Part shown: piece by piece, positions 1-64,000 of the stretch
Layout: each line of letters opens with the position of its first letter
Numbering within the stretch: the first letter of the stretch is position 1
From: Reyranella massiliensis 521
GTDB taxonomy: Bacteria; Pseudomonadota; Alphaproteobacteria; Reyranellales; Reyranellaceae
Length of the DNA: 64,000 nt
Assembly: GCF_000312425.1 (NCBI RefSeq)
Contig: NZ_HE997181.1
Coordinates: forward strand, 2,270,260-2,334,259
Direction of reading: 5' to 3'
Made by a program: the position numbers and the translations under genes
Notes under the pieces: model-generated
Databases searched by the model: none
The model's input: the letters and a program-made list of their open reading frames with translations, nothing else
What the model was told of the DNA's origin: nothing

Positions 1-1967
1 GCATGCTGATGCTCGGCATCGACTTCCAGCGCATCTCGCTCGGCGCTCTGATCATCGCGCTCGGCCTGCTGGTCGACGACGCCATCATCGCCGTCGAGAT
101 GATGATGGTGAAGCTGGAACAGGGGGCGAGCCGCCTCGAAGCCGCGACCTTCGCCTACACCTCGACGGCCTTCCCCATGCTGACCGGGACGCTGGTCACG
201 GCTGTCGGCTTCGTTCCGGTGGGCTTCGCCCGGTCGGGCGCCGGCGAATACACCAACTCGATCTTCTGGGTGGTCGGCCTCTCGCTGATCATCTCCTGGT
301 TCGTCGCCGTCCTGTTCACGCCCTGGATGGGCTATCACCTGCTGCCACAACCTAAGGTTCATCATCACGATCCCTATGGCGGCCGGCTCTACACGATGTT
401 CCGCAAGCTGGTCGTGTGGTGCGTCACCTGGCGCAAGACCACGATCGCCATAACCGCGCTCGCCTTCGTGGCCTCGATGGCGGCATTCGGCCTGGTCCAG
501 AAACAGTTCTTTCCGACCGCCAACCGGCCCGAGCTGATCGTCGACATGAAGCTGGCGCAGGGCGCTTCGTGGGCCGCGACCGACAAGGAAGTGCGCAAGC
601 TCGAAAAGTGGCTCGGCGAGAATTCCGACGTCGCCTTCTACACGTCCTACATCGGCGCCGGCAGCCCGCGCTTCTACTTGCCCACGGTCCCGGAGCTCGC
701 CAACGCCAATTTCGGCCAGGTCATCGTCATGACCAAGGATCTCCGCGCCCGCGAGCGCGTGGTTGCCGCGCTGGACAGGCTCTTTGCCCAGGACTTCGAA
801 GCCGTCCGCGCCCGCGTGCAACGCCTGCAGAACGGCCCGCCGGTCAGCTATCCGGTGATGTTCCGCGTGCTGGGCGACGATCCACAGCAGGTCCGTACCG
901 TCGCCGAACGCGTGCGGCAGGTCTTCAAGGCCGATCCGGCGACGCGCGACATCAACTTCGACTGGAACGAGCTGGCCAAGTCCGTGCGGCTGGAGGTCGA
1001 CCAGGCCAAGGCCCGCGCCCTGGGCGTCGACTCCCAGGTGCTGGGCAATGCCCTGCAGACGCTGCTGAGCGGTGTGACGGTCACGCAGTATCGCGAACGC
1101 ACCGAGACGATCGACGTCATCGCCCGCGCGATCGCGCCGGAGCGGCTGAGCGTCGAAGGTCTCGAAGCCATCAACTTCCGCACTGCCAATGGCGGCGTGG
1201 TCTCGCTGGCCCAGCTTGCGACGCTGAAGTTCGAGCTGGAAGAGCCGATCCTCTGGCGGCGCAACAAGGAACTGCTCATGACTGTCCGCGCCGGCGTCGC
1301 CGACGGCGTGCAGGGCCCGGATGTCGCTGCCCGCATCGACAAGGCGCTGGCGCCGCTGCGCGCCGAACTGCCGCCCGGCTATCGGATCGAGATCGGTGGC
1401 GATTCGGAGGAGTCGGCCAAGAGCCAGGCCTCCATCTTCAAGATGATGCCCCTCATGGCCTTCCTGATGGTGCTGTTCCTGATGCTCCAACTCCAGAGCT
1501 TCTCCAAGCTCGCACTGGTCATGCTGACGGCGCCGCTGGGTCTGATCGGCGTGTCGCTGTTCCTGCTGCTATTCAACCAGCCCTTCGGGTTCGTCTCGCT
1601 GCTGGGCGTGATTGCACTTGCCGGCATGATCATGCGCAACTCGGTGATCCTGGTGGATCAGATCGACCAGGATATCCGCGCCGGTCACACCGACTGGGAT
1701 GCGGTGATCGACGCCACGGTGCGCCGCGCGCGGCCGATCCTTCTGACCGCCGGCACGGCGATCTTCGCCATGATCCCGCTGTCCCGCAGCGTATTCTGGG
1801 GACCCATGGCTGTCGCCCTGATGGGCGGCCTGCTGGTGGCGACCGCCCTGACCCTGCTCTTCTTGCCGGCGCTCTATGCGGCCTGGTTCAGGGTGAAGAG
1901 ACCGTCCGCAACGGAGGCCGCGTCGCCGCAACACGTCCCGCCGACGCTCGCGATCGCGGCCGAGTAG
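1..1967 (+). CDS. RND efflux transporter permease subunit (C-terminal part; 5' end outside window)
   Basis: Inner-membrane proton-driven pump of the AcrB/HAE type, which exports hydrophobic or toxic compounds with a periplasmic adaptor and an outer-membrane channel. The visible 654 residues compare with about 1030 in the family, so roughly the first 400 are missing to the left. The first visible helix carries the LLVDDAIIAVE motif, whose Asp-Asp pair corresponds to the TM4 proton relay of AcrB. A periplasmic porter domain follows, then a second membrane half from about residue 480, ending in a helix rich in Leu and a short polar tail. The position equivalent to AcrB Lys940 reads MIMRNSVILVD, with Arg instead of Lys. 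Adaptor genes are not visible. The substrate cannot be told from sequence. Confidence 0.93.
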   Translation, partial: MLMLGIDFQRISLGALIIALGLLVDDAIIAVEMMMVKLEQGASRLEAATFAYTSTAFPMLTGTLVTAVGFVPVGFARSGAGEYTNSIFWVVGLSLIISWFVAVLFTPWMGYHLLPQPKVHHHDPYGGRLYTMFRKLVVWCVTWRKTTIAITALAFVASMAAFGLVQKQFFPTANRPELIVDMKLAQGASWAATDKEVRKLEKWLGENSDVAFYTSYIGAGSPRFYLPTVPELANANFGQVIVMTKDLRARERVVAALDRLFAQDFEAVRARVQRLQNGPPVSYPVMFRVLGDDPQQVRTVAERVRQVFKADPATRDINFDWNELAKSVRLEVDQAKARALGVDSQVLGNALQTLLSGVTVTQYRERTETIDVIARAIAPERLSVEGLEAINFRTANGGVVSLAQLATLKFELEEPILWRRNKELLMTVRAGVADGVQGPDVAARIDKALAPLRAELPPGYRIEIGGDSEESAKSQASIFKMMPLMAFLMVLFLMLQLQSFSKLALVMLTAPLGLIGVSLFLLLFNQPFGFVSLLGVIALAGMIMRNSVILVDQIDQDIRAGHTDWDAVIDATVRRARPILLTAGTAIFAMIPLSRSVFWGPMAVALMGGLLVATALTLLFLPALYAAWFRVKRPSATEAASPQHVPPTLAIAAE

Positions 1968-1976
1968 CGCCCAGGG

Positions 1977-2618
1977 TCAGGAGATACGGCCTTCCGCCGT
2001 TCGGAGGTCGCTCTCCCGGCTGGCGCTGACTTCAAGGATGATCTCGATGCCGCGCACAATGTCGCTGACCGACATGGACGGCGCACCACCGAGGCGGGCC
2101 GCCTGCTCCGGCACATAAGGGATGTGCAGGAAGCCGCCACGGATCGGGCGAGGATGCGAGGCAGCAATGTCCATCAGCGCATAGAAGATGTGATTGCAGA
2201 CGAAAGTGCCGGCGGTGTTCGAGACCGCAGCCGGCAGTCCCGCCTTGCGCATTTCGGCCACGCAGGCCTTGATCGGCAGCGTCGTGAAATGGGCGGCCGG
2301 CCCGTCGGCCACCACCGGCCTGTCGATCGGCTGCTTGCCGTCATTGTCCCGAATGCGTGCATCCTGGACGTTGATCGCCACGCGCTCGAGACACAGTTCG
2401 GTACGACCGCCGGCCTGGCCGACGCAGAGCACGATGTCGGGCTTTGCCTTCTCAATCGCCGCGCGCAGCACTTCGGCCGAACGGGCATAGGATGTCGGCA
2501 GCTCGGCCGTGTGTACCACGATGCTGCCGAGGTGCTTCTTCAGCTTGCCGACGGCAAGAGAGGACGGATTGACCTCGTCGCCGGCGAACGGATCGAATCC
2601 CGTAACCAAGGCCTTCAT
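1977..2618 (-). CDS. pcp: Pyroglutamyl-peptidase I (pyrrolidone-carboxylate peptidase, family C15)
   Basis: Cytoplasmic cysteine peptidase that removes N-terminal pyroglutamate from peptides. At 213 residues it has the usual length, and it opens with the family signature MKALVTGFDPF. The expected triad is visible: Glu78 in LCLERVAIN, Cys141 in AGTFVCNH and His165 in GGFLHIPYVP, matching Glu81/Cys144/His168 of characterised enzymes. The ATG at 2618 is preceded by a purine-rich GAGGCGAG. The gene follows the cox operon on the same strand but is separated from it by a strong terminator, so it probably has its own promoter. A GATAAT-like -10 box lies at 2640-2645, without a convincing -35. Confidence 0.93.
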   Translation of the reverse strand: MKALVTGFDPFAGDEVNPSSLAVGKLKKHLGSIVVHTAELPTSYARSAEVLRAAIEKAKPDIVLCVGQAGGRTELCLERVAINVQDARIRDNDGKQPIDRPVVADGPAAHFTTLPIKACVAEMRKAGLPAAVSNTAGTFVCNHIFYALMDIAASHPRPIRGGFLHIPYVPEQAARLGGAPSMSVSDIVRGIEIILEVSASRESDLRTAEGRIS

Positions 2619-2647
2619 GGTGCACTCGCCTCGAATGCTATTATCCA

Positions 2648-2680
2648 GAAAACAAAGGGGCGCCCGGCAAGGGGCGCCCC
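2648..2680 (-). terminator. Rho-independent terminator of the coxSLM operon
   Basis: Read on the minus strand, a perfect 9-bp stem GGGGCGCCC / GGGCGCCCC with a 6-base loop is followed by TTTGTTTT. It starts about 28 bases after the coxM stop codon and ends about 30 bases before the pcp start, so it should separate the two units. Confidence 0.88.
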
Positions 2681-2707
2681 GACGTTAGTCACTGCTGAGA
2701 TCGATGG

Positions 2708-3505
2708 CTACTTGTTGGCCGCGTCGACTGCGCGACGAGCCATCACGCCCACGAGGTGGGCACGGTATTCGGCACTGCCGTGAATGTCGCTGTTGAGGTC
2801 GTCGGCCGGGATCTTGATGTCCTTGATCGCCGCCGAAGTGAAGTTCTTGGCGAGCGCGTCTTCCATCGCCTTGACGCGGAAGACGCACGGGCCGGCACCT
2901 GTCACCGCCACGCGCACGCCGCCTGCGGTCTTGGCGACGAACACGCCGACCATCGCGTAGCGCGAAGCCGGGTTGGGGAATTTGACGTAGGCCGCATTCT
3001 CCGCCTTCGGGAAGCTGATCGAGGTAATCAGCTCACCCTCGCTCAACGCCGTTTCGAACAGGCCCTTGAAGAAGGCGTCGGCCGCATGCTTGCCGGTGTT
3101 GGTGGTGATCGTCGCATTGAGCGCCACAACCGCCGCCGGATAGTCGGCGGCCGGATCGTTGTTGGCCACCGAACCGCCCATGGTGCCGCGGTTACGGACC
3201 GCCGGGTCGCCAATATGACCGGCCAGGGCAGCCAATGCCGGGATCTGGGCCTTCACGTCGGCCGAGCTGGCGACGTCGTAGTGGCGGGTCATGCCGCCGA
3301 TCACGACGTTGTTGCCCTCGACCTTGATGCCGGCCAGCTCCTTGATGGCGCCGAGATCGACAATGTCGCTCGGCCGGGCCAGGCGCTGCTTCAGCGTCGG
3401 GATCAGGGTCATGCCGCCCGACATCGGACGGGCCTCTTCCTTGCCCTTCAGCAGAGCGACCGCATCGGCAACCGACTTCGGACGATGGTAAGCAAAATCG
3501 TACAT
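2708..3505 (-). CDS. coxM: Xanthine dehydrogenase/CO dehydrogenase family FAD-binding (medium) subunit
   Basis: FAD subunit of a molybdenum hydroxylase; it passes electrons from the Fe-S subunit to the acceptor. The 265 residues match the family length. FAD-binding motifs are visible: MSGGMTLIP near residues 28-36 and RGTMGGSVANNDP near 106-118. An in-frame upstream ATG at 3631 is rejected because the ATG at 3505 has a perfect GGAGG just before it, the homologous start MYDFAYHRP, and avoids overlapping coxL. It is last in the order coxS-coxL-coxM, 13 bases after coxL. That order is typical of form II enzymes (form I is M-S-L). Confidence 0.92.
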   Translation of the reverse strand: MYDFAYHRPKSVADAVALLKGKEEARPMSGGMTLIPTLKQRLARPSDIVDLGAIKELAGIKVEGNNVVIGGMTRHYDVASSADVKAQIPALAALAGHIGDPAVRNRGTMGGSVANNDPAADYPAAVVALNATITTNTGKHAADAFFKGLFETALSEGELITSISFPKAENAAYVKFPNPASRYAMVGVFVAKTAGGVRVAVTGAGPCVFRVKAMEDALAKNFTSAAIKDIKIPADDLNSDIHGSAEYRAHLVGVMARRAVDAANK

Positions 3506-3518
3506 CTCAATCCTCCCG

Positions 3519-5906
3519 TTACTCGGCCGCTTTACGCTGCGCACCCTGAATGGTCTGCCAGACGCTGAGCGGCGTGGCAGGCATCGGGACGTGCGTGACG
3601 CCGAGCGGCGCCAGTGCGTCGTGGACGGCATTCATCACGGCGGCAGGTGCGGCAATCGCACCGGCCTCGCCGCATCCCTTCACGCCCAGCGGATTGTGCG
3701 GGCAAGGCGTGACCTTGTAGCCGAGCTTGAACGACGGGACGTCGTCGGCGCGCGGCATGGTGTAGTCCATGTAGGAGCCGCTGAGCAGCTGACCCGTTTC
3801 CTTGTCGTAGACGGCATTCTCCAGCAGCGCCTGACCGACGCCCTGAACGATGCCACCGTGAACCTGGCCCTCGACGATCATCGGATTGATGATGTTGCCG
3901 AAATCGTCGACCGCGGTGTGATTGACGACCTCGACGACGCCGGTATCAGGGTCGATCTCGACCTCGCAAATCTGCGTGCCGGCCGGATAGACGAAGTTCG
4001 CCGGATCGTAGAACGCATTCTCGTCCATGCCGGGCTCGATCTCGGCCAGCGGGTAGTTGTGCGGCACGTACGCGGCGAACACCGCCTGGGCGAGCGGCAC
4101 CGCCTTGTCGGTGCCCGCCACCTTGAAGGTGCCGTTCTCGAACACGACGTCGGCGGCCGAGGCCTCCATCAGATGGGCGGCGATCTTCTTGCCCTTGGCG
4201 ATGATCTTGTCGGCGGCCTTCATGATGGCCGAGCCGCCGACCGCCAGGGACCGGCTGCCGTAGGTGCCCATGCCGAACGGCGTGGTCGCAGTGTCGCCGT
4301 GGACGACCTCGATATTCTCCAGCGGCACGCCGAGCTTGTCCGACACGATCTGGGCGAAGGTCGTCTCGTGGCTCTGGCCGTGGCTGTGCGAGCCGGTCAG
4401 GATCTGGACGTTGCCTGTCGGGTTGAACTTGATCTGGGCGGCCTCCCATTGGCCGACGCCGCCACCGAGCTGGCCGATCACCTGCGACGGCGCCAGCCCG
4501 CAGGCCTCGATGTAGGACGAGAAGCCGATGCCGCGCAGCTTGCCGCGCGACTTGGCTTCGGCGCGGCGGCCCTCGAAACCCTTGTAGTCGGCGATCTTGA
4601 TCGCCTCGTCGATGATCGGCGGGTAGTTACCCGAATCGTACTGCAACGCCACCGGAGTCTGGTACGGGAAGGCGTCGGACGGGATGAAGTTCTTGCGGCG
4701 CAGCTCCGCCGGATCGACCTTCAATTCTGCCGCCGCCCTGCTGACGATGCTCTCGATCACGAAGGTCGCCTCGGGACGGCCGGCGCCGCGATAGGCGTCG
4801 ACCGGCGCGGTGTGCGTCACCGCCGCCTTCACGTTGGCGTAGATGAGCGGCGTCGTGTACTGGCCGGCCAGCAGCGTGGCGTAGAGATAGGTTGGCACCG
4901 CCGTCGAGAAGGTCGAGAGATAGGCGCCCATGTTGGCGATGGTCTCGACCTTGAGCGCCAGGAACTTGTGATCCTTGTCGAGGGCAAGCTCTGCATGGGT
5001 GACGTGGTCGCGCCCGTGCGCGTCGGTCATGAACGACTCGGCTCGCTCCGCCGTCCACTTGATCGGCCGGCCGACGCGGCTGGACGCCCAGCACACCATC
5101 GTCTCTTCGTTGTAGCAGAAGATCTTGCTGCCGAAGCCGCCGCCGACGTCGGGGGCAATGACGCGCAGCTTGTGCTCGGGAATGCCCAGCACGAAGGCCG
5201 ACAGGATCAGGCGCAACACATGCGGGTTCTGCGAGGTCGACCAGAGCGTGTAGTTGCCGGTGCCCTTGTCGTACTCGGCTGCCGCCGCGCGCGGCTCCAT
5301 GGCGTTGGGGATCAGGCGATTGTTGACGATGTCCATCTTGGTGACGTGCGCCGCCTTGGCAAACGCCGCCTCGACATCGGCCTTCACGCCGATTTCCCAG
5401 TCGTAGATCAGGTTGCCCGGCACCACGTCCGCGTGGACCTCGGGAACGCCCTTGTCGAAGGCGCGCGCGAGATCGACGTTAGCCGGCTTCACGTCGTAGT
5501 CGACATGGATCGCCTCGGCGGCGTCCTTGGCTTCATCGTGGCTGTTGGCCACGACCATCGCCACCGTGTCGCCGACATAGCGCACGGTATCGAGCGCCAT
5601 AACCGGATGGGGCGGCGCCTTGTGCGGCTCGCCGTGCTTGTCCTTCACCACCCAGCCGCAGATCAGGCCGCCGACCTTCGCATCGGCAATGTCCTTGCCG
5701 GTGAAGATCTCGACCACGCCGGGCATGGATTTCGCCGCCGAAACGTCGATGCTCTTGATCTTCGCATGGGCATGCGGCGAACGCAGGAAATACGCGTAAG
5801 TCGCCCGTGCGAGGGGCAGATCGTCGACATAGCGACCGGTGCCGGTAAGGAAGCGCTGGTCTTCCTTCCGCTTCACCCGGGCGCCGATTCCGGTTTCGGC
5901 GGTCAT
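3519..5906 (-). CDS. coxL: Molybdenum hydroxylase large subunit, form II CoxL type
   Basis: Catalytic subunit that binds the molybdopterin-cytosine cofactor. It has 795 residues, the normal length. The active-site loop reads AYRGAGR at residues 371-377, the form II signature; true CO-oxidising form I enzymes have AYRCSFR. GGGFGSK at 255-261 is a cofactor-binding loop, and the catalytic Glu of [10 protein letters not shown] lies at about 747. Form II enzymes have generally not been shown to oxidise CO well, and many act on aldehydes, purines or aromatics, so the substrate is unknown. The gene starts 4 bases after the coxS stop, indicating co-transcription. No molybdenum cofactor maturation gene (coxD/E/F-like) is seen here. 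Confidence 0.93.
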
Positions 5907-5910
5907 GGCT

Positions 5911-6396
5911 CTACACCCCTGCTGACTTCATGGCCGGCGCGGCGGCCAGGATTGCCTTCACGATGTTGTGGTAGCCGGTGCAGCGGCAAAGATTGCCCTC
6001 GAGTTCCCGGCGCACCGTCGCCTCGTCGAGCTGGTAGTTGTGGCGCTTCACCATGTCGATGGCGCTCATCACCATGCCCGGCGTGCAGAAGCCGCACTGC
6101 AGGGCGTGGTTGTCACGGAAGGCTTCCTGCATCGGATGAAGCTTGTCGGCGCTTTCGGCCAGGCCTTCGATCGTGATGACCTTGGCGCCTTCGGCCTGGA
6201 CGGCCAGCATGGTGCAGGACTTCACCGACTTGCCGTCGACGTCCACGACGCAGGCACCGCACTGGCTGGTGTCACAACCGACATGGGTGCCAGTCATGCC
6301 GAGATGTTCGCGCAGGAATTGAACCAATAGCGTGCGCGCCTCGACCTTGCCCGAGACGGCCTTGCCGTTGACGGTCATGGCGACGGAAATGGTCAT
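5911..6396 (-). CDS. coxS: [2Fe-2S] small subunit of a molybdenum hydroxylase
   Basis: Electron-transfer subunit with two [2Fe-2S] clusters. The N-terminal plant-ferredoxin-like domain shows [10 protein letters not shown] (Cys41, 46, 49) plus Cys61. The C-terminal helical domain shows QCGFCTPGM (Cys101, 104) and CRC (Cys137, 139) in the [11 protein letters not shown] motif. All eight ligands are present. Length (161 residues) fits the family. It is the first gene of the coxSLM unit; the ATG at 6396 follows a GAGGGAGAAG ribosome-binding site. It lies 141 bases downstream of coxG on the same strand. Confidence 0.95.
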
Positions 6397-6537
6397 TACT
6401 CTTCTCCCTCAACGTATTGGTTCGCGCGAGCCACGCCAGAGCAGGCCCGCCGGGCATTAGTGGAACTCTCGCAAGCCCGTCACATTGCGGTCAAGTGAAT
6501 TGGCGGTTTCGCAGACGATCCGCGATTGTCTCCACCG

Positions 6538-7140
6538 CTAACGACTCGCAATAAAGACCAGGATCAACACGGCGGCGCCGACGCCGATAATCAGCCAGTG
6601 CTTGTAGCCACGCTGCACTGCAGCGGACGGCGGCGGCGCGGAAGGCAGCGGAGCTGTCGCATCGGCAGGTGCCGCCGAAGCGACGGCTTCCGCTGGCGGC
6701 GGACCACCGACCATTGTCGCGAACTTGCTGAAGAACTCGTCGGCCAGCTTCCTGGCGGTGCCGTCGATCAGGCGGGCGCCAACCTGGGCGATCTTGCCGC
6801 CGACCTGAGCATCCACATTGTAGTTCAGTATGGTATCGCCGCCGTCCTCCTTCAGGGCCACCACGGCACCGCCCTTGGCGAAGCCCGCCGCACCGCCCTG
6901 CCCTTCGCCGGAGATCCGGTAGCCGTTGGGCGGGTCGAGGTCGGACAAGGTGACCTTGCCCGAGAAGGCCGCGCTGACCGGGCCAATGCGCATGCGCACC
7001 TTGGCCTTCATTTCGGTATCGGAGGTCTTTTCCAGCGATTCGCAGCCCGGAATGCAGGCCTGCAGAATGGCCGGATCGTTCAGCGCCGCGAAGACCTTCT
7101 CGCGCGGGGCCGCGATCCTGTACTCACCCTTGATTTCCAT
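6538..7140 (-). CDS. coxG: CoxG/SRPBCC-family protein with C-terminal membrane anchor
   Basis: CoxG-type protein of the START/SRPBCC lipid-binding fold. Residues 1-150 hold the domain (start MEIKGEYRIAAPREKVF, then the LQACIPGCESLEK segment characteristic of CoxG). A Pro/Ala-rich linker follows, then a C-terminal helix (about residues 180-198, WLIIGVGAAVLILVFIA) that should anchor it in the membrane. In Oligotropha CoxG is thought to help bring CO dehydrogenase to the cytoplasmic membrane; here the same role for the adjacent form II enzyme is an inference. The 141-base gap before coxS holds a TTGACC box (6489-6494, minus strand) but no convincing -10, so whether coxG and coxSLM share a transcript is open. 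Confidence 0.88.
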   Translation of the reverse strand: MEIKGEYRIAAPREKVFAALNDPAILQACIPGCESLEKTSDTEMKAKVRMRIGPVSAAFSGKVTLSDLDPPNGYRISGEGQGGAAGFAKGGAVVALKEDGGDTILNYNVDAQVGGKIAQVGARLIDGTARKLADEFFSKFATMVGGPPPAEAVASAAPADATAPLPSAPPPSAAVQRGYKHWLIIGVGAAVLILVFIASR

Positions 7141-7162
7141 TCGGTAACTCCCGGCAAAGCGC

Positions 7163-9094
7163 CTACCATTTGCTGGTATAGGAGTCCGGCGGCGGTTCTG
7201 CCAGTGGTTCGCGTACGGAGACGTAGACGGTTGCCAGATAGGGCACGGACATGAGCAGTGCCAGGAAGGCGAACCAGTTGGCCTGGGTGTTCCAGAACAG
7301 GGTCCGGATCACCCAACGGCCGCCATCGGCCGAGACGAAGCCGCCCGAACCACCGTCGTGCAGCTTGATCGCCCCCTCGGTCACCACCATCACGATGGCC
7401 CAGAAGATCAGCATGCCTGCCAGGAAGATCTCGGGCAGGACCGGCTCGAAGCGGCTGAACCGGCGGTCCATGCGGACGAAGCCACGGCTGCCGTCGTAGC
7501 CCAGCAGCCGTCCGAACGAGAGCGCCTTGGCGATGCGATGGTCGCGCGCCACCGGCTCGCTGCGCAGGATCGTGATCGTTTTCCAAGCCATGAGAACGAC
7601 GCTCGGGATCACAAAGCTCCAGATCGGGAAATCGCGGTAGCGACCGTCGATGGCGATCTGACGGAACCAGTCGCCGATGCGAATGACGCCATCGTACCAG
7701 TCGATGCTGATGACGATCAGGTAGAAGATGCAGAGGACCGTCAGCACAAGATAGAGCATCTGCGCCAGTAGGTCGGCGCGCTGCAGGATGCGATAGCGCG
7801 GCAACTCCCGCCAAGCATGCCAGGCCTCCCGCACACGCGCGCCATAGAGCGAAGGATCGGCCATCTTGCCGGTCAGGCTGTCGGCGATGCCACGCAGCAG
7901 GGCATAGCTGAACACGGCCAGCAGCAGGCCCCAGAAGACGACACCGACCGTCCGCTCGAAGTAGAAGGCACGCGACAGGTCGATCCAGGTCGCCTGCACG
8001 TAACAGGTCGCCACGACCTGGGCGAAGACGGCGAAGATCAAGATGCCCTTCCAGGTCGATGCCCGGCGCAGACCGGCATAGGCCAGCAGCAACAGCCCCC
8101 CGACGATCGTCGACACGGCAAACAGCAACCGCCATTTCGGCTCCGCGCTTACCGGCTTGCCCAGCTCGAATTTGTCGTGCCGATAGGCATCGAGAAGGCC
8201 CCAGGCGGCGCCAACCGTGCCCTCCTGGCGTGCCTTCCAATACTGATCGAAGGCTTCGATGACGTTGTAGTCGAACTTCTCCCGCTCCGCCGCCGACCGG
8301 AAGATCGAGAAGAACTTTACCTGCTCCACCCTGCCAGGCCGGGCATCGGACCGCATGCGGCCGTCGCTCGGCCAGCCGGTCTCGCCGATCACGATTTTCT
8401 TGTCGGGGAAGCGCGCCTGCACCTTTTTGTAGATGTCGACCAGGTGCTTCTCGATCGTGAGCTTGCCGTCGGGTTCCCTGCGGTCGAGGCCGATCGGCTC
8501 GTCTTCCCAGTAAGGCAGGATATGGATGGTGATGAAGTCGACTTCGTCGGCGAGCTGCGGGTTGCGCAGCCAGAATTCCCAGACATCGGCATAGGTGACC
8601 GGCTGCGAAACTCGCTGCTTCACCTGGCGGATATAACGCCGGAGCTGGTTGGCGGTCAGGTCCTTGCGCAGCAGGACCTCGTTGCCGACGATCACCCGCT
8701 CGACCGTGTCCTTATACTTGTTGGCATGGTCAATCAGCAGGTTGATCTGCTCGAGATTTTCCTTCTCGTTGTTGTTCAGCCAGGCGCCGTGCCAGACCTT
8801 CAGGCCGTACTTGCCGGCGCGCTGAGGCACCGTCTCCAGGTTCTCGCCCGCAGAATAGGTCCGGACCGCGCCGACCTTGCCCTGAAGGCGCTTCAGGTCG
8901 CTCTCGATCTGGTCGGGCGTCGGAAAGGTGCGCGTCAGCGGGCTCTGGCCCGGCCGGTAGGGCGCGAAGGAAACGCTTTGCAGGGGCGCTGTGGTCCAAC
9001 CGGCGATCTCGACCGGCTTGTTGGGATACCACCACCAGAGATAGTTCAGCGCTGCAACGACCACGAAGGCGAGGAGCGTCACAAGGGCACGCAT
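7163..9094 (-). CDS. Membrane-anchored GH17-like beta-glucan hydrolase/transglycosylase
   Basis: About 643 residues. An N-terminal helix (residues 3-20) precedes a glycoside hydrolase family 17-like TIM barrel (about 30-330). The likely acid/base is Glu139 in VIVGNEV and the likely nucleophile Glu238 in IGETGWPSDG, both textbook GH17 positions. The C-terminal half (about 340-620) has several hydrophobic helices. GH17 enzymes cleave or rearrange beta-1,3-glucans; in Bradyrhizobium, membrane proteins of this sort take part in cyclic beta-glucan synthesis, which is a possible role here but unproven. An ATG at 9154 would add 20 polar residues; 9094 is preferred because the membrane helix starts there. 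No glycosyltransferase gene is adjacent. Confidence 0.78.
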   Translation of the reverse strand: MRALVTLLAFVVVAALNYLWWWYPNKPVEIAGWTTAPLQSVSFAPYRPGQSPLTRTFPTPDQIESDLKRLQGKVGAVRTYSAGENLETVPQRAGKYGLKVWHGAWLNNNEKENLEQINLLIDHANKYKDTVERVIVGNEVLLRKDLTANQLRRYIRQVKQRVSQPVTYADVWEFWLRNPQLADEVDFITIHILPYWEDEPIGLDRREPDGKLTIEKHLVDIYKKVQARFPDKKIVIGETGWPSDGRMRSDARPGRVEQVKFFSIFRSAAEREKFDYNVIEAFDQYWKARQEGTVGAAWGLLDAYRHDKFELGKPVSAEPKWRLLFAVSTIVGGLLLLAYAGLRRASTWKGILIFAVFAQVVATCYVQATWIDLSRAFYFERTVGVVFWGLLLAVFSYALLRGIADSLTGKMADPSLYGARVREAWHAWRELPRYRILQRADLLAQMLYLVLTVLCIFYLIVISIDWYDGVIRIGDWFRQIAIDGRYRDFPIWSFVIPSVVLMAWKTITILRSEPVARDHRIAKALSFGRLLGYDGSRGFVRMDRRFSRFEPVLPEIFLAGMLIFWAIVMVVTEGAIKLHDGGSGGFVSADGGRWVIRTLFWNTQANWFAFLALLMSVPYLATVYVSVREPLAEPPPDSYTSKW

Positions 9095-9157
9095 GAAGAG
9101 GCTTTTAGCAGGATCGCAGGTCGGACGTATGGCTTTTCCGGGGCTTGTCCCCAATAG

Positions 9158-10255
9158 CTAGAGGGCACCCCGCTGCAAGCCGGCAATGGCCTGCCGGACG
9201 ATCTGGTGGCCGCGGAACAGGACCGCTTCCTTCCAGTCATCGGTCTCGGGATAGAACTGCCGACGCATCGCGGCGCGTACTGCCACGGCCTCCTTGCCGA
9301 GCGGGTCCCCGTACTTGTGGAGCCAGTGGTCTGCCCGGAAGGCCCTCTGACCGCTTTCCCGGTCGAAAGTTCCATACTCCAGAGTGCACATTGTGAGCCG
9401 GGTCTTGGGCTCCTGCAGCACGCGGTTCAGCCCATAGTGGCCGAGGCCATCGCGCGCCTGCGACGCTGTCTGGCCGCGCTTGGACTCTGTCACCGACTCG
9501 CCCCAGAACGCGCGCACGCGGCGCGAGGCCGGCGTGTCGATGTCGAAGTGCGTAATCGGCTCGCCGTAGCCATAGGGGCCAAGGCCGGTATGAAAATCGA
9601 TGACCGCCACGTCGCTGCGGTCCTTCAAGTACTGATCGACGATGGCGTGCAAGGTCCGGTTCGACCATGCCGGTCCGCCGCCGCCGAAGAACATACCGTC
9701 GGGGTGGCTGTACTGGCCGCCGGAGACGGCGCGGAAGAACTCGACTTCGCCGACCCTCTTTCGGTAGGCCGCGAGGCGTGCGTCCGCTGCCGCTTTGCCC
9801 TGTTCGCTGAAATCCTTCGGTATGAGATCGTCGGCGATTTCGAGATAGCCCTTGTTCTCGGGGTAGGGCTTGCTGTGATCGACATAGTTGCGGTTGAGGT
9901 CGTTGCCCTCCTCCGTCACCCGGCGCGTCCAGGCAAAGCCATAGGGGTTGATGGCGTGAATGAACAGCGCCGCCGTTCCGTCCGGCAGCCCAGCAGCACC
10001 CGTCGATGCCAGCCAGTCGACCTGAAAGCCGGAACCGCAATAGCCCTCGACGCCATGGGTCGAGGAAATGGTGACGACGACCTTCGACGCGTCCTGCGGC
10101 CCGAGCCAGGCGAGATCGGTCGACAGTGCCTCGCCTCCCGGTCCCTTTGTCGGATTGTCGTAGCGATGGGTCCAGGCATCGGCGATGCGCGCCGCCGCCA
10201 AGAACTTGTCTCGCGCCTCGTCGTAGCTTGTCGCGAAGGAATGGATGGCAGACAT
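9158..10255 (-). CDS. DUF2817 / M14-family zinc carboxypeptidase-like protein
   Basis: 365-residue protein of the DUF2817 branch of the M14 metallopeptidase fold. Visible zinc-site motifs are THGVEG (His67, Glu70) and a later His222 in VIDFHTGLGPYG; NDLNRNY at 118-124 is the substrate-carboxylate region typical of M14. No signal peptide, so it is probably cytoplasmic. Substrate unknown. It is followed closely by the GH17 gene on the same strand and preceded 10 bases away by an SDR gene, suggesting one transcript for genes with no obvious shared pathway. Confidence 0.82.
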   Translation of the reverse strand: MSAIHSFATSYDEARDKFLAAARIADAWTHRYDNPTKGPGGEALSTDLAWLGPQDASKVVVTISSTHGVEGYCGSGFQVDWLASTGAAGLPDGTAALFIHAINPYGFAWTRRVTEEGNDLNRNYVDHSKPYPENKGYLEIADDLIPKDFSEQGKAAADARLAAYRKRVGEVEFFRAVSGGQYSHPDGMFFGGGGPAWSNRTLHAIVDQYLKDRSDVAVIDFHTGLGPYGYGEPITHFDIDTPASRRVRAFWGESVTESKRGQTASQARDGLGHYGLNRVLQEPKTRLTMCTLEYGTFDRESGQRAFRADHWLHKYGDPLGKEAVAVRAAMRRQFYPETDDWKEAVLFRGHQIVRQAIAGLQRGAL

Positions 10256-10265
10256 GGGCTCGTCC

Positions 10266-11021
10266 TCAGGTGCGCAGGGTCAGGCCGCCGTCGACCACCA
10301 GCTCGTGGCCCGTGATGAAGTCCGCCTCGTCGGAGGCCAGCAGCAGGGCGCCGCGGGCGATGTCGATGGGCTGGCCGAGCCGGCGCAGCGCCGCCTTCTT
10401 TTCCCAGACCTCGCGGATTTCCTGCTTGTCGAAGTTGGTCTGCGTCATGCCGGTATAGATCGCACCGGGGCAGACGTAGTTGGCGGTGATGTTGAACTTG
10501 CCGAGCTCGAGCGCGAGCGTCCGGGTCAGGCCGCCGACCCCGGCCTTCGAGGCACAATAGGCCGCGAGCCCGTAGTCGGTGTCGAACGCCATCACCGAGG
10601 CGGTGTTGACGATACGCGCCCTGCCCTTTTCCTTGGCCCGCACCTTCAAGGCCGGGATGGCTTCACGGCAGAGCCGGAACATCGCGCGCACATTGACATT
10701 GTTCACGCGGTCCCACTGCTCGTCGGTCATCTCCTCGACGAAGGCCCGGCCGCTGACGCCGGCATTATTGAACAGGATGTCGATGGCGCCGAACTTGGAA
10801 AGCGCCGCCGCCACGATCTTCTTCGGCGCATCCTCGCCCGTGATATCGGCGGCGAAGGCCGAAATCGCATTGTTTCCGGCATGCGCCGTCGCAATGGCCG
10901 ATTCCGGCCGGTCAACCGCCAGCACCTGGGCGCCTTCGTCCGCGAAAAGCTTGGCGGAGGCCGCGCCGATACCCGACGCAGCGCCTGTCACGATGGCGAT
11001 CTTACCGGCGAGCCTGCCCAT
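10266..11021 (-). CDS. SDR-family oxidoreductase
   Basis: Classical short-chain dehydrogenase of 251 residues. The NAD(P)-binding motif TGAASGIG is at residues 12-19, NNAG near 90, and the catalytic Tyr and Lys are in AAYCASKAG around residue 155. The C-terminal GHELVVDGGLTLRT is typical. The chosen ATG at 11021 has GGAGGA just upstream; a longer frame from 11087 would run into the preceding gene. Substrate unknown; an alcohol or hydroxyacyl compound is likely. It sits 13 bases after the quinone oxidoreductase gene and is probably co-transcribed with it. Confidence 0.9.
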   Translation of the reverse strand: MGRLAGKIAIVTGAASGIGAASAKLFADEGAQVLAVDRPESAIATAHAGNNAISAFAADITGEDAPKKIVAAALSKFGAIDILFNNAGVSGRAFVEEMTDEQWDRVNNVNVRAMFRLCREAIPALKVRAKEKGRARIVNTASVMAFDTDYGLAAYCASKAGVGGLTRTLALELGKFNITANYVCPGAIYTGMTQTNFDKQEIREVWEKKAALRRLGQPIDIARGALLLASDEADFITGHELVVDGGLTLRT

Positions 11022-11034
11022 CGATTCCTCCGGT

Positions 11035-12012
11035 TCAGGCGATGTTGATGATGACCTTGCCGGTCGCCTTGCGCGACAGCAGGGCATTCATGGCCTCGGG
11101 CGCCTTCTCCAGCGGGAAACGCATGGAGATGTGCGGCTTGAGCTTGCCTTCGCCGTACCACTTCAACATCTCGTCGAAGTTCTTGCGCGCCTCGGCCGGC
11201 TCGCGACCGCGCCAGGCACCGTAGAACACGCCGCGGACATCGCAGCTCTTCAGCAACGCCAGATTGGCCGGCAGCGACGGAATGCGCCCCGCCGCGAAGC
11301 CCACGACCAGCAAACGGCCGTACCAGGCGATGCAACGCACCGACTCGTCGAAGGCATCGCCGCCGACCGCGTCGTAGATGATGTCCGCGCCATTGCCGCC
11401 GGTCAGTTCCTTGACCTTGTCGCGCATCTTTTCCTTGGCGTAGTTCACGAACATCGTGGCGCCGTACTTGCGGCAGATTTCCATCTTCTCGTCGGAGCCG
11501 ACAGCCGCAATCACTTTCAGGCCCATCAACGCGCCCAATTCGACGGCGGTGAGGCCCACGCCACCCGACGCGCCCGTGACCAGGAGCGTCTCGCCCGGCT
11601 TGTAGCTGCTGCGCTGCTTCAGCGCGTAGTACGAGGTGCCGTAGGTCATCGTGAAGGCGGCGCCGTCCTCGTAGCTCATGTTCTGCGGCATCGGCAGAAG
11701 GCTGCCCTGGTCCACCACGGCCTCGGTGGCATAGCCGCCATGGCCGATCATACCGATGACCCGGTCGCCGACCTTGTAGCCCGTGACGCCCTCGCCCACT
11801 TCGGTGATGTCGCCGGCAATCTCGTGGCCCGGCGCGAAGGGACGCGGTGGCTTGAACTGGTACTTGTCGGCAATGATCAGCGTGTCCGGGAAGTTGACGC
11901 CCGCCGCCTTGACCGCAACACGAACCTGGCCTTTGCCCAACGGCTTCGACGGGATCTCGACCAGCTTCAGGCTCTCCGGCCCACCCGGCGTTTCGCTCAG
12001 CATTGCGCGCAT
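11035..12012 (-). CDS. NADPH:quinone oxidoreductase family protein (zinc-free MDR)
   Basis: 325-residue medium-chain reductase of the quinone reductase/zeta-crystallin type. The GroES-like N-terminal half includes KAAGVNFPDTLI, and the Rossmann half contains LVTGASGGVGLTAVELG (nucleotide binding, about residues 140-156). The zinc-ligand cysteines of alcohol dehydrogenases are absent, as expected for this branch. The ATG at 12012 has a GGGAG box; the longer frame from 12102 lacks homology-like sequence. Divergently transcribed from the MaoC gene, with a 106-base shared upstream region. Confidence 0.9.
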   Translation of the reverse strand: MRAMLSETPGGPESLKLVEIPSKPLGKGQVRVAVKAAGVNFPDTLIIADKYQFKPPRPFAPGHEIAGDITEVGEGVTGYKVGDRVIGMIGHGGYATEAVVDQGSLLPMPQNMSYEDGAAFTMTYGTSYYALKQRSSYKPGETLLVTGASGGVGLTAVELGALMGLKVIAAVGSDEKMEICRKYGATMFVNYAKEKMRDKVKELTGGNGADIIYDAVGGDAFDESVRCIAWYGRLLVVGFAAGRIPSLPANLALLKSCDVRGVFYGAWRGREPAEARKNFDEMLKWYGEGKLKPHISMRFPLEKAPEAMNALLSRKATGKVIINIA

Positions 12013-12118
12013 CGATTCGCTCCCGTCATCGCTGTTTCGTCCTGTAGCGACATTGATACGATGGCGAACCGGGCAGCGTCCATCCATGCTATGACGCAGC
12101 ACTTTCGCGGGGAGGAAA

Positions 12119-12574
12119 ATGGCAGGTCTGTACTACGAAGAATTCACGGTCGGGCGCGTGTTCGAGCACGCGTGGACGCGCACGGTCACTGAAATGGACA
12201 ACGTCCTGTTCAGCTCGCTCACCATGAACGTGCAGCCGCTGCATATCGACGAAGAGTTCGCCTCCAAGACCGAATTCGGCCAGCGCATCGTCAACAGCCT
12301 GTTTACGCTCGGCCTCATGATCGGCATCACCGTCAACGACACGACGCTCGGCACGACCGTGGCCAACCTCGGCATGACCGACGTACGGTTCCCCAAGCCC
12401 GTCTTCCATGGCGACACGCTGCGCGTGCGCACGAAGGTGATGAGCCTCCGTGAAAGCAAGTCCCGACCGGATGCCGGGATCGTCGAATTTTCGCATGAAG
12501 CCATCAATCAGCGCGGCGAGGTCGTCGCGGCGTGCACGCGCCAGGCGCTGATGCGCAAGAAACCGAAGGGCTGA
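12119..12574 (+). CDS. MaoC-family dehydratase (hot-dog fold)
   Basis: 151-residue single hot-dog domain of the MaoC/R-specific enoyl-CoA hydratase type, probably acting on an enoyl-CoA. The start [12 protein letters not shown] and the central [10 protein letters not shown] segment (the hydratase helix region) support this. A GGGGAGGAAA ribosome-binding site lies directly upstream. It is followed 5 bases later by a CitE-like lyase. A MaoC/CitE pair recalls mesaconyl-CoA hydratase plus beta-methylmalyl-CoA lyase, but the exact substrate is not determined by sequence alone. Confidence 0.87.
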
Positions 12575-12579
12575 GAGAA

Positions 12580-13443
12580 ATGCGTTCATTCCTGTTCGTT
12601 CCCGCCGATTCCGAGCGCAAGCTGGCCAAGGGGCCCGCCTCGGCTCCCGATGGATTGATCCTCGACCTGGAAGATTCGGTCGCGACGGATCGCAAGAAGA
12701 TCGCGCGCGACATGGCGCTCGCCTATCTGAAGTCTGCCAGCCGTACCAGCGGCCCCAAACTCTATGTCCGGGTCAATGCGCTCGATACCGGCCTCACGCT
12801 GGGCGATCTTGCCATTGTCATGCAGGGCAAGCCCGACGGCATCGTGTTTCCGAAATGTGTCGGCCAGGCCAACCTCGATCTGCTGGCGACGTATCTCGAC
12901 GCCTTCGAGGCGCGCGAGGGCATCGAAGCCGGTTCGACCCGCATCCTGACAATTGCCACGGAGAGTGCTGCGGCAATCCTGGCGCTGACGGCGGCTCCCG
13001 CAAAACACGCGCGTCTCATCGGCCATTCCTGGGGCGGCGAGGATCTGATGGCCGACCTTGGCGCCTTGGCCAAGGGACCCTCGCCCGGTGTCTACGACGA
13101 CACATTCCTCATGGCCCGTACGGTCAACCTGATGGCCTCGGTCGCGGCCGGCGTCACCGCCTACGATACGGTCTATCCCGACATCAAGAACGTCGAGGGG
13201 CTGCGTGCCGAGGCGCAGGTCGCGCGGCGCATGGGCTACGGCGGCAAGATCGCCATCCATCCCGATCAGGTTGCCATCATCCACGAGGTCTTCACGCCGA
13301 GCGCCAGCGAAATCGACTGGGCCAAGCGCGTCGTGGCGACATTCGAGAGCAATCCGAATGCAGGCGTCCTCACTATGGACGGCAAGATGCTCGACAAGCC
13401 GCATCTCGTGCTGGCTTGCCGCCTGCTCGCACGCGCGGGCTAG
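12580..13443 (+). CDS. HpcH/HpaI aldolase / citrate-lyase beta-like CoA ester lyase
   Basis: 287-residue TIM-barrel lyase of the CitE family, which cleaves or forms C-C bonds in malyl-CoA-like esters using Mg2+. Recognised from MRSFLFVPADSERK at the start, DGLILDLEDSV (residues about 26-36, with the acidic pair typical of the metal site), PKCVGQ, and the C-terminal GYGGKIAIHPDQ. The ATG at 12580 is chosen because it gives the family start; an in-frame GTG or ATG upstream lies inside the MaoC gene. Co-transcribed with that gene. Confidence 0.88.
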   Translation: MRSFLFVPADSERKLAKGPASAPDGLILDLEDSVATDRKKIARDMALAYLKSASRTSGPKLYVRVNALDTGLTLGDLAIVMQGKPDGIVFPKCVGQANLDLLATYLDAFEAREGIEAGSTRILTIATESAAAILALTAAPAKHARLIGHSWGGEDLMADLGALAKGPSPGVYDDTFLMARTVNLMASVAAGVTAYDTVYPDIKNVEGLRAEAQVARRMGYGGKIAIHPDQVAIIHEVFTPSASEIDWAKRVVATFESNPNAGVLTMDGKMLDKPHLVLACRLLARAG

Positions 13444-13464
13444 AGCAACCGACTCGGGGGCCGG

Positions 13465-14091
13465 ATGAAGGACAATTTCGGTCTCTACACAACGCTCGAC
13501 CGGCTGTTCGGTGGAGACCCGGCGTCTGTCCTGACACTCGACGACTTCCTGAAAGGTCTCGAAGGCCGCTCCTATGCCTTCGCGATCATGGCCCTCAACA
13601 TGCCGAACATCGTGCCGTCAGGTATTCCCTGGCTGTCGACGGTAACCGGCGTGCCCATCCTGTTTCTGCTGGCGCAGTTCTTTGCCGGCCGCCCGGTTCC
13701 GTCACTGCCACGCGTGATCGGCAGCCGCGGCCTTTCGCGCGGCAAGCTGCAAACCTTCCTCAAACGGGCGCGTCGATACATCGACTGGCTCGAGAATGCC
13801 GTGCACGCCCGCTACGAATGGTGGGTGAACGGCATGCCGCGGCGCATGCTGCTGGCGGCCTGGGTGATCAACGCCGTGATCCTCGCCCTGCCGATTCCCT
13901 TCGACAACCTATTCCCGTCGATCGCCATCCTGTTCTTCTGCTTCGCCTTGATCGAGGACGATGGGCTGATGGCCATGCTGGGCTGGCTGTTCACGGCGAT
14001 CACCGCGGCCTGGACGGTTTTTCTCCTGATGGTCGGCCATGCAGCTATCATGGCTGCCATCGGCATGCTTCAAGATTTCATCTTCGGTTGA
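13465..14091 (+). CDS. ExoD-family exopolysaccharide synthesis protein
   Basis: 208-residue membrane protein of the ExoD family. The soluble N-terminal part (LDDFLKGLEGRSYAFAI) and the following ALNMPNIVPSGIPWLSTVTG are family hallmarks. There are two hydrophobic helices near 60-75 and three more from about 125 to 200. In Sinorhizobium ExoD affects exopolysaccharide production and alkali tolerance; the biochemical activity is unknown. It lies 21 bases after the CitE-like gene and converges with the acyl-CoA dehydrogenase gene. Confidence 0.85.
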   Translation: MKDNFGLYTTLDRLFGGDPASVLTLDDFLKGLEGRSYAFAIMALNMPNIVPSGIPWLSTVTGVPILFLLAQFFAGRPVPSLPRVIGSRGLSRGKLQTFLKRARRYIDWLENAVHARYEWWVNGMPRRMLLAAWVINAVILALPIPFDNLFPSIAILFFCFALIEDDGLMAMLGWLFTAITAAWTVFLLMVGHAAIMAAIGMLQDFIFG

Positions 14092-14152
14092 CGTCGCGTT
14101 CCCCCGCGCAGCGAGACCGCCTCGACCCGGCCTCCGCTCTTCGGCTTCACGC

Positions 14153-15319
14153 TCAGTACGAGCGCGGCAGTCCCAGCACGTGCTCGGCCACGAAGTTCAG
14201 GATCATGTTGGTCGAGATCGGCGCCACCGTGTAGAGACGCGCTTCGCGGAACTTGCGCTCGACGTCGTATTCCTCGGCAAAGCCGAAGCCGCCATGCGTC
14301 TGCACGCACATCTCGGCCGCCGCCCACGAGGCTTCCGACGCCAGCATCTTGGCCATGTTGGCCTCGGCGCCGGCATTGATGCCCGCCTCGTACATCGCCG
14401 CCGCCTTGCGCACCATCAGGTCGGCTGCCTCGATCTGCGTATAGGCGCGCGCGATGGGATACTGGACGCCCTGGTTCTGGCCGATCGCGCGGCCGAACAG
14501 CTTGCGCTCCTTGGCGTAGCTCACCGCCTTCTCGATGAACCATTTGCCGTCGCCGATACACTCCGAGGCGATCAGCACGCGCTCGGCGTTCATGCCGGAG
14601 AGGATGTAGCGGAAGCCCTGCCCTTCCTCGCCGATCAGGTTCTCGGCCGACACTTCCATGTTGTCGAAGAACACTTCGGTGCTGTTGTGGTTCATCATCG
14701 TGCGGATCGGACGGATGGTGAGGCCCTTGCCCAGCGCCTTGCGCATGTCGACCAGGAACACCGACAGACCTTCCGTCTTCTTCTTGGTCTGGTCGCGCGG
14801 CGTGGTGCGGGCGAGCAGAAGCATCAGGTCGGAATGCTCGGCGCGGCTGGTCCACACCTTCTGCCCGTTCACGACATAGGTGCTGTTGTCCTTCTTCACG
14901 GCCGTGGTGCGCAGGCTCAGCGTATCGGTGCCGCTCGACGGCTCGGTCACGCCGAACGCCTGCAGGCGCAGCTCGCCGGTGGCGATCTTCGGCAGGTAGC
15001 GCTCCTTCTGCTCCTTGCTGCCGTGCCGCAGCACCGTGCCCATGATGTACATTTGCGCGTGGCAGGCCGCAGCGTTGCAGCCGGCCTTGTGGATCTCCTC
15101 CAGCACCGCGCTCGCCGCCGAGATGCCGAGGCCCGCGCCGCCATACTCCTCGGGGATCAGGATCGACAGCCAGCCCGCCTCGGTCAGCGCCTTCACGAAT
15201 TCGGTAGGATAGCCGCGCTCGCGGTCGAGCTCGCGCCAGTAGCTGCCGTCGAACTTGAGGCAAAGCTGGCGAACGGCGTCGCGGATCTCGGGATGGGTCG
15301 GGGCGTAGGGATTTTCCAT
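14153..15319 (-). CDS. Acyl-CoA dehydrogenase family protein
   Basis: 388-residue FAD enzyme that makes trans-2-enoyl-CoA from acyl-CoA. Visible segments: ERGYPTEFVKAL..GW in the N-terminal helical domain, FGVTEPSSGTDT (FAD binding, about residue 125), VNGQKVWTSRAEHSD, and the C-terminal ANMAKMLASEASW and QTHGGFGFAEEYDVERKFR. The catalytic base position in the last segments resembles short-chain and branched-chain enzymes; the substrate is unknown. The long frame to 15607 overlaps the next gene and is rejected in favour of MENPYAPTHPEIR. It starts 11 bases after the DUF4392 gene on the same strand. Confidence 0.92.
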   Translation of the reverse strand: MENPYAPTHPEIRDAVRQLCLKFDGSYWRELDRERGYPTEFVKALTEAGWLSILIPEEYGGAGLGISAASAVLEEIHKAGCNAAACHAQMYIMGTVLRHGSKEQKERYLPKIATGELRLQAFGVTEPSSGTDTLSLRTTAVKKDNSTYVVNGQKVWTSRAEHSDLMLLLARTTPRDQTKKKTEGLSVFLVDMRKALGKGLTIRPIRTMMNHNSTEVFFDNMEVSAENLIGEEGQGFRYILSGMNAERVLIASECIGDGKWFIEKAVSYAKERKLFGRAIGQNQGVQYPIARAYTQIEAADLMVRKAAAMYEAGINAGAEANMAKMLASEASWAAAEMCVQTHGGFGFAEEYDVERKFREARLYTVAPISTNMILNFVAEHVLGLPRSY

Positions 15320-15330
15320 GGCGGCGCAAA

Positions 15331-16251
15331 CTAGTCCGCCGCCTGTCCCCAGGCAATGCGACCAAGCTCGTCGACGAGAGCACCGTGTATGTCGGGGCCG
15401 AAGCCATCCACTGTGGGCTCGCGACGCGCCGTGACGCCATCGACAGCGCCGGCCTTGTCGACGACCGCGCGCGTGACGGCGAGGTCGCGTTCTGCTGTCA
15501 GGAATTTCGCAATCGTCGGCTGCCAGTCGGGCCGCAGCACTGCCAGTGCCGCCATCAGCCCATAGGCCCCCCAGTTCGACACGCCGGCGACGGTCAGGTG
15601 ATCGCACGAGGTGACGCAGGCGATCTCGGCGCCATTGGGAACGGTGCGCGCGATCAGCCCGGCCGGCAGTCGGCCCATGCCGACCTCGTTGCCGCCGTCG
15701 CCGACTGCCAGCTTCTTCCAGGGGCCGCCCAGGAAGAGGTCGTCCAGCGGTGCGGTCCAGGGCGAGACATCAACGCCGCGCATGTTGCGCGGCTTGCCGT
15801 CGACGGAGCGGCCACACCGCTCGATGGCGACCGCATGACTGAGCGATGCCGCGCGCCAATCGCCGACCAACTTGTCGAGGCCAGCCCGATCCGAGACGGC
15901 AACCTCGTCGACGGCGACGGCAACACCCGTTGCGGCAAGGGCAGCGCGCACGGCATCCGCGCACGGCGTATCCGTCGCAATGCGCGCACCGACGCCACAC
16001 GCCGCCAGCGCCGCTGCCAGCAAGGCCGTCCCGACGGGGCCATCGGTTTCGGGGGCGGCAACATCGCCACGGGGCACGAAGAACCCGGTGATCAGTCCGA
16101 CGGACGTTGCCTGCGCCAGTTCCCGCGCCGAGTCGCTGAGCCCGCCAGCGTTCGCCGCGATCAGATCGGCCGTCTTACGGCCGACGTCGCGGCACACCAA
16201 AGCTTCGATGGCGGCGAGGCGCCTCGTCTGTTCGCTCAACCTTGTCGACAT
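15331..16251 (-). CDS. DUF4392 (D-glutamate cyclase C-terminal-like) protein
   Basis: 306-residue protein that matches the DUF4392 domain known from the C-terminal part of mammalian D-glutamate cyclase, which converts D-glutamate to 5-oxo-D-proline. Recognised by the early LITGFFVPRG, TDGPVGTALLAAAL, the middle AVGDGGNEVGMG motif and TSCDHLTVAGVSNWGAYGL. It is a stand-alone domain here. Reading it as a glutamate or related cyclase is inference. No signal peptide. It is divergent from the EamA exporter and upstream of an acyl-CoA dehydrogenase. Confidence 0.75.
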   Translation of the reverse strand: MSTRLSEQTRRLAAIEALVCRDVGRKTADLIAANAGGLSDSARELAQATSVGLITGFFVPRGDVAAPETDGPVGTALLAAALAACGVGARIATDTPCADAVRAALAATGVAVAVDEVAVSDRAGLDKLVGDWRAASLSHAVAIERCGRSVDGKPRNMRGVDVSPWTAPLDDLFLGGPWKKLAVGDGGNEVGMGRLPAGLIARTVPNGAEIACVTSCDHLTVAGVSNWGAYGLMAALAVLRPDWQPTIAKFLTAERDLAVTRAVVDKAGAVDGVTARREPTVDGFGPDIHGALVDELGRIAWGQAAD

Positions 16252-16317
16252 AAACCTACACGCCCCCTCGCGAACTTCACTTTACGAAAGGATGCGACGC
16301 GAGCCAAATAGCGCACC

Positions 16318-17214
16318 TTGTCAAATGTTCCCGCGCCGTCGCCGCTGCACGGCATCTACTTCAAGCTGAGCGCGCTCGTGTTGTTCTGCACCATGGACGC
16401 CATGGTGAAGGCGCTGGGCGGCACCTACGGATCGTTCCAGATGATGCTGTTCCGCAGCGGCATCGCCCTGGTGCCCGTGGCCGTGATGATCTGGCATGCC
16501 GGCGGCCTGCGGGCTATCCGCAGCACCCGGCCGGGCCTGCAGGCCCTTCGCGTCTGTATCGGCATCTGCAGCATGTTTGGCTTCTTCTACGTCTTCCCGC
16601 GCATGCCGCTGGTCGACGCCTATGCCATTTCCTTCGCCTCGCCCCTCTTCATGGTCGCGCTGTCCGTGCCGATACTGGGCGAGCCGGTCGGCTGGCGACG
16701 CTGGACGGCGGTCGCCGTGGGCTTCATCGGCGTGCTGATCATGCTCGATCCCTGGGGCATCCAGTTCCACGCCATCTCGCTGATCGTGCTGGCAGCGACC
16801 TTCTGCTACGCCCTGTCGACGGTGATGGTCCGGCTGCTCAGCCGGCACGACAAGGACGTCGTCACCCTCTTCTGGTTTGCCTTCTGCGCCAGCCTGGTGT
16901 CGCTGGTCGGCGCCATTCCCGAGTGGAAATGGCCACCTTTGCTGGACTGGGTGTGGCTGATCACCCTGGGCCTGTTGGGCGGGTTCGCGCAGATCCTCAT
17001 CACCCGCGCCTGGCGGCTGGCGCCGGCCGCGGTGCTGGCCCCCTTCGACTATGCCTCGATCGTGCTCGCCGTCGCCTTCGGTTACCTGTGGTTCAAGGAG
17101 GAGCCGTCCTGGACGGTCTGGTATGGCCTTCCGTTGGTCATCGGCTCCGGCCTGTACATCCTGTACCGCGAGCGAGTCCGGGCTCGCGAGCGGGCAAAGG
17201 CCGTTTCGTCCTGA
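16318..17214 (+). CDS. EamA/DMT-family transporter
   Basis: 298-residue inner-membrane exporter with ten predicted hydrophobic helices in two EamA halves (around 10-140 and 155-285). The LVDAYAISFASPLFMVALS segment at the end of the first half is typical. Substrate unknown; such proteins export amino acids or metabolites. The likely start is TTG at 16318, because it keeps the first helix complete; the first ATG (16393) would cut into it. The ribosome-binding site is weak, so the exact start is uncertain. Confidence 0.85.
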   Translation: MSNVPAPSPLHGIYFKLSALVLFCTMDAMVKALGGTYGSFQMMLFRSGIALVPVAVMIWHAGGLRAIRSTRPGLQALRVCIGICSMFGFFYVFPRMPLVDAYAISFASPLFMVALSVPILGEPVGWRRWTAVAVGFIGVLIMLDPWGIQFHAISLIVLAATFCYALSTVMVRLLSRHDKDVVTLFWFAFCASLVSLVGAIPEWKWPPLLDWVWLITLGLLGGFAQILITRAWRLAPAAVLAPFDYASIVLAVAFGYLWFKEEPSWTVWYGLPLVIGSGLYILYRERVRARERAKAVSS

Positions 17215-17308
17215 CCACCTTGTCCCTTTCCCCTAGCCACACTATGGGTATGACTGAGTTCCAATGCGCAGCATTGACGAACCGGCCCGCCAACCACATC
17301 TTGTAGAC

Positions 17309-17641
17309 ATGACCGATACCTCTTTCTCCGTAACCCCGAACGCGGCCAAGCGGATCGCCTTCCTGGCCTCCAAGGAGGCCAAGCCCGTGATGATGCGGGT
17401 GGCGGTGCTGGGCGGCGGTTGCTCGGGGTTCCAGTACAACTTCTCGTTCGAGGAACAGCGCAACGACGACGATCTCGTCATCGAGCGCGACGGTGCGGCC
17501 GTGCTGGTCGACAGCACCTCGCTGGAATTGCTCCAGGGCAGCGAGCTCGACTATGTCGAGGAAATGGTCGGCTCGTCGTTCCAAGTGAAGAACCCGAACG
17601 CCACCTCGTCCTGCGGCTGCGGCAACTCCTTCAGCGTGTGA
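17309..17641 (+). CDS. erpA: Iron-sulfur cluster insertion protein, HesB/IscA type (ErpA-like)
   Basis: 110-residue A-type Fe-S carrier that delivers clusters to apoproteins. It has the three conserved cysteines: Cys38 in VLGGGCSGFQY and Cys102/Cys104 in SSCGCGNSFSV. The ATG at 17309 gives the usual short N terminus (MTDTSFSVTPNAA); an in-frame ATG at 17264 adds 15 unfamiliar residues. Neither has a strong ribosome-binding site. ErpA versus IscA cannot be told apart with certainty. Followed 10 bases later by exonuclease III, an arrangement common in alphaproteobacteria. Confidence 0.9.
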   Translation: MTDTSFSVTPNAAKRIAFLASKEAKPVMMRVAVLGGGCSGFQYNFSFEEQRNDDDLVIERDGAAVLVDSTSLELLQGSELDYVEEMVGSSFQVKNPNATSSCGCGNSFSV

Positions 17642-17651
17642 TCCTGCCGCG

Positions 17652-18440
17652 ATGAAGATCGCGACCTGGAACGTTAATTCCGTCCGCAAGCGGACCGGAA
17701 ATCTGGTTTCGTGGCTGCAACGCGCCAAGCCGGATGTCGTCGTGCTGCAGGAAATCAAGGCGCAGGAAGCCCAGTTCCCCACTCTTGAAGTGGAGGCTGC
17801 CGGCTACAAGGTGGCGATCGTTGGCCAGAAGGGCTTCAACGGCGTCGCCCTCCTCTCCCTGCATCCGTTCGATGTTACGGCCCGCGCCCTGCCCGGCCAT
17901 GTCGACGACGAGCCGGCACGCTACATCGAGGGGCGCATCCACACGCCGCGCGGGCCGCTTACCGTGGGCGGCATCTACCTGCCCAACGGCAATCCGATCG
18001 GCACTGAAAAGTTCGCCTACAAGCTCGCCTGGATGGAGCGCCTCTTCGGCCACGCCCGCGAGTTGCTGGCACGCGAGGAGATGTTTGTGCTGGGCGGCGA
18101 CTACAATGTCTGCCCGACCGAGGTCGACGTCTTCAATCCCGCTGCCTTCGCCGACGATGCGCTCTGCCAGCCGGAGTCGCGTGCGGCGTTACGCAAGCTG
18201 CTCAATCTTGGCCTCACCGATGCCGTCCGCGCCTTCCACCCCGAAGACGCGCAGTACACCTTCTGGGACTATCAGGCCGGCGCCTGGCAGAAGGACAATG
18301 GCCTCAGGATCGACCATCTGCTGCTCTCGCCACAGGCCGCCGACCGGCTGACCGCCGTCGGCATCGACAAGGCCGAACGCGGCAAGACCGAGCCATCGGA
18401 CCACGTGCCCGTCTGGTGCGAGCTCGACGTCGCGGCCTGA
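17652..18440 (+). CDS. xth: Exodeoxyribonuclease III
   Basis: 262-residue AP endonuclease/3'-5' exonuclease of base-excision repair. The start MKIATWNVNSVRKR includes the catalytic-site Asn7, and LQEIKAQEAQFP contains the metal ligand Glu34. The middle GGIYLPNGNP, the GGDYNVCPTEVDV motif (with the catalytic Asp/Asn pair) and the C-terminal RIDHLLLS and PSDHVPVWCEL (Asp-His) complete the family pattern. Close downstream of the ErpA-like gene and 16 bases before an ASCH-like protein. Confidence 0.95.
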   Translation: MKIATWNVNSVRKRTGNLVSWLQRAKPDVVVLQEIKAQEAQFPTLEVEAAGYKVAIVGQKGFNGVALLSLHPFDVTARALPGHVDDEPARYIEGRIHTPRGPLTVGGIYLPNGNPIGTEKFAYKLAWMERLFGHARELLAREEMFVLGGDYNVCPTEVDVFNPAAFADDALCQPESRAALRKLLNLGLTDAVRAFHPEDAQYTFWDYQAGAWQKDNGLRIDHLLLSPQAADRLTAVGIDKAERGKTEPSDHVPVWCELDVAA

Positions 18441-18456
18441 GGGCCGGTTTTTCGAC

Positions 18457-19029
18457 ATGCTGCTGAAGCGCCGCTTTCTCGACGGGATCGTGGACGGATC
18501 GATTTCGCTCGTGTTCCGGCGCTGGCGTAAACCGACAGTGAAAGCAGGCGGCACATTGAAGACGGCGGTCGGCGTCCTCGCCATCGACGAAGTCGAGAGC
18601 ACTCCATTGTCGAAGGTCAGGGCCGTGGACGCCAAACGTGCCGGCTATTCCTCGCTCGACGAGCTGAAGGCGGAGCTTTCCAAACGTGACGAGGGCGACG
18701 TTTACCGGATCAAGGTCCGATATGTCGGCGCCGACCCGCGGATAGCGCTGCGGAGCAAATCGCGGATCGGTAGCGGCGAGTTCGACGCGCTGCTCGTGCA
18801 CCTCCAGCGATGGGACGGTACCACGCCCTGGGTGAGGCGCACGCTCGGCCTGATCGAACGCCATCCGGGCCGGCGTGCCGGCGACCTGGCGGCCGAACTC
18901 AAGCAAGAGACCGCCCCCTTCAAGCTCAATGTCCGCAAGCTGAAGGCACTCGGTCTGACGGAGAGCCTGGAGGTCGGCTACCGTCTGGCGCCGCGCGGCC
19001 GGGCCGTGCTGGCCCGGCTCGGCAGGTAA
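18457..19029 (+). CDS. ASCH/PUA-like domain protein with C-terminal winged-helix-like region
   Basis: 190-residue protein of uncertain function. The first 90 residues (MLLKRRFLDGIVDGSISLVFRR at the start, KVRYVGADPR at the end) look like an ASCH/PUA-type RNA-binding fold. The last 75 residues (LGLIERHPGRRAGDLAAELK, then FKLNVRKLKALGLTESLEVGYRLAPRG) look like a winged helix. This suggests a nucleic-acid-binding protein, but that rests on pattern recognition only. It follows the exonuclease III gene and ends 2 bases before a convergent SDR gene. Confidence 0.65.
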   Translation: MLLKRRFLDGIVDGSISLVFRRWRKPTVKAGGTLKTAVGVLAIDEVESTPLSKVRAVDAKRAGYSSLDELKAELSKRDEGDVYRIKVRYVGADPRIALRSKSRIGSGEFDALLVHLQRWDGTTPWVRRTLGLIERHPGRRAGDLAAELKQETAPFKLNVRKLKALGLTESLEVGYRLAPRGRAVLARLGR

Positions 19030-19031
19030 CC

Positions 19032-19799
19032 CTACTCGGCGCCGGCGCCGATCACGCCGCCATCGGCGATGATGCACTGACCGCAGACGAAGTTGCCGGC
19101 CTTGGAGGCCAGGAACACGGCGACGCCGCCGATATCGTCGGGCTGGCCGATACGCTTGAGGGCGGCCTTGTTCTCCTGTGCGGCGCGGATCTGCGGGTTG
19201 TCCCACAGCGCCTTGGCAAAGTCGGTCTGGATCAGGCCGGGTGCGATCGCATTGACGCGAATGTTGTGCTTGCCCCACTCCATGGCCAGCGACTTCACCA
19301 GCGAGAGGTCGGCAGCCTTGCTCATGTTGTAGGCCGCGATATGGGCCGAGCCCACCAGCGCGCCGATCGACGAGACGACGATGAAGACGCCGTCCTTGCG
19401 CTCCGCCATCTCCGGCCCGACCATGTTCATCAGCCAGAGGTTGGACATCACGTTGTTCTGCATGATCTTCTGGAACACATCCTCCTTCAGCCCGGTGAGC
19501 GGACCGAAGTAGGGATTGGACGCAGCGTTGCAGACCATGATGTCGATCTTGCCGTAAGCCTTGCGGGCCGCGGCGACGAGGTTCTCCAGCTGGGCCTTGT
19601 CGGAGATGCTGGCAGCCACCGCCGTCGCCTCGCCGCCCTTCTCCTTGATGCCCTTCACGACTTCTTCGCAGGCCGGCAGTTTGCGGCTCGAGACGACGAC
19701 CTTGGCGCCGTGCGCTGCCATCTGCTCGCAGATCGAGCGGCCGATGCCGCGGCTGCCGCCGGTCACAACGGCCACCTTGCCGGAAAGGTCGAACATCAT
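19032..19799 (-). CDS. SDR-family oxidoreductase
   Basis: 255-residue classical short-chain dehydrogenase. TGGSRGIG is at residues 14-21, NAAS near 93, and the catalytic Tyr/Lys are in IAAYNMSKAADL near 160. The C-terminal CGQCIIADGGVIGAG is typical. Similar proteins are annotated as 3-oxoacyl-ACP or 2,4-dienoyl reductases; the substrate here is unknown. Last gene of a leftward row (P450, PP2C, asparaginase, RNA methyltransferase, SDR). Confidence 0.9.
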   Translation of the reverse strand: MMFDLSGKVAVVTGGSRGIGRSICEQMAAHGAKVVVSSRKLPACEEVVKGIKEKGGEATAVAASISDKAQLENLVAAARKAYGKIDIMVCNAASNPYFGPLTGLKEDVFQKIMQNNVMSNLWLMNMVGPEMAERKDGVFIVVSSIGALVGSAHIAAYNMSKAADLSLVKSLAMEWGKHNIRVNAIAPGLIQTDFAKALWDNPQIRAAQENKAALKRIGQPDDIGGVAVFLASKAGNFVCGQCIIADGGVIGAGAE

Positions 19800-19815
19800 C
19801 GGTTGTCTCCTGAAT

Positions 19816-21069
19816 TCATTTGGTCAGCAGGGCTACGAGCTCAACATGCGCCGACCAGAGGAACTGGTCGATAGGCATGAGTTTCTCCAGTCGGTATCCG
19901 CCTTCCTGCAGGACGCGAACATCGCGCGCGAAGCTGCCTGGATCGCAGGATCCGTAGACGATTCTCCGCACCTTCGAGCGCGCAAGCTCCGCGCACTGCG
20001 CGGCCGCACCCGCTCGCGGTGGATCGAGAAGAATGGCGTCGAACTTGCCGAGTTCCGCCGTCGTCAGCGGGTTGCGGAAGAGATCGCGGCGCTCCGCCAC
20101 GACGCGATTACCACCGATCTTGCGCGCCGCCGCGTCGACAGCCGCAACCGCGGGCTTGTCGCTTTCGAACAGGGAAAGCTTGCCGGGACGGCCAAGCGAG
20201 AGGGCACCGATTCCGGCAAACAGGTCCGCCATGTGCGCTGCATCGCCGATCCAGGCATTGACCGCAGCGCGCATCGTCAGCTCGGCGCGCTTGGTCGCCT
20301 GCAGGAAGGCGCCGGGCGGCAAGTCCACCGTCGCATCGCCCAGGATCAAAAGCGGTGTCCGGCGCGTTACCACCGGCTCGGCCGTCGCACGATCGCCCCA
20401 GCTCAATCGCGCCAAGCCGGCCCGCTCGGCAAGGGCAACCAGGACCTCGCGCATCTCGAGCTTGAGGGCGAGCTTTCTGTGCGGCCGGATCAGGATGTCG
20501 AGGCCGCTGTCGGTTTCGTTCACGACCGCATCGGCTGCGGCGCCATCCGGCAGGATATCCGCCATGCCGGCGCGCAACGCCTCGAAGACTGCGCTGACCG
20601 CCGGCCGCGCGACGACGCAGGTGCCGATATCGACGATCTTCTGGCTGGCGCGCTCGTGAAAGCCGGCCAGCACCCGCCGCCCCTGGCGGCGCAGCACGAT
20701 ATCGGCGCGCCGCCGCTCGCCCGGCTCGCAGGACAAAGCCTGCTCGAATGCCGGCGCCTGCACGCCCTGCTGGCTGAGCGCGCGCGTGATGAGGTCAACC
20801 TTCCAGCCCAGATAGATGTCGCGCCGCCAATGCTGCAGGGCGCAGCCGCCGCAGACACCAAAATGCCGGCAGGGCGGTGTCTCCCGGTGGCGCGAAGGCG
20901 CCAGGATCTCCAGTAGATCGCAGACAATGCCGTCGCCGCGTTTGTCGCGCGGCTCCGCTTCGACGGTCTCCGCGGGCAGAGTGAAGGGCACGAAATAGCG
21001 CCGGCCCTCGACCTCCGCGATGCCGTCGCCCCGTCCCCCGATCTCCAGAATATCGAGTGTCAGACTCAC
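19816..21069 (-). CDS. Class I SAM-dependent RNA (uracil-C5) methyltransferase, RlmD/RumA type
   Basis: 417-residue enzyme of the TrmA/RlmD family, which methylates uracil C5 in RNA and usually carries a [4Fe-4S] cluster. A TRAM-like N terminus (ILEIGGRGDGIAEVEGRRYFVPF) is followed by the cluster cysteines in CRHFGVCGGC (Cys67, 73, 76), with a fourth Cys in DIGTCVVARP. The methyltransferase domain includes DLFAGIGALSL, ILLDPPRAG and the nucleophile Cys375 in VYGSCDP. Target base cannot be fixed from sequence; 23S rRNA U1939 or U747 are the known ones. It lies 9 bases after the asparaginase gene. Confidence 0.9.
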   Translation of the reverse strand: MSLTLDILEIGGRGDGIAEVEGRRYFVPFTLPAETVEAEPRDKRGDGIVCDLLEILAPSRHRETPPCRHFGVCGGCALQHWRRDIYLGWKVDLITRALSQQGVQAPAFEQALSCEPGERRRADIVLRRQGRRVLAGFHERASQKIVDIGTCVVARPAVSAVFEALRAGMADILPDGAAADAVVNETDSGLDILIRPHRKLALKLEMREVLVALAERAGLARLSWGDRATAEPVVTRRTPLLILGDATVDLPPGAFLQATKRAELTMRAAVNAWIGDAAHMADLFAGIGALSLGRPGKLSLFESDKPAVAAVDAAARKIGGNRVVAERRDLFRNPLTTAELGKFDAILLDPPRAGAAAQCAELARSKVRRIVYGSCDPGSFARDVRVLQEGGYRLEKLMPIDQFLWSAHVELVALLTK

Positions 21070-21078
21070 CGGCTGGAC

Positions 21079-22080
21079 TCAGCCAAGCCAGCTCTTTGCT
21101 GGTCTCATTTCGCCAACCAGCAACCCGACGACGTTCTTCACCGGCGGATGCAGGACTTCCTCGCGCAGGTTCGCCGGCAAGACGCCGAGATGGTGGAGCA
21201 GCGCGGCCATCGCGATTTCCGAGGCCCGGCCGGCGCCATCCCACATCTTGATCGCGACACCGAGACCCAACGTCGGCAGCATGCCGCAGAACACGCCCTC
21301 GGCACCCGTCTTCACCTGAATGACGCCGGGGGCCGCTTCGTTGATGCGGGTGCAGAAGCGGCCACTGCCCGCCACCATGAACGGCTCGGCATTCATCGCC
21401 GCGCGGATGCGTTGCGCAGCGTCGGCATGCTTGCTCGAAAGCCGGGACGGGTCAGCCATCGCTGCCATCGCCTGAGCCAGCCGCTTGAGCGGTGTCGCCA
21501 GGGTGGGAATGCCGCAGCCATCGGTACCGTGCGGGAACGAATTGGCATCGACGCCGCAAAGGTCGCTCATCACCTCGCGCAGGCGCTGCTGCACCGGATG
21601 GTCGTACTTGATGTAGCCTTTGGTCGGCTCGCCGTAGGTCACAGCAGTCGTCAGGAAACCGCTGTGCTTGCCCGAGCAGTTGTTGAAGGCCGCAGTCGGC
21701 AGCACGCCCTCGCGCGCCAGGGCCTCGATGCTCGTCTGCAGGCGTGGCGCATGTGTGCCGCATTCAAGGTCGGCTTCGCTCAGGCCCACTTTCTTCAACC
21801 AAGCCCGCACCGTCTCGACATGGCGCGGCTCTCCACTGTGGGAAGCGCAGGCGAGCGCAATATGTTCGTTGCCGAGGCCGAAGCGCTCGACAGCACCGCT
21901 TTCGACGAAAGCCATGGCCTGGATAGGCTTGTTGGCCGACCGCGGCAGGATTGCCGCCTCGATGTCTCCCCAGGAGTCCACGATTGTACCGTCCGCCTTC
22001 ACGACGGCAGCGATGCCCTCGTGGCGGCTTTCGACAACCGGCCCCCGGGTGACCTCGATGACGACCGGCTCCCTGCTCAT
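21079..22080 (-). CDS. ansA: Class 3 (Rhizobium-type) L-asparaginase
   Basis: 333-residue asparaginase of the Rhizobium etli type, unrelated to the E. coli enzymes; it hydrolyses asparagine to aspartate and ammonia. Residues of the R. etli enzyme ReAV line up without offset: Ser48 and Lys51 in PRSANKPIQ, Ser80, and the zinc ligands Cys135 and Lys138 in NNCSGKHS and Cys189 in GTDGCGIP. The expected length is kept. Its start overlaps the PP2C stop by 4 bases (ATGA), so it is translated from the P450-PP2C message. Locus naming as ansA is by analogy. Confidence 0.92.
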   Translation of the reverse strand: MSREPVVIEVTRGPVVESRHEGIAAVVKADGTIVDSWGDIEAAILPRSANKPIQAMAFVESGAVERFGLGNEHIALACASHSGEPRHVETVRAWLKKVGLSEADLECGTHAPRLQTSIEALAREGVLPTAAFNNCSGKHSGFLTTAVTYGEPTKGYIKYDHPVQQRLREVMSDLCGVDANSFPHGTDGCGIPTLATPLKRLAQAMAAMADPSRLSSKHADAAQRIRAAMNAEPFMVAGSGRFCTRINEAAPGVIQVKTGAEGVFCGMLPTLGLGVAIKMWDGAGRASEIAMAALLHHLGVLPANLREEVLHPPVKNVVGLLVGEMRPAKSWLG

Positions 22081-22784
22081 CGCGCCCGCTCCAATTTCAC
22101 GACCGTCACGTTGTCCTGATACTCCTTGGCGGTCGCCAGGACGGCTTCGATGATGCCGTCGACCGGGCGGCCGATCTGCCCCAGGATCTGTTCCATCTTG
22201 AGGCTCTGGATGCCGTCGCTGCAGACAAGCAGACGGGCATCGGGTCCAAGTCGACGACTTCCGTTGTCGATCAAGGTCAGCGGATCACCCATCACCGCCT
22301 CGCGCAGCGTATGGCGTCCGGGATGATGCTCGGCCTCCTCTTCCGTGATCAGGCCACGCGCCACCATCGCGTCGATCTGCGGCGCCATGGAATGGTCGGC
22401 ATTCAGCCGCTCGATCCGCCCCGCTTCGATGAGGAAAAAAGGCGAATCGCCGACGCTGATCCAACGTACCTCGTCGCCGCGCAGGTGCGCCGCGACCAAG
22501 GTCGCCCCCATGCCGGCAAGCTGCGGCTTACCGACCGTTCCCTTGCCGACAGCCGCATTGGCGTCCTTGAGCCCATCGGCCAGACCGCCGCCCTGCTCCA
22601 CGGCGTTGACGAAGGCGTCGGCGGCAAGCTTGCTCGCCACTGCGCCGCCGGCATGACCACCCATGCCATCGGCCACGACCGCCAGCAGCGAGCCGTCGCC
22701 CAGCGTCACCAGACGCCAACTATCTTCTTGATAAGGGCGGGCGCCTTGATGTTGGCCGCCCTCACCCCGCCAGCGTGTCGCCAT
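22077..22784 (-). CDS. PP2C-family serine/threonine protein phosphatase
   Basis: About 235 residues; a Mg/Mn-dependent phosphatase. Metal-site motifs: YQEDSW near the start, VVADGMGGHAGG (about 40-51), ISVGDSPFFLIEAG, VCSDGIQSL and KEYQDNVTVV near the end. No membrane segment or signal peptide. The ATG at 22784 is chosen over a GTG at 22796, which would overlap the P450 end by 10 bases. No partner kinase is visible in the window, so its role in regulation is unknown. Confidence 0.9.
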   Translation of the reverse strand: MATRWRGEGGQHQGARPYQEDSWRLVTLGDGSLLAVVADGMGGHAGGAVASKLAADAFVNAVEQGGGLADGLKDANAAVGKGTVGKPQLAGMGATLVAAHLRGDEVRWISVGDSPFFLIEAGRIERLNADHSMAPQIDAMVARGLITEEEAEHHPGRHTLREAVMGDPLTLIDNGSRRLGPDARLLVCSDGIQSLKMEQILGQIGRPVDGIIEAVLATAKEYQDNVTVVKLERAR

Positions 22785-22786
22785 GT

Positions 22787-24022
22787 CTAGTGCCACACCG
22801 CCGGCAGTTTGCTGAGCCCTCGCAAGGTAAAGCTGCGCCGCCAGGCAGGGGTGTCCTTCTCAGGTAGTTCGAGCGTCGGCATGCGCTCGATCAGGGCGGC
22901 GAATACCAGCTCCGCTTCGAGCCGCGCAAGCTGCGCGCCCAGGCAGAAGTGGATACCACCCCCGAAGGATAGCGGGCGGACATTCGGCCGGCCGACATCC
23001 AGCCGGTCGGGATTCTCGTACTGTGCCGGATCGCGATTGGCAGCGCCCAGCAGCATGATGACGCTTTCCTGCGGCCCGACGGTCAGGCCGCCGACCTCGA
23101 CCTCGGCATGGGTCACCCGGCCGGTGAGCTGGACTGAGGAGTCGAAACGCAACAATTCCTCGACAGCGTTGGGAATCAGGGAAGGATCGGCCTTCAACCG
23201 CTCCCACTGGTCGCGTTGGCGGTGGAGTGCCAGCAGCCCGTTGCCGATCAGGTTGGTCGTGGTCTCGTGACCGGCGCCGAACAGCAGACCCATGTTGGCC
23301 TCAAGCTCCTCGGCGGACAGCTTGTCGCCGGCTTCCTCGGCCCGCACCAGCTCGGTCGTCAGATCGTCTTGCGGATCGCGGCGGCGCAGGTCGCAGAGCT
23401 GCTTGAAATAAAGGCCGGACAATTGGGTGTTGCGATTGGCCTGGTCGAGTTCCTCGCGCGTCATCGGCACCGGCTCGAGGATGCGGCCGTTGACGTTGCT
23501 GCCCGCCAGGAACGGCGCCCGATGCTCCTCGGGAATGCCCAGCATGTCGCAGATCACGATCACCGGCAGGCGATGCGCCAGGTCACGCATGACATCCATC
23601 TCGCCCTTGTCGGCCACGCGATCGAGCTGCGCGTCGACCAGCGCCTTGATGCGCGGCCGCATGTCGGCGACGCGCCGTGCCGTGAAGGCCTTGTTAACGA
23701 GGCCACGCAGGCGCGTATGGTCGGGCGGATCCTGCACCAGCATGGTCCGCGCCAGGCTGGCGACCGCCGGCTCGTCCATGCGATTCGCGCCGTAGCGGCG
23801 TTCCATATTGCCGGCGAAGTCCTTGCCGAAACGCTTGTCGCGCAGTGCGAAGGCGACGTCCTCGTAGCGCGTGAGCAGCCAGAACCCCTGTTGCGCCTTG
23901 AACACCGGCGCCGTCTCGCGCAGCCGTCGGTAAAACGGATACGGATCGGCAATGAACGCCGGATCGAGCGGGTTGAACTCGATCGGCGCACCTTGTCCGG
24001 CTGGCGGAGTCATGTCGTTCAT
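22787..24022 (-). CDS. Cytochrome P450
   Basis: 411-residue soluble bacterial P450 that hydroxylates an unknown organic substrate. The oxygen-binding I-helix reads GAGHETTTNLIG, the EXXR motif is in VEELLRFDSS, and the heme thiolate is Cys360 in FGGGIHFCLGAQLARLE. A GGAAGGAAC ribosome-binding site precedes the ATG. No ferredoxin or reductase gene is adjacent. It is first in a leftward row and divergent, over 61 bases, from two acyl-CoA ligases, so a linked fatty-acid or aromatic-acid substrate is plausible but unproven. Confidence 0.94.
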   Translation of the reverse strand: MNDMTPPAGQGAPIEFNPLDPAFIADPYPFYRRLRETAPVFKAQQGFWLLTRYEDVAFALRDKRFGKDFAGNMERRYGANRMDEPAVASLARTMLVQDPPDHTRLRGLVNKAFTARRVADMRPRIKALVDAQLDRVADKGEMDVMRDLAHRLPVIVICDMLGIPEEHRAPFLAGSNVNGRILEPVPMTREELDQANRNTQLSGLYFKQLCDLRRRDPQDDLTTELVRAEEAGDKLSAEELEANMGLLFGAGHETTTNLIGNGLLALHRQRDQWERLKADPSLIPNAVEELLRFDSSVQLTGRVTHAEVEVGGLTVGPQESVIMLLGAANRDPAQYENPDRLDVGRPNVRPLSFGGGIHFCLGAQLARLEAELVFAALIERMPTLELPEKDTPAWRRSFTLRGLSKLPAVWH

Positions 24023-24083
24023 GTTCCTTCCCTTAGCACGAACCCTCTTGCCGCGCGAACGAACTGGCCACTAGCATCGCCGG

Positions 24084-25643
24084 ATGTTTGCACTCACTCA
24101 GGGACTGCGTCGTGCCGTCCAGACTCGGCCGGACGGCATCGCGACCTCCTTCGCCGGGCGGCGGCGGACATGGCGGGAAAGTGCGGACCGCGTGAGCCGC
24201 GTCGCCGGCGCTCTATCCGCATTGGGCGTGCGCAGCGGCGACAGGGTGGCCATCCTGGCGCTGAATTCCGACCGCTATCTCGAACTGATGTACGCGATCC
24301 CCTGGCTGGGCGCGGCCATGGTGCCGATCAACACGCGCCTTGCCGCGCCGGAGATCGAGTACATCCTGAACGACTCCGGTGCCGTCGCTCTGTTCATCGA
24401 CACCGGCATGGCGCATCACCTGTCCGCGCTCGAAGGCAAAACTCCCGCGTTGCGCGAGGTCATGTGGCTCGACGACCTGCCGGGACCCGAGGGCATGTTG
24501 CGCTACGAGGACTTGACCAATTACGAGGCGATCGACGATGCCGGCGCCCGCAATGACGACCTGGCCGGCCTCTTCTATACCGGCGGAACGACCGGCCGTT
24601 CCAAGGGCGTGGTGCTCACCCACACCAATCTGGTCGTGAATGCGCTGAACGGCGTGGCCGGTATGGGTTTCACCGCGGACACCGCCTACCTCCATTCCGG
24701 GGCGATGTTCCACCTGGCCGACGGCGCCTCGACCTTCGGCGTCACGATGTCGGGCGGCCGCCATGCCTTCGTGCCGCGCTTCGAGCCCATGGAGGTCCTG
24801 CAGACCATCCAGATGGAGAAGGTCACGCACGCGCAGTTCGTGCCGACCATGATCAACATGCTGGTGAACCATCCGCAGTTCCGGGAGTTCGACATCGGGA
24901 CCCTGTCCTTCATCCTATACGGCGCCTCGCCCATGCCCGAGGGCGTCCTGCGCAAGGCCATCGAACTGATGCCGCGCGTCCGCATGATGCATGGCTACGG
25001 CATGACCGAGGCCTCGCCGATCGTCACCCTGCTCGATCCGCGCTACACGGTGCTCGACGGTCCTTTTGCCGGCCGTCTGAAGTCGTGCGGCAAGACCGTG
25101 CTGGCCTGCGAGATCAAGGTCGTCGATGCCGACCGCAGGGAAGTGCCGGCGGGCACCGCGGGCGAACTGGCGATCCGCGGCGCCAACATCATGAAAGGGT
25201 ATTGGAACAAGCCGGCCGAGACCGCCGCAGTGCTCGAAGACGGCTGGTACTATTCCGGCGATGGTGCCTACATGGACGAAGAAGGCTTCGTCTTCATCGT
25301 CGACCGGCTCAAGGACATGATCATCTCCGGTGGCGAGAACGTCTATTCGGCGGAGGTCGAGAACGCGATCTCGCTGATGCCGGGTGTCGCCGAGGTCGCC
25401 GTGATCGGCATCCCTGACGAGCGCTGGGGCGAGCGGGTTCACGCCATCGTCGTGGCCAAGCCCGGCGTAACGCTTGCGGTCGAAGAAATCATGGAGCACT
25501 GCCGCGAGCTCATCGCCGGCTACAAGTGCCCCCGTAGCGTCGATTTTCGTGACCATCCGTTGCCCCTCTCGGGAGCCGGCAAGGTGCTGAAGCGCGAACT
25601 GCGCGAGCCCTATTGGCGTGATTTTACCAAAGCGGTGAACTGA
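24084..25643 (+). CDS. Long-chain fatty-acid (acyl)-CoA ligase
   Basis: 519-residue adenylate-forming enzyme that activates a carboxylic acid as acyl-AMP and then acyl-CoA. Core motifs are present: LFYTGGTTGRSKGVVLTH (A3, near 156-173), GYGMTEASP (A5), YYSGDGAYMDEEGF (A7), DRLKDMIISGGENVYSAEVE (A8) and the catalytic Lys in SGAGKVLKREL near the C terminus. The acid cannot be predicted. It is followed by a second ligase 2 bases later. Confidence 0.92.
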   Translation: MFALTQGLRRAVQTRPDGIATSFAGRRRTWRESADRVSRVAGALSALGVRSGDRVAILALNSDRYLELMYAIPWLGAAMVPINTRLAAPEIEYILNDSGAVALFIDTGMAHHLSALEGKTPALREVMWLDDLPGPEGMLRYEDLTNYEAIDDAGARNDDLAGLFYTGGTTGRSKGVVLTHTNLVVNALNGVAGMGFTADTAYLHSGAMFHLADGASTFGVTMSGGRHAFVPRFEPMEVLQTIQMEKVTHAQFVPTMINMLVNHPQFREFDIGTLSFILYGASPMPEGVLRKAIELMPRVRMMHGYGMTEASPIVTLLDPRYTVLDGPFAGRLKSCGKTVLACEIKVVDADRREVPAGTAGELAIRGANIMKGYWNKPAETAAVLEDGWYYSGDGAYMDEEGFVFIVDRLKDMIISGGENVYSAEVENAISLMPGVAEVAVIGIPDERWGERVHAIVVAKPGVTLAVEEIMEHCRELIAGYKCPRSVDFRDHPLPLSGAGKVLKRELREPYWRDFTKAVN

Positions 25644-25645
25644 CC

Positions 25646-27178
25646 ATGCCCACCATCCCCTACTACGACTGGATCGCCCATCACGCCGGGCGGCGGCCGA
25701 AGACCCTCGCCGTCCACGATCTGCAGACCGAGCGCAAGCTCACCTATGCCGATCTCGACCGGCGCACCAACCGGCTCGTGGCTGCGCTGGCGAAGCTGGG
25801 CGTCACGAAAGGCGATCGGGTCGCCCTGCTCGCGCCCAACTGCCCTGAGTATTTTGAACTACAGTTCGCCTGCGGGCGCCTCGGCGCGATCATGCTGCCG
25901 CTCAACTGGCGCCTGACCGTGCCGGAGCTGGAATACATCCTGGGCGATTCGACACCGAAGCTGCTGGTGCACGACAGCAGCTTTGCCGAACAGGCCAAGG
26001 CTCTCTCGAAGAACCGGCTGGAGATCGATCCCGAGCGGCCCGACAGCGGCTACGAGCTTGCGCTCGCCGAAGCTGGCGATCCTCCTGCGCCCGAAGCGCT
26101 CACGCACGACGATATCGCCATGGTGATGTACACCTCGGGCACCACGGGCCACCCGAAGGGAGCGATCATCACCCATGGCATGGTCTTCTGGAATTGCGTG
26201 AACCTCGGTATCCCCGCCCTGATCACGCCGGAGACCGTTCAACTCGTGGTGCTGCCGCTGTTCCATACCGGCGGCCTCAACTGCTACGCCAATCCCGTCC
26301 TGCATGCCGGCGGCACCATCCTGATCATGCGCACTTTCGATCCCGGTCAGGCTCTCGACGCGATCTCCAACCCTTCGCTCGGCATCACGCATTTCTTCGC
26401 TGTACCGGCGCCGTACCAGTTCATGATGCAGCATCCGAAATTCCAGAGCGCCGATCTCTCCCGGCTCAGGATCGCCGGCGTCGGCGGCGCACCCTGCGCT
26501 CTCTCGATTCTCGAGACCTGGACTGCCCGAGGTGTGCCGCTCGTCCAGGGTTGGGGCATGACCGAGACCAGCCCCGCCGGCACGATGCTCGATGCAGCCG
26601 ACGCGATCCGCAAGCTGGGTTCGGCAGGCAAAGCTATGATGCATACCGCCGTCCGCATCGTCGACGACGAAGGCCGCGATCTGCCACCGGGCAGCATCGG
26701 CGAGCTGTTGATCAAGGGGCCCAACATCACGCCGGGTTACTGGAACAAGCCCGAGGCCACCGAGAGCTCTTTCACCGACGGCTGGCTGCACACAGGCGAC
26801 GCCGCACGGCAGGATGAGGAAGGCTTCATCTATATCGTCGACCGCTGGAAGGACATGTACATCTCCGGCGGCGAGAATGTGTATCCGGCCGAGGTCGAGA
26901 ACGTTCTCTTCCAGATCCCTCAAGTTGCCGATGCAGCCATCATCGGCGTCCCCAACGAGCGGTGGGGTGAAGTCGGCATGGCGATCATCGTGCGCAAGAC
27001 CGACCAGGATCTGGCCGAAGGCGATGTCATCCAGCACTGCCTCGGGCGCCTTGCCAAGTTCAAGGTGCCGCAGTCCGTCGCCTTCGTCGATGTGCTGCCG
27101 CGCAATGCCACCGGCAAGGTGCTGAAGCGCGAGTTGCGCGTTCAGTTCGTCGGCAAGAGTGCGCCGGCGATCAGCTGA
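25646..27178 (+). CDS. Acyl-CoA ligase (AMP-dependent synthetase)
   Basis: 510-residue paralogue-like neighbour of the upstream ligase. It has MYTSGTTGHPKGAIITHG (A3), WGMTETSPAG (A5), LHTGDAARQDEEGF (A7), DRWKDMYISGGENVYPAEVE (A8) and NATGKVLKREL (A10 Lys). The two ligases clearly differ, so they may act on different acids or at successive steps. Start ATG at 25646, two bases after the previous stop, indicating translational coupling. It converges with the cupin gene 11 bases downstream. Confidence 0.92.
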   Translation: MPTIPYYDWIAHHAGRRPKTLAVHDLQTERKLTYADLDRRTNRLVAALAKLGVTKGDRVALLAPNCPEYFELQFACGRLGAIMLPLNWRLTVPELEYILGDSTPKLLVHDSSFAEQAKALSKNRLEIDPERPDSGYELALAEAGDPPAPEALTHDDIAMVMYTSGTTGHPKGAIITHGMVFWNCVNLGIPALITPETVQLVVLPLFHTGGLNCYANPVLHAGGTILIMRTFDPGQALDAISNPSLGITHFFAVPAPYQFMMQHPKFQSADLSRLRIAGVGGAPCALSILETWTARGVPLVQGWGMTETSPAGTMLDAADAIRKLGSAGKAMMHTAVRIVDDEGRDLPPGSIGELLIKGPNITPGYWNKPEATESSFTDGWLHTGDAARQDEEGFIYIVDRWKDMYISGGENVYPAEVENVLFQIPQVADAAIIGVPNERWGEVGMAIIVRKTDQDLAEGDVIQHCLGRLAKFKVPQSVAFVDVLPRNATGKVLKRELRVQFVGKSAPAIS

Positions 27179-27189
27179 GCGCGGCGCGG

Positions 27190-27543
27190 TCAGACCAGCG
27201 GCACGTAGTCGTATTCACCCACCCCTTGCATGATCAGAAACGTGAGGGACACCTGCCCGCCGTTGGTGACGAGATGCGGCCGGCCTGCCGCGGCCACGAA
27301 GCTTTCTCCAGGTTGCAGGATCACTTCCTGCTTGGGCTCCTGCAAAAAGAGCCGCATCGTGCCTTGCAGCACATAGAAAGTGTCGCTGATATTGCTGTGA
27401 GAGTGCCACGGCACCTTCTGCGTCGGTGACAGTTGCAGCTCCGCGATCCGGAAACCCGGCCGCTGCAGATGGTAGGCACGCCGCTCGACCTCATAGAGAT
27501 GGCTGGCGTCCTTGACGGGCTCGCGCTTGCTTTCTGCTCTCAT
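27190..27543 (-). CDS. Cupin-domain protein
   Basis: 117-residue single cupin barrel. The metal-site motifs are visible as PWHSHSNISDTFYVLQG (two His and a loosely placed Glu/Thr region) and the later GRPHLVTNG, which supplies the third His. Small cupins of this type may act as sensors or as dioxygenase/isomerase-like enzymes; the function is unknown. Transcribed away from the GST gene, from a short shared upstream region (27544-27632). Confidence 0.85.
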   Translation of the reverse strand: MRAESKREPVKDASHLYEVERRAYHLQRPGFRIAELQLSPTQKVPWHSHSNISDTFYVLQGTMRLFLQEPKQEVILQPGESFVAAAGRPHLVTNGGQVSLTFLIMQGVGEYDYVPLV

Positions 27544-27632
27544 GAGACACCTCTACCGCCCCGGACAAGAAGGCCTTAGAAGCGTGATCCTCGGCGCGGC
27601 AAAAATCCAGCCGACCGTACAGGAAAGTGAAC

Positions 27633-28277
27633 ATGCTTACGATCTATGGCGTCTACCGCTCACGCGCTTCACGCAACATCTGGCTGGCCGAAGAACTCGG
27701 CATCCCCTTCAAGCATGTGCCGGTGATCCAGCACTACCGCGAGCCGAAACCGGCCGGCATGCTGCACACGCGCTCGCCGGAATTCCTCGCCGTGAATCCC
27801 AACGGCCATATTCCCTCGGTCGATGACGACGGTCTGGTCCTGCACGAATCGCTGGCCATCAACCTCTATCTCGCCCGCAAGCACGGCGGCCCGCTCGCGC
27901 CGAAGGATATCGCCGAGGAAGGCCAGATGGGCATGTGGGCGCTGTGGGCGGCCACCGAGATCGAGGAGCGCGCGCTCACCATCCTCTACAATCGCGTCGG
28001 CAACCCCTGGGGGACGAAGGACCTCAAGGCAGCCGATGCTGCCGTCGAGGCGTTGAAGGGGCCGTTCTCGGTCCTCGATCGAGCGCTCGCCAACGGCTTC
28101 CTGGTCGGCGGCCGGTTCACCGTGGCCGACATCAATACCGCCGAAGTCGTACGCTATGCCCTGGCCGCCCCCGAGCTGTTCGAGGCAGCGCCAAAGGTCA
28201 AAGCCTGGCTCGCGACCTGTCAGGCGCGGCCGGCCTTCAAGAAGATGTGGGCCGCCCGAGACCAGGAGCCGGCCTAG
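27633..28277 (+). CDS. Glutathione S-transferase family protein
   Basis: 214-residue GST. The thioredoxin-like domain begins MLTIYGVYRSRASRN, with Ser/Arg near the expected catalytic position, then VNPNGHIPSVDDDG and LHESLAINLYLAR, the glutathione-binding loop. The all-helical C-terminal domain contains LVGGRFTVADINTAEV, a standard N-capping motif. The ATG at 27633 has AGGAAAG seven bases upstream; a GTG at 27627 is less likely. Substrate unknown; nearby genes do not show a clear pathway. Confidence 0.9.
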   Translation: MLTIYGVYRSRASRNIWLAEELGIPFKHVPVIQHYREPKPAGMLHTRSPEFLAVNPNGHIPSVDDDGLVLHESLAINLYLARKHGGPLAPKDIAEEGQMGMWALWAATEIEERALTILYNRVGNPWGTKDLKAADAAVEALKGPFSVLDRALANGFLVGGRFTVADINTAEVVRYALAAPELFEAAPKVKAWLATCQARPAFKKMWAARDQEPA

Positions 28278-28287
28278 CCGTCGGCCT

Positions 28288-28797
28288 TCAATCCTTGGAA
28301 GCAGGTGCCAGGGCGGCGAGGCGCGCCTTGGCGCCCGCGACCGCTTCCGGCGAGAACTGGTCGGAATACTTCAGTACGATTTGCTCGCCCGCCATCTCGG
28401 CGAGACCGTTCGCGACAAGGAGTTCGAAACCTTCGCTGGGTTCCTTGCTGCGGGCCCAGTCTTCGAGGCAGGCAACCAGTCCCTTGGACTTCAGCTTCAT
28501 GCGCGTTCTGCTGGCGCGGGTCGCGCGGCCGTTCTTCTCGCTCAGGAGCTGTTCGTAGGCGGCCAGCGTCTCGTAGAAATCGCGATGCAGCGGCTCGGTT
28601 TGCCCCGCACCTTCCAGCGTGCAGAGGCGCCGAAATGCCTCCTGCCACACGTCATCGCGCCCCAGTCTCCGGGCATTCTGCATCAAGACGCGCAGCGCCG
28701 CCGGATCGTCGTAGGCCGAGATCGGCTTGGCCATCTTCTGCTTCACCGGCACAGGCGGCTTCTCGGCTGGGGCCTGCTTCGCTGGGCTCTTGCTCAT
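28288..28797 (-). CDS. Hypothetical protein with Lys/Pro-rich N terminus
   Basis: 169 residues, family not recognised. The first 30 residues (Ala, Lys and Pro rich, PAKQAPAEKPPVP) look disordered. The rest is helical, with LRVLMQNARRLGRDDVWQEA and FYETLAAYEQLLSEKNGRATRASR. The C-terminal part repeats charged/hydrophobic helices. The start ATG at 28797 has AGGAGCTG before it. Function and partners are not visible; convergent with the GST gene across 10 bases. Confidence 0.6.
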   Translation of the reverse strand: MSKSPAKQAPAEKPPVPVKQKMAKPISAYDDPAALRVLMQNARRLGRDDVWQEAFRRLCTLEGAGQTEPLHRDFYETLAAYEQLLSEKNGRATRASRTRMKLKSKGLVACLEDWARSKEPSEGFELLVANGLAEMAGEQIVLKYSDQFSPEAVAGAKARLAALAPASKD

Positions 28798-29004
28798 GGC
28801 AGCTCCTGAACGCTTGTCCGGCACTGGATGTGCAAGAAAAGCGAGCATACCACATGCCAGGCAGGACTTGCGACGTCGCCGTCATCGTCGGCGACCAGTA
28901 CCGTCGAGCCCGGCCCTTTTAGCCACGGCTCGATCTGGTCACGCGTCCGCGGTGGCCCTCGAACGGCCGAAAGAAATCCGGCCGTGCGGGGCGGATGATG
29001 AGTG
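28798..29004. other. Intergenic spacer with short inverted repeats
   Basis: 207 bases without a credible gene. It contains GTCGCCG/CGGCGAC arms (28875-28881 and 28889-28895) and ACGGCCG/CGGCCGT arms (28963-28969 and 28979-28985). The second could form a hairpin downstream of the GNAT gene at 29005 on the minus strand, but there is no T-tract, so it is not called a terminator. Confidence 0.4.
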
Positions 29005-29460
29005 TCACGCCGCCAGCACCAGCCGGTCGTTGGTCACGGCGAATCCGAAATTCTCGTAGAACCTTTTGGCTGCGCGGTCACCGACAACGGCTTCGACCTG
29101 CACGGCACGGCGCTGGCGCGACCACTCGACGGCAGCAGCCAGCAGGCGCCGACCGATACGCCGGCCGCGCTGATCCGCTCGGACCACCAGATTGTCGACC
29201 TCGATCACCTTGTGGGCGCCGCTTCCTTCCAGCGGCACTAGGCGCGTCATCAGCACCGCCACGGCGAGGACCCCGAACTCGCTTTGCGCCACCAGCAAGG
29301 TCGTGCCGGGGGTCTCCAGCCAGGTCAGCACCTGATCGCGGGCATGGGCCTGGTCGTCCAGGAGCTCGCACAGCTCCTCGGTGTCACGCGGCCCGGCCAG
29401 CCGCACGCGGATCGCCAACGGCGCCGCCGCCGGTTCCAACTCTGCTTCGATGATCGACAT
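29005..29460 (-). CDS. GNAT-family N-acetyltransferase
   Basis: 151-residue acetyltransferase. The conserved acetyl-CoA site is in DNLVVRADQRGRRIGRRLLA (motif A, R/Q-x-x-G-x-G/A type) followed by KRFYENFGFAV, the terminal signature with Tyr. Substrate unknown. It is transcribed away from a second GNAT gene 234 bases to the right; the two share little detailed sequence, so recent duplication is not obvious. Confidence 0.88.
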   Translation of the reverse strand: MSIIEAELEPAAAPLAIRVRLAGPRDTEELCELLDDQAHARDQVLTWLETPGTTLLVAQSEFGVLAVAVLMTRLVPLEGSGAHKVIEVDNLVVRADQRGRRIGRRLLAAAVEWSRQRRAVQVEAVVGDRAAKRFYENFGFAVTNDRLVLAA

Positions 29461-29510
29461 CTCGTCCTCCGATTTGCGGTCCCGCCGCGGCCCGGAGGCA
29501 AGGTCTAGAA

Positions 29511-29542
29511 ACGAAGAAGCCGCCGGGAGCGGCGGCTTTCGT
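29511..29542. repeat. Long bulged inverted repeat (hairpin) between two GNAT genes
   Basis: Left arm ACGAAGAAGCCGCC and right arm GGCGGCTTTCGT pair as 12 base pairs with a 2-base bulge around a GGGAGC loop. It lies between divergent genes, so it should not terminate either. Possible readings are a small-RNA terminator, a regulatory hairpin in a leader, or a repeated intergenic element. It is followed at 29545-29554 by the palindrome GGTCATGACC. Confidence 0.45.
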
Positions 29543-29544
29543 CA

Positions 29545-29554
29545 GGTCATGACC
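29545..29554. promoter_or_regulatory. Perfect 10-bp palindrome GGTCATGACC
   Basis: Perfect palindrome upstream of the right-hand GNAT gene; a half-site GGTCATG recurs at 29611. A possible protein-binding site, although short palindromes are expected by chance in 64 kb. Confidence 0.25.
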
Positions 29555-29694
29555 ATTCGCGCCGCCTATGTAAGCGACGTAAAATACCAACCCTTCTGGA
29601 GCAGGTTCACGGTCATGCTTACTTTATACGGCTACGCCTCGATCGCTGTCAAATCGTTCGACAGCTCAGCCGCCGCAAGTGGCACTATCGTCGT

Positions 29695-30120
29695 ATGCAG
29701 GATGATCGACAGAAACCGACACCCTCCTCGATCAAATGGCGGGGTTCCTTCACCAATCGCGAGCTGAACGCGCTTCATGCCGAAGGCTTCGGGCACAGGC
29801 TTCTGCAGGATGACTGGGTGGCGCAGGTCGAGCGCCACAGCCTCGGTTGGGTCTGCCTGCGCCACGAGGGCCGGTTGGTCGGCTTCGTCAATGTCGCGTG
29901 GGATGGCGGCGTGCACGCCTTCCTCCTCGACACCGTGGTTGCCGAGCCGATGAGGCGACAGGGTCTCGCGACATCGCTGGTCGAAGAAGCGGTCCGACAA
30001 GCAAAGGCCAGCGGCTGCGAATGGCTGCATGTGGATTTCGACCCGCATCTGCGTGACTTCTATTTCAACGCGTGCGGCTTTCGCCCCACGGATGCGGGCG
30101 TGATCCAGCTTCAGACTTAA
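29695..30120 (+). CDS. GNAT-family N-acetyltransferase
   Basis: 141-residue acetyltransferase. LDTVVAEPMRRQGLATSLVEEAV holds the acetyl-CoA-binding motif A (R/Q-x-x-G-x-A), and LRDFYFNACGF is the terminal Tyr signature. The middle RHEGRLVGFVNVAWDGG resembles enzymes acting on amines or peptides. Start ATG at 29695; the upstream region holds the hairpin and palindrome listed separately. No partner gene indicates a substrate. Confidence 0.88.
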   Translation: MQDDRQKPTPSSIKWRGSFTNRELNALHAEGFGHRLLQDDWVAQVERHSLGWVCLRHEGRLVGFVNVAWDGGVHAFLLDTVVAEPMRRQGLATSLVEEAVRQAKASGCEWLHVDFDPHLRDFYFNACGFRPTDAGVIQLQT

Positions 30121-30346
30121 GAGCTTTCGCGTCACTCCTTAAGGAAGTCGCCCAGCCTGTCGAAGGCGCGCTCCATCGCCGAGCGGCGGCGCGATATCCA
30201 ACGCTCCGCCTGATCGAGCGCCGTCGAATTCAGGTGCGGACACGCGCTGCCTTTACCGAGCGCACCAGGCCGCTCGTTTCGAGAATCCTGCAGATGCTGC
30301 AGCACCGACGGCAGCGCCACCTCGATAGAAATTACCTAAGTGCTCC
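30121..30346. other. Intergenic region of 226 bases
   Basis: No convincing gene. A 62-codon frame on the minus strand (30132-30320, GTG start) ends in RAFDRLGDFLKE, but it has no recognisable domain or clear ribosome-binding site. Base composition is like the coding regions, so a decayed gene is possible. Confidence 0.4.
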
Positions 30347-31288
30347 CTACTCTGCCGCGACAGCCATCGCCTGCTTGAGGCCGGGCATGGTGAAGCCGAG
30401 CTTGTCGAGCTTGGCGATCATGTCCTTGCCCACCTTCTCGTCGAGATCGACGAGCGGCGGACGGACCGGCGTCCAGGCCGCATCGCTGCCATAGTGCGCG
30501 ATGACGTACTTCAGCGCCGGGATCATCACGTAACCCTGCATGACGCCGCGGACCTCGTTGATCCAGGCCTGCAGCTTCTCGCCTTCCGGTGTCGCGTAGG
30601 TCTTGTAGGTCTCCGCGATCTTGCCCGGATTGATGTTGGCCGTGGCGCTGATGCAGCCCGCGCCGCCCGACTTGATGTTCTCGATCAGCGGCTTCTCGTT
30701 GCCGGAGAAGACATCGAAGCCGTCCTTGGCGAAGGCATCGATCATGCTCTTGGTGTGCGGCCAGTCGTCGGACGAATCCTTCATGCCCGCGATCTGCTTC
30801 GGATAGGCCTTCATCAGCCGCTCGACCAGCTTATGGGTGATCGGCACGGCCGAGACCGGCGGGATGTGATAGAGATAGACGCGCAGGCGGTCGTCGCCGA
30901 CCCGCTGCACGACTTCGGAGAAGAAACGGAACAGCCCCTCCTCCGGAACGCCCTTGTAGTAGAAGGGCGGCAGCATGAGCACGCCGCCGACGCCGTGCTT
31001 GGTCGCATGCGCGCTGACTTCGGCCGCTTCGTTGATCGAGCAGGCGCCGGTGCCCGGCATCATGCGATCGGTCGGCACGCCCGCCGCAACGATCGCGTCC
31101 AGGAGCCCCATACGCTCCTTGGCCGACATCGAATTGGCTTCCGAATTGGTGCCGAACACGGCCAGGCCGCAATCCTGGCTGATCAGCCACTTGCAATGTG
31201 CGATGAAGCGGCCGACGTCCGGCGACAGGTCACGCTTGAAGGGGGTGACGACCGGCGAAAGAACGCCTTTGATCCGCGCTGCGGCCAT
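30347..31288 (-). CDS. Dihydrodipicolinate synthase/N-acetylneuraminate lyase family aldolase
   Basis: 313-residue class I aldolase (TIM barrel) of the DapA family. The Schiff-base lysine is Lys170 in IAGMKDSSDD, and the helper Tyr140 is in VYLYHIPPV. The usual GTTGE loop reads GTNSEANSMS, so the substrate pocket differs from DapA. The family includes enzymes splitting 2-keto-sugar acids or keto acids; a house-keeping role in lysine synthesis is unlikely. Divergent from the FumA-type hydrolase gene; a short shared upstream region suggests joint control. Confidence 0.85.
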   Translation of the reverse strand: MAAARIKGVLSPVVTPFKRDLSPDVGRFIAHCKWLISQDCGLAVFGTNSEANSMSAKERMGLLDAIVAAGVPTDRMMPGTGACSINEAAEVSAHATKHGVGGVLMLPPFYYKGVPEEGLFRFFSEVVQRVGDDRLRVYLYHIPPVSAVPITHKLVERLMKAYPKQIAGMKDSSDDWPHTKSMIDAFAKDGFDVFSGNEKPLIENIKSGGAGCISATANINPGKIAETYKTYATPEGEKLQAWINEVRGVMQGYVMIPALKYVIAHYGSDAAWTPVRPPLVDLDEKVGKDMIAKLDKLGFTMPGLKQAMAVAAE

Positions 31289-31348
31289 GATTTGATTTCT
31301 CCCAGGGAGTGGCGCGCCTTTTCTGCAACGAAGCGCCGGAGACGTCCA

Positions 31349-32488
31349 GTGCCACCATCGCTTAGCGAGATTCTTCCCGAAGACGGCACTGCCGGCACCC
31401 TGGTTGGGCGGCTTTGGCGCAAGGGAAAGCCGGCCGGCCCGGCGGTCGTTGCCGTGCGTGCGGAGGGCGTGTTCGATCTCTCCGCGACGGTGCCGACGAT
31501 GGCCGACCTCTGCAACGCGCCGGATCCAGCAGGCCTCGCGCGCAATTCACCCGGGGAGCGGATCGGACCGCTGCAGGATCTGGTTGGCGACCTGCTGGCC
31601 CCCGTCGACCTGCAGGCCATCAAGGCCGCCGGCGTCACCTTCGCCGTCAGCCTGCTGGAGCGCTTGATCGAGGAACACGCGAAGGGCGATCCCGGTCGCG
31701 CCGAGCAGGTGCGCGGAGAGCTGAACACGATCATCGGCGCCGACGTCAGCACCATCAAACCGGGCTCACCCGAGGCCGATGCGCTGAAGAAGACGTTGAT
31801 GGCCCGCGGCGCCTGGTCGCCGTATCTCGAAGTCGGCATCGGCCCCTACGCCGAAATCTTCACCAAGGCGCCGCCGATGGCCGCCGTCGGCTATGGCGCC
31901 GAGATCGGCATTCGCTCCGACTCGGACTGGAACAACCCCGAACCGGAAGTCACGTTGATCGTGAGTGCCAAGGGCCAGATCGTCGGCGCTACCCTCGGCA
32001 ACGATGTGAATCTGCGCGACATCGAAGGCCGCAGCGCACTGCTCCTGGGCATCGCCAAGGACAACAACGCCTCTTGCGCGATCGGTCCTTTCATCCGGCT
32101 TTTCGATTCGACCTTCACGCTCGACGATGTGCGTCAGGCCAAGGTTGAATTGGAAGTGACCGGACCCGACCAGTTCCGCCTGCGCGGCCAGAGCGATCTT
32201 TCCAAGATCAGCCGCGATCCGACCGATCTCGTCCGGCAAGCCATGGGTGGCGCGCATCAGTATCCCGACGGCATGGCCCTGATGACCGGCACACTGTTTG
32301 CGCCGACGGAACCGCGCAAGCCGGGTGGCACGGGCTTCACGCATATGGTCGGCGATCTCGTTTCGATCCGCTCGCCCAAGCTCGGCACCCTCACCAACAA
32401 GGTGAATCATTGCGACAAGATCCCGCCCTGGACCTTCGGCACCACCGCATTGATGCGGAACCTCGCCGCGAGAGGATTGCTCCGGTGA
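31349..32488 (+). CDS. Fumarylacetoacetate hydrolase family protein
   Basis: About 379 residues, with a GTG start at 31349 (GGAGA seven bases upstream); it opens VPPSLSEILPEDGTAG. The C-terminal catalytic part resembles the FAH fold (VGYGAEIGIRSDSDWNNPEPEVTLIV with metal-binding acidic residues, then GNDVNLRDIEGRSALLL and GFTHMVGDLVSIRSPKLGTL). Members hydrolyse or decarboxylate acylpyruvates or hydrate ketopentenoates; the exact reaction is unknown. Followed by an amidase through a GTGA overlap, pointing to a catabolic unit with the DapA-like aldolase. Confidence 0.82.
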   Translation: MPPSLSEILPEDGTAGTLVGRLWRKGKPAGPAVVAVRAEGVFDLSATVPTMADLCNAPDPAGLARNSPGERIGPLQDLVGDLLAPVDLQAIKAAGVTFAVSLLERLIEEHAKGDPGRAEQVRGELNTIIGADVSTIKPGSPEADALKKTLMARGAWSPYLEVGIGPYAEIFTKAPPMAAVGYGAEIGIRSDSDWNNPEPEVTLIVSAKGQIVGATLGNDVNLRDIEGRSALLLGIAKDNNASCAIGPFIRLFDSTFTLDDVRQAKVELEVTGPDQFRLRGQSDLSKISRDPTDLVRQAMGGAHQYPDGMALMTGTLFAPTEPRKPGGTGFTHMVGDLVSIRSPKLGTLTNKVNHCDKIPPWTFGTTALMRNLAARGLLR

Positions 32489-33909
32489 CCGACCTTACCC
32501 GCTTATCTGCGTCCGAGCTGCGCACCCGCATCGACTCCAGGGAAATCTCTCCCGTCGAGCTCACCGATGCCGTACTGGCGCGAGCGGAGAAGCTGCAACC
32601 TGTCCTGAACTGCTTCGTCACGCTAGTCCCGGAGCTGGCGCGCGCCGCCGCCCAGCAAGCCGAAGCCGCGGTCGTGAAAGGCGAAAAGATCGGCCTGCTG
32701 CACGGCATTCCCTTCGCCGCCAAGGACCTCGTGAACACCTCCGGTGTACGCACCACCTTCGGTTCGCTGTTGCACGAGGGCAATGTCCCGAAGGACGATG
32801 CCGTCTGCGCCGCGCGCCTGAAGCAGGCCGGCGCGATCCTGTTCGGCAAGACCACGACCCCCGAGTTCGGCCACAAGGCGTTGACCGACGCGCCGTTGTT
32901 TGGCCGCACGCGCAATGCCTGGAGTGCAGAACATACGTCGGGCGGGTCGAGCGGAGGCGCTGCGGTTGCCGTGGCGGCCGGCATCGGCCCGATTGGCATT
33001 GCCACCGACGGCGGCGGCTCGACCCGCATTCCTGCGGCCGCCAACGGCATGGTCGGCCTCAAGCAGAGCAACGGTGTCATCCCGCACAGCCAGGTAGCCG
33101 ATGCCTTCGGCAACTACACCTACGTCACGCCGATGACGCGCACGGTGATGGATACGGCGCTGATGCTCCAGGCCATGGCGGGGCCGCATCCCTCCGACCC
33201 CTGGTCGATTGGTGTCGCGCCGCAAGACTATCTCGCGGCGGCACGCGCCGAAGGTGATCTCAAGGGCAAACGCATCCTCTACAGCCTGACCTTGGGCAAC
33301 ACCGTCGTTGCGAAGGACGTGCGCGTGGCCTTCGAGCAGGCGCTGGTCCGTTTGCGCGAACTGGGCGCCGAGCTGATCGAGCTCACCGAAGCACTGCCGG
33401 ACATGGAGCCGGTGTGGAAGGTCATCAACCACACGACCTGGCGCGCGCGCTTCGACGAGATGATCCGGCGTGACGGCAATCGCATGTCGACCTCGCTGGT
33501 GCGTCAGGTCGCGATGGCTTCCGACTGGTCGGGCACCGACTATCAGCGCGCGATGTTCCAGCGCAGCGAACTCTTCCGCATGGTCCAGCGCTGGTTCGAG
33601 ACAGCCGACTATCTCGTGACGCCCACCCTCTCTCGGACGGCCCTGCCGATCGACCAGGACCTGTTCGATCCCATCGACATCGACGGTGTCGAGGTGGGCG
33701 AGCTCCGGCGCAACTGGTTCCCCTACACCATGCCCTTCAACATCACCGGCCACCCGGCCCTGTCGCTCTGCTGCGGTTACGACACCAAGGGCCTGCCCAT
33801 CGGCCTGCAGTTCGTGGGCCGCTTCCGCGACGAAGCATCCGTGCTGCACGCTGCAGCGCTCTATGAGGCCAGCGAGAGGTGGCTCGATCGATGGCCCGCC
33901 CTGGATTGA
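32485..33909 (+). CDS. Amidase (amidase-signature family)
   Basis: 474-residue serine hydrolase for an amide. The Ser-cisSer-Lys triad is visible: Lys80 in PFAAKDLVN, Ser155 in TSGGSSGGA and Ser179 in DGGGSTRIP. Start is GTG at 32485, overlapping the previous stop in GTGA; an upstream frame from 32410 lies inside that gene. Enzymes of this family also include aryl-amidases and GatA; the lack of gatB/gatC nearby argues against GatA. Substrate unknown. Confidence 0.92.
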   Translation: MTDLTRLSASELRTRIDSREISPVELTDAVLARAEKLQPVLNCFVTLVPELARAAAQQAEAAVVKGEKIGLLHGIPFAAKDLVNTSGVRTTFGSLLHEGNVPKDDAVCAARLKQAGAILFGKTTTPEFGHKALTDAPLFGRTRNAWSAEHTSGGSSGGAAVAVAAGIGPIGIATDGGGSTRIPAAANGMVGLKQSNGVIPHSQVADAFGNYTYVTPMTRTVMDTALMLQAMAGPHPSDPWSIGVAPQDYLAAARAEGDLKGKRILYSLTLGNTVVAKDVRVAFEQALVRLRELGAELIELTEALPDMEPVWKVINHTTWRARFDEMIRRDGNRMSTSLVRQVAMASDWSGTDYQRAMFQRSELFRMVQRWFETADYLVTPTLSRTALPIDQDLFDPIDIDGVEVGELRRNWFPYTMPFNITGHPALSLCCGYDTKGLPIGLQFVGRFRDEASVLHAAALYEASERWLDRWPALD

Positions 33910-34634
33910 AGGCGGCGCCGCCACGGCGTCGCCCTCCTCCGCTCACCGCAGAGGAAATCCAGGCCAGAGTGTTGCACCGCGACGGATTGATCCTGGTGAT
34001 CGACAAGCCGGCCGGGCTTGCCGTGCATGCAGGCCCCAGCGGTGCACCCAATCTCGAGGAATGCTTCGACGACCTGCGTTTTGGGCTGCCGCGGCCACCG
34101 TCACTCGCCCATCGGCTGGATGCCGATACGGCGGGCGTGCTGGTGCTGGGCCGGCATCCCAAGGCGCTGGCGAAGCTCGGCCGCCTCTTCTCGGGGCGCG
34201 ATACTGAGAAGACCTATTGGGCCGTCGTCGAGGGCGCACCACCGGAAGAGGAAGGCGCGTTCGACATGCCGCTCCTCAAGGTCAACACGCGCAGCGGCTG
34301 GTCGGTGAAAGTGTCCTCCAAGGGCCAGCCGTCGCTGACGCGCTACAAGGTGCTGGGGCACGGGCCGGGCATCACTTGGCTGGAGCTCAAGCCCGAAACC
34401 GGCCGCACGCACCAAATCCGCGTCCATTGCGCCGCGGCAGGCTGCCCGGTGATCGCCGATCGGCTCTATGGCACGGCCGAGCCGAACAAGCAGCTCCACC
34501 TGCAGTCCCACGGCATCGTCCTGCCGCTCTCCCAGACCAAACCGCCGATTGTCGTCACTGCTCCGCCGCCACCGCACATGCTGGCCGCGCTCCAGGCGTG
34601 CGGTTTCAGTCCCGAGCCGTCACCCACACCCTGA
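33891..34634 (+). CDS. RluA-family RNA pseudouridine synthase
   Basis: About 247 residues; converts a uridine in rRNA or tRNA to pseudouridine. The catalytic Asp77 sits in AHRLDADTAGVLV. Further motifs are DKPAGLAVHAG near the start, LELKPETGRTHQIRVH, and GCPVIADRLYG. A short arginine/proline-rich start precedes the domain, and no S4 domain is seen, so it resembles RluA/TruC rather than RluC/D. The start could be GTG at 33879 or ATG at 33891; both overlap the amidase end. Its end overlaps the convergent gene at 34606 by 29 bases. Confidence 0.9.
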   Translation: MARPGLKAAPPRRRPPPLTAEEIQARVLHRDGLILVIDKPAGLAVHAGPSGAPNLEECFDDLRFGLPRPPSLAHRLDADTAGVLVLGRHPKALAKLGRLFSGRDTEKTYWAVVEGAPPEEEGAFDMPLLKVNTRSGWSVKVSSKGQPSLTRYKVLGHGPGITWLELKPETGRTHQIRVHCAAAGCPVIADRLYGTAEPNKQLHLQSHGIVLPLSQTKPPIVVTAPPPPHMLAALQACGFSPEPSPTP

Positions 34635-35268
34635 CGGGATCGCCGGCCTCGAAGCCGGCAGCGACCGCCGCTTCGAGTTCCTGGCCGGACTCGTAGCCCA
34701 CCAGCGGCAAGCGCGGGAAAGTCTGCGATGCGAGAAGGATCAGCGAGCGCCATACGGCTGTGGCATCGGCAGTCTCCGCCACCACGTTGGAAAGCCCGAC
34801 CACGCCCTCGGCACGATAGAGCATGCCGCCCGCCACGACCCTGTAGCCGCGCCGACCGGCGAACATGGCGAAGTTCGGATCGTCGAAGGGCAATGGCGAT
34901 GTCGCCTCGGTTTCGCGTGTCCAGACGATATCCGTGGACGGACCTCCGGCCGGCATGGTGCCGCGTATCCATTGCGCCTCGAACAGCACATCGAAGCCGC
35001 GGCGCGACAGGTCGAGCGTGCTGAAACTGTCCTTCACCGACCATCGGCCGGGCAGGTGCGACTTCAGCATGATGTCGATGGCGCTGCGCTGTTCCTCCAG
35101 CGCCTCCTCCCCGACCTCCAATGTCACGGCGTTAGGGTAGAAACGCGGGACGGTCTCGGCATTGACCCAGATCGGCGGCAGAAAGCGCCCGGGCTTGCCG
35201 TGCGCGCGGCAGACCGCATCGCACCAGCGAGCATTGTTGAGAGCGGCCGCGCGGGTCCAGTCTCTCAA
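34606..35268 (-). CDS. Hypothetical protein (GNAT-like), coupled to the ABC permease
   Basis: 220 residues. It starts with TTG at 35268, overlapping the permease stop in TTGA; there is no ATG until much later, so TTG is the only reasonable start. The N terminus ([20 protein letters not shown], 20 residues) and the C-terminal YRAEGVVGLSNVV and LVGYESGQELEAAVAAGF look like an acetyltransferase-type fold, but no clear acetyl-CoA motif is visible. Probably last gene of the ABC operon. Convergent overlap with the pseudouridine synthase. Confidence 0.6.
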   Translation of the reverse strand: MRDWTRAAALNNARWCDAVCRAHGKPGRFLPPIWVNAETVPRFYPNAVTLEVGEEALEEQRSAIDIMLKSHLPGRWSVKDSFSTLDLSRRGFDVLFEAQWIRGTMPAGGPSTDIVWTRETEATSPLPFDDPNFAMFAGRRGYRVVAGGMLYRAEGVVGLSNVVAETADATAVWRSLILLASQTFPRLPLVGYESGQELEAAVAAGFEAGDPVRVWVTARD

Positions 35269-36227
35269 GCGCGCACTTCTTCGCGCTGGAAGATCACGTA
35301 GGCCGCGGCAAAGACCACGATCATGCCGGCGACGAGGCCCGTGACCTGCGGCCAGATCAGGAGCACGCTCTGATCGAAGGGCAATGGCGCGCCCATGATC
35401 GCCCCGCGCATCTGGCTGGGCAGCATCGGGCCCAAGGTGCGTGTTTCCGGGCTGAGCAGGCCGAGCACGGCTTCACTGAACAAGGTGCCGGGCGACAGGC
35501 GCATCAGGCCGAGGCCCATCGACTGCACGGCGGCATAGTCGTCGATGCTCCTGATCTCGGAGGGCGCGAGGCTGATCAGCAGCGCGCCGGCGAGCTGCGG
35601 CCAGAGAATGAAGAAGAACAGCCAGACACCCAGCGCACAGAGCGCCGACGTCGCGGTCGAGCGAAAGATCACTGAAAAGAGCATGGCAATGGCGAGCCAG
35701 ACGCCGCCGTAGGCGATGGCTACCACAAGGAAGCTCAGTCCTCGCGCCACTTCGACTCCCCGCGGGGGCACTCCCAGCAGCAGGAGCCCCGCCCCCAGCA
35801 CGATCAGCCACAGCGCCACCAGGGCGACCGCAAGCGTCGCCAACCCGCCCAGGAACTTTCCGAGCAGCAGTGCATCCCGGTAGATCGGCTGGGACAGTAC
35901 GCGGCTGAGCGTCCGGCGGTTGAACTCGCTGTTCACCGCATCGAAGCCGAGCCCGATGGCCATCAACGGAATGATGAAGTTGAGCGCGGCCGTGAAGGAG
36001 ATGCCGACCTGCTCCGATTCGAGCGTAAAGATGCGCAGGAAGATGAAGGAATTGGGATCGACGACGGTCCGCAGCGTCTGCAGCGACGTGGCGACCGGGA
36101 ACGCCCCGAACACGATCACGAACAGCATCAGCACCATCATGCGGGCGCTGGAGAGGTGATCGGCAAACTCCTTCATGAAGACCGGGCCAAGGCCCGTGAA
36201 CGGAGACCCCTCGCGGCTACGCGGCAT
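35265..36227 (-). CDS. ABC-2 type transporter permease
   Basis: 320-residue inner-membrane subunit with six or so hydrophobic stretches (about 25-45, 70-90, 135-160, 175-200, 205-230, 290-310), and a periplasmic loop near 45-65. The [14 protein letters not shown]-like helices and [23 protein letters not shown] intracellular segment fit NosY/ABC-2 exporters. It overlaps the ATPase gene by 11 bases. The transported molecule is unknown. Confidence 0.88.
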
Positions 36228-37155
36228 GGCGGGCCTCCTGGAAGTAGCGCGTATAGACTTCTTCGAGGCTGGGCTGCAGGTCGGCGAGCCGCGTCAGCGC
36301 GCCGCCCGCCGTGACGATGCGTTGCGCGACCGCCGCCCGCACGTCGCGGTCGGCCACGATCCGCCACGAGCCGTCGCTTTCCTGCCGCACCGTCTGCACG
36401 CCTTCGATGCCGTTCAGGGTCGCGGCAACATCGACACCTGACGCTTCCACCTGCAACGGATGGCCGGCGCCCAGCACCTGGTTGGCGAGTTCGACCACCG
36501 TCCCCATGAGGGCAACGTTGCCCTTGTTGAACAGCGCCACGCGGTCGCAGACGCTTTGCACACGGTCCAGCAGATGCGAGGATAGCAGCACGGCGACGCC
36601 GGACTTCTTGAGGCTGCGGATCATCTCCAGCAGCTCGAACGTGGCATGCGGGTCGAGGCCGGAGGTCGGCTCGTCGAGGATCGCGACCTCGGCCTGCTTC
36701 ATCACGATCTCGGCAATGCCCAGCCGCTGGCGCATGCCGCGCGAGAAGGTCGAGACCCGCTTGTCGATCACGTCGTCCAGCTTGACGGACTTCAGCGCTT
36801 CGAGGATGCGCCCGTCGATCTGGCGGCGCGGAATGTCGAGCAGGCGCGCCGTATAGACGAGATTCTCGCGTGCCGTCAGGTGATCGTAGAAGCCCACGGC
36901 GTCCGGCAGATAGCCGACCCGCCGCTTGACCTCGAGGGGCTGACGCACCGGATCGAAGCCCAGCACGTTCACCGTGCCGCCGCTCGTTTCTGTCAAGCCG
37001 AGCAGCATCAGGATGGTCGTGGTCTTGCCGGCACCGTTCGGCCCGAGCAGGCCGAAGATCTCGCCGCGGCGGATGTCGAGATCGATGGCATTCACGGCGC
37101 GCTGGGCGCCGTATTGCTTCAGCAGCCCGCGAACCTCGATGACATTGTCGGCCAT
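36217..37155 (-). CDS. ABC transporter ATP-binding protein
   Basis: 312-residue ATPase of the NosF/CcmA type. It shows Walker A GPNGAGKT (about 43-50), signature [10 protein letters not shown], Walker [13 protein letters not shown] and the H-loop SSHLL. A C-terminal extension of about 90 residues (from [13 protein letters not shown]) is a common regulatory domain in exporters. The ATG at 37155 follows the NEW3 gene by 8 bases; a longer frame from 37245 would overlap it. Energises the ABC-2 permease below. Confidence 0.93.
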
Positions 37156-37163
37156 TTCCGGCC

Positions 37164-38327
37164 TCAGCGCCGTCCGAAGCGCATCACTGCACCCAGCAGG
37201 ACCAGCAGCGCCACGGCGATGACGCCGACGCCCACGATCCCCCACAGGGTCGAGGTGGTGACGGTGATGCGGAAATCAGCCGAGGACTGCTCGCCGCGGC
37301 CATTGGCACGGAAAGAAGCCACATAGTCGCCGGCAATCGCCTTGTCGGCCGGCGTCACCGCAACCTGCACCTCTTTCTTGTCGTTGGGGGCAATCGACGG
37401 GATCGTCTTCGGATTGAACTCGACCTTCCAGTTGGCGGGCACCGTGCCCGACATCTCGACTTCCTCGACGGGCGCCGTGCCGTCGTTGTTCAGGATCAGC
37501 GTGTAGGTCGAAGCCTTACCGATCTCGGCTTCGCCGGAGAGCCGGCCATCTTTGGTCGACAGTGCCAGCCTGCCCTGCCCGCTCACCTGCAGGGTCACAC
37601 GCAACTCGGCCGTCGCGCCTTCAGCGGCGACCTTCACCAGCACGGGATAGTCGCCGGCCTTCACGTCGCGCGGCGGCGTCACCTTGAGCTTGATGTCCTT
37701 GGTCTGGCCGGCCTCAATCGGGATCGAACTGATCTCGTTGGAGCCGAAGCCTTCGGTGAAGGTGTTCTGGAAGTTGGCCGGTCCCTGCGCGGAAAGCGCC
37801 ACGGTCAGGTCCTTGCCGGAATCGTTGCCGATGGTCAGCGTATATTCAAAGGCCGAGCGCGGCGTGCCGCGCAGCGACGGCAGTCGTGACTTCAGGCTGA
37901 GCTTGGCCGGCGTCTCGGTGCCGACGGTCAAGGTGAGCGGCAGGCTGGCCTGCTGCGCGTTTTGGCCCTTGGCGTTCAGCACCAGGTTCTGCGAGCCGGG
38001 CTTGGCGTCCTTGGGCACTTCGATGCGCAACTGGACGGTGACGTCCTGATTGACACCCGCCATCACCGCGGCGACCGGCTGGCCGCCGCCCAGAATGTCG
38101 GCCTTCCAGCCCGCCGGCACGCCCTGCAGCGAGAGCGCCAGCGGCTCCGGCACGAGGCCAGCGTTGTTCACTTTCACGCGGATGGTCGTGACTTCACCGG
38201 CGCGCACGGTCTGCGACGGGAAGTCGGTCAGGAGGAACAACCCTTTTACGCCCGGCGGATCGCCCTGAGCGTGCGCCCCGGCCAGGGGCAGAACGAGGAG
38301 AACGAGCAGAGCAAGCAGTCGACGCAT
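37164..38327 (-). CDS. Secreted, membrane-anchored NEW3-domain protein
   Basis: 387 residues. A cleavable signal peptide ([20 protein letters not shown], 20 residues, cleavage near AHA|QG) leads to three to four Ig-like repeats of NEW3 type, each with GVPAGWK or [11 protein letters not shown]-like strands (about 60-130, 170-240, 275-350), and a C-terminal helix (about 360-382) anchoring it to the membrane. Such proteins often neighbour ABC-2 exporters, with no known function. Likely it is the extracytoplasmic partner of this transporter. Confidence 0.82.
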
Positions 38328-38360
38328 CGGGGTGATCCTGCGGCTTGGAAGCGTTGAAGG

Positions 38361-38975
38361 TCAGGCCGCGGCGCTGGGCCGGGCCTTCATGCGGCCGAAC
38401 CAGGCCGTCAGGTTCTTGCAGTCGGGGCTGAGCGGCTGCTTGACCGTGCCCAGGAAGTCGAGGAAGGCGAACAGCACGACATCGGCCAGGGTGATCTTGT
38501 CGCCGGCGATGAAGGGCTTCGAGCCCATCAATCCGTCGAGCCAGACCAGCTTCTTGCGCGCCGTCTCCTTGAGATCGTCGGCCGCCTGCGGAATGCAGTG
38601 GACCCGGTTCTGGAAAAGCTTGAGGCCCTCGGCGAAGCGGAAGCCGTTTAGGGCTGGCTCGACGATGTTAAGGTCGATACGGCGTACCCACATCCGGGTC
38701 TTGGCGCGCTCCTCGGCGGTATCGCCGATCAGTGACGGCGTGTCCTTCTTGACCTCGTCGATGTACTCGCAGATCGCCGTGATCTCGGCCAGCACCGACC
38801 CATCGTCGAGTTCGAGCGCCGGGCACTGGCCGGACGGATTGATCTTGAGATACGGCTCGCGGCGGTTTTCGCCGCCAAGCAGGTCGACCTCGACCCGCGG
38901 CACCTCGAAGCCCTTCTCCGCCATGAACATCCGAACAACGCGCGGATTGGGGCCAATCGAATTATGGAATTTCAT
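38361..38975 (-). CDS. Glutathione S-transferase family protein
   Basis: 204-residue GST. N-terminal thioredoxin-like domain begins MKFHNSIGPNPRVVRMFMAE and contains INPSGQCPALELDDG and LAEITAICEYIDE, the glutathione loop. The C-terminal domain has AGDKITLADVVLFAF, the N-cap. It stands alone between the zinc dehydrogenase and the NEW3 gene on the same strand, with a ribosome-binding site of AGGAAAG upstream. Substrate unknown. Confidence 0.9.
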   Translation of the reverse strand: MKFHNSIGPNPRVVRMFMAEKGFEVPRVEVDLLGGENRREPYLKINPSGQCPALELDDGSVLAEITAICEYIDEVKKDTPSLIGDTAEERAKTRMWVRRIDLNIVEPALNGFRFAEGLKLFQNRVHCIPQAADDLKETARKKLVWLDGLMGSKPFIAGDKITLADVVLFAFLDFLGTVKQPLSPDCKNLTAWFGRMKARPSAAA

Positions 38976-39042
38976 GCTTTCCTCCCAAGGACGCCGACAG
39001 CGCTATCAAATCGACCGCCATTTGGTCAATGGAAGGACAGCC

Positions 39043-40062
39043 CTAGCGCCAGGGTTCGACCAGGATCTTGGTGTGCCGTTCGGGATTGCCCAGCTCTTCG
39101 AAAGCGCCCTTCACGCCTTCCAACCCGACCTTGCCGGTGATCAATGCCTCGGCGTCGACCTTCCCCTCGGCCAATAGCCGAAGCGACCGCGCAAACTCCT
39201 CGGGCGTGTACCCCAGGACGAACTGCAAGTTCAGCTCCTTGAAGATCGCAAACAGCGGTTCGATCGTGTCGGGTTCCATGCAGACGCCAACGACAACGAC
39301 CCGCGCATCGCGCGGCGCCTTCTCGAAGATCTGCTGGATCAATCCCGGCACGCCGACACACTCGAAGACCGCGGCGCGCTTGTCCGCCGCCAGCTTGCCA
39401 TAGGGCGACTCCGCGGCCGGATCGACCACGATATCGGCACCCATGAGGACAGCGAGCTCGCGCCGCTTCGGGGAAAAATCCGCCGCGACGATCGGATGGA
39501 TTCCCTTGAGCTTGAGAGCCGCGATCACGGCGAGGCCGACCGGGCCACAGCCCACGACCAGCGGCGCCTCGTCGCCCGTGAGGTTGGCCTTCTCGACCGC
39601 ATGCACGCCGACGGCCAGAGGTTCGGTAAGCGCGGCATGTTCGGTCGGCAAACCGTTGGGCACTTCCAGCATCAAGGGTGCCGACAGCACCATGCGTTCG
39701 GCGTAGCCGCCGACATAGGTGTTGGAGTAGCCCATGCCCTTCGGCCCATCGGCTGCCATCATCAACGGCATGGAGCAGACGCGCGTGCCGGGCTTGATCC
39801 TCTTCTCGGTCTTGGGGCCGTAGTCGAGGACTTCGCAGCAGAATTCGTGACCGAAGACGACGTCGCGCGCGAGATCCATCGGCACGCGTCCCGGAATGCG
39901 CTTGGTAACGGCCACCATGCGATGTGCATGCTTGGCCGCATGCAGGTCCGAGCCACAGATGCCGCAGGCCAGCGTTTTCACCAGCACCTGGCCTTGCGCC
40001 GGAACCGGATCTGGGAGCGTATCGACGACCAGGTCGCCGCCGCGGAAGATCGCTGCCCTCAT
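39043..40062 (-). CDS. Zinc-dependent alcohol dehydrogenase family protein
   Basis: 339-residue medium-chain dehydrogenase. Zinc-site motifs CGICGSDLH and FGHEFCCEVLDYG are present in the GroES-like part, and VVGCGPVGLAVIAALK binds the nucleotide. The usual four-Cys structural zinc site is lacking. The ATG at 40062 overlaps the hydrolase stop (ATGA); the longer frame from 40248 is inside that gene. Together they look like a pair handling an alcohol and an ester or lactone, but the substrate is not known. Confidence 0.9.
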   Translation of the reverse strand: MRAAIFRGGDLVVDTLPDPVPAQGQVLVKTLACGICGSDLHAAKHAHRMVAVTKRIPGRVPMDLARDVVFGHEFCCEVLDYGPKTEKRIKPGTRVCSMPLMMAADGPKGMGYSNTYVGGYAERMVLSAPLMLEVPNGLPTEHAALTEPLAVGVHAVEKANLTGDEAPLVVGCGPVGLAVIAALKLKGIHPIVAADFSPKRRELAVLMGADIVVDPAAESPYGKLAADKRAAVFECVGVPGLIQQIFEKAPRDARVVVVGVCMEPDTIEPLFAIFKELNLQFVLGYTPEEFARSLRLLAEGKVDAEALITGKVGLEGVKGAFEELGNPERHTKILVEPWR

Positions 40063-40943
40063 TTGATGAAATCCCTGGTCAACGCGACGAAGTCGTTCAG
40101 GCGGTCGTGGTGAACCCAGTGACCGGCATTGTCGAACTCCACGACCTTGGCCGTCTTGAAGTGCTTGATGCGGCCGTCTTTCTCCGGGTTCGAGGCCCAG
40201 CTCTCCTTGCCGTAGACCAGGAGCGACGGGCACGAAATCTTCGTCCACAGATGCTCGATATCCTCGTAGCTCATGTCGTAGGGCGGCCAGGCGCGCACGT
40301 AGTTGTCGAACTTCCAGCTATAGGTGCCGTCCTCGTTCTGGTTCACGCCCTGCTGAGTGAGGTGCCGGGCCTGCTCGGCGCTCAGATGCTTGTTCTCCTC
40401 CTGCATACGCTTGAAGGCGTCCTCGATCGTGGGATAGCGGCGCGGCAGGCGACCAGACAGCTTGCGCTGCTCCTCGACCCATTCGCGCATGCGCTCGTCC
40501 ATCGCCTTCCTGCCGCGCTCGGCGATGACCTTGGGGGACGGCCCCAGCCCCTCGATCGCCACCAGCTTGCGCACCTTGTCCGGATAGATGCCCGAGAAGC
40601 GCAGGCAGATATTGCCGCCCAGCGAATGGGCCACGATCGTCACCGGCGCCAGGGCCTGCTGATGGACGAGCTGGGCGAGATCGTAGATGTAGGCCGCCAT
40701 CGAATAGTTACCGTCGGGCGACCACTGGCTGTCGCCGTGTCCGCGCAGATCCGGGCAGATGATGTGCCAGTCCTTGCGCAGTGCCTGCGCCACCCAGTCC
40801 CAGTTCCGGCAATGATCGCGCCCGCCATGGACCAAGAGCAGCGGCGGCGCTTCGGGATTGCCCCAGTCGACATAATGAAGTCGCAGACGTTGTGAGAAGA
40901 AGACCCGCGAGGTCGGGCCCGGCATGCCATTCAAAGTGTTCAT
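40059..40943 (-). CDS. Alpha/beta hydrolase
   Basis: 294-residue hydrolase with the expected triad segments: HGGRDHCRNWDWVAQAL (oxyanion region), nucleophile Ser in VAHSLGGNICL, Asp/Glu loop near LLVYGKESWASNP and His in FDNAGHWVHHDRL. ATG at 40943 is chosen over a TTG at 40952. Similar sequences include epoxide hydrolases and C-C hydrolases, but the activity is not determined. Downstream of the IclR regulator and overlapping the zinc dehydrogenase start. Confidence 0.9.
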   Translation of the reverse strand: MNTLNGMPGPTSRVFFSQRLRLHYVDWGNPEAPPLLLVHGGRDHCRNWDWVAQALRKDWHIICPDLRGHGDSQWSPDGNYSMAAYIYDLAQLVHQQALAPVTIVAHSLGGNICLRFSGIYPDKVRKLVAIEGLGPSPKVIAERGRKAMDERMREWVEEQRKLSGRLPRRYPTIEDAFKRMQEENKHLSAEQARHLTQQGVNQNEDGTYSWKFDNYVRAWPPYDMSYEDIEHLWTKISCPSLLVYGKESWASNPEKDGRIKHFKTAKVVEFDNAGHWVHHDRLNDFVALTRDFIK

Positions 40944-41044
40944 GCGGGCCAATTTACTTGCTGCGGTCGCTCCATGGCTAGGGCGTCACTTTCCCCCGTT
41001 GGCCCGAGGGGCATCCTGCCGCGCGTTGTCGGGCTCACCGACAC

Positions 41045-41845
41045 TCAGATCAGTTGTTTCCTGAGCGCGGCCGCCTCCTGTAAAAGCAGCGGAGCGTACT
41101 CGGCGACCATCGTCCTGGCCGACATCTGTTCGGGCTGAACTCCTATGTTGAGCGCCGCTACCGGTTTGCCGTCGAAGCGGCGAAGCGGCACGGCGATCGA
41201 CCGGATGCCGACCTCGGCTTCCTGGTCGACGAGTGCGTATCCTTTTTTGCGGACATCGAGGATCAGTCGGCGAATATCGGGCTTCGCAATCACCGTCTGG
41301 CGCGTTGCACGCCGCGGCTGCAGCCGCGAGAGGTATGAGTCGAGCTCGCCGTCGGCCATGCCGCTCAGGAGGGCGCGGCCGAGGGCGCTGCAGAATGCCG
41401 GCAGGCGATAGCCGATCCCCAACCCAACGGAAGGCGGACGCGCCGGCACCGCGCGGGCAATCATCACGGCCTCGTCGCCGTCCAGCACCGCTACCGAGCA
41501 CGAAGCGCCGACCTGCTGGCACAGGCGCTCGCAAACCGGCTGCAGGATGCTCGACACCGTGTTCGACGAGAGGTAGGCCGCCGCCAGCTTGAGGATACGC
41601 GGCGTCAGGCGAAACAAACGCCCCTCAACATCGACGTACCCTAGCTCCACGAGCGTCGTCAGAGCCCGGCGCACCGTTGCTCTGGGCAGGTCGACGATGC
41701 GAGCGACGTCGCTCAACGTCATACGTCGTTGTTCATCGTCGAAAGCGGTGATGACGCTCAACCCACGCGCCAACGCTTCCGAGAAGTTGGCGCTGTCGGG
41801 ACGCTGGGCGCGCCGTTCGGCATCGGCGGGGCGCAATCTGCTCAT
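41045..41845 (-). CDS. IclR-family transcriptional regulator (PcaR/PobR branch)
   Basis: 266-residue regulator. The N-terminal helix-turn-helix (SDVARIVDLPRATVRRALTTL, with the following EGRLFRLTPRILKL) belongs to the PcaR/PobR/PcaU branch of IclR. The C-terminal ligand-binding domain contains GIGYRLPAFCSALGRALL and IRSIAVPLR. PcaR-type proteins control aromatic catabolism. It is divergent from the Rieske oxygenase gene, and a palindrome lies between them, so the Rieske cluster is the probable target. Start MSRLRPADAERR at 41845; the longer frame lies over the intergenic palindrome. Confidence 0.9.
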   Translation of the reverse strand: MSRLRPADAERRAQRPDSANFSEALARGLSVITAFDDEQRRMTLSDVARIVDLPRATVRRALTTLVELGYVDVEGRLFRLTPRILKLAAAYLSSNTVSSILQPVCERLCQQVGASCSVAVLDGDEAVMIARAVPARPPSVGLGIGYRLPAFCSALGRALLSGMADGELDSYLSRLQPRRATRQTVIAKPDIRRLILDVRKKGYALVDQEAEVGIRSIAVPLRRFDGKPVAALNIGVQPEQMSARTMVAEYAPLLLQEAAALRKQLI

Positions 41846-41901
41846 GTTTTCTCGCGGAGCTCTTGCCAGGCAAACGGAACGTAAGCGAATATCAATAATA
41901 G

Positions 41902-41915
41902 AACGAATGTTCGTT
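41902..41915. promoter_or_regulatory. Candidate IclR operator (AACGAATGTTCGTT)
   Basis: Perfect 6-bp arms AACGAA/TTCGTT around a TG spacer, 57 bases before the IclR start and 48 bases before the Rieske start, within an unusually AT-rich 40 bases. Its position between a regulator and a divergent catabolic operon supports an operator. Confidence 0.55.
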
Positions 41916-41962
41916 AATGTAACACTCGGAACTGCCAAAGATCAGGCGCAGGAAGCAATGCC

Positions 41963-43294
41963 ATGATGAGCCCCGAGCAGAACGAGCTGATCACCCGGAT
42001 CGGACCCGGCACGAAATGCGGTGCCCTGATGCGTCACTATTGGCATCCTGTAGCGCTTGCCGACGAACTGCCCGAGGAACGGCCGGCCAAGCCGGTGCGC
42101 GTACTGGGCCAGGACTTCGTGCTGTTCCGCGACGAGCGCGGCCGCCATGGCCTGCTCGACCGCGACTGTCCGCACCGCGGCGCCGACCTCGCTTTCGGCC
42201 GCCTCGAGGATGGCGGACTGCGTTGCCTGTTCCATGGCTGGCTGTTCGACGTCGATGGCAAATGCCTCGAAACGCCGGCCGAACCCGAGGGCAGCGTGCT
42301 TTGCCAGAAGGTCAGGCAGAAGAGCTATCCGGTGGTCGTGAAGAACGGCATCGTCTTCGCCTATCTCGGTGACGGCGAAGCCCCGGCATTCCCCGACTTC
42401 GACTGCTTCCTGGCCCCCGGTACGCATGCCTTCGCCTTCAAAGGGCTGATCGAGTGCAATTGGTTGCAGGCGCTGGAAGTCGGCATCGACCCGGCTCACG
42501 CCTCCTATCTCCACCGCTTCTATGAGGACGAGGATACCGGCGCGGCCTATGGCAAGCAGTTCCGCTCCGCCTCCTCCGATTCCGACATCCCGATGACGCG
42601 GCTGTTGCGCGACTACACCCGGCCGAAGCTCGACGTCGAGGCGACAGACTATGGGCTTCGCCTCTTCGCCCTGCGCAAGCTCAACGAAAAGCACACACAT
42701 GTGCGCGTGACCAATCTGGTCTTCCCCTACGCCTTCGTGATCCCGATGAGCGCGGAAATGACGATCACGCAGTGGCATGTCCCGATCGACGATACGAGCT
42801 GCTACTGGTACGCGATCTTCACCAGCTTCGGTAAGCCCGTGAACCATGCCGCGATGCGCGAGCAGCGCCTGAAACTCTACCAGCTCCCCGACTACCGGCC
42901 CTTGATCGGCCGTCACAACGACTACGGCTACAGCGTCGCCGAACAGAAGAACCAGACCTTCACCGGCATGGGCTTCGACATCAACGTCCACGATCAGTGG
43001 GCCGTCGAGAGCCAGGGCCGCATCCAGGACCGCACGCGCGAGCATCTCGGCACGACCGACAAAGCCATCGTCGCCTATCGGCGGATGCTGCTTTCAGCGA
43101 TCGGCCAAGTCGCCAATGGCGCCAAGCCACCGATGTGGCTCGACCGCCAGCGCGCTGCCGAGATTCGGGGCCCTGTGGCCATCGACGGCATGGGGCCGAC
43201 CGAGGGCTGGGACGACTATTGGAAGGACGTCGACATACGGCGGCGGCGTGAGTCGAGCTGGGCTGCCGATACCGTCCCGCCGCTGGTCGCATAG
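41963..43294 (+). CDS. Rieske [2Fe-2S] aromatic-ring-hydroxylating oxygenase, phthalate 4,5-dioxygenase-like
   Basis: 443-residue oxygenase component. The Rieske site is CPH (69-71) and CLFH (88-91), and the mononuclear iron site is in EVGIDPAHASYLHRF, with Asp176, His179 and His184 as the likely bridging Asp and two His ligands. This is the alpha-only phthalate/vanillate-type architecture, which needs a separate reductase not present here. Such enzymes hydroxylate or demethylate aromatic and N-methyl compounds. It leads the cluster with the GS-like ligase. Confidence 0.92.
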   Translation: MMSPEQNELITRIGPGTKCGALMRHYWHPVALADELPEERPAKPVRVLGQDFVLFRDERGRHGLLDRDCPHRGADLAFGRLEDGGLRCLFHGWLFDVDGKCLETPAEPEGSVLCQKVRQKSYPVVVKNGIVFAYLGDGEAPAFPDFDCFLAPGTHAFAFKGLIECNWLQALEVGIDPAHASYLHRFYEDEDTGAAYGKQFRSASSDSDIPMTRLLRDYTRPKLDVEATDYGLRLFALRKLNEKHTHVRVTNLVFPYAFVIPMSAEMTITQWHVPIDDTSCYWYAIFTSFGKPVNHAAMREQRLKLYQLPDYRPLIGRHNDYGYSVAEQKNQTFTGMGFDINVHDQWAVESQGRIQDRTREHLGTTDKAIVAYRRMLLSAIGQVANGAKPPMWLDRQRAAEIRGPVAIDGMGPTEGWDDYWKDVDIRRRRESSWAADTVPPLVA

Positions 43295-43299
43295 CCCCC

Positions 43300-44730
43300 A
43301 TGACACTCGTCGAACGCGCGGGCCTCTGGAACGAAGACCGCAAGGCGGCAACGCGCGAGGCGGAGCGCCGCATGAGGGCCGGCGAGATGTCGGTGGCCCG
43401 GCTCGCCTTCGCCGATCAGCACGGCATCCTGCGCGGCAAGACAATAGCCGCTGCAGAGGTCGATGCCGCATTGAAGAACGGCGTCGGCTTCACCACGACG
43501 ATGCTGTTGAAAGACACGTCGCATCGGACCGTGTTCCCTGTCTGGCAACCCGGCGGCGGCTTCGGCATGAAGGAGCTGGAAGGCGCGGCCGATGTGGTCA
43601 TGCTGCCCGATCCGTCGACCTTCCGAGCCTTGCCCTGGGCGCCGCATTCCGGCTGGATGCTGTGCGACATCTATTTCGCCGACGGGCGGCCGATGCCGCT
43701 CTGCACCCGGCATATCCATCGCAACGCCTTGAAGACACTGGCCGAGCGTGGCTACGACTTCATGGCCGGCCTCGAAGTCGAGTTCCATCTCTTCAAACTC
43801 GAGAAGGCAAAGCTCGGCGCCAACGACGCCGGCCAGCCGGGCGAACCGCCCGACGTTTCCTTGCTGAACCAGGGCTATCAGTACCTGACCGAGCAGCGCT
43901 ACGACGAGATGGACCCGATCATCGAGATCCTGCGCACCAACCTCGTCGATCTCGGCCTGCCGCTGCGATCCTTTGAAGTCGAATTCGGTCCAAGCCAGCT
44001 TGAGTTCACCTTCCGCGCCGCCACCGGTCTGGAGCCTGCCGACACGATGGTGCTGTTCCGCAGCGCCACCAAGCAGATTGCCCAGCGCAACGGCTACCAC
44101 GCCACCTTCATGTGCCGGCCGAAGCTCCCCAACGTGATGTCGAGCGGTTGGCACCTGCATCAATCGCTGAAGGATCGCGCGAGCCACGCCAATGCTTTCA
44201 TGGATGCAAACGAGCCGCTGTCGACAGCAGGCCGGCACTACATGGCGGGTCTTCTGGAGCATGCCCGAGCGGCAGCGGCTTTCAGCACGCCGACCCTGAA
44301 CGGCTACAAGCGCTACCGTCCCTTCTCCCTGGCGCCCGACCGCGCGATCTGGGGGCGCGACAATCGCGGGGTCATGGTGCGCGTGCTAGGTGGCCCGGGC
44401 GATCCAACCACCCATCTCGAAAATCGGGTCGGCGAGCCCGCCGCCAATCCGTACCTCTATATGGCGAGCCAGATCGTCTGCGGCCTGGACGGTCTCGACC
44501 GCAAGCTCGATCCCGGCCCCTCGGCCGACACACCCTACGAAGCCAAGGCGCCGTTGCTGCCACGCAGCCTCGGCGATGCCCTCGCAGCCTTGCATGAGGA
44601 CAAGGCGTTGCGCGCAGGTCTCGGCGACCCCTTCGTCGATTACTATCTTCGACTGAAGCAGGCAGAAATCGACCGCTTCAACCTCGAGGTCAGCGATTGG
44701 GAACAGCGGGAGTATTTCTCGCTGTTCTAG
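43300..44730 (+). CDS. Glutamine synthetase-family ligase (gamma-glutamylamine synthetase-like)
   Basis: 476-residue enzyme of the GlnA superfamily. Metal and ATP site motifs are recognisable: MAGLEVEFHLFKLEK, EVEFGPSQLEFTF, SGWHLHQSL, NGYKRYRPFSLAPDRAIWGRD and LENRVGEPAANPYLYMA. It lacks the short variable segments of true GlnA. Relatives join glutamate to amines (PuuA, IpuC, gamma-glutamylanilide synthase TdnQ/AtdA1). Given its neighbour Rieske oxygenase, formation of a gamma-glutamylated amine substrate is a reasonable but untested idea. It starts 5 bases after the Rieske gene. Confidence 0.85.
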   Translation: MTLVERAGLWNEDRKAATREAERRMRAGEMSVARLAFADQHGILRGKTIAAAEVDAALKNGVGFTTTMLLKDTSHRTVFPVWQPGGGFGMKELEGAADVVMLPDPSTFRALPWAPHSGWMLCDIYFADGRPMPLCTRHIHRNALKTLAERGYDFMAGLEVEFHLFKLEKAKLGANDAGQPGEPPDVSLLNQGYQYLTEQRYDEMDPIIEILRTNLVDLGLPLRSFEVEFGPSQLEFTFRAATGLEPADTMVLFRSATKQIAQRNGYHATFMCRPKLPNVMSSGWHLHQSLKDRASHANAFMDANEPLSTAGRHYMAGLLEHARAAAAFSTPTLNGYKRYRPFSLAPDRAIWGRDNRGVMVRVLGGPGDPTTHLENRVGEPAANPYLYMASQIVCGLDGLDRKLDPGPSADTPYEAKAPLLPRSLGDALAALHEDKALRAGLGDPFVDYYLRLKQAEIDRFNLEVSDWEQREYFSLF

Positions 44731-44740
44731 GAGATCTGGA

Positions 44741-45043
44741 ATGGCGCTGGGCATCTACATCGAATACACGCCGCGCGACGGCTGCCGCGAGACGTTGCTG
44801 GGTCGGCTGCGCGACGAGGCCGAGAGCTGCATGCGCAACGACAATGGCTGCCTGCGCATGGAAGTCGCCGTGCCGCAGAAGGCCGAGGATCAGCGCATCT
44901 TCCTGATCGAGCTGTGGCGGGACCGCGCGGCGCTCGATGCCCACGGCGCCAAGCCCGGCCATTCGCACGCCTGGCAGGAGCCCTTGGTCGAGAGCAAGCG
45001 CGTGTCCGTCTGCGACGTCGTCGCCTCACCGGAGGCGCCGTGA
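44741..45043 (+). CDS. ABM-superfamily (putative quinol monooxygenase) small protein
   Basis: 100 residues with the antibiotic biosynthesis monooxygenase fold: start MALGIYIEYTPRDG, central ESCMRNDNGCLRMEVAVP and FLIELWRDRAALDAH, where the His-containing segment is typical. Similar proteins degrade or detoxify quinols or act as dimeric ferredoxin-like enzymes. It lies within the Rieske cluster, 10 bases after the GS-like gene and one base overlapping the Bug gene, so it probably acts in the same pathway. Confidence 0.82.
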   Translation: MALGIYIEYTPRDGCRETLLGRLRDEAESCMRNDNGCLRMEVAVPQKAEDQRIFLIELWRDRAALDAHGAKPGHSHAWQEPLVESKRVSVCDVVASPEAP

Positions 45044-45987
45044 TGCGTCTGGCTGTCGTCGCGTTCTTCCTGTTCGGTTTTGCGGCCGGTGCCGCCCAGG
45101 CCCAGACCCGCCTGGTCGTGCCCTACACCCCAGGAGCGGCCAACGACACGCTGGCCCGCCTCCTGGCCCAGCGGCTGAGTGCAGCGTCCGGCCAGACGTT
45201 CCTGGTCGAGAACCGGCCGGGCGCCGGCGGCCATCTCGGCGCCGAGCTGGTTGCACGCGCCGAGCCCGATGGGCGGACACTTCTGGTCAGCACCAATGGC
45301 CTGATTGCCATCGGCCCGCATCTCTACCGCAAGCTGCCTTACGACCCTCAGAAAGACCTCGCGCCGGTCGTGCGCTTCGCCAACGTGCCCTATGCATTGG
45401 GGGCTTCACCGGCACTTCCGGCCAAGTCGGTCGGCGAGCTGCTGGCGCTTGCCCGTAAGCAACCTGAGTCCGTCTACTACGCCTCTTCCGGCAACGGATC
45501 GGTGCCGCATCTCTGCGGCGAGCTGATCAACCTCAACGGCCGGGTGAAGATGGTCCATGTGCCGTACAAGGGCGGCGCGCAGGCCATGAGCGACGTCGTT
45601 TCGGGCACGGTGCAGCTCTACTGCGGCAGCATCCCTTCGCTTCTGGGCTTCACGCAGTCCGGCAAGATCCGCATCCTGGGCGTCACCTCGGCACAACGCT
45701 CGCCGCTGCTCCCCGATGTGCCGACCTTCCAGGAACAGGGCCTCACCGGTGTCGAGGTCGATTCCTGGGTCGGCCTGCATGCGCCAGCGGCGACGCCCCG
45801 GCCGATCATCGACCGCATCGCCGCCGAGGTGGCCAAGGTCATGGCCTCCGACGAGGTGCGCCAAGCCTTCCTCTCCCAGGGTGCCGAGCCCGAAGCCATC
45901 GGGCCCCAGGACTTCGCCAAGGCCACCCGGGAGGAAACCGTGCGCTGGGCGCCGGTGGTCAAGGCGTCCGGCGCGACGCTGGACTGA
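45043..45987 (+). CDS. Bug-family tripartite tricarboxylate transporter substrate-binding protein
   Basis: 314-residue periplasmic binding protein. A signal peptide (MRLAVVAFFLFGFAAGAAQA, 20 residues) leads into TRLVVPYTPGAANDTLARLL, ENRPGAGGHLGAELVARAEPDG and the later VPYKGGAQAM motif, all typical of Bug proteins. GGAGG lies upstream of the ATG. No tctA/tctB membrane genes are nearby, so the receptor is orphan here. Being in the Rieske cluster suggests it binds that pathway's substrate, probably a carboxylate. Confidence 0.93.
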   Translation: MRLAVVAFFLFGFAAGAAQAQTRLVVPYTPGAANDTLARLLAQRLSAASGQTFLVENRPGAGGHLGAELVARAEPDGRTLLVSTNGLIAIGPHLYRKLPYDPQKDLAPVVRFANVPYALGASPALPAKSVGELLALARKQPESVYYASSGNGSVPHLCGELINLNGRVKMVHVPYKGGAQAMSDVVSGTVQLYCGSIPSLLGFTQSGKIRILGVTSAQRSPLLPDVPTFQEQGLTGVEVDSWVGLHAPAATPRPIIDRIAAEVAKVMASDEVRQAFLSQGAEPEAIGPQDFAKATREETVRWAPVVKASGATLD

Positions 45988-46009
45988 CTCGCTACAAGAA
46001 TTCGCACCC

Positions 46010-46026
46010 GCTCCCCATATGGGAGC
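46010..46026 (+). promoter_or_regulatory. Hairpin abutting the htrA-like start codon
   Basis: Perfect inverted repeat GCTCCC-CATAT-GGGAGC that ends directly at the ATG. It could hide the start region in mRNA (thermometer-like) or simply be a weak end structure of the Bug gene. No other Shine-Dalgarno is obvious. Confidence 0.4.
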
Positions 46027-47061
46027 ATGTTCGACTTCGATCCCCTTCTCATCGGTGACGAGCGCCCCGGCGCTTCGATACCTGGTACCCATCGCGAAAC
46101 CACAGTCGACGACCGACCGCTGTTCGATGCCTACTCGCAGGCCGTGGTCGATGCCGTCGATCTGGTCGGCCCTTCTGTCGTGCGTGTAGAAACGCCGGCC
46201 GATTCCGAGGCCCGCCGTCGTGGCGGCACGGGCTCCGGCGTGGTGATCTCGCCCGACGGGCTGGTGCTGACCAATTCCCATGTCGTGCAGAACGCCTCGA
46301 CCGTCCGGCTGGTTTTGGCCGATACGCGCACGGTTACCGCGCGTGTGCTGGGCAACGACCCGCACACTGACCTCGCCTTGCTGCGCATCATCGCCGACGT
46401 CTCGCTACCGGCGGCGCGGCTTGGCAATTCCAAGGATCTGCGCCGCGGCCAGCTCGTGGTCGCCATCGGCAATCCACTGGGCTTCGAATCGACAGTAACG
46501 GCCGGCGTCGTATCCGCGCTCGGCCGGTCGCTGCGCGCCCAGACCGGTCGGCTGATCGACGACGTTGTTCAGACCGACGCTGCGCTCAATCCCGGCAATT
46601 CCGGCGGCCCCCTGGTCTCCTCGCGCGGCGAGGTGATCGGCATCAACACGGCAGTCATCGCCGGCGCCCAGGGCATCTGCTTCGCCGTCGCCAGCAATAC
46701 GGCCAGCCATGTGGTGAGCGAGGTCGTGCGCCACGGCCGGGTGCGTCGCGCCTTCATCGGCGTCGCGGGTCAGACGGTGCCCCTGCCGCGCCGGCTCGCC
46801 CTGGCACTGGGCCTCGCCCAGCCGCGCGGCGTCGCCATCACGAGCCTAGAGCCCGATGGGCCGGCGGCGCAGGCCGGCCTCCAGAGCGGCAATATCGTGA
46901 TCGCGCTTGGGGGCGAACCCGTCACCGGCGCCGACGATCTTGTGCGGTTGCTGGGCGGCGAGCGCATCGGCATAGAGACGGTGCTGACGGTCATTGCCGG
47001 CAGCGACCTGCGCCGCATCACGGTGATGCCGGCCGAGCGCAACGAGAGACGGGAGACATGA
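46027..47061 (+). CDS. Trypsin-like serine protease of the HtrA/DegP family with one PDZ domain
   Basis: 344-residue S1C protease. The triad is His85 in TNSHVV, Asp115 in HTDLALL and Ser192 in NPGNSGGPL. The PDZ domain spans about 245-335 (RGVAITSLEPDGPAAQAG). The N terminus (MFDFDPLLIGDERPGAS) has no signal peptide or membrane helix, unlike DegP or DegS, so the protein is predicted to be cytoplasmic unless an unannotated start lies upstream. Overlaps cutA by 4 bases (ATGA). Confidence 0.88.
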   Translation: MFDFDPLLIGDERPGASIPGTHRETTVDDRPLFDAYSQAVVDAVDLVGPSVVRVETPADSEARRRGGTGSGVVISPDGLVLTNSHVVQNASTVRLVLADTRTVTARVLGNDPHTDLALLRIIADVSLPAARLGNSKDLRRGQLVVAIGNPLGFESTVTAGVVSALGRSLRAQTGRLIDDVVQTDAALNPGNSGGPLVSSRGEVIGINTAVIAGAQGICFAVASNTASHVVSEVVRHGRVRRAFIGVAGQTVPLPRRLALALGLAQPRGVAITSLEPDGPAAQAGLQSGNIVIALGGEPVTGADDLVRLLGGERIGIETVLTVIAGSDLRRITVMPAERNERRET

Positions 47062-47372
47062 CCGCTATCGCCGTCGTCACAACGGTCGCCACTCGCAAGG
47101 AAGCGCGCGAACTTGCCCGCGCGCTCGTCGAGGCCAAGCTCGCTGCCTGTGCCCAGATTTCACGCATCGAGAGCATTTATCCCTGGAAGGGCACCATCGA
47201 GCACGGCAAGGAATATCGCGTGCTGTTCAAGACGATCGACGATCACTACCCGGCCGTCGAACGGGCGATCCGCGAGCTGCATTCCTACGAGCTGCCGGCG
47301 ATCCATGCCTTCGCCTTCGAGCATGTCGCTCCGGCCTATGCCGCGTGGATCGAAGAGAACGTGGCCGTATGA
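47058..47372 (+). CDS. cutA: CutA-family divalent-cation tolerance protein
   Basis: 104-residue CutA1, a trimeric ferredoxin-like protein. Recognised by ATRKEARELARALVEAKLAA, the CAQISRIESIYPWKG segment and the HSYELPAIHAF motif near the C terminus. Physiological role is debated (copper tolerance or ligand sensing). Start overlaps the protease stop in ATGA, giving translational coupling. Confidence 0.92.
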   Translation: MTAIAVVTTVATRKEARELARALVEAKLAACAQISRIESIYPWKGTIEHGKEYRVLFKTIDDHYPAVERAIRELHSYELPAIHAFAFEHVAPAYAAWIEENVAV

Positions 47373-47399
47373 CCACGCCCTCTTCGCCTCAGGCCTGTT

Positions 47400-48593
47400 C
47401 TAGTTCTTGATCAGCGGGCAGCCACCGTCCTTCAGGGGACGGAAAGCCTGCTCGGCCGGGACGGTGGCAAGCAGCTTGTAGATGTCGTCCTTGCTCTTGG
47501 ACTCGGCCGGCGTCTTGACCTGGAAGAGGTACATGTCGCGCATCAGGCGGCCGTCCTCGCGCAGCTTGCCGTTCGTGGTCATGACGTCGTTGACCGGCAT
47601 CTCGCGCATCTTCGCCATCACGGCCTTGGGCTCGTCCGTGCCTGCCGCCTGGACAGCCTTCAGATAGTGCAAGGTGGCGCTGTAGACGCCCGCGGTCGTC
47701 ATGTTCGGCACCTTGTCCTTGCGCTTGCGGAACTTGGCCGTCCATTCGCGGGTCTTGTCGTTGAGATCCCAATAGAACGACTCGGTGAGAACCAGTCCCT
47801 GGGCCGCGTTCAAGCCCAGCGCCTGCACGTCGGTGGAGAAGATCAGCAGACCGGCGAGCTTCTGGCCGGCCTTCGTAATGCCGAACTCACCCGCCTGCTT
47901 GATGGTGTTGATGGTGTCGGCGCCGGCATTGGCCAGCCCGATGATCTTGGCCTTCGATGCCTGGGCCTGCAGCAAATAGGACGAAAAATCCTGCGACGAG
48001 ATCGGGTGCTTGATGCCGCCCACCACCTTACCGCCGGCCTTGGTCACGACGGCCGTCACGTCGCGCTCCAGGGCGTGACCGAAGGCGTAGTCGGCCGTGA
48101 TGAAGTACCATGAGTCGTTGCCGGCCTTGACCAGGGCCGAACCAGTGACCTGTGCCAGAGCATAGGTGTCGTAGATCCAGGAGGCGCCGGTTGCCGAGCA
48201 GGCCGGCCCGGTGAGATCCGCCGTCGCAGAGCCGACGTTGAGGTCGATCTTGCCCTTTTCCTGGGCGATCTTGCGCACGGCCAGGCCCACCGACGACGTG
48301 TCGATGCCCGTGACCATCGACACCCCGTCGGTGTCGTACCACTTGCGCACGATGGTCACGCCGACGTCGGCCTTGTTCTGATGGTCGGCCTGCAGGATCT
48401 CGATCGGCCGGCCCAGCACCTTGCCACCGACTTCATCCGCGGCCATCTGGGCGGCTTCGACCTGTCCGGACGTCAGATCGCCATAGACGCCGGAGAAGCC
48501 GGCAATGACGCCGATCTTCAGCGGCGTTTGCGCGAGTGCGCTGCCTGCCGAGAACAACACGGCAAGTGCCGCACCAGTAACGATTCTTTTCAA
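47400..48593 (-). CDS. Branched-chain amino-acid-type ABC transporter substrate-binding protein
   Basis: 397 residues. The start is TTG at 48593, supported by GGGAGG five bases upstream and by a signal peptide beginning LKRIVTGAALAVLFSAGSAL, with cleavage at ALA|QTPL. The mature part is a type I periplasmic binding protein (LivK-like), with IGVIAGFSGVYGDLTSGQVE at the start. No permease or ATPase gene is adjacent, so transport partners must be elsewhere. Substrate unknown: the family binds amino acids, amides, urea or aromatics. Confidence 0.9.
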   Translation of the reverse strand: MKRIVTGAALAVLFSAGSALAQTPLKIGVIAGFSGVYGDLTSGQVEAAQMAADEVGGKVLGRPIEILQADHQNKADVGVTIVRKWYDTDGVSMVTGIDTSSVGLAVRKIAQEKGKIDLNVGSATADLTGPACSATGASWIYDTYALAQVTGSALVKAGNDSWYFITADYAFGHALERDVTAVVTKAGGKVVGGIKHPISSQDFSSYLLQAQASKAKIIGLANAGADTINTIKQAGEFGITKAGQKLAGLLIFSTDVQALGLNAAQGLVLTESFYWDLNDKTREWTAKFRKRKDKVPNMTTAGVYSATLHYLKAVQAAGTDEPKAVMAKMREMPVNDVMTTNGKLREDGRLMRDMYLFQVKTPAESKSKDDIYKLLATVPAEQAFRPLKDGGCPLIKN

Positions 48594-48676
48594 TTTGTCC
48601 TCCCTACTACGCTTATGCGTCCATACAACTATACGATGCCGCAGGGAGGTGTGCAGCCCGGATGACGCGAGGCCGA

Positions 48677-49156
48677 TTACGACTGCCCGCCTTCCAGAAT
48701 CTTCGTCCAACGTTCCTGCATATCGGCCGGACTTACGATTTCCTTCGGCTGGGCAAGCGACCAGCGGTAGCCGAAGGGACAGGCGACCATCCCCATGCGA
48801 TCGCCATAGAATTCGTCCTGTACGGGCCGTACCGCCGTAGCCCCTGCCTTGATGGCGCGCTCGACCGCAGCGTCGGCATCCGCCACTTCGATTCGGAAGG
48901 CGACCGGCGAGCCACCGATCGCCGCCGGGCATCTCGCACCGAAATCGGGGTATTCGTCGTTTATCATCAGGAGGCTGTCGCCGATCTTGACCTCGGCATG
49001 GCCGACCCGGCCCGAAGGCTCGACCAGCCGGAACTGCTCCACCGCTCCGAAGGCCTTCACGTAGAAATCGATCGCGGCCTTGGCGTCGTGCACGGTCAGA
49101 TGCGGCTGAACGGTCAGCCCGCCGCTGCGGTCCGCCTTCGTCTGCTTTGCGCCCAT
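48677..49156 (-). CDS. VOC-family (glyoxalase-like) protein
   Basis: 159 residues, two beta-alpha-beta-beta-beta units of the VOC fold. The first half opens PHLTVHDAKAAIDFYVKAFGAVEQ, and FYGDRMGMVACPFGYRWSL is the C-terminal unit, as in PhnB-like proteins. Metal ligands are incomplete, so activity cannot be assigned. The gene is divergent from a TetR regulator, with a strong palindrome between, so it is the likely target of that repressor. Confidence 0.87.
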   Translation of the reverse strand: MGAKQTKADRSGGLTVQPHLTVHDAKAAIDFYVKAFGAVEQFRLVEPSGRVGHAEVKIGDSLLMINDEYPDFGARCPAAIGGSPVAFRIEVADADAAVERAIKAGATAVRPVQDEFYGDRMGMVACPFGYRWSLAQPKEIVSPADMQERWTKILEGGQS

Positions 49157-49176
49157 GGCATCACCTGTGTTATATT

Positions 49177-49195
49177 ACGTTACGTATCGTAACGT
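49177..49195. promoter_or_regulatory. Candidate TetR operator between VOC gene and tetR-type regulator
   Basis: Perfect 8-bp arms ACGTTACG/CGTAACGT around a TAT spacer (19 bp in all), inside a 45-base divergent intergenic region. Position and form fit a TetR-family operator controlling both genes. Confidence 0.7.
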
Positions 49196-49201
49196 TAATA
49201 G

Positions 49202-49792
49202 ATGACCCGTCAAGCCCCCTCTCATGCAGCCCCGCGCGGCCGCCCGCGCGATCCCCGCACCCGTGCCGCCATCCTTGCCGCAGCGCGCGCCCTGCTCGAA
49301 CGCGGCGGACTCACCAGCGTCACCATCGAGGCAATCGCGCAGAAAGCCGAAGTCAGCCGGCCGACGATCTATCGCTATTGGCCCAACGCGCCGGCAGTGG
49401 CGATGGCTGCTTTTCTCGAAACCGCCGGCGCCGCAAACGCCGGCTCGCCGTGCGCCCCGCTGGCCGCGCTGCGCGCACATCTCCATGCGCTGGCCGACGC
49501 CTTTGCCGCCCCGACCGGCCGCAGCGTCGCCGCCATGGTGGCGGCCGCCCAGTCGGAGACCGAGCTGGCCAAGGCATTTCGCAACGAATTCATCGCGCGC
49601 AACCGCGATGCGACTCGCGCCCTCCTGATGCGTTGCATCGCCGAGAAGGTCATCGCGCCGCCCGAAGACATGGAGCTCTCGCTCGACCTGATCTTCGGGC
49701 CGCTCTTCTACCGCCTGCTGATGGGCCACGCGCCCATCACGCGCGGCTTCGTCGATCAGCTCCTTGCGGCAGTCATCCCCGCAGACGACTGA
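49202..49792 (+). CDS. TetR/AcrR-family transcriptional regulator
   Basis: 196-residue repressor-type regulator. The N-terminal helix-turn-helix is in GGLTSVTIEAIAQKAEVSRP followed by TIYRYWPNAPAVAMAAFLE. The C-terminal ligand-binding half includes VAAAQSETELAKAFRNEFIARNRDATRALL. It starts 6 bases after the palindromic operator and is transcribed away from the VOC gene. The inducer is unknown. Its 3' end overlaps the nitronate monooxygenase gene by 20 bases, in opposite direction. Confidence 0.92.
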   Translation: MTRQAPSHAAPRGRPRDPRTRAAILAAARALLERGGLTSVTIEAIAQKAEVSRPTIYRYWPNAPAVAMAAFLETAGAANAGSPCAPLAALRAHLHALADAFAAPTGRSVAAMVAAAQSETELAKAFRNEFIARNRDATRALLMRCIAEKVIAPPEDMELSLDLIFGPLFYRLLMGHAPITRGFVDQLLAAVIPADD

Positions 49793-50846
49793 ACACGGCG
49801 CCGGCCTCCCGCACCATCGCGGCCACCAACTCGCCGGCAGGCATCTCTCGCGCCAAGGTCGGCGCCTGCCCACTCCACAGCGGCGTAAAGTCCGTCGATC
49901 CCTTGGCCTCGGCAGGTCCCCGCAGCGGCTGCATCGCCTCGGCAGCCAAAGGGAAGGCCGGCGCATCGGGACTCATGGGGCCGACCTCGCGTACGACGCG
50001 GTTCACGATGCCGCGCGCCGGCCGGCCGGTGAATACGTTGGTCAATGTCGTACTATTGTCGTCGGCTTTCTTGAGCGCCGCGCGGTGCATCGGTGCCGTC
50101 TTGGCTTCCGGCGTCAGCATGAAGGCCGTGCCGATCTGCACGCCCGCCGCTCCCAGAGCAAGCGCCGCCGCAATGCCTCGGCCGTCGCCGATGCCACCGG
50201 CCGCAATCACCGGCACCTTCACGGCATCCACCACCTGCGGCACCAACGCCATCGTGCCGGCCTGGCGGGCGATATCGTCGGTCAGGAACATGCCGCGATG
50301 GCCGCCGGCCTCCGCGCCCTGGGCAATCACCGCATCGACGCCTTCGCTTTCGAGCCAGCGCGCCTCCTCTGCCGTGGTCGCCGAGCCGATGAGCAGGATC
50401 TTGGCCTCCTTTAACCGCTGCATCAGCGTGCGGTCGGGCAGACCAAAGTGGAAGCTCGCAACCTTGGGCTTGAATTCCAGCACGAGATCGCAGGCCGCGC
50501 CGTCGAAGGCCGCACGCGACGGGCCCTTGGCGTCGGCGGGCACGCCGAACTCTTGGTAGTAGGGTGCCAACTTCTGGCGCCAGCGCGCATCACGGCCGGC
50601 ATCGACGGTCGGCGCCTTGTGCACGAAGAAGTTCACGTTGAAGGGCCGGTTGGTGCCTTGCCTCACCATCTGGAACTCCTGGCGCAGCCCTTCGGGTGTC
50701 AGCATGGCACCGGCAATCGATCCCATGCCGCCGGCCTCCGACGTGGCTATAGCGAGCTGTGGCGACGTTACGCCGGCCATCGGCGCCTGCAGGATGGGGT
50801 GCTCGACGCCGAAAAGGTCGAGAAGACGACGATCCTGCCAGTTCAT
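49773..50846 (-). CDS. Nitronate monooxygenase (2-nitropropane dioxygenase family)
   Basis: 357-residue FMN TIM-barrel enzyme. Signatures: HPILQAPMAGVTSPQLAIAT at the start, QGAEAGGHRG with the catalytic His, and the FMN-binding VIAAGGIGDGRGIAAALALG and AAGVQIGTAFM. Acts on alkyl nitronates or as a related FMN oxidoreductase. The ATG at 50846 is chosen for its family start MNWQDRRLLDLFGVEHP; the frame up to 51041 is not coding. Divergent from a LysR regulator, which may control it. Confidence 0.9.
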   Translation of the reverse strand: MNWQDRRLLDLFGVEHPILQAPMAGVTSPQLAIATSEAGGMGSIAGAMLTPEGLRQEFQMVRQGTNRPFNVNFFVHKAPTVDAGRDARWRQKLAPYYQEFGVPADAKGPSRAAFDGAACDLVLEFKPKVASFHFGLPDRTLMQRLKEAKILLIGSATTAEEARWLESEGVDAVIAQGAEAGGHRGMFLTDDIARQAGTMALVPQVVDAVKVPVIAAGGIGDGRGIAAALALGAAGVQIGTAFMLTPEAKTAPMHRAALKKADDNSTTLTNVFTGRPARGIVNRVVREVGPMSPDAPAFPLAAEAMQPLRGPAEAKGSTDFTPLWSGQAPTLAREMPAGELVAAMVREAGAVFSRLRG

Positions 50847-50906
50847 GACCAAACTCCACCGACTGTTCGGCAACAGTCTATGCAGGCGCCGGCATCGCAA
50901 AAAGCG

Positions 50907-50936
50907 ATTTATATTGATCGTACCCATCTGATAAAT
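50907..50936. promoter_or_regulatory. Candidate LysR binding region
   Basis: AT-rich stretch with arms ATTTAT (50907-50912) and ATAAAT (50931-50936), plus two ATTGATC copies, in the 97-base region between the nitronate monooxygenase and LysR genes. The base composition is unlike its surroundings. Promoter overlap is likely. Confidence 0.35.
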
Positions 50937-50943
50937 TGATCTC

Positions 50944-51816
50944 ATGGACGCGAGGGATTTGGCGACCTTCGAAGCCGTTGCGCGACTGGGCGGCATGGGT
51001 CGCGCTGCGCGTGAGCTGAATACCGTACAATCGAATGTCACTCAGCGTGTGCGCCGGCTCGAAGCGGCGCTGGGCGTGGCACTGTTCGAACGTAGCCGCT
51101 CCGGCGCCCGCCTGACACCAGCCGGCGAGCGCTTGATGCCCTACGCAGCGCGCATCGATGCTCTGCTCGACGAGGCCGGCCGCGCCGCACGCGATGACGG
51201 CGCGCCGCGCGGCACGCTGACCATCGGCTCGCTGGAAACCACGGCAGCGTTGCGGCTTTCACCTTTGCTCGCTTCCTACGCCCGCGCCCATTCCGGCGTC
51301 GACCTCGTGCTGCGCACCGGCACGACGGCAGAGTTGATCGAGCGCGTGCTTGACCGTGAGCTGGAAGGGGCTTTTGTCTGCGGCCCCGTCGTGCATCCGC
51401 TGCTCGCCACCGCTCCGACCTTCGAGGAAGAATTGGCTCTGCTCAGTGCGCCCACCGATTCGTCGGTTGCCGCCGCCTTGCAGCATCCCGACCTGCGCCT
51501 CGTCATCCTGCGGGCAGGTTGTTCCTACCGGCAGCGCCTCGAAGAGATATTGGCGCGGCGCGGAATCGTCGGCCTGCGCCGCCTGGAGTTCGGTACCCTG
51601 GAAGCGATCCTGGGCGCCGTCGCCGCCGGGCTTGGCATCACGCTTTTGCCGCGCGCGCTAATCGGCCCGGCATGGCGTGGCACCCGCATTCGCGCCCATC
51701 GCTTGAAGCCCTCCGAGGCACACGTGCAAACCGTCTTCGTGCGTCGTCGCGACATGCTGCCGTCGAGCGCGCTTCTCGCCTTCCAGAACCACGTGACGAA
51801 ACAACACCGGCGGTAA
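50944..51816 (+). CDS. LysR-family transcriptional regulator
   Basis: 290-residue regulator. The winged HTH is MDARDLATFEAVARLGGMGR then ARELNTVQSNVTQRVRRLEA, and GVALFERSRSGARLTPAG is the standard end. The C-terminal co-inducer domain extends from about 90 (LTIGSLETTAALRLSPLL). By the usual LysR arrangement it should control the divergent nitronate monooxygenase gene. Inducer unknown. Confidence 0.92.
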   Translation: MDARDLATFEAVARLGGMGRAARELNTVQSNVTQRVRRLEAALGVALFERSRSGARLTPAGERLMPYAARIDALLDEAGRAARDDGAPRGTLTIGSLETTAALRLSPLLASYARAHSGVDLVLRTGTTAELIERVLDRELEGAFVCGPVVHPLLATAPTFEEELALLSAPTDSSVAAALQHPDLRLVILRAGCSYRQRLEEILARRGIVGLRRLEFGTLEAILGAVAAGLGITLLPRALIGPAWRGTRIRAHRLKPSEAHVQTVFVRRRDMLPSSALLAFQNHVTKQHRR

Positions 51817-51892
51817 GACTTCGGCATTGCGACTCTGCACGCACACGTGATCTTCTTCGCCCTCGACTGTTTGTGAGTGAAGCGAGGGTATC

Positions 51893-53299
51893 ATGGAACT
51901 TTGGCAGTACGACGCGACCGACCTGGCACGATTGATCCGAACAGGCCAGGCTTCGGCGCGTGAAGCGGTCGATTCGGTCCTCGGCCGCCTGCACAAGGTC
52001 AACCCCGCAATCAATGCCGTCGTCCGCGTGCTTGAAGACGAGGCACGCGCCCAGGCCGAGACGGCCGATGCCGCACAGGCGCGCGGCCATGCCCTGCCGC
52101 CGCTGCATGGCGTCCCGGTAACGACAAAGATCAACGTCGACCAGCAGGGCTTGCCGACCGACAACGGCGTCGTTCCGCTCAAAGACCTGATTGCCCAGGA
52201 AGACAGCCCCGTCGTGGCCAACCTGAAACACGCGGGTGCGATCATCGTCGGCCGCACGAACGCGCCGGCCTTCTCGATGCGCATCTTCTCCGACAATGCA
52301 TTGCACGGTCGCACGCTGAACCCGCGCGATCCCACGGTGACGCCGGGCGGCTCGAGCGGCGGCGCAGGCGCGGCCACCGCGACGGGTATCGGCTGCATCG
52401 CCCACGGTAACGATATCGGCGGCTCGGTCCGAATCCCGGCCTATTGCAACGGCGTCGTCGGCTTGCGTACAGGCTTCGCCCGCATCCCCTCCTTCAATCC
52501 GACCGCAGCGGCGACGGGACGCCCCATCGGCGCCATTCTGATGGCCGTGCAGGGTCCGCATACCCGCACGGTGCGCGATGCACGGTTGGGGCTTGAGGTG
52601 ATGGCGCGCGGGGATCGGCGCGATTGGCGCTGGAACGATGTGCCGATGCAGGGGCCGCCGCCGGCGCGGCCCATCAAGGTCGCGATCGTGCCCGAGGTGC
52701 CGGGCGGCAAGAGCCACCCTGCGCAGGTTGCCGCCGTGCGTCTTGCCGGCAAGCACCTGCAGGCAGCGGGCTATGTCGTCGAAGAAGTATTGCCGCCCGA
52801 CATCGAGCGCGGCGTCGAGCTGTGGCACCAGATCTGCGTCACCGATGTGATCGGCGGCCTGTGGCCGACCATGCAGAAGATGGGCGATCCCGATGGCATC
52901 GCCGCAATGAAGGCCTGGCTCGACATTCACAAGCCGGTCGATCTGCCGACCTATGTCGCAGCGCTGACCGAGCGCGAAGCGCTGGCCTATCGCTGGATGA
53001 CCTTCTTCCAGCAGTATCCGCTGGTCATCCTGCCGACCCTTTGCGACCTGCCGCCCAAACAGGTGGCTGACATCACGACCAGCGGCCAGAGGGAAGTGCT
53101 GGAGTCGATGCGGGCCGCCCTGCTCGCCCCGCTCCTGGGAATACCCGGCCTCGCCGTGCCGGTTGGCAGCCATGGCAAGCTGCGCACCGGCGTTCAGATC
53201 ATGTCGATGCGCAACCGCGAGGACCTCTGCCTCGACGCCGGCGAGGTGATCGAAGCCGCCGAAGGGATCGTGACGCCGATCGATCCGGTCAAGGCTTAG
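51893..53299 (+). CDS. Amidase (amidase-signature family)
   Basis: 468-residue serine amide hydrolase. The Ser-cisSer-Lys triad is Lys79 in VTTKINVDQ, Ser154 in TPGGSSGGA and Ser178 in DIGGSVRIP. Start ATG at 51893 has GCGAGGG upstream; its GAGGG could pair with CCCTCG at 51860-51865. Substrate unknown. Not part of a gatCAB cluster. Its end overlaps the convergent small gene at 53289 by 11 bases. Confidence 0.92.
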   Translation: MELWQYDATDLARLIRTGQASAREAVDSVLGRLHKVNPAINAVVRVLEDEARAQAETADAAQARGHALPPLHGVPVTTKINVDQQGLPTDNGVVPLKDLIAQEDSPVVANLKHAGAIIVGRTNAPAFSMRIFSDNALHGRTLNPRDPTVTPGGSSGGAGAATATGIGCIAHGNDIGGSVRIPAYCNGVVGLRTGFARIPSFNPTAAATGRPIGAILMAVQGPHTRTVRDARLGLEVMARGDRRDWRWNDVPMQGPPPARPIKVAIVPEVPGGKSHPAQVAAVRLAGKHLQAAGYVVEEVLPPDIERGVELWHQICVTDVIGGLWPTMQKMGDPDGIAAMKAWLDIHKPVDLPTYVAALTEREALAYRWMTFFQQYPLVILPTLCDLPPKQVADITTSGQREVLESMRAALLAPLLGIPGLAVPVGSHGKLRTGVQIMSMRNREDLCLDAGEVIEAAEGIVTPIDPVKA

Positions 53300-53579
53300 C
53301 AGGCGGAGCGTCGCGCGACGGCAGGTCTACCCTGGCGTCGCGCAGCTTGCTCTCCAGCACCGGGATACCGGCGCCGGTGTTGCCAGCCTTGCATTTTTCG
53401 ATGGCGACATTGACATCGACGGTGCCGGCCATCTCCCGTCGATGCGCCGGCGCAAAGGTGAAGTACTTCTTGATCAATGCCTGACAGTAGGCTGCGTCAT
53501 TCATCGTCTGGGCAAAGGCCGGTGCCGAGGCAAAGAGTGGGCTGACAAGTAGGCCGCTGACGAGCAGCCCTTTGGCGAT
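53289..53579 (-). CDS. Small secreted protein with no canonical start codon at its signal peptide
   Basis: From an internal ATG at 53504 only 71 residues are encoded. Upstream in the same frame is an excellent signal peptide: KGLLVSGLLVSPLFASAPA, then FAQT. The frame is closed by TGA at 53586-53588 (minus strand), and no ATG, GTG or TTG lies between; the best substitute is ATC at 53577-53579, with GAGGT five bases upstream. The mature part (TMNDAAYCQALIKKYFTF, two Cys) would be periplasmic. Either a rare ATC start, a start-codon mutation (pseudogene) or a sequencing error. Family not recognised. Confidence 0.5.
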   Translation of the reverse strand: MAKGLLVSGLLVSPLFASAPAFAQTMNDAAYCQALIKKYFTFAPAHRREMAGTVDVNVAIEKCKAGNTGAGIPVLESKLRDARVDLPSRDAPPAKP

Positions 53580-53662
53580 CGCGATACCTCAGCCGGCTGA
53601 CGAACAGCTGACAGACCTTTCATTGCAACGCACGCGTCCTGCGTCTACCCAGACTGCGAACC

Positions 53663-54694
53663 ATGACCGAAGCACTATTGCAGACGACCGTTGTCGGGTC
53701 CTACCCGCAGCCGGATTGGCTCGTTAACCGACAGATGTTGAGCAAGGTCGTGCCGCGCACGCGTCTCAAGGAACTTTGGCGCGTGCCCGAACCCTATCTC
53801 GAACAGGCGCAGGACGATGCGACGCTCCTGGCCATCCGCGACATGGAGCGTGCCGGCATCGACATCGTGACTGACGGCGAGATGCGACGCGAGAGCTACT
53901 CCAACCGCTTTGCGACGGCGCTCGACGGCATCGACGACGATCATCCCGCCGAGATCGTGAATCGCAGCGGCAACCGCACGCCCGTGCCGCGGGTCGTGGG
54001 CAAGATCAGGCGCAGCCGGCCGGTCGAGTTGCGCGACATGCAGTTTCTCCGTGCCAACACGGACCGATTGGCCAAGATCACCCTGCCCGGCCCTTTCACT
54101 ATGGGCCAGCAGGTGAAGGATGAGTTCTACAAGGACGCCGAGGCGATGTGCATGGACTATGCCGCCGCGGTGAACGAGGAGGCGCACGAGCTGGTCGCAG
54201 CCGGCGCCGATGTGATCCAGCTCGACGAGCCATGGCTGCGCAACAATCCCGAGGAAGCGCAGCGCTACGCCGTGAAGGCAATCAACCGTGCGCTCCAGGG
54301 GCTCACCGTGCCGACGGTGGTGCATCTCTGCTTCGGCTATGCCGCCGTCGTCACCGGGCTCAAGCCCACCGGCTATTCCTTCCTGCCGCAGCTCGCCGAT
54401 ACGATCGCCCAGCAGATCTCGATCGAATCGGCCCAGCCCAAGATCGACCTCGGTGTCCTGAAGGACCTCGCGCCAAAGAAGGTGATGCTGGGCGTCATCG
54501 ATCTCAGCGATCCCGAGATCGAGACACCGCAGAAGGTTGCCGACCGCATCCGCGCCGGTCTGAAGCACATCGGCCCCGACAAGCTCCTGCCTGCCCCTGA
54601 TTGCGGCATGAAATACCTGCCGCGCGCGACCGCCTTCGGGAAGCTCAAGGCCTTAAGCGAGGGCACCGCTATCGTTCGGAAGGAACTCGCCTAA
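53663..54694 (+). CDS. MetE C-terminal-domain-like (cobalamin-independent methionine synthase family) protein
   Basis: 343-residue protein with only the catalytic C-terminal barrel of MetE. LQTTVVGSYPQPDWL at the start and the zinc ligands His221 and Cys223 (VVHLCFG) and Cys314 (PAPDCGMKYLP) fit a thiol-activating methyltransferase; DVIQLDEPWL also matches. It lacks the N-terminal folate-binding barrel, so it is not MetE proper. Relatives may transfer methyl groups from other donors to a thiol. No partner is visible; a second MetE-like protein lies at 58904-59947. Confidence 0.85.
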   Translation: MTEALLQTTVVGSYPQPDWLVNRQMLSKVVPRTRLKELWRVPEPYLEQAQDDATLLAIRDMERAGIDIVTDGEMRRESYSNRFATALDGIDDDHPAEIVNRSGNRTPVPRVVGKIRRSRPVELRDMQFLRANTDRLAKITLPGPFTMGQQVKDEFYKDAEAMCMDYAAAVNEEAHELVAAGADVIQLDEPWLRNNPEEAQRYAVKAINRALQGLTVPTVVHLCFGYAAVVTGLKPTGYSFLPQLADTIAQQISIESAQPKIDLGVLKDLAPKKVMLGVIDLSDPEIETPQKVADRIRAGLKHIGPDKLLPAPDCGMKYLPRATAFGKLKALSEGTAIVRKELA

Positions 54695-54932
54695 CGGGCT
54701 CTGACCGTGCCGTCGGGGGAAACGGTGATGTTTTTCTGGATGCCATTCTGCGTCGCCTTGCCGGTCCACTGACCATCGGGCCCGCGACGCAGGTTCTGGA
54801 CGTTCCCATAGTGCAGCGATTGCAAGTGCTGCTTCACGCCGGCGGTCCCTGCCGTGCTGGCAGGCGGCGGGGGCGTCTGCGCTGCCGCAGCGCCGTCACC
54901 AGCAGCACGACCAAGGCCGCTATCGTCTTCAC
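54691..54932 (-). pseudogene. Small secreted PepSY-like protein, frameshifted in its signal peptide
   Basis: A GTG start at 54932 overlaps the amidohydrolase stop (GTGA). It encodes a signal peptide VKTIAALVVLLVTAL. The expected continuation, AAAQTPPPPASTAG, then VKQHLQSLHYGNVQNLRRG and a KNITVSPDG end, lies in the neighbouring frame, to the stop at 54691-54693. One extra G near 54884-54892 would restore the frame. Seen directly: intact halves in two frames. A sequencing error or a recent mutation are both possible. The mature part resembles PepSY-like small secreted proteins. Confidence 0.6.
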
Positions 54933-56650
54933 GAGGCGAGCCTTCCCTTCAATACGGTACCGGCAAAGGCGCCTGTCGCGTCGCCATCCTCGAACGCAAT
55001 GGCGCCGTTCACCAGAGTTGCCTTGATGCCGTCGGCCTTCTGCACCAGCCGTCGTGCACCACCCGGCAGGTCATGCTCGACGGTCGGAAGCTGGGGCCGA
55101 ATGCCGTTCTCCTCGAACAGCACCAGATCGGCCTGATAGCCTTCGCGCACCAGGCCGCGCCCCTTGAGTTCCCAGGCTATGGCATTGTCGTGCGTGAGCT
55201 TCTTCACCGCCTGTTCCAGCGTGAAGGCGCCACGCTTGCGCACCCAGTAGCTCAGGAGATGCGTCTGCAAGGACGAGCCCATCTCCTGACAGACATGGGC
55301 GCCCGAATCGGAGAAGGTCGCCAGCGTGCGCTGGTGCTTCAGGATACCGAGCACGTCGTCGGGCGATTCGTTGACCAAGGGCTGGACATAGACCTGATTC
55401 TCGTCGGCCAGCGACAGGTCGATCATCACCTCAACCGGGTGCTGGCCGCGTGCCTTGGCGAGCTGGTCGACCGTCGGATCGTCCCAGTCGACGCCTTTCA
55501 GGGCAAACAGGTTGGAATAGTCGGGCTTGCGCGGATCGGTGGTCGCCGCCCCTCCGCCCTGGAAAACGTTGTCGCGCGGCTTCATTCGGCTTTCTGCCTC
55601 GACCAGCTCGCGGCGCACGGCGGGATCGGCAAGCCTCTTCTTCTGTTCGGCAAGCGGCAACGCGCGCAACGGACGCCAGGCCGGCAGCACGTCGAACGGC
55701 AGATAGGACTTCAGCGAGAAGATCGCGTTGATCGAGCGCGTCGTGCCCTGGCCGAACATGCGGCCGCCCGCCGCCACCGTCTCGTCGATGTAGCGGGTCT
55801 GATACTCCCAGCCGGTCGGATCGTCGCCCTGCTTGGTCGCCAGTACGCCGAACATGATCGGCCGCTTGTACTCCAGGGCAACCTTGCGCAGCCGTTCGAG
55901 GAAGCTGCGATGGTGCGCGCCGCTCGCGATGTCGGGGCCGATCTGGAAGATGCCGGCATCGAGTTCGGCCATGGCCGCGATGATGCGGTCGATCTCCTCC
56001 CACTCGGCGATCCGGCTCGCCACCGGCTTGTCTTCCGGCGTCACGTGCGTCGACGCACGCGAACTCGAAAAGCCCATGGCGCCGGCCTTCAGCGCCTCCT
56101 GCACCGCCGACGCCATGCGGGTCATGTCGTCGTCGGTCGCCTTTTCCGACAGTGCCCGCTTGCCCATGACGTACATGCGCAGCGCCGAGTGGCCGATATA
56201 CATGCCGTAGTTGATGGCCTTGGGCAGGCGCTCGACGGTCGCGAGATATTCGGGGAAGGTTTCCCAGGTCCAGTCGATGCCGGCAGCCATCGCTTCGGTT
56301 GGGATGTCCTCAACTGCCGACAGGCAGCGCGCGTACCAGTCGCGGTCCTCGGGCTTGCAGGGCGCCAGCGCGAAACCGCAATTGCTCATCACCACCGAGG
56401 TGACGCCGTGCCAGCACGAGCAGCTCCCGAGGGGATCCCAGGCCACCTGGGCATCCATGTGGGTGTGACCGTCGATGAAACCCGGCGAGACGATCAGCCC
56501 GTCGGCGTCGAGGCTGCGCTTTCCACTGCCGGCGGCAATGCGGCCGATCTCAGCGATCTTGCCGTCCTTGATCCCGATATCGGCCGAGAAGCGTTTGTTT
56601 CCCGAGCCGTCGACGACGGTGCCGCCGCGGATGACGAGGTCGTGAGGCAT
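54929..56650 (-). CDS. Amidohydrolase (N-acyl-D-amino-acid deacylase/D-aminoacylase-like)
   Basis: 573-residue metal-dependent hydrolase. The beta-sandwich start MPHDLVIRGGTVVDGSG is followed by the metal-ligand motif PGFIDGHTHMDAQV, the YIGHSALRMYVMG segment, HVTPEDKPVASRIAEWEE and the terminal FSDSGAHVCQ. Resembles the D-aminoacylase branch, which deacylates N-acyl-D-amino acids; the substrate remains unknown. Start ATG overlaps the SnoaL-like gene stop by 1 base (TAATG), so both are co-translated. Confidence 0.87.
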   Translation of the reverse strand: MPHDLVIRGGTVVDGSGNKRFSADIGIKDGKIAEIGRIAAGSGKRSLDADGLIVSPGFIDGHTHMDAQVAWDPLGSCSCWHGVTSVVMSNCGFALAPCKPEDRDWYARCLSAVEDIPTEAMAAGIDWTWETFPEYLATVERLPKAINYGMYIGHSALRMYVMGKRALSEKATDDDMTRMASAVQEALKAGAMGFSSSRASTHVTPEDKPVASRIAEWEEIDRIIAAMAELDAGIFQIGPDIASGAHHRSFLERLRKVALEYKRPIMFGVLATKQGDDPTGWEYQTRYIDETVAAGGRMFGQGTTRSINAIFSLKSYLPFDVLPAWRPLRALPLAEQKKRLADPAVRRELVEAESRMKPRDNVFQGGGAATTDPRKPDYSNLFALKGVDWDDPTVDQLAKARGQHPVEVMIDLSLADENQVYVQPLVNESPDDVLGILKHQRTLATFSDSGAHVCQEMGSSLQTHLLSYWVRKRGAFTLEQAVKKLTHDNAIAWELKGRGLVREGYQADLVLFEENGIRPQLPTVEHDLPGGARRLVQKADGIKATLVNGAIAFEDGDATGAFAGTVLKGRLAS

Positions 56651-57060
56651 TACAGGCGATCCTTCTGCTCGACGATCTTCCAGTAGGTGTCCTTGGCCGC
56701 GATCTTGCCGCCGCGGAAAGTGTAGATGTCACAGCCCTGGTAATTCAGCTCTTCGCCCTCGGCGCCCTTACCCTTCACGGTCCAGACCGAGATCGCGCGG
56801 TTGCCAGCGTAGATGTATTCCTTGTGGTCCCAACGCATGTCGGGAATCACCTTGAAACGGTCGGCGAGAGTCTTGCGGATCGTCTCCTTGCCGCGGAGTG
56901 TGCGGCCGACCGGCTCCGGGCCACGCGCCAGCCAGAAGGTGGCGTCGTCGGTAAAGTGAGAAACGATGCGATCGACGTCGCGACTGTTGAAGGCTGCGGA
57001 GATCGCCTTCATGAGCTCGGGCGTGGCGATATCGGAATCTGCGGCTGAGACGTCCGGCAT
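56650..57060 (-). CDS. SnoaL/NTF2-like protein
   Basis: 136 residues with the cone-shaped NTF2 fold of the SnoaL-like group: helices MPDVSAADSDIATPELMKAI then FNSRDVDRIVSHFTDDATFWL and the strand ending GGKIAAKDTYWKIVEQ. Members include small isomerases and cyclases, or binding partners; function unknown. Overlaps the amidohydrolase gene by 1 base. Its start is 24 bases from a LacI-type operator and divergent from a GMC oxidoreductase. Confidence 0.82.
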   Translation of the reverse strand: MPDVSAADSDIATPELMKAISAAFNSRDVDRIVSHFTDDATFWLARGPEPVGRTLRGKETIRKTLADRFKVIPDMRWDHKEYIYAGNRAISVWTVKGKGAEGEELNYQGCDIYTFRGGKIAAKDTYWKIVEQKDRL

Positions 57061-57083
57061 ACGAAACCTCCCTCACGAAGCTG

Positions 57084-57097
57084 TGCAAACGATTGCA
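57084..57097. promoter_or_regulatory. Candidate LacI-family operator TGCAAACGATTGCA
   Basis: Perfect palindrome matching the general LacI/GalR-family consensus TGNAANCGNTTNCA, with the central CG. It is 24 bases before the SnoaL-like start and 104 bases before the GMC start, so it could control both divergent units. No lacI-type gene is visible in the window. Confidence 0.65.
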
Positions 57098-57200
57098 GGC
57101 TTTGCGAAAGGCGGCAAGGTGGGCGGCCACAACCGCCCGCAACCGTGCTAGCGTGTCCCCCACAAGATCAAGGCAAAGCCACATTCCGGGGGAAACGCGC

Positions 57201-58904
57201 GTGTACGACTACATTATCGTCGGAGGTGGCTCGGCCGGGTCGGTCATGGCCAACCGGCTCTCCGCCCGCAGCGCCACCAAGGTCCTGCTCTGCGAGGCCG
57301 GCCAGGACACGCCGCCCGGACGCGAACCCAAGGAAATCGCCGACAGCTACTCGGGTACGGCCTATTTCGACCCTCGTTTCCACTGGACCGACCTCAAGGT
57401 CCACACGCAGGTCGTGAGCCACAACAATCCGCAGGAGAACCGTCCGCCGTTACGCAAATACGAGCAGGCGCGCGTGCTCGGCGGCGGCTCGTCGATCAAT
57501 GGCCAGATGGCCAATCGCGGCGCGCCGACCGACTACGACGAGTGGGCCAGCCGCGGCGCCACGGGCTGGGGCTGGAACGACGTCCTGCCCTACTTCAAGA
57601 AGGTCGAGCGCGACCTCGATTTCGGCGGACCACTGCACGGCAAGGATGGCCGCATCCCCGTCCGCCGCATCCCGCGCGAGCACTGGGCCGGCCACGCCGA
57701 AGCCGTCGGCAAGGCCCTGGAAGCCAAGGGCTTCAAGTACCTGCCCGACCAGAATGGCGAGTTCGTCGACGGTTACTTTCCCGTCACCCACTCCAATGCC
57801 GAGGAACGGCGCGTGTCGGCAGCAATGGGCTATCTCGACGCCGAGACCCGCAAGCGCTCCAACCTCACCATCTCGACCGACACGCAGGTGAAATCGCTCC
57901 TGTTCGAGGGCACGCGCTGCGTCGGCGTGACGGCGACCATCGGCGGCAAGGAACAGGAATTCCGCGGCCGCGAGATCATCCTGTCGAGCGGCGCCATCCA
58001 TTCGCCGGCGCACTTGATGCGGGCCGGCATCGGCCCGGTCGGGCACCTGAGCGAGCTGGGGATTCCCGTGGTCTCGGCCCTGCCCGGCGTCGGCCAGCGG
58101 CTGATGGACCATCCCTCCATCGCCCTCTCCTCGTTCATCAAGCGCAGTGCACGCCTTCGCCAGCACACGCGCCGCCACATCCATGTCGGCCTCCGCTATT
58201 CCTCGAACCTGCCGGGCATTCCCAAGGGCGACATGTTCGTCGCCGTCGTCAGCAAGTCTGCCTGGCATGCTGTCGGCGAGCAGATTGCCTCGCTACTTAC
58301 CTTCATCAACAAGACCTACTCGGAGACCGGTCAGGTCAAGCTCGCGTCGCGCGACTGGCGCAACGAGCCCATCGTCGAGTTCAACCTGCTCTCCGACAAG
58401 CGCGACCTCGACCGATTGATGAGCGGCTTTAAGCTGATGGCCGCGGTGCAGATGACCGACGCGCTGAAGGCTGTGACGGATATCCCCTTCCCGGCGTCGT
58501 ACAGCGACAAGGTGCGCCAGATCGGGGTGGTGAATACCAAGAACAAATGGCTGACCCGCGCCGTGTCGGTCCTACTCGACGGCCCGTCGGCGTTGCGGCG
58601 CTACATGATCGAGAACTTCGTCGTTGAAGGCTTCACCTTCGAGCAGGTGATCAGCGACGACGAGGCTCTGGAATCCTTCGTGCGCAAGGCTGCGATCGGT
58701 GTCTGGCACGCCTCCTGCACCTGCCGCATGGGACGCCCTGACGATCCGATGGCGGTCGTCGATACCGAGGGCCGCGTGCGCGGTGTGCAGGGATTACGTG
58801 TGGTCGACGCCTCGGTGTTCCCGGTCGTACCCTGTGCCAATACCAACTTTCCCACCTTGATGACGGCCGAAAAGATCGCCGACACCATGACGCGGGTTGC
58901 CTGA
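57201..58904 (+). CDS. GMC-family FAD oxidoreductase (choline dehydrogenase-like)
   Basis: About 567 residues, with a GTG start at 57201 and GGGGGAAA upstream; the longer frame from 57093 crosses the operator region. YDYIIVGGGSAGSVMANRLS is the FAD Rossmann motif, RVLGGGSSINGQMANRG the GMC signature, and the C-terminal GVWHASCTCRMG and CANTNFPTLMTAEK supply the catalytic His/Asn pair region. Oxidises an alcohol, sugar or related compound with an unknown acceptor. Translationally joined to the following MetE-like gene (TGATG). Confidence 0.92.
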   Translation: MYDYIIVGGGSAGSVMANRLSARSATKVLLCEAGQDTPPGREPKEIADSYSGTAYFDPRFHWTDLKVHTQVVSHNNPQENRPPLRKYEQARVLGGGSSINGQMANRGAPTDYDEWASRGATGWGWNDVLPYFKKVERDLDFGGPLHGKDGRIPVRRIPREHWAGHAEAVGKALEAKGFKYLPDQNGEFVDGYFPVTHSNAEERRVSAAMGYLDAETRKRSNLTISTDTQVKSLLFEGTRCVGVTATIGGKEQEFRGREIILSSGAIHSPAHLMRAGIGPVGHLSELGIPVVSALPGVGQRLMDHPSIALSSFIKRSARLRQHTRRHIHVGLRYSSNLPGIPKGDMFVAVVSKSAWHAVGEQIASLLTFINKTYSETGQVKLASRDWRNEPIVEFNLLSDKRDLDRLMSGFKLMAAVQMTDALKAVTDIPFPASYSDKVRQIGVVNTKNKWLTRAVSVLLDGPSALRRYMIENFVVEGFTFEQVISDDEALESFVRKAAIGVWHASCTCRMGRPDDPMAVVDTEGRVRGVQGLRVVDASVFPVVPCANTNFPTLMTAEKIADTMTRVA

Positions 58905-59947
58905 TGGCCGTCGCTGGCCGCCTGCACCTTGTAGGGTCGATTCCCCTCGACAGCAGCGACGCGGTGTTCCGCACGCTCGCGGCCGAACTGGGACCGCATC
59001 TCAGCCGCATTCCCGACGGCGAGACCGGCGAGCGCTCGCGCTGGGTCTATTTCCAGCGCCAGATGCTGCTCGACCATCCCGCGATGGAGATTGACCCGAC
59101 CGTGCCGCCCTACAGGTTCGTGCAATGGGACGGCAAGCTGGTGCGCGAGATCGAACAAGTGCGCTTCAAACCGACGGTCGATCCGGCGACAGTCGCTTTC
59201 GAGACCGGCTACGACAAGGCGGCCCTTGCGTCGTGGGAGGTTTTCCGCTGCCTGCGTGATGCCGGCGCAATACCCAATGGCGTGCGCTTCCAGGTCAGCC
59301 TGCCGACGCCGCAGGCCAGCGGCTACCTCTATGTCAGCGGTCCGGCGCGCGAGACCTACTTCGGTGTCTACGAGCACGCCCTGAAGAACGCTCTGGCCAA
59401 TATCGTGGCGGCAATCCCGGCCCAGGACCTGACGATCCAGTGGGATGTCTGCCAGGAGGTGCTGGCCTTCGAGGGTTACTTCAAGGATCGGCCACCCCAC
59501 TACAAGCGCCAGATCTTCGACATGCTGGGGCGGTTGGGCGATGCCGTGCCGGTCGATGTCGAGCTGGGCTACCACCTCTGCTACGGCTCCCCGAAGGACG
59601 AGCATCTGGTTCAGCCGAAGGATGCGGCGATCCTTGCCGAAATGATGCAAGGCATTGTTGCGGCGACGCGCCGGCGCATCGACTTCCTGCACATTCCTGT
59701 CCCTCGGGATCGCACCGACGACGCCTACTATGCACCGCTCAAAATCTGGAAGCGGCCGGAAGGAACAAGACTTTATCTCGGACTGCTGCACCACGATGAC
59801 GACGCGGGAGATCGTGCCCGCATCGCGGTGGCGCGGCGGTTCGTCGACGATTTCGGCCTGTCGGCCGAATGCGGCTGGGGCCGCACGGAACCCGGGCGCC
59901 TGCCCGGGCTTCTCAAAGGACATCGTGTTGCTGCGGAGGCTTGGTAA
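58904..59947 (+). CDS. MetE/UROD-superfamily-like protein of unknown function
   Basis: 347 residues. It opens GRLHLVGSIPLDSSDAVFRT and has IPDGETGERSRW, VELGYHLCYGSPKDEH and SAECGWGRTEP, where His, Cys and Cys stand in MetE-like zinc-ligand positions. This suggests a single barrel with a zinc thiol- or methyl-handling site, but no close characterised relative is recognised. It is joined to the genes on both sides by one-base overlaps (TGATG, TAATG), so it must work with the oxidoreductase and the dehydrogenase. Confidence 0.7.
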   Translation: MAVAGRLHLVGSIPLDSSDAVFRTLAAELGPHLSRIPDGETGERSRWVYFQRQMLLDHPAMEIDPTVPPYRFVQWDGKLVREIEQVRFKPTVDPATVAFETGYDKAALASWEVFRCLRDAGAIPNGVRFQVSLPTPQASGYLYVSGPARETYFGVYEHALKNALANIVAAIPAQDLTIQWDVCQEVLAFEGYFKDRPPHYKRQIFDMLGRLGDAVPVDVELGYHLCYGSPKDEHLVQPKDAAILAEMMQGIVAATRRRIDFLHIPVPRDRTDDAYYAPLKIWKRPEGTRLYLGLLHHDDDAGDRARIAVARRFVDDFGLSAECGWGRTEPGRLPGLLKGHRVAAEAW

Positions 59948-60909
59948 TGGTCGAGCGTATTCTGGTCGTTGGTCCGAAGGACTGCCTGGCAATGGTCGAC
60001 GACCTCGCCCCCAAGGGCTTCGAAATCGTCAAGGCTCTGCATAACTCGCCGGAGCAGAAGGCTGCCCTGCCGGGCGCCCACTACTTCGTGGGCTTCATCC
60101 AGCAGTACGTCACGCCTCAGCTCTACAAGGAAGCGCCGCACCTCAAGCTGGTGCAGATGCTGAGTGCAGGCTACGACCGCGCCGACCTCGACGCTGCAGG
60201 CAAGAGCGGCGTGCCGCTCTGCGCCAACGGCGGCGCCAATTCGGTCGCCGTTTCCGAGCACGCGCTGCTCCTGATGCTCTCCGTGTCGCGTCGGTTGATC
60301 ACCCAGCACAGCAACGTCGTGGCCGGCCGCTGGCACGGTAATGCACCGCCCACCGTCCATGAAGTGCGCAACAAAGTGCTGGGCATCGTGGGCCTCGGCA
60401 CGATCGGCAAGAAAGTCGCCAAGCTCGCGCAGGCCTTCGGCATGATCGTCCACTACTACGACATCAAGCGGTTGAAGGAGGAGGAAGAGGATGCTCTCGG
60501 GGTGCGCTTCCGGCTGCTGCCGGAGATCCTGCGCCATTCGGACGTCCTGTCGCTCCACGTCCCGTTGAACGACTCGACCCGCCATATGATCGGCAAGGAT
60601 GAACTCGCCGTGATGAAGAAGTCGGCGATCATCGTGAACACCTCGCGCGGGCCGGTGATCGACGAGAAGGCGATGACCGCCGCCCTCTCCTCCGGCAACC
60701 TGTTCGGCGCCGGCCTCGACGTGTTCGACGAGGAGCCGACGCCGCCCGACAATCCGCTGCTCAAGCTCGACAATGTGATCCTGACCGCGCATCTCGCCGG
60801 CCCGACCTTCGAGAGCAACATCACGCGCCTGCGCAACGGCTTCGACAATGTGCAGCGCGTCGCTCGTGGCGAACCTGCCCTTTGGGTCGTGCCAGAACTG
60901 GCGGGCTGA
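59947..60909 (+). CDS. D-2-hydroxyacid dehydrogenase family protein
   Basis: 320-residue NAD-dependent dehydrogenase. The nucleotide motif GIVGLGTIGKKVAKLAQAFG is near the middle, and the catalytic Arg (NTSRGPVIDE), Glu (DVFDEEPTPP) and His (LTAHLAGPT) are present. Likely acts on a 2-hydroxy/2-oxo acid. ATG at 59947 has GGAGG nearby and overlaps the previous stop by 1 base (TAATG). Last gene of the trio; the MFS transporter at 60929-62185 is convergent with it. Confidence 0.92.
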   Translation: MVERILVVGPKDCLAMVDDLAPKGFEIVKALHNSPEQKAALPGAHYFVGFIQQYVTPQLYKEAPHLKLVQMLSAGYDRADLDAAGKSGVPLCANGGANSVAVSEHALLLMLSVSRRLITQHSNVVAGRWHGNAPPTVHEVRNKVLGIVGLGTIGKKVAKLAQAFGMIVHYYDIKRLKEEEEDALGVRFRLLPEILRHSDVLSLHVPLNDSTRHMIGKDELAVMKKSAIIVNTSRGPVIDEKAMTAALSSGNLFGAGLDVFDEEPTPPDNPLLKLDNVILTAHLAGPTFESNITRLRNGFDNVQRVARGEPALWVVPELAG

Positions 60910-60928
60910 GCGTGGCCCCGGCGGTGGA

Positions 60929-62185
60929 TCAGCCCCGTTCGAGCTTCGCCCGGTAAGTCTCGCCGAAGCTCAGGATCGCCATGAAGGAGATGGCGGCGGC
61001 GGCCATGATCATGAAAGCCGGACTGTAGTTGTTTGCCGTCCGGTGAACGAGCCAGGTCGCCGCCAATGGGCTCAAGCCGCCCACGATGCCCAGGGTCACG
61101 TTGTAACCAAGCGCAATTGCCGTGCAGCGAATCTCGGCGGGCACGGCCTCGACCATCAATGCCGGTTGTGCGCCGATGAAGGTGCCGACCGACAAGACGA
61201 AGCCCAGCTGGCTCAACAGGACGATCTCCGGCGCCGGGTGATGCATCAGCCAGAAAAACGGCAAGGCGCCCACGAACCCCAGCCCCGCGGCGGCGAGCAT
61301 GATCGGCCGCCGCCCTTGACGATCCGACAGCCAGCCCATGAAGACCATGACCGGCAGCAGGACGACCATGCTGAAGGAATTGATCTCCAGCGCCCGCGCC
61401 GGCGCAATGCCGTCGGCGAATTGCAGCCAGCTCACGATGTAGACGAACATCAGGTAGAAGCCGACCGAGTTGAACACCGAGAGGGCGGCGAGCCGGGCAA
61501 GAAGCGGTCCGTGATTGCGCACGGTCTCGAGCAGCGGCGAGCTTTCCTTCTTTACAGATTGCGGCGTCTCGCTGACATGGCGGCGTAGCACGACACCGGC
61601 GATGCCGACCACCAGTCCCAGGATGAAGGGAATGCGCCAACCCCAGGTCTCCAGCGCCTGCTCCGACATGACCGACGCCAGCAGGGCGCCCGTCGCCGAT
61701 CCCAGCAGGATGCCACCGACAGCCCCGCAGCAGCCCATCGCGCCGACCAGTGCCCTACGGCCGGGCGGCGCCTGCTCGATGATGAAGATGATGGAGGTCG
61801 TGTACTCGCCGCCCACCGACAGGCCCTGCACCATGCGCAGCAAGGTGAGGATGATCGGCGCGGCGATGCCCAGCACCTGGTAGCCTGGCAGGATGCCGAC
61901 CAGAAAGGTCGGAATCGCCATTGCCGCGACCGAAACGGTGAGTGCGGCCCGTCGGCCGAACTTGTCGCCGATCGAGCCGATCACCGCCCCGCCCACCGGC
62001 CGCATCAGGAAGCCCACGGCAAAGATGCCGAAGGCCGCCAGGATCTGGGCGACCGAGTCTTCTTCGGGAAAGAAGGCGCGGCCGATGGCGGCGGCGAAGT
62101 AGCCGTACACCGCGAAGTCGTACCATTCGAGCACGTTGCCGATGGCGCCGGCAACGATGACCCGGCGCGTATTGCTCCCCGCCAT
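60929..62185 (-). CDS. MFS transporter of the metabolite:H+ symporter (MHS) type
   Basis: 418-residue inner-membrane protein with twelve hydrophobic segments. The motif GNVLEWYDFAVYG in helix 1, GDKFGRRAALT after helix 2 and the SVGGEYTTSIIFIIE segment are characteristic of MHS carriers (ProP, ShiA, KgtP). Uptake of an organic acid or betaine by proton symport is likely. ATG at 62185 is chosen over GTG at 62191 because GGGGGAG lies at correct spacing. Convergent with the hydroxyacid dehydrogenase, perhaps supplying its substrate. Confidence 0.9.
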   Translation of the reverse strand: MAGSNTRRVIVAGAIGNVLEWYDFAVYGYFAAAIGRAFFPEEDSVAQILAAFGIFAVGFLMRPVGGAVIGSIGDKFGRRAALTVSVAAMAIPTFLVGILPGYQVLGIAAPIILTLLRMVQGLSVGGEYTTSIIFIIEQAPPGRRALVGAMGCCGAVGGILLGSATGALLASVMSEQALETWGWRIPFILGLVVGIAGVVLRRHVSETPQSVKKESSPLLETVRNHGPLLARLAALSVFNSVGFYLMFVYIVSWLQFADGIAPARALEINSFSMVVLLPVMVFMGWLSDRQGRRPIMLAAAGLGFVGALPFFWLMHHPAPEIVLLSQLGFVLSVGTFIGAQPALMVEAVPAEIRCTAIALGYNVTLGIVGGLSPLAATWLVHRTANNYSPAFMIMAAAAISFMAILSFGETYRAKLERG

Positions 62186-62209
62186 CGACACTCCCCCGAG
62201 CCTTCATCG

Positions 62210-62240
62210 TCGCGAGGTGGCGATCTCCGCGACCTCGCGA
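62210..62240. promoter_or_regulatory. Perfect 9-bp inverted repeat upstream of MFS gene
   Basis: Arms TCGCGAGGT and ACCTCGCGA, 13-base spacer, about 25 bases before the MFS start and 115 before the secreted protein start. Could be an operator for a dimeric regulator or a leader hairpin in the MFS message. Confidence 0.5.
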
Positions 62241-62355
62241 TTAGTGAACCACAACATCGTGAACCGCTGCAATTTCCCGAGATCTGCGGCGGTCGGTAGT
62301 AGCGGGCTGCATCATCGTCAACTAGGGTCACGCCCACAAAAACGGGGGAACCTCA

Positions 62356-62697
62356 ATGTATCGTCTGTCCACCTGCCTGCTGGCCGGCGCTATTGCTGTG
62401 TCCACGGCAATGCCAACGCATGCGCAGACCCAGGAAGAGATCAAGGACATGGTCGTCGGCCTCTACGTCGTTTCGATCGCCATCGACGCCTGCGATCTCG
62501 ACCTCACCAAGGAACAGGAGCAGCGTCTCGACTACTGGACCGAGTGGGGCGAAAAGAAGCTCAACATTGCCGACCGCAAGCTCGACAAGGCCTACGCGAC
62601 CATGGAAGAAGCCGTCGAGAAGGACAAATCGGCCTTCTGCAAGGAAATGTCGCCCGTCGCCAAGAAGGTCCTTAAAGACCTGCCGCCGGCAAACTGA
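62356..62697 (+). CDS. Hypothetical secreted protein
   Basis: 113 residues with a signal peptide (MYRLSTCLLAGAIAVSTAMP, 20 residues, cleavage near THA|QT). The mature part is short, helical and rich in Lys and Glu (EQRLDYWTEWGEKKLN), with two Cys (DACDLDL and SAFCKEM) that could form a disulfide. Family not recognised. GGGGGAA precedes the ATG. Convergent with the flavin monooxygenase. Periplasmic by prediction. Confidence 0.75.
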   Translation: MYRLSTCLLAGAIAVSTAMPTHAQTQEEIKDMVVGLYVVSIAIDACDLDLTKEQEQRLDYWTEWGEKKLNIADRKLDKAYATMEEAVEKDKSAFCKEMSPVAKKVLKDLPPAN

Positions 62698-62706
62698 CCT
62701 TCGTCC

Positions 62707-64000
62707 TCAACCGTAGACGAAGGCCGGATCGTCGAGGTCGATCGCGGGGAAGACGTTCTTCTCGCCCCAGTAATCCTGCGTGTGCTGCCATTCCGGCTTC
62801 TCGCCGCGCTTGGGCAGCAGATGCATGCCGCGCATCAGGTAGCCAGGATTGAAGTTTTCCGGGTCGATCCAGGGCAGGAGCTTCATGTCCTTGTCCTCGG
62901 GCCGCAACGCCACGCCGACCTTGCGGACGCCCTTCTTCTGCATATGGCCGAGCAGTCGGCAGACGAAATCCGCCACGAGGTCGGCGCGCAGGGTCCAGCT
63001 CGCACGGAAATAGCCGAACACCCAGACCATGTTGGGTACGCCGGTGAACATCATGCCGCGATAAGTGACGGTATTCGCGAAATCGAGCGGCTTGCCATCC
63101 ACCGCGAAAGCGATGTCGCCCATGACGCTGAGATGGAAGCCGGTCGCCGTCACGATGATGTCGGCCTCCAGCACTTGACCCGACTTCAGGCGAATGCCGT
63201 TCTCGACGAAGGTGTCGATCTCGTCGGTCACGACGGAGGCCTTGCCGGCGCGGACGGCACGGAAAAGATCACCGTCGGGCACGAAGGCGATGCGCTGTCG
63301 CCATGGCCGATAGCTCGGGAGGAAATGCGGATCGACATTGTGGTCGTGATCGGGGCCGAGATAGGCGCGCACGCCTGCCAGCAGGTCCTTCTTCACCTGC
63401 TCCGGCTCCTCGAAGGAGCGCTTCGTGAACACCGCCTGATCGTGGAGGATCTTGCGACGCACGATCTCGTGGATCCAGGTCTCGTCGACCTCGAGCTGGC
63501 GCAGCGTGTCCGCGAGATCATTGGCATTGCGCGCCGGGATGAAATAGGTCGGCGAGCGTTGCAGCATGGTGACATGCTCGCACTTCTCGGCAATCGCCGG
63601 GATCACCGTCGCGGCCGTCGCGCCCGAGCCGATGACCACGACCTTCTTGCCGGAATAGTCGAGGTCCTCCGGCCAGGTCTGCGGATGCACGATCCGCCCT
63701 TTGAAGCTCTCCATGCCCGGCCACTCCGGCGTATAGCCCTCGTCGTGCCGATAGTAGCCCTGGCACATCCACAGGAAGTTGGCGGTGAAACGCACGGCCT
63801 CGCCGGTGTCGGTACGCACGCCTTCGAGCGTCCAGAGATTGTCGCGGCTCGACCAGGAGGCCGAGACGATCTTGTGGCGATAGCGGATGTGGCGCGCGAG
63901 ATCGTTGTCCTCGATCACCTCGTTCATGTAGGTGCGGATCTCGTCCGCCGTGGCGATCGGCTTGCCGGTCCATGGCTTGAAGCGATAGCCGAAGGTGTAG
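62707..64000 (-). CDS. Flavin-containing monooxygenase/Baeyer-Villiger type (5' part outside window)
   Basis: C-terminal 430 or so residues; the N-terminal FAD motif is beyond the right end. In-frame sequence reaches the edge (FGYRFKPWTGKPIATADEIR). The Baeyer-Villiger fingerprint FKGRIVHPQTWP (F-x-G-x3-H-x3-W) is perfect and precedes the NADPH motif VVVIGSGATAATVIP. ATGFHLSVM is the usual second half signature. Substrate, likely a ketone or sulfide, unknown. ATG at 63927 is internal. Ends 9 bases after the convergent secreted-protein gene. Confidence 0.9.
   Translation of the reverse strand, partial: YTFGYRFKPWTGKPIATADEIRTYMNEVIEDNDLARHIRYRHKIVSASWSSRDNLWTLEGVRTDTGEAVRFTANFLWMCQGYYRHDEGYTPEWPGMESFKGRIVHPQTWPEDLDYSGKKVVVIGSGATAATVIPAIAEKCEHVTMLQRSPTYFIPARNANDLADTLRQLEVDETWIHEIVRRKILHDQAVFTKRSFEEPEQVKKDLLAGVRAYLGPDHDHNVDPHFLPSYRPWRQRIAFVPDGDLFRAVRAGKASVVTDEIDTFVENGIRLKSGQVLEADIIVTATGFHLSVMGDIAFAVDGKPLDFANTVTYRGMMFTGVPNMVWVFGYFRASWTLRADLVADFVCRLLGHMQKKGVRKVGVALRPEDKDMKLLPWIDPENFNPGYLMRGMHLLPKRGEKPEWQHTQDYWGEKNVFPAIDLDDPAFVYG

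Follow-up and report, generated by a model that had tools for sequence, protein, structure and literature searches.

Start-loss alleles and young pseudogenes are a known kind among bacterial genes, recognisable by a frame that is intact save for its start. A different kind of exception is represented by genes that use ATT or ATC as their start codon, infC being an example; in E. coli, ATC is very weak in this role. How, then, is a gene to be read that encodes a signal peptide and a mature protein in one frame with no standard start codon in front of them? Such a gene lies on the minus strand of the window, the 64,000-nucleotide stretch of Reyranella massiliensis 521 analysed here, itself part of a 5.79-Mb single-contig assembly (G000). 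Like a start-loss allele, it has relatives that are intact at the same place and a frame with nothing wrong apart from the start, but, unlike in young pseudogenes, its remaining coding region shows no decay. With infC-like genes it shares a Shine-Dalgarno-like box followed, at normal spacing, by an isoleucine codon, but this ATC is not conserved as a start, since the two nearest orthologues have ATG. Finally, its signal peptide, its two cysteines and its GIPVLE block are those of a family of exported proteins, called here the YC/GIP family, from which it differs by being without the standard start found in 25 of 25 recovered sequences. The features on which the analysis turns are these:

53289–53504, minus strand: mature part, 71 codons from the first in-frame ATG plus the stop (open reading frame and orthologue comparison)
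53505–53579, minus strand: signal-peptide stretch without ATG, GTG or TTG, IAKGLLVSGLLVSPLFASAPAFAQT (sequence; cleavage site placed by eye)
53577–53579, minus strand: second ATC, six bases from GAGGT and the best candidate for a non-canonical start (sequence)
53583–53585, minus strand: first ATC, abutting GAGGT with no spacer (sequence)
53586–53590, minus strand: GAGGT, Shine-Dalgarno-like, GAGAT in both near orthologues (sequence and alignment)
53589–53591, minus strand: in-frame TGA that closes the frame upstream (sequence)
53580–53583, minus strand: position of the 14-base gap seen against the two nearest orthologues, whose ATG codons fall here, the breakpoint being ambiguous by a few bases (alignment)
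53501–53623, minus strand: 40-codon frame that overlaps the gene, its stop and the ATG at 53504 sharing bases as ATGA (open reading frame and sequence)

Signal peptide and mature part occupy one minus-strand frame, which runs from the TGA at 53591–53589 to the stop at 53291–53289. After the TGA the codons read GGT, ATC (53585–53583), GCG, ATC (53579–53577), GCC AAA GGG and CTG (53567–53565), followed by the remaining signal peptide LLVSGLLVSPLFASAPAFA, then QT and the ATG at 53504–53502. A check of this interval for ATG, GTG, TTG, CTG, ATC, ATT and ATA returned the two ATC codons and the one CTG only; ATG, GTG and TTG are absent, and 53504 is the first standard start. This agrees with the original prediction, which had placed an in-frame signal peptide without a usable start between the TGA and the first ATG. 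It had also pointed to ATC in the start position after GAGGT, which holds insofar as ATC is there, in two copies; but the first has no spacer and it is the second that lies six bases away. By eye, the encoded N-terminus has a single lysine in its n-region, then a hydrophobic core and the cleavage motif A-F-A; this signal peptide precedes the YC motif when judged by eye against the orthologues. The conserved YC, the second cysteine and the GIPxLE block are all present in the single open frame. What is offered for starting it is ATC, ATC and CTG, and then an ATG five codons before YC. Is there a start further upstream? The 23 codons before the TGA contain one GTG (by eye), which the TGA cuts off, and a longer upstream start was rejected on this ground. 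The overlapping 40-codon frame was also considered as the true N-terminus, reached by a frameshift, and was rejected because both near relatives, too, have this upstream ATG out of frame; from that ATG, the relatives' frame stops four bases further on. RNA structure around the start site is no more stable than that of shuffled sequences (z −0.17), and a scan of 53200–53800 for promoters and terminators found 0. As for its neighbours, the gene converges downstream on an amidase gene (51893–53299, plus strand), which it overlaps by 11 bases, and diverges upstream from a gene with a methionine-synthase-like domain (53663–54694, plus strand).

What do relatives have at this place? A search of 64 other genomes of the genus (E up to 1e-18) gave matches in five, of which three were taken as orthologues, namely G035 (90%), G071 (87%) and G063 (72%), all metagenome-assembled genomes, with the gene on contigs L031, L032 and L033, respectively; the matches in G064 (52%) and G074 (55%) were taken as family members. 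G035 and G071 preserve the order of the sequence across most of the window. Over signal peptide and mature part together, identity to the two nearest orthologues is 90% and 86%. Opposite GGT-ATC-GCG-ATC, L031 and L032 are 14 bases longer and have two in-frame ATGs, and both encode the same signal peptide behind ATG. With affine gap costs, the difference is one 14-base gap at 53581–53583 against both near relatives, which points to loss of the start by a deletion that neither relative shares. The GAGAT-to-GAGGT change is private as well, both near orthologues keeping GAGAT. In the third orthologue, L033, in-frame ATGs precede the YC motif by 52 and 60 codons; its start region is too diverged to align, so the gap comparison comprises two orthologues. 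A mutated start, one of three options raised by the original prediction, is thus the best supported of them, but the start was lost by the 14-base deletion and not by a base change from ATG to ATC. Such a point mutation was rejected: the relatives show a gap, and their second ATG aligns with a GCG codon, which means that the ATC does not derive from a mutated ATG. Nor do the homologues begin at 53504 without a signal peptide, the finding that would have spoken against a lost start: each of the two nearest orthologues has its signal peptide behind ATGs, and most members of the family shown carry one too. How unusual is a deletion of this size? Indels were surveyed in 164,000 bases of G000, made up of the window and the 100 kb that follow it; the aligned part is 115,122 bases for G035 and 153,895 for G071. 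An indel was counted only if it had the same size and place against both relatives, overlapping repeat alignments being dropped. There are 39 such indels; the 14-base gap is the largest, and the next are of 9 and 7 bases. A repeat lies within the surveyed sequence at 25120–27140 of the window, with secondary alignments between about 25.1–25.6 kb and 26.7–27.1 kb.

The pattern of substitutions offers a view of how the gene has fared on its own branch. A change was called private where one of the three sequences (the window, G035 and G071) differs and the other two agree, and the signal part scored was the last 20 signal codons, with the first five left out. In these 20 codons the window has two synonymous and no nonsynonymous private changes, and in the mature part six synonymous and three nonsynonymous, so that 8 of 11 are synonymous in total; G035 and G071 together have 26 synonymous and 16 nonsynonymous ones. 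Three or fewer nonsynonymous changes of 11 would have a probability of 0.0013–0.0035 without constraint, given a neutral nonsynonymous share of 0.71–0.75. The likelihood peaks at no neutral time on this branch and drops about ninefold when half of it is taken as neutral. Since the private changes are mostly synonymous, either the start would have been lost recently or the gene would still be used; the counts are small, and they are as compatible with continued use of the gene as with a recent loss.

The family to which this copy belongs is large and uncharacterised, and consists of small exported proteins. Its pattern is YC...C..G...GIP.LE...LP.R, that is, YC, a second cysteine, then GIPxLE and LPxR. 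Matches (E up to 0.001, single-sequence query) were found in 37 of 61 genomes: every one of the 37 genomes of the genus searched has them, from 2 to 14 per genome, and none of the 24 from other genera does, where distant members could be missed by a query of this type. The organism's own genome has six, the gene under study included. Four of the five paralogues were examined, and three were recovered as open frames, all with an ATG at least 28 codons upstream of YC. Start codons were surveyed at 33 loci with orthologues or family members. A motif search recovered 25 sequences from 24 of these loci, including the three orthologues. In each of the 25, an ATG, GTG or TTG stands in frame 20 or more codons ahead of YC, and the gene under study has none; the nine loci unrecovered by motif have an ATG, GTG or TTG near the match, sometimes inside the signal peptide. 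What might these proteins do? Two members, L028 (1498–2127, minus strand) and L029 (1510–2145, minus strand), resemble lipoproteins at the N-terminus (by eye) and carry an OmpA domain (Pfam, E 3.9e-19 and 8.3e-20 in these two), followed by the YC/GIP module; weak CpaD matches in both are below the cut-off. A paralogue in the organism's own genome (L075, minus strand) has the same OmpA-type layout by eye. That the module follows an OmpA domain in lipoprotein-like members suggests that it works in the cell envelope. For the protein itself, Pfam gives no family at E 0.001, and the sole NCBIfam match is PatX (E 0.13, residues 2–25), far below the cut-off. A search by sequence found no solved relatives up to E 1. 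The structure model, built from four sequences, has three helices with a mean pLDDT of 72.1, and a fold search of the PDB with this model gave no confident match (best E 3.1).

Taken together, these comparisons make it somewhat better than an even bet that this is an ordinary small exported-protein gene that recently lost its translation start to a 14-base deletion in this genome, and that would now be silenced or nearly so. The deletion is most likely a real, if ordinary, event, with an error of assembly or consensus as the main alternative. Under such an error the organism would have an ordinary ATG and the gap would exist in the assembly only, which we consider unlikely although several observations fit it. 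The gene is otherwise intact, and a neighbouring gene about 1.3 kb away has a private one-base deletion too. In addition, the 16S rRNA gene had no match in the 5.79-Mb contig of G000, in a search whose control matched in 9 of 14 genomes; the gene is either missing or masked, and the assembly would accordingly be incomplete or masked. On the other hand, a clean loss of 14 bases with normal flanks is not typical of homopolymer errors, and broken genes are not in excess. Among genes intact in both relatives, a mechanical survey flagged 4 of 92 as frame-broken in this genome. Run in reverse, it flagged 6 of 91 for G035 and, depending on the reference, 7 of 90 or 5 of 88 for G071. These numbers serve as baselines only, since the genes were picked by a simple coding filter that lets doubtful frames through. 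Two of the 92 were flagged as start-less, with seven more set aside for low coverage; the two are the gene under study and the one at 53663, the latter an alignment artefact with its ATG present. Reverse tests gave two absent starts in G035 (34 set aside) and three per reference in G071 (four set aside each). Judged against this baseline, an error becomes less likely. The neighbour mentioned above is a second small secreted-protein gene (54691–54932, minus strand, 82 codons with its stop), intact in G035 and G071 and with a GTG start in the window. Its private deletion is near 54897, inside the signal peptide, and leaves the mature part out of frame; among 65 genomes of the genus, 34 have a match to this mature part, the organism's own included. 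Two neighbouring exported-protein genes with damaged N-termini may reflect chance or a local sequence error.

If the deletion is real, is the gene still translated? It could work from the second ATC (53579–53577), with GAGGT six bases upstream, and its precursor would then begin M-AKGLLVSG, near the second ATG start of the orthologues. The spacing is a normal ribosome-binding distance, GAGGT is a better Shine-Dalgarno match than the GAGAT it replaced on this branch alone, and the branch is constrained, the amino acids of the last 20 signal codons being free of private changes. We nevertheless hold a gene working in this way to be doubtful: the weakness of ATC starts in E. coli counts against it, a near-cognate codon within reach of a purine-rich box should be frequent by chance, and the family otherwise has a standard start available in every recovered sequence. 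The position of GAGGT points to rescue, although it concerns a single base and may be chance, and weak initiation at 53579 is possible. A fuller version, in which the ATG was lost and GAGAT became GAGGT (earlier, later or at the same time), placing a stronger ribosome-binding box before the ATC and amounting to a natural recent switch to a secreted protein made from an isoleucine start, seems the least probable of all. Hardly better are the prospects of translation from the ATG at 53504, perhaps coupled by stop and start (ATGA) to the 40-codon frame, which would yield a cytosolic product of 71 amino acids. The deletion does bring the stop of the upstream frame onto this ATG, at +1 vs +5 in L031 and L032, but the overlap is probably chance. 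By eye, no ribosome-binding site is evident before 53504 or before 53623, the family is mostly exported, and its two conserved cysteines would suit an oxidising compartment.

It therefore seems reasonable to return to the recent loss of the start as the preferred explanation and to ask what it would entail. Before the deletion, the gene would have encoded an ordinary secreted protein, exported via its signal peptide. After it, the precursor has no standard start and its full-length form would be made hardly or not at all, so that useful amounts of the protein would probably no longer reach the periplasm. Other family members kept in the genome may make this loss tolerable. Because the remaining coding region is undecayed, the gene would stand at the very beginning of the path to a pseudogene, if it is on that path, and it would be a clear case of start-codon loss caught before decay of the coding region. 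It also carries a warning for annotation: with 53504 as the first standard start, an exported protein would be filed as cytosolic. Should the ATC be used after all, the locus would be a natural test of how a ribosome-binding box can rescue a near-cognate start.
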